Shown: positions 1-27,122 of the stretch, piece after piece
Layout: each line of letters opens with the position of its first letter
Numbering within the stretch: position 1 is the stretch's first letter
Assembly: GCA_002825515.1 (NCBI GenBank)
Contig: PJET01000118.1
Coordinates: forward strand, 1 to 27,122
DNA from: Candidatus Thorarchaeota archaeon MP11T_1
GTDB lineage: Archaea; Asgardarchaeota; Thorarchaeia; Thorarchaeales; Thorarchaeaceae
Length of the DNA: 27,122 bases
Direction: 5' to 3'
Position numbers and translations under genes: made by a program
The notes under the pieces: generated by a model
Database searches by the model: none
Seen by the model: only the letters and a program-made list of their open reading frames with translations
Told to the model about the DNA's origin: nothing

Positions 1-543
1 GATTTGATGCAGAAGAGATACGAAAAGCAACAAGCTGAGGTTGAGGCTGCAAAAGATCTAGAAGTAGCAAAACTTGGAGCCGAGGCTGAGAAACAACGCA
101 AGATTAAGGAAGAGGTTGAGGTTCAAGCACAGAGAATCATGCAGGAGGCTCACGCTGAAGCTGAGAAAATCAGCATGGTTGCTGAAGCTGAAGCCGGTCA
201 GATTCTGAAAGTCACAAGTGCTCAAGCTGAAGGTATCAAGAAAACTCTTGAGGCTGCTCGAGATTATTCACCACAAGCTTTCGCTAGAGACTTCCTTCAG
301 ATACTACCTGAAATCTATAGGCAGATAGACATCGGGGATGTTACACTGTTCGGTGGTGCTGGTGGCGCTGGAGTAGAAGGTGAGGAGGGCACAGGAGGAG
401 CTCAGGCGTTCCAAGTGTTTGGCAATGTGTTGTTGCCTATGATGCTCATGGCCAGAATGATGGGCTTTGACTTCAAGGGACTCATGAAGGACGCACTTGG
501 TGACATGGCAACTACTGACGACGAGTCAAAGAAGTCAAAATAG
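1..543 (+). CDS. Flotillin/SPFH-family protein, C-terminal part (5' end outside window)
   Basis: The reading frame is open at the left edge, so this is the C-terminal ~180 residues of a longer protein. The first ~90 residues are an Ala/Glu/Lys-rich heptad-like coiled coil full of EAE and AEA steps, as in the long helix after the SPFH domain of flotillins. A Gly/Glu-rich linker follows at about residues 118-132 (GGAGGAG, then EGEEG), then a short hydrophobic Met-rich segment (VLLPMMLMARMMGF) and a charged tail. Flotillins are membrane-associated scaffolds that oligomerise through this coil. The SPFH domain itself is not visible, so the family call rests on the coiled coil and tail. A plain coiled-coil protein is the alternative. 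The gene ends in TAG and is followed by two hairpins, convergent with the tusA-like gene. Confidence 0.7.
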   Translation, partial: DLMQKRYEKQQAEVEAAKDLEVAKLGAEAEKQRKIKEEVEVQAQRIMQEAHAEAEKISMVAEAEAGQILKVTSAQAEGIKKTLEAARDYSPQAFARDFLQILPEIYRQIDIGDVTLFGGAGGAGVEGEEGTGGAQAFQVFGNVLLPMMLMARMMGFDFKGLMKDALGDMATTDDESKKSK

Positions 544-551
544 ACATAGTA

Positions 552-610
552 GGCGGGGCACGATACCTCGCCCTCTGTGTTTTCTTGGAGGCTCCTCTTG
601 AGAGCCTCCA
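552..610 (+). terminator. Two consecutive hairpins between convergent genes
   Basis: The first hairpin is a 7-bp stem (552-558 with 566-572, one G-U pair) and a 7-base loop. The second is a 9-bp perfect stem (586-594 TGGAGGCTC with 602-610) and a 7-base loop, followed by a T-rich stretch (TTTAATCATTTT). They lie just after the flotillin-like stop and before the 3' end of the tusA-like gene on the other strand. A bidirectional termination or 3'-end stabilising role is inferred; the stems themselves are directly visible. Confidence 0.5.
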
Positions 611-627
611 TTTAATCATTTTCCAGA

Positions 628-867
628 TTATTTTACACGTTTGATGTACCAGACAAGTTTTTCGCCGTCTTCAATAAGCTCAAGAATCTCGTTTCCTGTT
701 CTTGAAGCCCAAGCTGGAAAATCTTTCTTAGTACCAACATCTGTCGCTATCACTTTCAAGATTTCACCGATATTAACCTCTTGAATTTCCTTCTTGGTTT
801 TCAGAATCGGCATCGGGCATCTGAGCCCACTTGCATCAAATTCTCGTGCTACTTGGTAGTCTGTCAT
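628..867 (-). CDS. TusA/SirA-family sulfur carrier protein
   Basis: A 79-residue protein of typical TusA length. Near the N-terminus it has the family signature: a DASGLRCP turn with Cys17 followed by PMPILKTKK, the Cys-Pro at the start of helix 1 that carries persulfide sulfur in TusA and related proteins. The second half (beta strands with VIATDVGTKKDFPAWA) also fits the two-layer alpha/beta TusA fold. The ATG at 865-867 is preceded by AGGTGA at 875-880, a good ribosome site. Known TusA proteins hand sulfur to DsrE-type partners or to tRNA thiolation and cofactor pathways. A DsrE-family gene lies 1.3 kb away, but no tusBCD or thiolation enzyme is adjacent, so the pathway is open. Confidence 0.85.
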   Translation of the reverse strand: MTDYQVAREFDASGLRCPMPILKTKKEIQEVNIGEILKVIATDVGTKKDFPAWASRTGNEILELIEDGEKLVWYIKRVK

Positions 868-1083
868 GGTTCATTCACCTTTGGTCCGATTTCTGCTTAG
901 ATTTATGCATTACTATACCACAATTTTGGCTGCAATTGAATATTCAACAAAATTATCGTATACGACCTCTTGTGGTAAATTGGTTCATTGATCCGTTCCA
1001 GGCAAAGTACCTTATTGTTTTCAAGCGGCTGAGAAAAAAAAGGACGTGCATAATGGTCTAATTTCAATTAAGAATCTGCATTC

Positions 1084-1536
1084 TTAGGCTTTTTTCTTGC
1101 CGAAGAGCTCCATTCCTGAAATTGCCGATGCGAGCAGAATCATAGCAGTCATCAATATGTACGCCATATATGGGATGTTGAATCCAAGGACAGGAAAAGT
1201 CTGGACCAGCTCCATGACGGAGATAATGATTGAGCTGATTGTAGCAAGCACCCACCCCTGTTTCGAGGCTCTCCAGAAGATCAAATAGACCATGTATAGA
1301 ATGAACAGCTCCACAATCAGAACAGCAATTCCCATCATCCGGAGGTGCTCTGAGATTAAGTACGCTAGATGGGGATACATACTGGCTAACTCTTCCCACA
1401 ATAGCTCGCTGTATGCGAGATCATCGAGAAACAACGAGCCCATAATGAAATATGATGAGTAGATAGCGATGTGAATCACAACTGTGAATACCCAGAAGAA
1501 AATAGCAATCCTACTTGAGATTGTTGATCGATCCAT
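1084..1536 (-). CDS. Small four-helix membrane protein, function unknown
   Basis: A 150-residue protein that I do not recognise. Hydrophobic segments at about residues 10-34, 66-88, 94-114 and 118-141 predict four transmembrane helices. A soluble, acidic ~30-residue loop (DDLAYSELLWEELAS) lies between the first and second. The C-terminus is basic (GKKKA), placing it probably in the cytoplasm by the positive-inside rule. The ATG at 1534-1536 has GGGGTGA (1541-1547 on the other strand) at good spacing, supporting this start. An alternative frame in the same stretch (1064-1399) has no membrane or domain pattern and is a shadow. It is divergent from the next membrane protein gene, with a 222-base shared upstream region. 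Confidence 0.7.
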   Translation of the reverse strand: MDRSTISSRIAIFFWVFTVVIHIAIYSSYFIMGSLFLDDLAYSELLWEELASMYPHLAYLISEHLRMMGIAVLIVELFILYMVYLIFWRASKQGWVLATISSIIISVMELVQTFPVLGFNIPYMAYILMTAMILLASAISGMELFGKKKA

Positions 1537-1580
1537 GGTTTCACCCCTTCCACTTACGACCGAATAGAACTCGTACTCCG

Positions 1581-1590
1581 ATATTTAAGG
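1581..1590 (-). promoter_or_regulatory. Probable TATA element for the four-helix membrane protein
   Basis: Read on the minus strand, 1590-1581 is CCTTAAATAT. It lies 45-54 bases ahead of the ATG at 1536, which leaves room for a transcript start ~25 bases downstream and a short leader carrying the GGGGTGA ribosome site. This matches archaeal box A in composition and position only; there is no transcript evidence. Confidence 0.35.
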
Positions 1591-1710
1591 ACAACGTTAA
1601 TCCTTCAGCTTTAACTAAGACGAAGATTGATGCTAGCTTGTATATGTTCAAAGTAGAAATTGAGCTGATAGAATCGAGAATCCACAACTATGTTATTCCA
1701 TTTAGGCATC

Positions 1711-1719
1711 TTTATTAAT
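1711..1719 (+). promoter_or_regulatory. Probable TATA element for the membrane protein-DsrE operon
   Basis: TTTATTAAT lies 40-48 bases before the ATG at 1759, in a markedly A+T-rich patch. A start of transcription about 25 bases downstream would give a leader of roughly 20 bases including AAAGGTG (1746-1751 region), the ribosome site of the first gene. This is inferred from archaeal box A consensus and spacing. Confidence 0.4.
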
Positions 1720-1758
1720 TAATATCAGAGGGTCAGGAAAAATTAAAGGTGTACTACG

Positions 1759-2154
1759 ATGGCACTGTTCCAGTTAATTTTGTTCATCCTTTTTGCGTTA
1801 AATGTGAGCGTGATGTTTTCAGGCTTCATGTTGGCTAGGAGGATGGGCTACTACCTAATGAACCAGGTCATGATGCTGATGCTGGGTATGTTGGTGAGTA
1901 TCGGTATTATAGTGATGGGAGTGTTCTTCCCTACAGCCTCGCCAGTAATTTTTGATCTGCTTCATATACTAATACTTGTAGACTTTGTACTAATATTATT
2001 GGCAACTCTGATGCAATTCCTTCAAGTAGTGCCAATTTTAATGAAGACCATGCAAGGCGGTCCATTTCACAGCTCTCACATAACCAACCTTTTGGTTACG
2101 CTGTTCTTGTTGATAGGTCTTGTCGTATACTACGCTGAGCTTGCTGTTCTATAA
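1759..2154 (+). CDS. Small four-helix membrane protein, operon partner of DsrE protein
   Basis: A 131-residue, very hydrophobic and Met/Leu-rich protein with predicted membrane helices at about residues 4-25, 34-57, 64-92 and 107-127. The only soluble loop of note is around residues 97-107 (KTMQGGPFHSSH). AAAGGTG sits 8 bases before the ATG. The DsrE-family gene begins 15 bases after its stop, so the two are almost surely cotranscribed. I see no recognised catalytic or transport motif and no Cys pair. A membrane anchor or transport partner for the DsrE protein is a guess from gene order only. Confidence 0.7.
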   Translation: MALFQLILFILFALNVSVMFSGFMLARRMGYYLMNQVMMLMLGMLVSIGIIVMGVFFPTASPVIFDLLHILILVDFVLILLATLMQFLQVVPILMKTMQGGPFHSSHITNLLVTLFLLIGLVVYYAELAVL

Positions 2155-2169
2155 GGGAGATGATAAAAT

Positions 2170-2532
2170 ATGGCTAGTTTATACATAATAGGTCAATGGG
2201 GTCCTGAGGCTGCTGAGCGCTGCTATGGTCCTTTTGTTACGGGTACCACTGCACAAGCACAGGATGTAGAAGCCAACATATTTCTAATGATGGATGCGGT
2301 TATGCTGATGAAGAAAGGGGCAGCTGAGAAGGTAAAAGCTCCTGGTTTTCCACCACTTCCAGATTTGATTGACGCATTTCTTGAAGCAGGCGGAAAAATT
2401 CAAGTCTGCTCAAACTCTGTAGAGTTCAGAGGAATCGGCCAAGAAGACCTTCGAGACCCAAGAATCGAAATTGCTGGTGCAGCCACCATGGTCGATGAAG
2501 TTCTTAACCATGATAGGACTATGACATTCTAG
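2170..2532 (+). CDS. DsrE/DsrF-like family protein
   Basis: A 120-residue soluble alpha/beta protein of DsrE-fold length. Visible family features are an opening beta strand (LYIIGQWG), a helix with repeated MMDAVMLMKKGAAE, a loop rich in Pro (PGFPPLPDL), and then GGKIQVCSNS with Cys80 at the place where DsrE-like proteins carry their sulfur-handling cysteine. The C-terminal AATMVDEVLNHDRTMTF is the usual closing helix and strand. Cys18 is a second cysteine. GGGAGATGA (2155-2163) lies between the upstream stop and this ATG. DsrE-fold proteins receive and pass persulfide sulfur, often with TusA; one TusA-like gene is 1.3 kb upstream. Whether this one is redox-active is inferred from Cys80. Confidence 0.8.
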   Translation: MASLYIIGQWGPEAAERCYGPFVTGTTAQAQDVEANIFLMMDAVMLMKKGAAEKVKAPGFPPLPDLIDAFLEAGGKIQVCSNSVEFRGIGQEDLRDPRIEIAGAATMVDEVLNHDRTMTF

Positions 2533-2544
2533 AACTGGTTGTTT

Positions 2545-2563
2545 TGAGGGGTTATACCCCTCA
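2545..2563 (+). terminator. Perfect 8-bp hairpin between convergent DsrE and kinase genes
   Basis: TGAGGGGT (2545-2552), a three-base TAT loop, then ACCCCTCA (2556-2563), followed by a pyrimidine-rich stretch (TACTTGTCCTTTT). It lies 12 bases past the DsrE stop and 30 bases before the 3' end of the minus-strand kinase gene, so it could serve both transcripts. The stem is certain; the termination role is inferred. Confidence 0.5.
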
Positions 2564-2592
2564 TACTTGTCCTTTTGCGAGCTCATTTACGG

Positions 2593-4371
2593 TTATGCTA
2601 AATCAGGATAGCAATTCGTCATGAGCAAATTCATGACCGAGCTGCGAATAGAGCTCTCTGAAATGAAACCTGTAAGTTCTTGATCACATATCTTCAGATA
2701 AGGCAACATAGGCAGGTCATCTGCTGTCACTTCGACTCCTGGATCATCGACATTTATAGTATCCACCATGCTTTGAGGCACTCCCAGGGAATCAAGTACA
2801 GTAGTCAAGATTTCCATTGCAGGATCACAGAAAACGCAATGATTTGATTTGTAAAAGATGATACAGGTATTTCGTCCACACTTTAGTTCGGGTGCTTCTA
2901 TCCAGAGCGGGAGCATTAAAACAAAACAAGCTCCTTGAGAATAGTCTCCTTTTACGCGATCTTCTACCCGAATCTTCCCTCCAATGTTCTTGACTATCCT
3001 ATCAACGAGTGTAAGTCCCAGTCCTCGACCGACAATTTGGTCATCTGGACTTCCTGTTCTTCGGAAAATGAATTCTTTAGCACTATCGGGAACTCCAGGT
3101 CCATGATCTAGGAATTCGATACGAACCATCTTCACAGCTTCGACAATTTCAGCATTAACCTCAACAACTATAGTATCTTTCTCATCAAATGTCATTGCAT
3201 TATGGAGGATGTTAAAACAAACCTGCTCAAGATATTGATGTCCTGCTACCTCAAACTTCCCTTTTTCGATATTGCTATTGAACTCAAGCTTTTTCCATGG
3301 GAAGTCAGCACGTACCAAACTTAAAGCGGATTGCAGGTAGTCATAGAAATCAACTTTGGTTCTAGTAGGGGGTTCATTCGCTAATCGGAATAATGAACGT
3401 AGATTGGCAACCATCCGAGCTGCTCGTCGTACATTCCAGCTAGATTCATGCAATAATGGTCGATATTGCTCAGGAATATCACTAGAACTCTCTAGAAGTC
3501 CTGTAGAAAAGAGAAGACTTTGATTCACATTGTTTAGATCATGAGTCATCACTTCGAGATACAAGTTAGCTCTGTCGCTTTCAATCTGTTCTCTCGCTTC
3601 AGCATTCTTCCGACGGTCAATATCTAGTGCCATAAGAGCAATTGTTGAAGACTGGTCAGGATACTCGAGTAAGTTGGCTGTGACACTCACCCAAGTTGAA
3701 CGACCATCGGCTGTCTTCAACTGCAACTCAAAATCTTCTACATTCTTTCCATTAGCCGCTTCTGATAACATCTGTGAAACTATCTCTTTTCCAATTCCAT
3801 TTGGAAGGAATGAAGTGAAATTTCTCCGCAGAAGGTCTTCTTCTTTATATCCAAGCAAACTTGTTGCAGCTCTATTTACCTGCAAAACATTTCCTATCAA
3901 ACTTAATGAGAAATATGCAATTGGCGATGAATCAAACAATGCTCTGTATCTACTCTCTGATGCATCAATTGCGGCTTCAAGTTCAACCTGCCGAGTCACA
4001 TCTCTAACAATCCCCATAATAGCAGGTTTGCGAGAAAGCGCAAAATCAGATGTGGTCATCTCAACATGCACTATGCTTCCATCTTTTTTTAGAAATCGTG
4101 TTCTAAATGCGGGTCTACCACTTTGGCCCCAATTCTGACCTTCTTGAACCTCCAAGAATTCGTGCGCTGTAGTTGGTTCTAATAAATCAGTCAATAGTTT
4201 ACCTTCAATACTGGCAAAATCGTACCCCATCATTTCGAGAAATGCAGGATTTGCCATTATGATTCGTTCATCCTGTAGGATGACAATACCATCATTCGCC
4301 AACATGACCATACCGAAGTATTCGTCTTCAAGGTTGGTGGCATTTTTGTTGTTTTGACCCTGCAAGTCCAT
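2593..4371 (-). CDS. PAS-PAS histidine kinase fused to C-terminal thioredoxin-fold domain
   Basis: A 592-residue soluble protein without membrane helices. The order is: PAS at ~18-130 ending in a typical GIVRDVTRQ; PAS at ~138-255; a DHp helix with THDLNNVNQ, His277 being the expected phospho-acceptor; and a HATPase domain with N-box NILHNA (Asn391), DHGPG (422-426) and GRGLGL (448-453). The last ~95 residues (500-592) open with CIIFYKSNHCVFC: a beta strand then a CxxC (Cys512, Cys515), followed by a helix, a VDDPGV turn and MLPYLKI, which has the pre-strand cis-Pro expected of a thioredoxin or glutaredoxin fold. This suggests a cytoplasmic sensor whose output or input is tied to thiol redox state; that role is inference. 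It is divergent from the metal-export operon and convergent with the DsrE gene. A close paralogue lies at 20796-22541. AGGCGG sits close before the ATG. Confidence 0.85.
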   Translation of the reverse strand: MDLQGQNNKNATNLEDEYFGMVMLANDGIVILQDERIIMANPAFLEMMGYDFASIEGKLLTDLLEPTTAHEFLEVQEGQNWGQSGRPAFRTRFLKKDGSIVHVEMTTSDFALSRKPAIMGIVRDVTRQVELEAAIDASESRYRALFDSSPIAYFSLSLIGNVLQVNRAATSLLGYKEEDLLRRNFTSFLPNGIGKEIVSQMLSEAANGKNVEDFELQLKTADGRSTWVSVTANLLEYPDQSSTIALMALDIDRRKNAEAREQIESDRANLYLEVMTHDLNNVNQSLLFSTGLLESSSDIPEQYRPLLHESSWNVRRAARMVANLRSLFRLANEPPTRTKVDFYDYLQSALSLVRADFPWKKLEFNSNIEKGKFEVAGHQYLEQVCFNILHNAMTFDEKDTIVVEVNAEIVEAVKMVRIEFLDHGPGVPDSAKEFIFRRTGSPDDQIVGRGLGLTLVDRIVKNIGGKIRVEDRVKGDYSQGACFVLMLPLWIEAPELKCGRNTCIIFYKSNHCVFCDPAMEILTTVLDSLGVPQSMVDTINVDDPGVEVTADDLPMLPYLKICDQELTGFISESSIRSSVMNLLMTNCYPDLA

Positions 4372-4444
4372 TTCCGCCTAGCAATTTCTAGAGTCACTGA
4401 ATCTGCTCTCACGCTATTTATGAGTCCAGTCTATTCCAATTATA

Positions 4445-4528
4445 GATTACTTGTGTAAATCCACCTAAAGAATAGAATATGTAATCACCTGAATCTTTAT
4501 ATTTGATTACTTGAGCAAATATTCAAAT
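4445..4528 (+). promoter_or_regulatory. Operator-like repeats and TATA box of the arsR-ATPase operon
   Basis: CTTTATATTT (4495-4504) is a clear archaeal TATA element; transcription would begin near 4527. An imperfect inverted repeat spans 4501-4528 (ATTTGA and TCAAAT as outer arms, 11 of 14 paired positions), overlapping the TATA box and the predicted start. This resembles the TCAAATA/TATTTGA-type operators of CadC-like ArsR repressors. Its left arm (GATTACTTGAGCAAAT, 4505-4520) recurs at 4445-4460 with 14 of 16 matches, exactly 60 bases upstream, suggesting a second binding site. The arrangement predicts repression by blocking TBP and polymerase; the binding protein is inferred to be the adjacent ArsR. 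Confidence 0.55.
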
Positions 4529-4540
4529 AAGGTGACGTTG

Positions 4541-4864
4541 ATGGCTACCAAAAAAAATGCTCATGGTGGAATTGACTTTAAAGATGAAGAGTTGGATGAG
4601 GTCATTAGGATATTCAAGACTCTATCAGATCCATCAAGAGTACGTATTTTAACAACGCTTAGTCAACAAGAGAGTCTTCCTGTTGGTGAGATAGCAGAAA
4701 GATTAGAGATGAAGATAAGCAGTGTAAGCCATCAACTTAGTACGCTGAAGATGCTAGGATTTGTTAAAAACCATAGAGAAGGCCAACACGTTTACTATAG
4801 TCTAGATGACGACTGCATTACTGATATTATGATGAGGGCTAGAGACCATGTCACAGGTAGGTGA
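4541..4864 (+). CDS. ArsR/SmtB-family metal-responsive transcriptional repressor
   Basis: A 107-residue winged-helix protein. The ATG at 4541 is preferred over an in-frame TTG at 4511 because GGTGA (4531-4535) is correctly spaced and the TTG lies inside the operator and ahead of the likely transcript start. The sequence has FKTLSDPSRVRIL (helix before the HTH), PVGEIAERLEMKISSVSHQLSTLK (HTH, recognition helix) and a beta-wing ending in QHVYYSLDDD. The alpha-3 cysteine motif of ArsR/CadC (ELCVCD) is absent. In the alpha-5 region the CzrA/SmtB Asp-x-His pair appears as Asp90-x-Cys92, with Asp102/His103 further along, so the metal site is altered. It overlaps the ATPase gene by 17 bases, and the pair is probably autoregulated and induced by metal. 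Confidence 0.9.
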   Translation: MATKKNAHGGIDFKDEELDEVIRIFKTLSDPSRVRILTTLSQQESLPVGEIAERLEMKISSVSHQLSTLKMLGFVKNHREGQHVYYSLDDDCITDIMMRARDHVTGR

Positions 4865-6758
4865 AACAACCTGCACAACCTGTGCAGCTCCAATAGTTCA
4901 AGAAAATCCCAAATCAAAACGCTACAAGTACAGAATGGCGGCATTATCAGGCTCAATGCTAACTTTGGGAATCGTCCTTGAGATTCTTGGGTTTGACATT
5001 CTCATTATATACATTACATTTGTTGTTGCAATGTTATCTGCTGGACAATTCATAATCCCACGAGGAGTCAAGGGGCTAGTAAAACTTAGACTAGATATGC
5101 ATTTTCTCATGTCATCAGCAGCAATTGGTGCTTTCATTATTGGTGCTCCTGCTGAAGGCGCAGCTGTAATGTTTCTCTTCTTTATCTCAATGCTTCTTGA
5201 AGAGAGAGCTGAAGACCAAGTGAGAAGAGAACTCCGAGAGCTAATAGAATTGGAACCTCCCACTGCAACCATCAGGGTCAAGGAATCGGAAGCTTGTATG
5301 CCAACATCCGAGGTCAGAAGAGGAGACATTCTTATCATCCGTCCTGGTTCCAGAATTAGTCTCGATGGTTATGTTGTTAATGGTGAAACCTCAGTCAATC
5401 AAGCACCTATAACTGGTGAGTCTCATCCAGTAGCTAAAACAATTGGAGATCAGGTATACGCGGGAACAATCAATCAGGAAGGATACATCGAGGTCGAGGT
5501 CACCTCAGAATCAAATGACACAGTACTTTCGAGAATAGTGGAATTGGTCAATGAAGCTAAAAACAAGAAAGCTCCAACAGAGAGACTGATTTCACGCTTC
5601 TCTCAAAAATACACACCAATTATGGTTACACTAACAATTCTCCTTGGGCTAACTTCACTCTATCTTGGATCTTCAATTACTGAGGCAATATACCGAGCTT
5701 TAACGCTGCTTGTAATTAGTTGTCCCTGTGCTTTTGTGGTGTCAATTCCAGTTAGCATGGTTTCTTCTATTGCTGGTTCTGCCAGAGATGGTGTGCTTGT
5801 CAAAGGAGGAATCCACATTGAACAGGTAAGTAAAACAAAAAGCGTAGCATTTGATAAAACTGGAACACTCACTGAAGGAGAACTTGCAGTCACGGAGGTT
5901 TGCCTTCACAATAATTATTCAAAATCTGATGTATTGTCAGCTGCAGCTTCACTTGAACAGCGATCTGAACATCCTATCGCAAAAGCTTTGGTAGCAGCTA
6001 TCGAGAAAGATGGAATCCAGTTGTATGAAACGGAAAGGTTTGTTGCTATTCCGGGAAGAGGCCTCGAAGGTCAAGTTGGTGAAACCACATATCTTGTTGG
6101 AAATAGAAGACTACTTACGGAACAAAGAATTGAGTTGGATACGCTTACAGAGCATAATTGCGGCGTGGGCACCATGGTGTATGTTGCCCAAAACAACGAA
6201 CACCTCGGTACAATTATTTTGGCAGATAGACTTAGAATTGGGGCAAGTGACGCAATTCGTGAATTGAAAGAGATGAATATTAACACAATAATGCTTACTG
6301 GAGACAGTGAAATTGTAGCTAAAGAAATAGCACAAGAAGTCGGTATCGATCGATATTTTGCTGAGCTTCTTCCTGAAGAGAAAGTTAAGGCAATAAAGGA
6401 AATCTCAACTTCTGGTTCATCGATAATGGTTGGAGATGGAATAAATGATGCACCTGCTTTAGCCGCAGCAAATGTCGGAATTGCCATGGGTGCAGTTTCT
6501 TCAGATACAGCTCTTGAAACTGCAGACATAGCATTAATGCAGCAAGATTTGAGAAAGATTCCAGCTTTGATAAAGAAAGCAAAAAAGACAATGTCAATTG
6601 TTCGTCAGAACATTGCAATATCCATATCTGTAAAATTGCTTGTTGGAATTCTTGCAGCCTTAGGTCTCGTTAACCTTTGGTTTGCAATAGGTATCGGAGA
6701 CATGGGTTTGACTTTTGCAGTCATCGCGAATGCTCTAAGACTTGTAAGAAAACAGTAG
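4848..6758 (+). CDS. Heavy-metal P1B-type ATPase, Zn/Cd/Pb exporter type
   Basis: A 636-residue metal-translocating ATPase. Visible motifs: TGES (189-192, actuator), CPC (292-294, membrane metal site), DKTGT with phospho-acceptor Asp336, the HP dipeptide of SEHPIAKAL (375-376), the GDGINDAP hinge (from 529), and GIGDMGLT in the last helix with Asp618. CPC plus that last-helix Asp is the signature of the ZntA/CadA (P1B-2) group, which exports Zn2+, Cd2+ or Pb2+; Cu pumps lack the Asp. No HMA domain precedes the membrane part. Instead a short N-terminal tail carries CTTC (Cys9, Cys12), perhaps a minimal metal-docking site. It overlaps the arsR stop by 17 bases (ATG 4848), implying translational coupling and metal-induced expression. 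Confidence 0.93.
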   Translation: MSQVGETTCTTCAAPIVQENPKSKRYKYRMAALSGSMLTLGIVLEILGFDILIIYITFVVAMLSAGQFIIPRGVKGLVKLRLDMHFLMSSAAIGAFIIGAPAEGAAVMFLFFISMLLEERAEDQVRRELRELIELEPPTATIRVKESEACMPTSEVRRGDILIIRPGSRISLDGYVVNGETSVNQAPITGESHPVAKTIGDQVYAGTINQEGYIEVEVTSESNDTVLSRIVELVNEAKNKKAPTERLISRFSQKYTPIMVTLTILLGLTSLYLGSSITEAIYRALTLLVISCPCAFVVSIPVSMVSSIAGSARDGVLVKGGIHIEQVSKTKSVAFDKTGTLTEGELAVTEVCLHNNYSKSDVLSAAASLEQRSEHPIAKALVAAIEKDGIQLYETERFVAIPGRGLEGQVGETTYLVGNRRLLTEQRIELDTLTEHNCGVGTMVYVAQNNEHLGTIILADRLRIGASDAIRELKEMNINTIMLTGDSEIVAKEIAQEVGIDRYFAELLPEEKVKAIKEISTSGSSIMVGDGINDAPALAAANVGIAMGAVSSDTALETADIALMQQDLRKIPALIKKAKKTMSIVRQNIAISISVKLLVGILAALGLVNLWFAIGIGDMGLTFAVIANALRLVRKQ

Positions 6759-6764
6759 TTTGAT

Positions 6765-8342
6765 CTATTTATAATTATTAAGAGCCCTGGTAGAAAATGC
6801 AAGGAAAAGGTATACCAAAGATAGTGTGTAAATGGGAAGAACCATCAGAACCAAGACACTATCAGCAAACAATGCAACAAGAAAAACTAGAATTGCACCT
6901 AGTCCCAAATTAATAATTGGAAAAGAAAATGCCAAGGGAACTGGCAGAGTTTTTGGATCGCTTGTCATAACAGGAACATATGCACCTACAGCACTTCCTG
7001 TAGCAGCAAATATTATCGAGAGAGGAGCTGCAAGCGTTATAATCGCTAGGTAACCTTCAATGTGAATGAAATAGATTAGAAAACCACAAGCAGGAATCAC
7101 TGTTATCACTATTTCAAATAAACTCAATAGATACTTTGAAAGAATGATATCTCTCGTGTGAAATGGAGATGCTTTGAGTAAATACACGTTTTCTCTCTCA
7201 TCAACAAAACTAAGCATTGAAGTGACACTCGCCATTTGAACAAACAATATCATCATCAGGATAAAAGCTGGAACAAGAGCAAATGCTAATCCTGGAGGTA
7301 CTAGGATGGCAGGAAACCAGAGTGGTCGCATAATATTTAGATAGAGAACAAAAGCTGTACCAAAGACTGCATAGACATATTTCCATATCTGCATTGGAGA
7401 TCTAAGACGACTCCAAAAATCTTTCATCATTATCCAAACCATTGGATCATTAAACCTAGATTTAGAGAAGTCTACTTCTCCATGAATTATTCTGCTGAAT
7501 TTTCCTTCAGCTTCCGCCCTCCCTCTACTAGCAGAAAATAATTCATAGTAGTTATATCCAGTAATATTGGCTGTTAGGAGTAAACAAATTGTGAATGCAA
7601 TAATGATGAAAATCAGTGAATATATTGGATCCACACCTTGAGCGAAGATACCAGTTGACTCTGTTAGAAATAACGCGACAGCGTTAGATGGAATAACATA
7701 GATTGCAACTATATTAGACACTAGCCATGGATGTGCTGGGAGCAGAGCTAATGCTCCTAAGACAATTACAATAAGATGCCGAAAACGATTTTTTGTCTTA
7801 TTGGAAACTTGGAGGCGAATAAAAGAACTGATAGCTCCTAAACAGTAGTTGATCTCAAGAAAGATAATGATGATTGAAAGTAGTGTGATGACACCAAAAA
7901 AGAATATACTCGCAGATGACAGGAGCGGAAGAACTGAAAGAATCCCAATAGAAAGGAAAGAAATCTTACGGATTATTCTTCTCAAGTACCTACTCAAGAA
8001 TATTTGATGAGGTTTTATTGGTGCGGACATCATCAGACTTTCATCCTCTATTGTTAGAAGCGCAGCTGGTCCCATTCCAAAATAACCACCAACGACCGAT
8101 GACGCACTTAGTACCGCGGTAGCTGCAAAAATCATCCCTACATCGATTGTATCCTCAAGTAAAACGGTAAGATTAGCCATTAGGGGCGCAAACGAAACAA
8201 AGCTAGAAAACACGGTACTTACAAAGAGAATTCCAAAAAACGTTATTCCATAGAAGAGAAGCATTGACGGTGTTTTAATTGCAAATTTGAATTGGTTGTA
8301 CAACATGCGAACTTCATTTCTCATGAGTTTGAATGTTGACAA
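6765..8342 (-). CDS. ABC-2 type exporter permease
   Basis: A ~525-residue polytopic membrane protein with roughly 12 hydrophobic segments in two groups, separated by a charged ~45-residue cytoplasmic stretch (SASRGRAEAEGKFSRII, then HGEVDFSKSRFNDPM). It fits the large ABC exporter permeases that pair with an ABC-2 type ATPase. It lies directly downstream of that ATPase gene with only a few bases between. The TTG at 8342 is favoured over the TTG at 8348, because AGAGGTG (8351-8357) is 8 bases from the former and only 2 from the latter; the ribosome site overlaps the ATPase stop codon, which suggests coupling. The substrate cannot be read from the sequence; no substrate gene adjoins. Confidence 0.82.
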   Translation of the reverse strand: MSTFKLMRNEVRMLYNQFKFAIKTPSMLLFYGITFFGILFVSTVFSSFVSFAPLMANLTVLLEDTIDVGMIFAATAVLSASSVVGGYFGMGPAALLTIEDESLMMSAPIKPHQIFLSRYLRRIIRKISFLSIGILSVLPLLSSASIFFFGVITLLSIIIIFLEINYCLGAISSFIRLQVSNKTKNRFRHLIVIVLGALALLPAHPWLVSNIVAIYVIPSNAVALFLTESTGIFAQGVDPIYSLIFIIIAFTICLLLTANITGYNYYELFSASRGRAEAEGKFSRIIHGEVDFSKSRFNDPMVWIMMKDFWSRLRSPMQIWKYVYAVFGTAFVLYLNIMRPLWFPAILVPPGLAFALVPAFILMMILFVQMASVTSMLSFVDERENVYLLKASPFHTRDIILSKYLLSLFEIVITVIPACGFLIYFIHIEGYLAIITLAAPLSIIFAATGSAVGAYVPVMTSDPKTLPVPLAFSFPIINLGLGAILVFLVALFADSVLVLMVLPIYTLSLVYLFLAFSTRALNNYK

Positions 8343-8356
8343 ATTCAATGCACCTC

Positions 8357-9307
8357 TTACTCAGGAATACCTCCAGTTAAGCTGAGAAATATTTCTTCAA
8401 GACTTGAAGCTTCGGGAAAGAGGTCTCGTAGCTCTTCGTATGTTCCTTTTCCTACGACATCACCTTCGTTCATTATGACAAATCTATCACAAAGATCCGC
8501 GGCAACTTCTAGAATATGTGTTGAAATTAGAATAGCTGAACCCCCGTCTCTCAGTTTTCTCAGTAGTTTTTTCAAGTTCCAAGCACCACGAGGATCAAGG
8601 CCATAGATGGGTTCATCAAGGGCAAGAATGTATGGAGGTTCTCTGGTAAAAATTCCGATAAGAAGCGCGCGTTGCAAATTACCTTTAGATAAAGTTCCAA
8701 TATAAGTATCGATAAACTCATCAAACTGAAACAACTCAATAAACTCCCGCATCCTGATTAATGTTGTTTCATGAGTAACACCATAGATACGGGCGGTAAA
8801 CATTACATATTCACGAGCTGTCAAACTAGGATAGCATGTGGGTTTTTCTGGGATATAGCCAATTCGCTCTTTTGCCAAAATCGGCTGCTCATTAATATTG
8901 TAACCATCCACTTCGATAGTTCCGCGATTTGCACGAATAATGCCCGTTAGCATCCTCAATGTTGTCGTTTTCCCGGCTCCATTAGGACCTACGAGCCCAA
9001 CTATCTCACCTGGTTTTACTTGAAGGTTAAGGTTGCGAACGGCAATTTTTTTGCCAAAAGATTTAGTCACATTCTTCAGCAGGATGGCTGGTGATTCCAA
9101 TTGAATTGAAGGTGTATTTTTTTCATTTCGTTTCTCTAATTCACTCATTACCTGTTCTATGAGCCAACTTCGTTTAATTGTTCTTTTAACTATTGGAATT
9201 TTTAAGACGCGAGCTAGGCGAAGCAATTCATCTCCAGGCATTCGTTCAATACTTGCTTTCATAGTCATAGATGATTTTGCTCCTCCAACACCATTTTCTA
9301 TTTGCAT
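8357..9307 (-). CDS. ABC transporter ATP-binding protein with N-terminal extension
   Basis: A 316-residue ATPase. Walker A is GPNGAGKT (107-114), the signature LSKGN (206-210), Walker B YILALDEP with catalytic Glu232, the D-loop GLDP, and the switch His264 in STHIL. The Q-loop position reads YIPEKPTCYP, with Glu in place of Gln, as is common in ABC-2 drug and bacteriocin-type exporters. The N-terminal ~70 residues are not part of the ATPase fold; residues ~24-60 (GDELLRLARVLKIPIVK) form a short two-helix, SAP- or HeH-like unit. An internal ATG (Met14, at 9268) follows GGAGGA and might be the real start; either way the extension mostly remains. It forms a two-gene exporter operon with the downstream permease. 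Confidence 0.88.
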   Translation of the reverse strand: MQIENGVGGAKSSMTMKASIERMPGDELLRLARVLKIPIVKRTIKRSWLIEQVMSELEKRNEKNTPSIQLESPAILLKNVTKSFGKKIAVRNLNLQVKPGEIVGLVGPNGAGKTTTLRMLTGIIRANRGTIEVDGYNINEQPILAKERIGYIPEKPTCYPSLTAREYVMFTARIYGVTHETTLIRMREFIELFQFDEFIDTYIGTLSKGNLQRALLIGIFTREPPYILALDEPIYGLDPRGAWNLKKLLRKLRDGGSAILISTHILEVAADLCDRFVIMNEGDVVGKGTYEELRDLFPEASSLEEIFLSLTGGIPE

Positions 9308-9367
9308 GAGCGCTTTTAACTTACGTCAATAATAAGTAAGTGGTTAACGTAGAAATGTAATGTTAAT

Positions 9368-10078
9368 TTATTGCTTGAAATAATTGAGCTCATACGGAAT
9401 ACGTTTGATAAGCTCAAGCTTCCAATTAACAACCTTTGTCGTAAATGGGTAAATCTCTACTCCATCAGCATTAGCTGAACGTAGAGCATCACCAAAATTG
9501 GGGTCTGTTTTATCATTTGGTGAGAATACATTTGCATCTGGTCTTTGGATTACAAAAAAAATTGCTGCTCGATCAACATGATTTTCTTTTAGTGAAGCAG
9601 CAAGATGTTTCACATGTCTTGCTCCTCTTTTTGTCGGAGCATCAGGAAATATTGCTCTTCCATCCTCAACAAGAGTACATGATTTCACTTCAATGAATGA
9701 TGTTTCTTTTTCACCAACGAGTTTGAAATCAAAACGCCCCTCAAATGAGGGAGGTTCGGGTACTACATCATCATAGTCGCTGAAAAAAGGGAGTCTTTTC
9801 GAAATAAGTAATTTCTTGATGAAGCGATTTGGTAGGTTTGAATCGATAGATACCAGAACATCATTATACTCTAGACCGATCAAAGTATAATCGGTCTTCC
9901 TGTGTGCAGCTCTATCTTCTTTCAGAAAAACTTCATTTCCAGGAACCATTAATTCAAGCATTCTCCCTGGATTTGGAATGAATGCTTCAGTAACCCTACC
10001 TTCAAGAAGAACTCTACCTAAGAATCGGTTTGGTCTATCAATTAGAACAGCTTTTTTGATTCTTGGCGAGAAACTCAC
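9368..10078 (-). CDS. sfsA: SfsA family protein (sugar fermentation stimulation protein homologue)
   Basis: A 236-residue protein, the usual SfsA length. The N-terminal OB-like part has RFLGRVLLEGRVTEAFIPNPGRM. The C-terminal nuclease-like part has RFDFKLV, FIEVKSCTLV, GRAIFPDAPTKRGARHVKHL, the strongly conserved SfsA block containing the Glu-x-Lys and Asp-Ala-Pro-Thr-x-Arg-Gly residues. In bacteria SfsA was named for effects on maltose metabolism and binds DNA nonspecifically; its archaeal role is unclear, and the fold suggests a nuclease. The start is GTG at 10078, preceded by a G-rich site (GTAGGG). An ATG overlaps it by two bases but runs into TGA at once. It is 60 bases upstream of the ABC operon and divergent from the receiver gene. 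Confidence 0.93.
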   Translation of the reverse strand: MSFSPRIKKAVLIDRPNRFLGRVLLEGRVTEAFIPNPGRMLELMVPGNEVFLKEDRAAHRKTDYTLIGLEYNDVLVSIDSNLPNRFIKKLLISKRLPFFSDYDDVVPEPPSFEGRFDFKLVGEKETSFIEVKSCTLVEDGRAIFPDAPTKRGARHVKHLAASLKENHVDRAAIFFVIQRPDANVFSPNDKTDPNFGDALRSANADGVEIYPFTTKVVNWKLELIKRIPYELNYFKQ

Positions 10079-10200
10079 ATTAACCCTACTCCCGGATATT
10101 TAGTTGGAAATGTTCGATTTGCACGAGAAAACCTATTACCATCGATTCATTAAGGATACTGTTTGGGTATACAATGAGTGCCTTTTAGGGAGTGGTTAGG

Positions 10201-10809
10201 TTGGTAATTCGAGTCCTACTCGTAGATGATGATGTTGAACTTCTTGATATTGCTAGAATATTGCTCCAGCAGACAGATCCTGATTTGGAAATTGTTGCAT
10301 CTTCTTCCGTGAAAGATGCACTGGAGAAATTAGAAAATGAGGAATTTGATGTCGTAATATCTGATTATCTGATGCCAGATTCATCTGGTTTGGATATGTT
10401 GGAGGCTCTTCGTGCAGGAGGTGACGATATTGGATTTGTTATCTGGACAGGGCACTCAAAAGAAGACATTGTCATAAAATCACTTAATCTTGGGGCAGAT
10501 TATTACATTCTAAAGAATGAAAATTATCGTGAGCAGTTTTCAGCCATTCGAGATATCATACGAAGTGTATCAAAAAAGAAGTCGATTTCAAAACCGCAAA
10601 TCATCAAACAGGAAACGGTAAGCAAGTTCATCCATAAACTGTCGCATGACATCACTGGTATAGCTCACAATATAATGGGGTATGCTACGCTCTTGGAGGA
10701 GGAGAATAACCCTGAGTATATTAAAGGGATAAGCAGATTATTGATAAAAATGAGTGAACGAGTTAGAACTGCAGTTGCAGAGATTGACAGCGGAGATTTG
10801 AATGAATAA
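10201..10809 (+). CDS. Receiver-domain protein with C-terminal H-box (DHp-like) helix
   Basis: A ~202-residue protein. Residues 1-120 are a complete receiver: Asp10/Asp11 acidic pocket (LLVDDD), Asp55 phospho-acceptor (ISDYLMPDSSG), Thr83 (IWTGHS) and Lys105. After a basic linker, residues ~140-195 contain KLSHDITGIAHNIMGYATLLEEE, an H-box-like helix (His149) with a second helix ISRLLIKMSERVRTAVAEI, as in the dimerising DHp domain of histidine kinases. No ATPase domain follows; the gene simply stops. It could serve as a phosphotransfer hub or dimeric receiver with no DNA-binding output. TTG at 10201 is chosen over GTG at 10192, because GGGAGTG (10188-10194) is 6 bases ahead of the TTG but abuts or overlaps the GTG. 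It is 9 bases from convergent dinB. Confidence 0.83.
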   Translation: MVIRVLLVDDDVELLDIARILLQQTDPDLEIVASSSVKDALEKLENEEFDVVISDYLMPDSSGLDMLEALRAGGDDIGFVIWTGHSKEDIVIKSLNLGADYYILKNENYREQFSAIRDIIRSVSKKKSISKPQIIKQETVSKFIHKLSHDITGIAHNIMGYATLLEEENNPEYIKGISRLLIKMSERVRTAVAEIDSGDLNE

Positions 10810-10818
10810 CATCATGGT

Positions 10819-11919
10819 CTAGAGAAACTCTGTTAGACATAATTGCTCTGAAGCTTGATTCAACCCTGATACTTTGACGCCAATTAGGCGAATGGATTTT
10901 TCTTGATCTCGTTGGTGGTCAAAAATTTCTATTGCTAATCTTCGCAAAATATCAGCACGGTCGGTTTCAACAGGTATACTTTTACTCCGTTGAATAGTTG
11001 TATAGTCACTATATCTCATTTTGACAGTGACAGTCTTGAATCTCAAAGATTTCTTATTGAGTCTCTCTCCAATTCTACCACACATCGTACCTAAGACTTC
11101 TCGAATATAATCAACAGCACTTGGTTCTACATCTTCCATAAAGGTCCGGTCTTTTGATATTGATTTTCTAACTCTGGGTCCATTATCAATTAATGGTCGC
11201 TCATCAATTCCTCGTGCACGCTGATAGAGCCAAGAAGAGCCACGTCCCATTGCAGGCCACAATTCTGGTATTGTCATATTTTGAATCTGTCCTAGTGTAG
11301 AAATTCCAAACTTTTCCAACCGTTCGGAAGTTTTGCGTCCAATCCCATTAATTGCTGATACAGGGAGTGGTTCGAGAAACTTCAAGACAGTAATAGGGTC
11401 TGGCCCAACAATTGTAATACCTCGTGGTTTGTTCATTCCTGTAGCAACCTTTGCGACTGACATGTTCGGAGCAGCTCCAATAGAACATGGTAACTTTACC
11501 TCGAGCCAAATTGAATCCTGAATCCAAGAAGCGATATTCCGCGGGCTCCCAAAAACATCAACACTGTTGGTGACTTCGATATAGGCTTCATCAATACTAG
11601 CCCTTCGAACACGACCACCATCTGCATACTCTCGTAAAACATCCATAAACTCGTCAGAAGCTACACCATAACTTTCAAACTCTCCTTCAACAAAGGCAGC
11701 CTTAGGACACAATCTATATGCTTGAGAAACTGGCATCCCTGCGTGAATACCATTTGCGCGTGCTTCATACGATGCAGCACGGACTACACCCCGACCCTTT
11801 CCACCTTTCGGATCATGACCAACACAGACTGGCCGTCCAGCTAATTCAGGGTGGTTTCGATATTGCTCTACAGATGCGAAGAAAGCATCCATATCAATAT
11901 GCATGATCCAACGTGACAT
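10819..11919 (-). CDS. dinB: DNA polymerase IV (Y-family, Dpo4/DinB type)
   Basis: A 366-residue translesion polymerase. Palm motifs: HIDMDAFFASVE (Asp9, Asp11) and ASIDEAYIEV (Asp110, Glu111), the metal-binding carboxylates; YEARANGIHAGMP in the fingers; PVSAINGIGRKTSERL in the thumb (helix-hairpin-helix); then the little-finger domain. The last eight residues QLCLTEFL (359-366) fit the PCNA-interacting box Q-x-x-L-x-x-F-L, as expected for an archaeal Y-family enzyme and its sliding clamp. The ATG at 11919 matches the family start (MSRWIMHIDMD). No SOS-type operator is visible. The neighbours are signalling genes, unrelated to repair. Confidence 0.96.
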   Translation of the reverse strand: MSRWIMHIDMDAFFASVEQYRNHPELAGRPVCVGHDPKGGKGRGVVRAASYEARANGIHAGMPVSQAYRLCPKAAFVEGEFESYGVASDEFMDVLREYADGGRVRRASIDEAYIEVTNSVDVFGSPRNIASWIQDSIWLEVKLPCSIGAAPNMSVAKVATGMNKPRGITIVGPDPITVLKFLEPLPVSAINGIGRKTSERLEKFGISTLGQIQNMTIPELWPAMGRGSSWLYQRARGIDERPLIDNGPRVRKSISKDRTFMEDVEPSAVDYIREVLGTMCGRIGERLNKKSLRFKTVTVKMRYSDYTTIQRSKSIPVETDRADILRRLAIEIFDHQRDQEKSIRLIGVKVSGLNQASEQLCLTEFL

Positions 11920-12056
11920 TCAAACCAAGATAATGACGGATAATCTGCCATTAGCTGTTCTCATATGAAGATGTGTCTTTCACCGAACGCTGATGTCTCA
12001 GGGAGATGGCCGAAGATATTAGTATTTCAGCATGAAAATCGTACATCCTAGAGAAT

Positions 12057-12065
12057 CCTATATGT
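12057..12065 (+). promoter_or_regulatory. Probable TATA element for the four-PAS kinase
   Basis: CCTATATGT is centred 32 bases before the ATG at 12093, so transcription would begin at or just before the start codon. This fits a leaderless message, which agrees with the lack of any G-rich ribosome site there. Confidence 0.4.
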
Positions 12066-12092
12066 AGCTATTGAACAATATTGAAACAACGG

Positions 12093-14378
12093 ATGAAGGA
12101 TCTTAACCTCACAGTGGAAAGCAATATCTCTCAAGAAGAAGAAGCCAGTCGGTATCGCGCATTAGTAGACTCGATGAATGATGGATTTGGTATTGTCGAT
12201 GATAAAGGTATTTTCACATATGTGAATTCAAGATTCGCAAGAATGCTCCATTATTCTGTTGACGCAATGATTGGGACAGCATTGCTTGATTTCGTTAATG
12301 ATGAGAATAAGAAAATCATTAGAGAAAATATCCAGAAACGAACAAGAGGCGAAGCGACTCAGTATGAAGTCGAGTGGACAAAGAGTAATGGTGAATTAGT
12401 TCCCACAATTGTTTCTGGGGCTCCAATTACAGATGATGATGGGAACCATCGAGGATCATTTGCGGTCATTACTGATATTACTGAACTGAGGAAATCACAA
12501 AATGCACTAGAAGAAAACATGGAAATGATGAGAAGGATTTTCGAAGAATCGCAACTAGGGATAGAATTGTTTGACCCTGATGGTATCCTTATTTCTGCAA
12601 ACCAAGCGGCCTTAGATATTGGAGGCATCTCAGATATTAATGACCTACTAGGTTTCAGTCTCTTTGATGATCCAAATGTACCAAATGATATCAAGGCTAG
12701 ATTAATCAGGGGAGAACCTGTGAAGTATGAGATAATATTCGATTTTGATAAAGTAAAAGAAAAAGGACTCTACCCGACTAGTCGTTGTGGCCAAATTATC
12801 TTAGATGCATGGGTTACACCACTAGGTTTGGAGAATGGGAGTGAACTCAAAGGGTACCTAAGTCAGATGTTGGAAATAACAGAGGAAAGGAAAAAAGAGG
12901 CAGCTCTTGAATTTACAGAAAAACGCTATCAGCTTCTTGCAGATAACATTACTGATGTCATTTTTACATCAGACATGGAACTTAACCTGACTTATGTCAG
13001 TCCATCAGTTGAACTGCTTTTAGGATACAAGGTCGAAGAATTGGCAAGTGTGTCATTAATTGAATTAATGGCACCGGAATCAGTCTGGATAGCCATTGAA
13101 GCAGTAAAGGAAGCCCTGGAAGCAGAAAAGATTGGAGACCAAACCTTTTCGAGAGGGGAATCACCACCACTTGAGATACAGCTCAAAAGAAAGGATGGTT
13201 CAAAGGTTTGGACTGAAGTGGCACGTACATTTACTCGAGATGCAGATGGAAAACCAACGGGTATACTTGGAGTAGCTAGAAACATAGAAGAGAGAAAAGA
13301 AAGCCAAAAAGCTCTAATCAAGTCTGAGGCAAAATATCGTGCTTTAATAGAACAGTCTTTTCAAGGATTTATGATTGTTCAAGCATTTCCGTTGCAAGTC
13401 AAGTTTACCAATCCCGCTTTCGCAAGTTTTCTTGAAAGGAGTGTAGACGAAGTCCTTGAACTCTCTTCTGAGGAAATACAAGACATGATTCACCCTGAGG
13501 ACTGGGATGCAGTCCTGAATCGACTGCAAGAGCTAATGAAAGGAGAGCCACCTAACAAGATACCCATGCTCATACGCGTTTTCCAAAAGGATGGAGATAT
13601 GCAATGGCTAGAGATGTTTGGCAGACAAGTAGAGTACGAAGACAATCCAGCTATCCAACTTGTAGCTATGAATGTCACTGATCGCCTTGATGCTGAGAAG
13701 CACATTGAAACTCAGAAAGAGCGTGCAATCCATCTCATCGACTTAATGGCGCACGACTTTAGAAACCAATTGCAGATTATACTTGGAAGCACCATGGTCA
13801 TGGAGATGAACCTCCAAGATCCCGAAGCTCGTCGGCTTCTAGGGCAGATTGTATCATCGGTGGAAAGATGTCAGAGTATGATATCAAAAGTAAAAGTCAC
13901 CGAGCCATTAATGTCAGTGCCCCTTAGAATCAGAAAGCTAAGTACAACCATTGAATCAGTGGTTGAATCCTATAAAAGCCAACACAGAGATGTTTCTTTT
14001 AATTTGTCACTTCTAGTAGATAATGCACTCGTTGAAGCAGATCAATTTCTAGAACAGTTGCTTGGTAACATAATTGAAAATGCAATCGAACATAATCCAA
14101 AAGAAGGGAGGATTGTATGGATTGTTCTTAAAGAGAGCGGAGAAGGCTATGAAATTGCTATAGGTGACAATGGGCAAGGAATTTCAAGTTCTCTAAAAGC
14201 GGCTATCTTTGATCTATCCCGACGCTATGGAGGTGTTGGTCTTCATCAGACAAAACAAATCTGTGACAAGTATGGTGGTCGAATCGATGTTAGAGACCGT
14301 GTCAAAGGTGAACCTAGAAAAGGTGCAGAATTTGTAGTGTGGTTACCTATGATGCGCGAACGTAACAACAACTCATAG
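12093..14378 (+). CDS. Multi-PAS soluble sensor histidine kinase
   Basis: A 761-residue cytoplasmic kinase. Four PAS units lie at about residues 16-133, 139-266, 274-401 and 408-536; three end in the typical VIxDITE/VARNIEER/MNVTDR strand and linker. The DHp helix reads LMAHDFRNQLQIILG with His554. The ATPase domain has the N-box LGNIIENAIEH (Asn663), DNGQG (692-696) and a G2 region GGVGLHQTKQI. The lid is shorter than in most kinases. No membrane helix or receiver is present; PAS domains probably bind small ligands or cofactors. An in-frame TTG at 12081 is an alternative start. ATG 12093 is preferred because it sits at leaderless distance from a TATA element. It overlaps the convergent PLP enzyme gene by 6 bases. 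Confidence 0.9.
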   Translation: MKDLNLTVESNISQEEEASRYRALVDSMNDGFGIVDDKGIFTYVNSRFARMLHYSVDAMIGTALLDFVNDENKKIIRENIQKRTRGEATQYEVEWTKSNGELVPTIVSGAPITDDDGNHRGSFAVITDITELRKSQNALEENMEMMRRIFEESQLGIELFDPDGILISANQAALDIGGISDINDLLGFSLFDDPNVPNDIKARLIRGEPVKYEIIFDFDKVKEKGLYPTSRCGQIILDAWVTPLGLENGSELKGYLSQMLEITEERKKEAALEFTEKRYQLLADNITDVIFTSDMELNLTYVSPSVELLLGYKVEELASVSLIELMAPESVWIAIEAVKEALEAEKIGDQTFSRGESPPLEIQLKRKDGSKVWTEVARTFTRDADGKPTGILGVARNIEERKESQKALIKSEAKYRALIEQSFQGFMIVQAFPLQVKFTNPAFASFLERSVDEVLELSSEEIQDMIHPEDWDAVLNRLQELMKGEPPNKIPMLIRVFQKDGDMQWLEMFGRQVEYEDNPAIQLVAMNVTDRLDAEKHIETQKERAIHLIDLMAHDFRNQLQIILGSTMVMEMNLQDPEARRLLGQIVSSVERCQSMISKVKVTEPLMSVPLRIRKLSTTIESVVESYKSQHRDVSFNLSLLVDNALVEADQFLEQLLGNIIENAIEHNPKEGRIVWIVLKESGEGYEIAIGDNGQGISSSLKAAIFDLSRRYGGVGLHQTKQICDKYGGRIDVRDRVKGEPRKGAEFVVWLPMMRERNNNS

Positions 14379-15320
14379 ATATCTAGAGAAAAACCTTGTC
14401 AGGTCAATATTGCCCCCACTAATAATTACTCCAACACGCTTGTCATTCAGCTCATCTTTCATCTTGACAAGTCCAGCCAATGATACTGCTCCAGAAGGTT
14501 CAACTACAATCTTCATACGCTCCCAGAAAAGTTTCATTGCTTCAACAATCTCCTCTTCGGAGACTTTGATGATAGAATTTACAAATTTTCTGATTATGTG
14601 GAATGTCACTTCCCCCAGTTGGGTTCTAAGTCCATCAGCTATCGTATTTGGGTTAACACTTGGATATATTTTACCATCTCTAAAGGAACGAAAAGCATCA
14701 TCTGCGTTCGCGGGCTCAACTCCAATAACTGTTGATTTGGGACAAAGTCCCTTCGCAGCAACAGATGTGCCACTCAAGAGACCACCGCCTCCAACTGGTG
14801 CAAATATGTAGTCTAATTCATCTACTTCCTCTATTAGTTCTAGGGTAGCCGTTCCCGCTCCAGCTATGATTCGCTCATCATTGTAAGGATGAATAAGGAC
14901 ATAATTATGCGTTTCAACTAACTTATTTGCCACTTCTACTCTACTCTCGATCGAATTCTCGCAAAACACTATCTGCGCCCCATAACCACGAGTAGCATCG
15001 ATTTTAACTTGCGGAGAGTTCTTTGGCATCACAATCGTAGCCTTGATTTTCATGATCGATGCAGCAAGTGCGAGTGCTTGCGCATGATTTCCAGATGAGT
15101 GAGCAATGACACCTCGCTTTCGTTCATCCTTTGTCAATTGTGATACTGTGTTTAAAGCTCCTCTAAATTTGAAAGCACCAGCACGTTGAAAATTCTCACA
15201 TTTGAAAAAGATCTGACAGTCAATCAATTTGTCAATAGTTGAAGATGTCATCACTGGAGTCCAAAGAGCGTAGTCTCGAATTCTCTTATGAGCATCGAAA
15301 ATGTCCTGAAGCTCAACCAT
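14373..15320 (-). CDS. Threonine dehydratase / serine racemase-type PLP enzyme
   Basis: A ~315-residue fold-type II PLP enzyme. AGAFKFRGA carries the Schiff-base lysine (Lys51 from the ATG used here), followed by AHSSGNHAQALA (substrate loop), VGGGGLLSG (phosphate-binding tetraglycine) and near the C-terminus SGGNIDLT. These identify the threonine/serine ammonia-lyase and serine/aspartate racemase group. There is no C-terminal ACT regulatory domain, so it resembles catabolic TdcB-type enzymes or eukaryotic-type serine racemase rather than biosynthetic IlvA; the exact substrate cannot be fixed by eye. The ATG at 15320 is chosen over an upstream in-frame TTG at 15347 because the conserved start (VELQDIFDAHKRI) follows it immediately. 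A separate ACT-domain gene lies nearby. Confidence 0.88.
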   Translation of the reverse strand: MVELQDIFDAHKRIRDYALWTPVMTSSTIDKLIDCQIFFKCENFQRAGAFKFRGALNTVSQLTKDERKRGVIAHSSGNHAQALALAASIMKIKATIVMPKNSPQVKIDATRGYGAQIVFCENSIESRVEVANKLVETHNYVLIHPYNDERIIAGAGTATLELIEEVDELDYIFAPVGGGGLLSGTSVAAKGLCPKSTVIGVEPANADDAFRSFRDGKIYPSVNPNTIADGLRTQLGEVTFHIIRKFVNSIIKVSEEEIVEAMKLFWERMKIVVEPSGAVSLAGLVKMKDELNDKRVGVIISGGNIDLTRFFSRYL

Positions 15321-15402
15321 AGAATAAGATTGATGGCTACGATACAAAAAGATTACTCGAAACGTTTAACCGCTCCAGAATTGCTGACCACGATGATGTA
15401 TA

Positions 15403-15894
15403 TTGAGAGGAATACGTAGAACAGAAAAAGCCATTGAAAGTAAGGATGAAATTATTGCTATTCTTAAGAAAACAAAATACATCACAATAGCGATGAGTAT
15501 AGATGATGAGCCCTATCTAGCAACATTGAGCCATGGATATGATGAAGAGAATTATTGCATCTATTTTCACTGTGCTCAAGAAGGGAAGAAAATAGACATC
15601 CTCAAGAAGAATAATATCGTGTGGGGACAGGCACTCGATGATTTAGGTTATGTAGATGGAGCATGTGATCATCTCTATGCTACAACACAGTTCAGAGGTC
15701 GTGTTCTCTTTATTGATGATATAAATGAGAAGAAGCATGCTCTCAAGATAATGATTCAAGCTCTCGAGGTAGATCCAGGTAAAGTAATGAAAGAGCAGAT
15801 AACGAAAAAATCTCTCAAGCGTGTAAATATTGGACGAATAGATATCGAATTCATGACTGGTAAGAAATCGAAAGAGGTCATTATTTCATTATAG
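15403..15894 (+). CDS. FMN-binding split-barrel protein (pyridoxamine phosphate oxidase-like)
   Basis: A 163-residue protein of the NimA/PNPOx-like family. It has RRTEKAI, a helix KDEIIAILKKTKYITIAM, then SIDDEPYLATLSHGYDEENYCIYFHCAQEGKKIDILKKN, the typical beta-barrel core where YxHxAxEGKKID contacts flavin phosphate. These proteins bind FMN, F420 or haem and are often annotated as nitroimidazole-resistance or flavin proteins; the substrate here is unknown. The start is TTG at 15403: the in-frame codons upstream run into TGA at 15394-15396, and two ATGs just ahead are out of frame. The gene overlaps the convergent ACT-domain gene by 6 bases at the 3' ends. It neighbours a nitroreductase, also flavin-dependent. 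Confidence 0.85.
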   Translation: MRGIRRTEKAIESKDEIIAILKKTKYITIAMSIDDEPYLATLSHGYDEENYCIYFHCAQEGKKIDILKKNNIVWGQALDDLGYVDGACDHLYATTQFRGRVLFIDDINEKKHALKIMIQALEVDPGKVMKEQITKKSLKRVNIGRIDIEFMTGKKSKEVIISL

Positions 15895-16290
15895 ACGTTT
15901 TTTTGAGAGTTCAGAAAGTAGAGAGAGCGCTTCATCTAGCCTATCATATGGAACAAATAGATGGTCATGATAAAATGCTGAAACTACATTAACACCAATA
16001 CCAGCACTAGCCAGGTGTTCTGTAATAGCAGCAAGAAATCCAACAGCTTCAAGGTCTGAGTGGATTGAGAGAGAAATCAAACCCCACGTTGAATTAAATG
16101 AAAATCCATTTTGTACAGCGATATCTTTTGATACGATTACTGTTGGTCCCTCATGTTCTCTAAAAACAAGTAGAGGTTTATGAATACCCTCCAATTGTTT
16201 TTCCTGAATTGTACAAAATACATATTCTCCGTCAACAACCACTGGTTTCATTTCTCTCAAGAGAATTTTCAGATTATTTTCTCCACTCAT
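15889..16290 (-). CDS. ACT-domain protein (ACT_7/COG3602-like)
   Basis: A 133-residue protein. The C-terminal half, LISLSIHSDLEAVGFLAAITEHLASAGIGVNVVSAFYHDHLFVPYDRLDEALSLL, is a clear ACT domain of the type with a His-Asp-His segment after the second strand, like the COG3602 family related to CASTOR-type amino-acid sensors. The N-terminal half (VVVDGEYVFCTI, then EGPTVIVSKDIA) is the matching first, degenerate ACT-like unit. Such proteins bind amino acids. It sits 19 bases downstream of the nitroreductase gene on the same strand and near the PLP enzyme that lacks its own ACT domain; a functional link is only a guess. Confidence 0.82.
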   Translation of the reverse strand: MSGENNLKILLREMKPVVVDGEYVFCTIQEKQLEGIHKPLLVFREHEGPTVIVSKDIAVQNGFSFNSTWGLISLSIHSDLEAVGFLAAITEHLASAGIGVNVVSAFYHDHLFVPYDRLDEALSLLSELSKKRL

Positions 16291-16309
16291 TCGTTACAAC
16301 CACACACAG

Positions 16310-16822
16310 CTATTTCGTACCTCCAAATTTCTCCCATGAAGTCAGTTCTTCTAATGGAAATCGTGTACTAGTTCGGTCTTGATCTCCGTATCCAACAGAT
16401 ATTGAGCAGATAACACGAAGTCTTTCTGGAATTTCTAGAGCTTCGCGAAACTGATGTTCAAGATCAGTATCTCTCACTCCCATCCAACAGGTTGCTAAAC
16501 CAAGAGAATAAGCTGCAAGCAACATATTCTGTGCCGCTTGATGTGGGTCTGCAAGATGATATCTTTGATTCTTCGATGGATCTCCAAGTACAACGATTAC
16601 AACTGGTGACTCCTTCATGAACCTGCCATAGTTATGAATATTGGCGAGTTTCTCTCTCATCTCTTTATTCCGAATGATGATAAAGTGCCAAGGTTGTTTA
16701 TTCGACGCAGATGGTGCCCATCGACCAGCTTCTAGAATCGTCTGAAGATCATCCTCTTTTACTTCATCAGGTTTGTATTTTCTAATGCTTCGTCGTTCTT
16801 TTATCGCTATCAGTATATTCAT
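16310..16822 (-). CDS. Nitroreductase-family FMN oxidoreductase
   Basis: A 170-residue protein. RRSIRKYKPDEV near the N-terminus is the FMN-phosphate-binding arginine/serine motif; EAGRWAPSASNKQPWHFIII is the second flavin contact; AAQNMLLAAYSLGLATCWMG and SVGYGDQ complete the fold. The family reduces quinones, nitro compounds or flavins with NAD(P)H, or serves in cofactor metabolism. The substrate is not evident. Upstream of its ATG there is no clear ribosome site, so it may be leaderless. It likely forms an operon with the ACT-domain gene 19 bases downstream. Confidence 0.9.
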   Translation of the reverse strand: MNILIAIKERRSIRKYKPDEVKEDDLQTILEAGRWAPSASNKQPWHFIIIRNKEMREKLANIHNYGRFMKESPVVIVVLGDPSKNQRYHLADPHQAAQNMLLAAYSLGLATCWMGVRDTDLEHQFREALEIPERLRVICSISVGYGDQDRTSTRFPLEELTSWEKFGGTK

Positions 16823-16937
16823 TGTTCACAGTCTCTTGCTTGTTCCAATGACGAACCAAGTAAAATATTGCGCGCTATCATAAACCTAAAAGGAGGAGTT
16901 TCTAGGCGCGTTGTGCATTTGATTGGTGAGGATGAAA

Positions 16938-18377
16938 ATGGCGGTCCAGACAAAACGCAAGGAACTCACAAGTGTTGGTGTTGATATTGGTTCATCAACA
17001 TCCCACGTCGTGTTCAGTAAAATTGTTCTGGAGAGGAATGAAGATTTTAGAACTGAGAAATTCGAAATCAAAGAACGACAGATACTATATTCAGGTCCAA
17101 TTCATCTAACTCCATTCAAGGATGCGAAAAATATCGATTTTGAACAATTACGAGATCTACTGTTAAATGACTACCAAAATGCAGGAATTGGAGTTTCTGA
17201 GGTTGATACTGGTGCGGTCATTATTACTGGAGAAACAGCGAAGAAAGAGAATGCAGAGTGGATTGTAAGCGCGCTTGCTGGTGAAGCAGGAAAGTTTGTT
17301 GCTGCGACTGCTGGACCCAATTTTGAATCTGTTCTTGCAGCTTATGGATCTGGTGCTGTCGCTACGTCAGCTGAAACAGGTAAGACAATAATGAACATCG
17401 ATATAGGCGGTGGTTCATCCAACATTGCTATTTGCAAGGACGGAAGAGTTGAAGCAACTACTGCAATCAATGTGGGTGGGAGATTAATCGCTATTGATGA
17501 TAGTCGACGAATTATCCGTTTGGAAGACACAGCTAAAAAGCTAGCTGATGTATTGGGCATAAGCCTAGAACTTGGTCAGGAACTTTCCAAAGAAACGCAG
17601 AGTAAGATATCAGATGTTCTTGCTGATGCACTACTTGAAAGCATGCAACAGAGGCCTCTATCAACAATTACTTCAAAACTCATGATGGCGCCTCCTCTCA
17701 AATATGATGGTAGAATTGACACAATGACTTTTTCCGGTGGAGTTGCAGAGTATTACTATGATAGTGAGGAGAGAGTATTCAATGATCTTGGAGCATCATT
17801 AGCCAAGGCAATAAATGAAAAAGTTTCAAAATTGAAACTACCAGTTGGAAGACCAGAGCATAAGATACGTGCTACAGTTATCGGAGCAGGTAACTTCAGT
17901 CTTCAAGTCAGTGGTTCAACTACATTTCTTTCGGCAGGTCTAAAGTATCCGCTTCGTAATCTACCTGTTGTTGAACCATATATTACCACAAGGAAGCCCT
18001 CATCACAGGATGTCAGAAACGCAATAACGAGTGCTTTGTCAAGATTAGATTTGATTGAAGGTGTTGAGCCGTTAATTTTAGCCTTTAACAAGTCAGTTAG
18101 ACCGTCCTATGAAAATCTAAGAGAATTTGCAATTGGAGTTGTAAAAGCTTTGCCGAATACTATCAAGAATCAAGCCCCAATCTTCATGTGTTTTGATGCA
18201 GATATTGGAAACAGTGTGGGAAATGTCATGAAACGTGAAACAGGAATTATGAATGAACTATTATCTATCGATGAAATCAAGCTGAGTGAGGGGGATTTCA
18301 TTGACATCGGAGAACCAATAATCGAAGATGTCGTAGTTCCAGTAGTAGTAAAGACATTGATTTTTAATTCTGTTTGA
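16938..18377 (+). CDS. eutA: EutA-type reactivating ATPase (ethanolamine ammonia-lyase reactivase family)
   Basis: A 479-residue ASKHA-fold protein that follows EutA along its whole length: phosphate-1 loop VGVDIGSSTSHVVFS (13-27), TGAVIITGETAKKENA, TAGPNFESVLAAYGSGA, phosphate-2 loop NIDIGGGSSNIAI (153-165), AINVGGRL, TFSGGVAEYYY, RATVIGAGNFSLQVSGST, and the C-terminal GDFIDIGEPI, then VVPVVVKTL. In bacteria EutA releases damaged cobalamin from ethanolamine ammonia-lyase (EutBC) using ATP. No eutB, eutC or microcompartment gene is in this window, so its client must be elsewhere or different. Of three in-frame starts (TTG 16923, ATG 16932, ATG 16938), GGTGAGG at 16925-16931 is correctly spaced only for ATG 16938. 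Confidence 0.9.
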   Translation: MAVQTKRKELTSVGVDIGSSTSHVVFSKIVLERNEDFRTEKFEIKERQILYSGPIHLTPFKDAKNIDFEQLRDLLLNDYQNAGIGVSEVDTGAVIITGETAKKENAEWIVSALAGEAGKFVAATAGPNFESVLAAYGSGAVATSAETGKTIMNIDIGGGSSNIAICKDGRVEATTAINVGGRLIAIDDSRRIIRLEDTAKKLADVLGISLELGQELSKETQSKISDVLADALLESMQQRPLSTITSKLMMAPPLKYDGRIDTMTFSGGVAEYYYDSEERVFNDLGASLAKAINEKVSKLKLPVGRPEHKIRATVIGAGNFSLQVSGSTTFLSAGLKYPLRNLPVVEPYITTRKPSSQDVRNAITSALSRLDLIEGVEPLILAFNKSVRPSYENLREFAIGVVKALPNTIKNQAPIFMCFDADIGNSVGNVMKRETGIMNELLSIDEIKLSEGDFIDIGEPIIEDVVVPVVVKTLIFNSV

Positions 18378-18383
18378 ATCAAG

Positions 18384-19502
18384 CTACTCTTTCAGATGCT
18401 TACGTACCTGTGAAAGGATGAGATAGGTTATTGGTACCTTGATTGACTCGTCAGCGGTTTCAGGAACGTAGGGTTCTCGTTCTTTTTCATACCACATTCT
18501 ATATTCTTGATCTGGCCAAATCTCGTTTCTTAGGGGGATAACCTTGCTAAATCTTATGAAAGCGAAACCTATGAGTGGTAATATTGGGATTGGAAGGATG
18601 AGAAGTGTAGCGGTAGTTGTAGAAGATCCAACCAGTGTTAGAAGCGTTAGGAGGGCTGCTGGAAGAATCTCGCCTAGAATTGCTACTGAAAGAAGTCGAG
18701 ACTTAGTAATTTGAGTAAGTCGGTATCGGAATATGTCTCTGACAAATATGATGCGAATTGCTGATAAAAGGACAAAGACTATGAGCACACCTTGTATCAT
18801 AGGTACGATTTCGTAGGAATTTGAAGGCAAAAACTGGTCATACGTTAAATATGGAAAATCTGAATATAATTTGTATTGATAAAAGAGAGACCAGAGATCC
18901 ATTTGAGCCATAAAATCGCTGTCTGCTAGAGTAACAATAAAAGGTGCAAAGATAAGACCAGCCCAAACAAGTCCCGAGAGAATATTCCCTCTTCTTGCTT
19001 GTTTTCCTACAGTAGCCTTAATGAAATCATAACTTAGGGAACGAAGGTTTTGAGAAATACTTCGTAGCATTGATTCACGAAAGATTATTGGTAATATTAC
19101 GAAGAATACAATTCCAAGCATGTAAGAGTAACTAATTGCATAAACCATGCTCATCTCGTAGAAGAACATTGGAGTATATGGAATAAGTCGGCTAAATAAC
19201 AAACTAAACATTGATACTGCCAGAGCTCTCCCACGTATTGTTTTGGAAATTGGTTGTCTATTCAAGTGATATTCAAAGAGAATGCATGGCGACATTATGA
19301 ATAATGCTATCAAAATAGGCACAGCTGGACTAATTCTGATGAGAGAAATTTCATCCACAAAAAAGATTTCCACAACCAAGAGTAAAGAAGACCAAGTAAT
19401 ACCCAAAAAAGAGACATGTAAGAAAAGAGGGAATGACAGCACTATTAGTAATTTTAAAAGAAAAAATGCAGTAGTTCTTCGCCTACTACTAACCTCGGTC
19501 AT
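18384..19502 (-). CDS. Polytopic membrane protein, family not recognised
   Basis: A 372-residue protein with about nine hydrophobic segments: ~13-33, 35-52, 59-78, 94-120, 124-145, 178-196, 233-255, 275-292 and 297-318. The rest is a C-terminal hydrophilic tail of ~50 residues rich in Glu, Arg and Pro (WPDQEYRMWYEKEREPYVPE). An internal basic loop (ISQNLRSLSYDFIKATVGKQARRGN) lies between the fifth and sixth segments. I see no transporter signature, catalytic motif or duplicated half. It ends 6 bases from the convergent eutA gene and starts 99 bases from the divergent mscS gene. Coding is supported by its length and coherent hydrophobicity pattern, not by homology. Confidence 0.72.
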   Translation of the reverse strand: MTEVSSRRRTTAFFLLKLLIVLSFPLFLHVSFLGITWSSLLLVVEIFFVDEISLIRISPAVPILIALFIMSPCILFEYHLNRQPISKTIRGRALAVSMFSLLFSRLIPYTPMFFYEMSMVYAISYSYMLGIVFFVILPIIFRESMLRSISQNLRSLSYDFIKATVGKQARRGNILSGLVWAGLIFAPFIVTLADSDFMAQMDLWSLFYQYKLYSDFPYLTYDQFLPSNSYEIVPMIQGVLIVFVLLSAIRIIFVRDIFRYRLTQITKSRLLSVAILGEILPAALLTLLTLVGSSTTTATLLILPIPILPLIGFAFIRFSKVIPLRNEIWPDQEYRMWYEKEREPYVPETADESIKVPITYLILSQVRKHLKE

Positions 19503-19601
19503 TTTCTCTACACTTACTGCTATATTTGCCTATTAATAATACGCTGGATTTGACAATCATCACTTGGATAGGGGGTATTATTCATATAGCTGGAAGCTGC
19601 C

Positions 19602-20546
19602 ATGCTATACGATACTGTCATGCAAACCACTACAACACTACCTCCACCGCCTGATCCTTTTGTTGATTTTCTAGGATATATCCTCTATTACATTAACCTG
19701 CTATTTCCGTATATTATGCTAGCATTTTCTCTGCTTGTTCTACTGGTGTTTTATTTCATACTCACGAGGTTGGTCAAGAGGTCGTTGACATCTATTGGAA
19801 TGGGAATTGAAGCAGCTACTGGGATTGTCTTGGTCTTGAGGTTAATATTTTTCATGGCAGGAGTGATGATCATAATTAGTGCATTTGAAGCTAGTATAGC
19901 AACGCTTCTATCATTGACAGCTATATTTGGTACTGCTTTGGGTCTCGCATTCTCCCAAGCCTTAGGAAATATTGTCAGCGGACTGTATGTCTTGGCTGCA
20001 CGACCATTCCGAGTTGGGGATTATGTTAGAGTGGGAGGGGTCGAGGGAATTGTACGAGAAATCACTTTGAATTATACAAGAATTCTTCTTGGCGATGAAA
20101 CAAGACAGTTACTTCCAAATAGCAAAGTTGTGAGTAGTGAGGTTACTAATTTTCGAGTTGCAGTATCTGATTTAATCCAGGATAAAGAAGATCAGATAGA
20201 GGAAATAAAAGATGAACGGAGGATGAAGTCATACATCAGATCAATTGACAATGCGATTGACAGACTTCGACATATGGCAGGTGATGCTAATGCTTTCAAA
20301 TATACTTTTGACATGAATATTCACATGAGTTACAATCAAAAAGATATGCAACGTCATTTTGACAAAGTATGCCAAGAATATGAGGATGTATTTCTTGCTC
20401 GACCGACCTATCAGATTTGGGCGAAACCAGTTGCAGCAGTAACTTATCGTTTTACGTATATTGTAGAAGACCCCATGTTAATAATCAAGAAGACATCAGA
20501 ATTTATGGAAGATCTTCTCAAACACTATATAGAAGGAGTAAAGTGA
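19602..20546 (+). CDS. mscS: MscS-family small mechanosensitive channel
   Basis: A 314-residue protein. Predicted helices at ~24-56, 72-95 and 99-131. The third, TLLSLTAIFGTALGLAFSQALGNIVSGLYVL, is the Gly/Ala-packed pore helix of MscS, followed at once by ARPFRVGDYVRVGGVEGIVREITLNYTRI, the beta domain, and LLPNSKVVSSEVTNF. A Glu/Asp/Lys-rich segment (residues ~191-213) and a longer-than-minimal C-terminal alpha/beta domain follow. Such channels open on membrane tension to release solutes after osmotic downshift. The ATG at 19602 or 19620 could be the start; the Pro-rich stretch TTLPPPPDPF follows either. Confidence 0.92.
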   Translation: MLYDTVMQTTTTLPPPPDPFVDFLGYILYYINLLFPYIMLAFSLLVLLVFYFILTRLVKRSLTSIGMGIEAATGIVLVLRLIFFMAGVMIIISAFEASIATLLSLTAIFGTALGLAFSQALGNIVSGLYVLAARPFRVGDYVRVGGVEGIVREITLNYTRILLGDETRQLLPNSKVVSSEVTNFRVAVSDLIQDKEDQIEEIKDERRMKSYIRSIDNAIDRLRHMAGDANAFKYTFDMNIHMSYNQKDMQRHFDKVCQEYEDVFLARPTYQIWAKPVAAVTYRFTYIVEDPMLIIKKTSEFMEDLLKHYIEGVK

Positions 20547-20580
20547 TTTACTTAGTATATTGTGGTATCAAATCTTTGAA

Positions 20581-20770
20581 CTACGGTGCGACTCTGGCAG
20601 TATTCATTCTATCAGAAGAGGGTAGGTATGGCTTAATGTCAATGATGGGGGATTCATGAATTGCATTTATGTGTTCAATTCTCAATCTCATGCGTTCAGA
20701 ATCTACTTCTAGAAGTTTAACAATAGTATGACCTATTGGGGGATCAAAGATAGGGAATATATTCTCACAC
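20581..20770 (-). pseudogene. 3' remnant of a TrmO/TsaA-family gene
   Basis: This stretch between mscS and the second kinase holds no complete gene. Minus-strand translation ending at the TAG at 20581-20583 reads PPIGHTIVKLLEVDSERMRL, then an ~11-residue helix, then SPIIDIKPYLPSSDRM and ARVAP before the stop. This aligns with the C-terminal third of the intact TrmO at 24076 (SIVKLLQVDNKSKRL; TPILDIKPYMPSSDRV; ARVPEWF). Upstream, a piece resembling FASR of the SAM-binding loop is just discernible, and the N-terminal half is gone. There is no start codon or ribosome site, and the upstream limit runs into the kinase stop. It is a decayed paralogue or duplicated fragment; the name follows only from similarity to the intact copy. 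Confidence 0.75.
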
Positions 20771-20795
20771 CTTGAAGAGAACCAACTGAATGAAG

Positions 20796-22541
20796 TTAAC
20801 CAGACATGAGAAGCATTGTGGAAATTTCAACTCTCAAATCGTCCTCAGATACATAGCCTGCAAGTTGTTTGGATCCCATATAGATAGTGGGCAAAGCAGG
20901 GAGTTCGTTTTCACTGACTCCAGAGGCAGGATCATCAACATTGATGAGTTGAATAGTAGCTGGACTAATATTCATCTCCTTTAAGACCGAGTTCAATGAT
21001 TCAAGAACTGGTCCACAGAATACACAGTGATCTGATTTGTAGAACATGATTGGTGGAATTTTCAGCTCTTCCTTCCAAGCTGGCAAGAGAACGATAAATT
21101 TACTTCCTTGAGATGGATCAGAGGGGTCTTTGTCTTCTACCCATACTCTTCCGCCAAGATGCTCAATGTACCTGTCAACAACAGTTAAACCAAGACCTTT
21201 CCCAGCAAGCTGTTCCTCAGTCTCTCCAGAACGTCGAAATATCTGATCTTTATGCTCATCGGGAATTCCTGGTCCTTGGTCTAGGAATTCAATTCTAACC
21301 ATTTCGCCATCTTCAGTAGTCTCAGCATTGATGATTAGTTCAACAGTAGTGCTTGGGTCTTCACTTGCACAATAGTGGATGATGTTAAAGAAGATATACC
21401 ACATAAAAGCATGTCCAACAACATCAATTGATTGCTCAGGAATATTTGATTTGATGTTGATGGTCTTCCATTCAAAATCCCGAGTAGCTTCTCGAACAGC
21501 CTTGTTGAAGTGAGGTTGAAGTCTAGTTTCAACTTTGTCTGGAGGTGCTTGTCCCAAAGAGATCAAAACACCCATATTAGCAATCATTCTTCCAGCACTT
21601 CGGACACTCCATGCTGTTTCACTAAGAAGTCCCTTTAAACGGTCTGGCAGATCTAAAGAGATGGCAAGGTCCTCCAGCGAGAATAAAACATTCTGATTTG
21701 TCATGTTCAGGTCACTGCTCATGACTTCCATGTACAGATTTGCTCTTTCGCTCTCTTGTCTGAGTCTTTGTTCTACTCCCCGTCGAGTTGTCACATCAAA
21801 AGCAGTTAATCCGATTTCACTCACTTTCTCAGTTCCAGCAATAAGAGGACTTGAAGAGATGTTAACCCAGATAATCTTGCCATCTTTCTTTTTCATTTGA
21901 ATCTCAAGACCACTAACGCTTTTCCCTCGAATTGCTTCCCTTACAATATCTGCTCCGGGATCATATCTGGGTTCAGGGTCAGGAAGAAACTCTGAAAGCG
22001 ATTTCCCGATTATATAATCAGCTTCACATCCTAGCAGTTCTTCTCCAGCTGCATTTACTTGTTCTATAGTTCCACGTCGATTCAACGTGAAATATGCAAC
22101 AGGTGACATATCATAAAGAGTAGCGAAACGATTCTCTAGTTCCGTTACAGCTGCTTCAAGTTCCTTTTGAGAAGTGATATCCCGCACTGTAGCGATGATT
22201 GCTGGCGTTCCTTCTAATTTTATTTCAGTTGGGGTGATTTCTACATGAATGACATCGTTATTTTTTGATACAAGGCGTGTAACGAATCTAGTTGCATGTT
22301 CGCCAGTGACAAGAGCCTCAATCATATCTTGGTCCCGTCTTCGGGACATCGAATCAATTAGATCTTCAAAAGGTGTATCGATGAGTGCATTCTTGTCATA
22401 TCCAAGCATATCCGCAAATGAGGAGTTAGCGAGAATAATGTCTTCATCTTGGATGACGACAAAACCATCACGAACTACTTCCATAACTTTGTATAGCCAT
22501 GATGTTTCTCGATTCTCGTTCGTCACCCGTAACACCTGCAC
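20796..22541 (-). CDS. PAS-PAS pseudo-histidine kinase with C-terminal thioredoxin-fold domain
   Basis: A 581-residue paralogue of the kinase at 2593-4371 with the same order: PAS ~16-125, PAS ~134-255, DHp-like helix, ATPase domain and thioredoxin-fold tail (~495-581) with HCVFC (Cys506, Cys509) and ALPTIY carrying the cis-Pro. The phospho-acceptor position is Ser276 (VMSSDLNMTNQ; codon AGT at 21714-21716) instead of His, and the N-box Asn is Tyr390 (FNIIHYCAS; codon TAT at 21372-21374). DQGPG (421-425) and GKGLGL (447-452) are intact, so nucleotide may still bind without autophosphorylation. The start is uncertain: GTG at 22541, or GTGs at 22535 and 22526; an in-frame ATG four codons further up is cut off by TGA at 22542-22544. 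Confidence 0.87.
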   Translation of the reverse strand: MQVLRVTNENRETSWLYKVMEVVRDGFVVIQDEDIILANSSFADMLGYDKNALIDTPFEDLIDSMSRRRDQDMIEALVTGEHATRFVTRLVSKNNDVIHVEITPTEIKLEGTPAIIATVRDITSQKELEAAVTELENRFATLYDMSPVAYFTLNRRGTIEQVNAAGEELLGCEADYIIGKSLSEFLPDPEPRYDPGADIVREAIRGKSVSGLEIQMKKKDGKIIWVNISSSPLIAGTEKVSEIGLTAFDVTTRRGVEQRLRQESERANLYMEVMSSDLNMTNQNVLFSLEDLAISLDLPDRLKGLLSETAWSVRSAGRMIANMGVLISLGQAPPDKVETRLQPHFNKAVREATRDFEWKTINIKSNIPEQSIDVVGHAFMWYIFFNIIHYCASEDPSTTVELIINAETTEDGEMVRIEFLDQGPGIPDEHKDQIFRRSGETEEQLAGKGLGLTVVDRYIEHLGGRVWVEDKDPSDPSQGSKFIVLLPAWKEELKIPPIMFYKSDHCVFCGPVLESLNSVLKEMNISPATIQLINVDDPASGVSENELPALPTIYMGSKQLAGYVSEDDLRVEISTMLLMSG

Positions 22542-22716
22542 TCAAAACTTCTTCATAGTACTACATAAACAAACGTAGCCTTTATGCTACCTGTATTCAT
22601 AAAGCTCACATGGATAATTAAAAAAATCTAGCTAGTCTTCATTCGATTTTTAAGTAGACAATCAATCTGCATTATGGTCTGTGTTATCCTGACGAAGTGT
22701 ATGAGTGTAGTTTGAA

Positions 22717-24003
22717 ATGCGATATGAATGCGGCAAGGCAACGTCCCTATTATCCAAACCACATGTTGCGGACAGCTGGTTTGATATGAACCGTAGCCTT
22801 AATGCCTTTAGAGGATGTGATCATGGTTGTGTCTACTGTGATGCGAACTCAGAATATTATCACGTGGATAATTTCTACTCTCATATTAGAGTGAAGGATA
22901 ATGCTGCTGAGATTCTTAAGAAGGAATTGAAAAAACTTGGATTTACTTCAAGAAGCGAACTTGAAACTGAAACACTATGGTCATTTCTTGACGATGAAGA
23001 TGCGAAAAGAATAGCTGAGAAGGTACCCAGAAGGATTGTGATTGGAGCATGTGGTGGAGTTAGTGATGGATTCCAACCGGCTGAAAAAGAGTATAGAATC
23101 ACATATAGAATTCTTGAAACGCTACTAGACTATGGACTCCCAGTCTTCATTTTGACAAAATCAGCATTGGTTCTGGAGTATATAGATCTCTTGAAAGAGA
23201 TTCATGAGCGAGCTTTTGCCAACGTAGCATTTACAATCACATGTGCAGATGATGAAACACAGAAAATCTTTGAACCCAACGCAGCTCCAACATCTGAAAG
23301 ATTTGCGGCATTGAAGGAGATCCGAAAAGCGGGTCTCTTCGGTGGAGTTATGGCAACTCCCATAATTCCTACTATTGGCGACAATCATGAAAATATGCAC
23401 CAACTCGTAGTGCAAACAAAAAACGCCAAAGGTGAGTTTATTCAGTGGGGTGGAATGACTCTAAAACCCGGTCGCCAAAAAGACTTCTTTATGCATGTTG
23501 TTAAGAGAAGATATCCAAACAACTATGATACAATTCAGAGAATTTACGAAAATAACAATGCGTACGGACAGCCAATCTTGAATAGACTCCCTGTAAATGT
23601 GATGGTCATGGGGCGTCATATCTGCAACAAAGTCGGCATACGTGATCGCTCTGTACGGCATAAGATACCCTATGAATTTGAATCAAATAATTTAGTTCTT
23701 GGAGTTCTTCTTGACATAGTTTTTCGAATGGGAGTACACCTAGGAAAGCCGCCCAATCTAACAAAACCATACTGGGAGCTTGCCGCGCGTATCGAAAGAG
23801 GAGAAGATGAGCTGGGAGAACTGAGGAATAGGGGTGACCTGAAACAACAACTACTGATTGATAATATTATGACCTCAACCGTTGAAGAGATTTTGGACAC
23901 TGGAACATGTCCAGTCCTAAGGAATCTCGAATCATTGATTGATAAAATGACTGAGGATTCACTCGATGTTGAGATTAAAGTTTCACCTGATGATTATTCA
24001 TGA
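22717..24003 (+). CDS. Radical SAM protein, SplB/Rv2578c-like family
   Basis: A 428-residue enzyme. The AdoMet iron-sulfur motif is FRGCDHGCVYCDA (Cys34, Cys38, Cys41), preceded by MNRSLNAFRG, which is characteristic of the Rv2578c/spore-photoproduct-lyase-like group. Later elements fit the radical SAM barrel: IVIGACGGVSDGFQPAEKEY, LPVFILTKS, NVAFTITCADDET, FGGVMATPIIPTIGDN. The last ~100 residues are charged and family-specific. These proteins are often near DNA-repair or nucleotide genes, but the substrate of this one is unknown. Loss of an obvious ribosome site before the ATG suggests a leaderless message. It is followed by a T6 run at 24020-24025 that may terminate it. Confidence 0.88.
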   Translation: MRYECGKATSLLSKPHVADSWFDMNRSLNAFRGCDHGCVYCDANSEYYHVDNFYSHIRVKDNAAEILKKELKKLGFTSRSELETETLWSFLDDEDAKRIAEKVPRRIVIGACGGVSDGFQPAEKEYRITYRILETLLDYGLPVFILTKSALVLEYIDLLKEIHERAFANVAFTITCADDETQKIFEPNAAPTSERFAALKEIRKAGLFGGVMATPIIPTIGDNHENMHQLVVQTKNAKGEFIQWGGMTLKPGRQKDFFMHVVKRRYPNNYDTIQRIYENNNAYGQPILNRLPVNVMVMGRHICNKVGIRDRSVRHKIPYEFESNNLVLGVLLDIVFRMGVHLGKPPNLTKPYWELAARIERGEDELGELRNRGDLKQQLLIDNIMTSTVEEILDTGTCPVLRNLESLIDKMTEDSLDVEIKVSPDDYS

Positions 24004-24019
24004 TTGTTCTAAAATCTGA

Positions 24020-24025
24020 TTTTTT
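24020..24025 (+). terminator. Oligo-T terminator after the radical SAM gene
   Basis: Six consecutive T residues 17 bases past the stop, in an A+T-rich stretch. Archaeal polymerase terminates at such runs; this is inferred from base composition and place. Confidence 0.35.
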
Positions 24026-24075
24026 CTGATAAGAAATCCCAATTCAAGGAACAGCAGTCATCGAGATAATCCTGT

Positions 24076-24516
24076 TCATTTTGTGTAGCGTTTGTTTAGA
24101 CCTCTAAACCATTCAGGGACCCGGGCATCATCAACCCTATCAGATGAGGGCATGTAAGGTTTGATGTCAAGGATTGGTGTTCCATCGTTCGCTGATATCT
24201 GATCCACAATCAACCTTTTTGATTTATTGTCAACCTGAAGGAGTTTCACAATGGAGAGACAAAGCACGTTAGGTCGGGCTGGTGAACGACTAGCAAAGAC
24301 TCCTGACATTTCTGCACCCTCCACAGGAGGAACATCCTTTAAATGACTCCGGTTATCTTTATTGTCAAGACCATCAGCCCACCATATTACATGGAGGTGG
24401 GAGAACTCATCAATTCTAAGTGTGGCATCCCAATATTTCGATTTGATTTGGAGCTTGACGGGTTTACCCTCTTTCTTTTCGACGTGTCCAATTGGTATCA
24501 CATCAAACTTCATCAT
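24076..24516 (-). CDS. trmO: TrmO/TsaA-family SAM-dependent tRNA methyltransferase
   Basis: A 146-residue protein of the TsaA-like beta-barrel family, which methylates N6-threonylcarbamoyladenosine in tRNA. It has PIGHVEKK at the N-terminus, IDEFSHLHVIWWAD (38-49 region), GVFASRSPARPN (72-83, SAM-binding loop), and DGTPILDIKPYMPSSD (111-126, the family hallmark). The usual RPNPIGLS reads RPNVLCLS here, an unusual change in the loop. ATG 24516 is used; a GTG at 24522 and ATG at 24513 are also in frame, with GTGAG just before. It lies 17 bases downstream of a broken gene on the same strand. A decayed relative is at 20581-20770. Confidence 0.88.
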   Translation of the reverse strand: MMKFDVIPIGHVEKKEGKPVKLQIKSKYWDATLRIDEFSHLHVIWWADGLDNKDNRSHLKDVPPVEGAEMSGVFASRSPARPNVLCLSIVKLLQVDNKSKRLIVDQISANDGTPILDIKPYMPSSDRVDDARVPEWFRGLNKRYTK

Positions 24517-24533
24517 TCTCACTAGATAGGCAC

Positions 24534-25307
24534 TTACTCTGCAGATTTGAATAATACGATTTCGTGTAGTGTTGAGCCATCCTCTCTGTAAGTCATACCC
24601 TCATTATACACCTCAAGATCGAAATTCGATAGGAGTCTGAAATATCCAGGTTTCAGACGTAAAATATTCTTTGCCACGAAGCGTAGAGCAGCACCAAAAT
24701 TATCAAGCATGTCCACAGCCTCTAAAACCTTGTCCACTCTTAGCTCGACCCGGATCTCATCCGGGACATTGATGACAATCTTGTGAGGGAAGCTATGTTT
24801 TGCACTCGGATTGAACTCAAAGTCTTCCTTGACGAATTCATAGTTACCTGTGCTGAGTATAGGCTCTTCACGTTTGGCAAGAAGTAACACCTTCACTTGG
24901 TGATCGTCAACCTTCTCATTACACTGGATGAAGGCATAGGACACAGTGAAATTCTAGGAGTAGACTCGACCCCACATCCAATAATCTATGATGCTCTGAA
25001 AGAGAAATTCAGCCAATTATGATCGTGGTAACCAACACCCTTCACTGACAATGTCTTGTCACCATCTCTCACTGTTCCCTCCACTGAGGCTCTGGGGAGT
25101 GGAACGACCCATGCAAAATGACCGAGATTAGCAAAGTGGGAGTAACCAGTACCAGGCTTCCAACCCTTTACCTTAGCCTTATAGGTCAGATCAAACATGA
25201 GTTCTTCATCTTCGAGAAAAATCTCATAAATGGTTTATCGATGCGTTTGAGGAATGTGCCTGTTGGTTGGATGGCAATTGCAAAGCATGGCATAAGTGTA
25301 TTGAATG
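24534..25307 (-). pseudogene. Broken CrtC/AttH-like (lipocalin-type) gene
   Basis: One protein can be followed through three frames. The upstream part reads FAIAIQPTGTFLKRIDKP, shifts near 25225-25232 to YEIFLEDEELMFDLTYKAKV, and continues through FAWVVPLPRASVEGTV to the family hallmark GVGYHDHNWLNFSF. A second shift at the A-triplet 24999-25001 (one base apparently lost) leads to SIIDYWMWGRVYS, then an in-frame TAG (24954-24956), then NFTVSYAFIQC and the rest of the C-terminal barrel to 24534. The GYHDHNW/WxWGR pair is typical of hydroxyneurosporene synthase (CrtC)/AttH-like proteins with two lipocalin-like barrels. The N-terminal part is missing: the preceding MFS gene ends exactly where it should lie. 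It is non-functional unless the lesions are assembly errors. Confidence 0.8.
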
Positions 25308-26573
25308 CTAGGTGACTCCTGAGTGATTCTCTGGTGGTTCAGGAATATGAACGAATCTAAGTGCAATAAAAATAATCAATGAAGTGACTAGTGCTATTAT
25401 TCCTGCAACACCGTAAACAATTCTTAGACTATCAGAAATTTCCCAGACTGCAGCACCAAAAATCTGAGCAATCATGCCAACAATCCCCATCAGAAAATCA
25501 TAGGTACCTAGTGCTCGTCCTTTGACTTCTTCAGACACAACGAGGATAGTGATACTTTTCACGGAGCCAGTCCAGAGTACAAATGGTATTGCCCAAACAA
25601 AGTTGATGAGGTACATCATGACTACTCCGCTTCCTTGACTAAACCATAGGAGAATCAATGCATTCCCAAGTACTCCAGCTAAGAGTGTTCCCTTCAGATT
25701 TTTGTCAGCAAGATTACTTGCTGGATACATTATGGCAGCACTTGTGATTGAAAATAGACTCCAAGTTAATCCATATGTCACAGTATCAACATTCCAAGGA
25801 CCTACACTGAGGTTTCCAAGATATGGAATTGAACTACTCCAAGCAAATATAAAACCAATCATGCCTAGTGAAAGTATCCAGAAACTACGTCCAAGCTTTC
25901 GAAACGAAATCTTCGGACCTGCGCGAGCTTTTTTGATGACTTCTGCTCCAAGTGATTCTTTCAACAATAGAATCGCAGACACGAAGGTTATGATCGCACA
26001 GATTGAACCTATAAAGTGAAGATTTCCGGATTGATATCCAGAAATAAGGAGAAAGGAGCCAGTGAAAGGACCGAGAGCGTCAACAAACCATAAAGGCATC
26101 ATGACCATCATTAGACGCCTTGCAGGATTACTTCCATCGTCGGAAGCAATCTCGTCGGCAGGAATCGCTCTAGCCATGAGCCGCGCAGTGCTCATGCCAA
26201 ACCAAACTAAGCCATATTGAATTGCCACATAGGGCCATATTGGGAAAAAAGACATCGAAAAAAGTCCGACGATTATGGGCAAGAAACCTATAGATATTGT
26301 CCACTTTCTACCAATGAAGTCAGCGATATAGCCGGAGAAAACACTTGCAATAAGACCAGAAAATGTAGCAAGAGAAAACACAAATCCAATCTGCCATGGT
26401 TCAAGAAAACCTTCAAGGAATATACTAAACTCCCACTTCCAAAGGGCTGTTGAGAACTGTGCAATAGCAATAACTGCCGCTAGTCTCCATAGATTGGGAC
26501 TAAGACCTAGTTTCCCTGGACGTGAACTGTTGTCTAGTTCTATTTCATCACTAGTCAAAGTCTCTTTTGTCAT
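25308..26573 (-). CDS. Major facilitator superfamily transporter
   Basis: A 421-residue protein with about 12 hydrophobic segments in two halves, split by a basic central loop (EVIKKARAGPKISFRKLGRS, ~residues 215-235). The loop after the second helix has GYIADFIGRKWTI, an MFS motif-A variant (G-x3-D-x2-GRK). The ATG at 26571-26573 has GAGG (26581-26584 on the complement) 7 bases upstream. The substrate cannot be told. It could be a drug, sugar or metabolite porter. Its 3' end abuts the broken CrtC/AttH-like gene. Confidence 0.88.
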   Translation of the reverse strand: MTKETLTSDEIELDNSSRPGKLGLSPNLWRLAAVIAIAQFSTALWKWEFSIFLEGFLEPWQIGFVFSLATFSGLIASVFSGYIADFIGRKWTISIGFLPIIVGLFSMSFFPIWPYVAIQYGLVWFGMSTARLMARAIPADEIASDDGSNPARRLMMVMMPLWFVDALGPFTGSFLLISGYQSGNLHFIGSICAIITFVSAILLLKESLGAEVIKKARAGPKISFRKLGRSFWILSLGMIGFIFAWSSSIPYLGNLSVGPWNVDTVTYGLTWSLFSITSAAIMYPASNLADKNLKGTLLAGVLGNALILLWFSQGSGVVMMYLINFVWAIPFVLWTGSVKSITILVVSEEVKGRALGTYDFLMGIVGMIAQIFGAAVWEISDSLRIVYGVAGIIALVTSLIIFIALRFVHIPEPPENHSGVT

Positions 26574-26674
26574 GTCTTGGCCTCGAGGTCTTGCGGCTAC
26601 AAATCAGACCGGCTTAAGTTAATGTCGATGATGACCTATTTTCAAAGTACCCAATGGAATTGTACACTCCTGAA

Positions 26675-27122
26675 TCAATGGGAATATTTGAATTTCATGC
26701 TATTAATCGCAAGCAATCCTACGAATAGGAGTGAACCAAAGACTGTATACCACTCAGTAAGCGGACCTCCAACAGTAAGAGCAAAGCCAAGACTTGAAAA
26801 TGTGATTCCAAAACCATAAAGTCCAACCAATTTATTGAAGATTGGATTTAAGAAAAGAGCAATTATAATGAGAACGAGTACAAAGAATATGATTAAGAAG
26901 AAAGTACTAGATGCAACCATATGTGATTCTCCTTGGTCTTCAGAGAATACACCAATTGCCAGCAAAGCTACTCCAGAGGCAATACCGAGCAACTGACCAA
27001 TAACCATGATTACTCTTTGAATTGAATTTTCAGTCCAACAATCCTTCAAGCTTATGAAAAAGGGAACCAAAGCAAGTCCTGTAAGTATACATCCTATATT
27101 ATAGAAATATGCCCCAAATGAG
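26675..27122 (-). CDS. Partial multi-helix membrane protein (DUF998-like), 5' end outside window
   Basis: The frame is open through the right edge on the minus strand; nothing stops it up to 27122, and the TTG at 27070 is probably internal, because the residues before it (SFGAYFYNIGCILTGLA) continue a membrane helix. At least four helices follow, with a soluble loop VFSEDQGESHMVASSTFF between the second and third. That acidic loop after helix two, followed by a helix starting with HMVAS, resembles the FPE-type loop of DUF998-like membrane proteins. The similarity is only modest, and function is unknown. It is upstream of the MFS gene on the same strand with 101 bases between. Confidence 0.68.
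   Translation of the reverse strand, partial: SFGAYFYNIGCILTGLALVPFFISLKDCWTENSIQRVIMVIGQLLGIASGVALLAIGVFSEDQGESHMVASSTFFLIIFFVLVLIIIALFLNPIFNKLVGLYGFGITFSSLGFALTVGGPLTEWYTVFGSLLFVGLLAINSMKFKYSH

Follow-up and report, generated by a model that had tools for sequence, protein, structure and literature searches.

Thiol control of histidine kinases such as ArcB and RegB works through a few cysteines inside the kinase or sensor region, and the usual architecture of PAS sensor histidine kinases is, to our knowledge, without a C-terminal thioredoxin-fold domain. The thioredoxin-like domain of SasA, a kinase of cyanobacteria, is not known to have a CxxC motif. Oxidant and metal sensing are little known in the Asgard archaea, which are considered the archaea closest to eukaryotes.

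The kinase described here, kinase A, shares parts of its anatomy with several described systems. PAS sensor histidine kinases (WalK-YycH, 9a5d; LOV-HK, 6ph4; ThkA, 3a0r) share with it the succession of PAS, DHp hairpin and HATPase. SasA carries its thioredoxin-like domain at the N-terminus (title of 1t4y), whereas in kinase A the domain is C-terminal and contains a CxxC. According to the available part of PMC3466315, NifL (9qq6) has the same PAS1-PAS2-H-GHKL layout as kinase A, is redox responsive and signals by protein contact, but its redox response depends on FAD in PAS1 and the four-domain description given there has no thioredoxin domain, unlike kinase A with its thioredoxin tail. DivL of Caulobacter has Tyr550 instead of the phospho-His and lacks kinase activity, and in its anatomy it resembles the class B relatives described below; DivL is, however, presented in the available part of PMC4211667 without a thioredoxin domain and as a sensor of a phosphorylated regulator. 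Within the Asgard group, fusions in Heimdallarchaeota combine a two-component part with thiol-redox enzymology (PMC5847659, in part), although these join a receiver to thioredoxin reductase and kinase A joins a kinase to a thioredoxin fold. Thioredoxin occurs twice in the available part of PMC5847659, both times as thioredoxin reductase in response regulators, and is absent from that of PMC10343646. Thus, a kinase with a thioredoxin-like domain (SasA), a His-replaced histidine kinase fold (DivL) and a contact-working kinase-like redox sensor (NifL) are already known. We found no description of paired kinase classes, with and without the His, that both end in a CxxC thioredoxin fold, in a literature search that had most subscription papers and all supplements outside its scope.

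The window, by which we mean the whole stretch of DNA analyzed, comprises 27,122 nucleotides from Candidatus Thorarchaeota archaeon MP11T_1. Frame 1 of the plus strand contains many stops over 2593-4371, and the open reading frame of kinase A is located on the minus strand, with the following features:

2593..4371, minus strand: kinase A, 592 aa, PAS-PAS-DHp-HATPase-thioredoxin fold (translation, Pfam and model)
3988..4314, minus strand: PAS1, residues ~20-128 (Pfam PAS_9 at 26-126 and model)
3607..3960, minus strand: PAS2, residues ~138-255 (Pfam PAS at 141-241 and model)
3367..3588, minus strand: DHp helical hairpin, residues ~262-335 (two long helices in the model)
3541..3543, minus strand: codon of His277, the presumed phospho-acceptor (H in 30/30 class A rows)
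2902..3366, minus strand: HATPase (CA) domain, residues ~336-490 (Pfam HATPase_c at 381-489)
2596..2886, minus strand: thioredoxin-fold tail, residues ~496-592 (model and PDB matches)
2827..2838, minus strand: CVFC, residues 512-515 (alignments)

The Pfam models PAS and HATPase_c matched kinase A above their cut-offs, and HisKA gave no match at E up to 1. His277, Asn391, the two glycine boxes and the HCVFC motif with Cys512 and Cys515 are found at the positions given in the first-pass annotation. Structures were predicted as monomers only. The full-length AlphaFold2 model, based on a 35-row alignment (pLDDT 79, pTM 0.45), displayed PAS1 and PAS2 followed by a helical hairpin and the ATPase domain, which ends near residue 489; residues ~504-584 form a domain of their own. 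At this pTM the mutual placement of the domains is unreadable, and the model thus lends no support to a contact between tail and core. Its top Foldseek matches were 9a5d, 9qq6 and 6ph4, with 3a0r also among the matches. The Kyte-Doolittle maxima in 19-residue windows were 1.2 for kinase A and 1.29 for its paralogue kinase B, suggesting that neither has a membrane segment; a peak of at least 1.6 was observed in 6 of 50 aligned relatives.

The tail was claimed to be a thioredoxin fold from the sequence, and structure prediction yielded this fold (pLDDT 82, pTM 0.75), with thioredoxins as the best PDB matches. The order of secondary structure elements in the model, E-H-E-E-E-H, equals the beta-alpha-beta-beta-beta-alpha core of the thioredoxin/glutaredoxin fold. 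Comparison of the tail model with PDB structures gave thioredoxins as the best matches, with SasA and KaiB structures tied with them; one Foldseek match had an E-value of 0.001 or lower. At the sequence level, the evidence for the fold is weak. The best profile match in PDB had an E-value of 0.034, and the best match of a single-sequence search was a lyase (E 0.043). None of the curated Pfam models exceeded its cut-off on the three tails searched; below cut-off were Glutaredoxin at 14.3 bits (22.9), Glrx-like at 14.3 (26) and Thioredoxin at 12.2 (23.5), and KaiB was not listed at E up to 10 with the HMMER filters on. We rejected the identification of kinase A as SasA, since the thioredoxin-like domain is at the other end, the N-terminus consists of PAS and the SasA and KaiB structures match the tail no better than thioredoxins do.

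A homologue search with kinase A scored 7998 candidates, and the best 120 of 542 homologues were listed. When these 120 were aligned with the two window kinases, Cys512 was C in 120/122, Cys515 was C in 119/122 and P557 was P in 119/122. The three exceptions (P0051, P0054 and P0113) have tails that are broken off or altered, and CxxC and P557 are kept in all 119 complete tails. His277 is present in all of the 120 homologues listed. A search with the words of the tail alone identified 84 proteins among 94 candidates, at 0.55 to 1.75 times the length; 83 of them span most of the tail and P0122 matches its beginning alone; the sources, where named, are Thorarchaeota, Promethearchaeota or Sifarchaeia.

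A search with the tail model recovered kinase-length proteins with the tail in 41 of 227 Asgard genomes, 24 of which have two or more. Stand-alone relatives of the tail (~100-160 aa, 44 bits or more) were found in 37 of the 227 genomes, and both kinds together in 33. The kinase-length matches listed number 65, including a partial one at the end of a contig. The sequences of 48 of them were read and, together with those of the two window kinases, form the 50-row alignment, from which L004 was omitted since the contig ends within its tail. Four proteins (L084, L096, L097 and L099) have a shorter N-terminus. The CxxC, which opens the first helix, and the Pro before the third strand are present in 50/50 aligned kinases, a count that for the CxxC is partly due to selection, because the tail model was the route to all 48 and eight rows (L001, L002, L003, L005, L034-L037) were additionally selected by the CxxC pattern. 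P557 is at the cis-Pro position, and we assume that it is in the cis state.

A control query with the tail-less DHp-HATPase region, which is free of this bias and covers 12 genomes, retrieved 21 loci at 186 bits or more, and the tail was found beside all 21. The next match drops to 162 bits, and at eight lower-scoring loci none of nine His-Asp open reading frames has a CxxC in its last 130 residues. Within the 12 genomes searched, the tail thus marks this kinase family. Cysteine makes up 5.1% of the tail as compared to 0.38% of the core over 50 relatives, which argues that the tail is not due to chance. The expected conservation of the CxxC among orthologues was therefore borne out in two overlapping sets, the complete tails and the 50 aligned kinases.

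Analysis of the 50-row alignment separated two classes, both of which are represented in the window. The phospho-His is kept in 30/50 rows (class A) and absent in 20/50 (class B). The second tail-bearing kinase of the window, which was absent from the first-pass annotation, is of the latter kind:

20796..22541, minus strand: kinase B, paralogue of kinase A, 581 aa, same tail with CVFC kept (alignment)
20799..21053, minus strand: thioredoxin-fold tail of kinase B, CVFC at residues 506-509 (by alignment)

Kinase B is 39% identical to kinase A over 575 aligned residues; in it, Ser replaces the phospho-His and Tyr the N-box Asn. All 30 class A rows have His277, Asn391, Cys498, Cys503, Cys512, Cys515, P557, Cys562 and Cys587; in the glycine boxes, Gly424 is present in 29/30 and the other listed Gly in 30/30. 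The catalytic residues of PAS sensor histidine kinases are thus intact in class A, which on this basis should be an active kinase. Class B has the histidine kinase fold with the phospho-His replaced in 20/20 rows, a feature of DivL-type pseudokinases, the residue being Ser in 13, Gln in 4 and Lys, Asn and Arg in 1 each. CxxC and P557 are kept in 20/20 class B rows and the N-box Asn in 11/20; the four further tail cysteines are present in 5/20, and 15/20 have the CxxC alone. Class B is known from the genome searches alone, because all 120 listed homologues carry His277. In a tree of the 50 kinases, computed from the DHp-HATPase region without the His column and rooted with five kinases that have no tail, the His-less state requires two changes on the best tree, although one change is possible.

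A second fusion was identified among long frames that the tail model matched in other, Heimdallarchaeota-type Asgard genomes (L105-L107, L144-L151 and L158-L160), with the order PAS-Trx-PAS-HATPase and a thioredoxin domain above the Pfam cut-off in 2/2 proteins tested. A homologue search identified 44 such proteins, whose named sources are Candidatus Heimdallarchaeota or Asgard group and one Thorarchaeota. In the genome search, 9 of the 227 genomes contained the fusion with scores of at least 189 bits, and the next match scored 71 bits. The column of the phospho-His, matched to the H-box by our reading of the motif, contains Thr in 35, Ser in 4, Asn in 4 and Lys in 1, and His in 0/44. The first Cys is present in 44/44, the second in 43/44 and the N-box Asn in 44/44; as the proteins were found with a thioredoxin query, the CxxC count is selected, whereas the His count is unselected. 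A thioredoxin domain has thus been joined to a histidine kinase-like chassis at two different places, and the His is absent both from this entire Heimdallarchaeota-type group and from class B of the tailed kinases.

We propose that kinase A is a dithiol switch that gates a kinase dimer and that class B is its His-less redox relative, a reading to which we give about an even chance. Kinase A would be a soluble, presumably dimeric PAS histidine kinase in which the C-terminal thioredoxin-fold domain serves as the switch. Cys512 and Cys515, perhaps acting together with the four further class A cysteines, could become oxidized or enter a mixed disulfide, and the tail might then pack differently on the catalytic core and so gate autophosphorylation of His277. 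The phosphate would pass from His277 to a response regulator, possibly the receiver protein encoded nearby. Kinase B would have lost phosphotransfer while keeping its PAS, ATPase-fold and dithiol modules, and would most likely serve as a redox partner that lacks the His, either on its own or paired with kinase A as a heterodimer. By analogy with NifL, class B could signal by protein contact.

We infer from the sequence that the tail may perform thiol-disulfide chemistry; a thioredoxin fold with both CxxC and a conserved Pro favours such chemistry over docking alone, and the loss of the His beside a kept CxxC argues that the thiol function stands alone. The independent PAS-Trx-PAS-HATPase fusion speaks for the same reading. 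The data suggest that thiol chemistry is part of how tailed kinases signal. Since class B and the Heimdallarchaeota-type proteins have the dithiol without the His, the role of the domain in these proteins cannot be limited to regulating autophosphorylation of its own chain. Thus, the thioredoxin fold and conserved CxxC of the first-pass annotation stand, but thiol control of the kinase as a general rule is too narrow.

The genes around kinase A bear on a different role for the tail cysteines:

4511..4864, plus strand: ArsR/SmtB-type regulator, divergent to kinase A (NCBIfam HTH_metalloreg 85.7 bits, cut-off 55)
4848..6758, plus strand: heavy-metal P1B-ATPase (cadmium-family model 489.6 bits, cut-off 313.5)
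2170..2532, plus strand: DsrE-family gene, convergent with kinase A (Pfam DsrE above cut-off)
10192..10809, plus strand: receiver with a His-bearing DHp-like helix and without an ATPase domain (Response_reg above, HisKA below cut-off)

The six class A tail cysteines might bind Zn, Cd, Cu or As, with the thioredoxin fold mainly a scaffold, which would tie kinase A to the divergent ArsR and P1B-ATPase genes. All six are invariant in the 30 class A rows, both metal genes in the window score above cut-off (the ATPase just missed the copper model), and 23 of the 29 class A loci outside the window have an ArsR or P1B-ATPase gene in divergent orientation no more than 3.5 kb upstream, the six others including L098 without any upstream sequence. 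The four further class A cysteines and the metal-efflux neighbours thus keep a metal-sensing reading alive. We nevertheless consider it unlikely: most class B rows have only the CxxC, such a neighbour within 3.5 kb was found at 0/19 class B loci outside the window (L037 having only 196 bases upstream), and P0040, a class A protein among the homologues listed, has Phe at position 503. Moreover, ABC-transporter, SfsA and DinB genes are often kept alongside class A, so that the metal-gene neighbourhood may partly be inherited synteny.

Alternatively, the domain could recruit a response regulator or other partner as in SasA, without thiol chemistry. A point against the dithiol switch is that thioredoxin is able to bind response regulators even when its cysteines are missing (PMC9584953, in the part available). 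Docking alone would not, however, require the CxxC and the cis-Pro position that are invariant over the 50 rows, and we regard it as quite improbable. The relation might also be reversed, with PAS and ATP state controlling an intrinsic thiol oxidoreductase that has target proteins as its substrates. The His-less proteins that keep the CxxC would fit such an output, as would the ATPase domain being less conserved than the thioredoxin domain in 57/66 class B pairs as compared to 39/66 class A pairs (12 genomes or contigs with both classes), which is only a hint because the pairs are not independent. Yet the phosphotransfer residues are complete in class A, no substrate or reductase partner was identified in this analysis, and we regard this reading as slightly less probable still. 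A chance CxxC, a frameshift or a misassembled fusion has a negligible probability and was rejected, given the kinase-length fusion in 41 of the 227 genomes and complete tails, in one open frame, in 119 of the 122 aligned proteins.

If the dithiol switch is true, a whole thioredoxin-fold domain in a kinase ties the cellular dithiol pool directly to two-component signalling. We also consider, as a tentative and rather doubtful extension, that histidine kinase chassis turned into redox pseudokinases at least twice, in class B of Thorarchaeia-type genomes and in the PAS-Trx-PAS-HATPase proteins of Heimdallarchaeota-type genomes, with thiol-disulfide exchange replacing phosphotransfer as the signal passed on and class A using both currencies in a single chain. 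If true, thioredoxin domains kept where the phosphotransfer residue is gone would represent a signalling chassis that is changing currency.

A DsrE relative is convergent downstream at 17/29 class A loci, and an LLM-class oxidoreductase follows in the same direction at 10/29; a TrmO relative is downstream at 9/19 class B loci. The LLM-class (F420-type) gene lies 56-92 bases downstream of kinase A at L065, L084, L090-L092, L094-L097 and L099, and is a possible operon partner. The protein with receiver and DHp-like helix (10192-10809, SHD motif) is encoded near kinase A in several relatives; it is full length at six other aligned loci, two of them from one genome, and partial or different elsewhere. 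As a guess, it may be the phosphotransfer partner of kinase A. The intergenic region 4372-4510, common to kinase A and arsR, was considered for an operator serving both genes; by eye, a seven-locus alignment seems to show an imperfect palindrome near arsR.

Stand-alone Cys-rich relatives of the tail (L014-L019, L021 and L023) are encoded in the same genomes, most of them of ~110-130 aa, and have an extra start with CGRCxC or CGKCxC. In G001, G002 and G004, a stand-alone relative adjoins a PLP enzyme of the methionine gamma-lyase/cystathionine gamma-synthase kind; one such protein, tested by profile, scored below its equivalog cut-offs. At L108, L109 and L152-L157 in other Asgard genomes, a thioredoxin-fold domain is followed by V4R domains (Pfam for L108, the rest by eye), which represents a third pairing of a CxxC thioredoxin domain with a sensory module.
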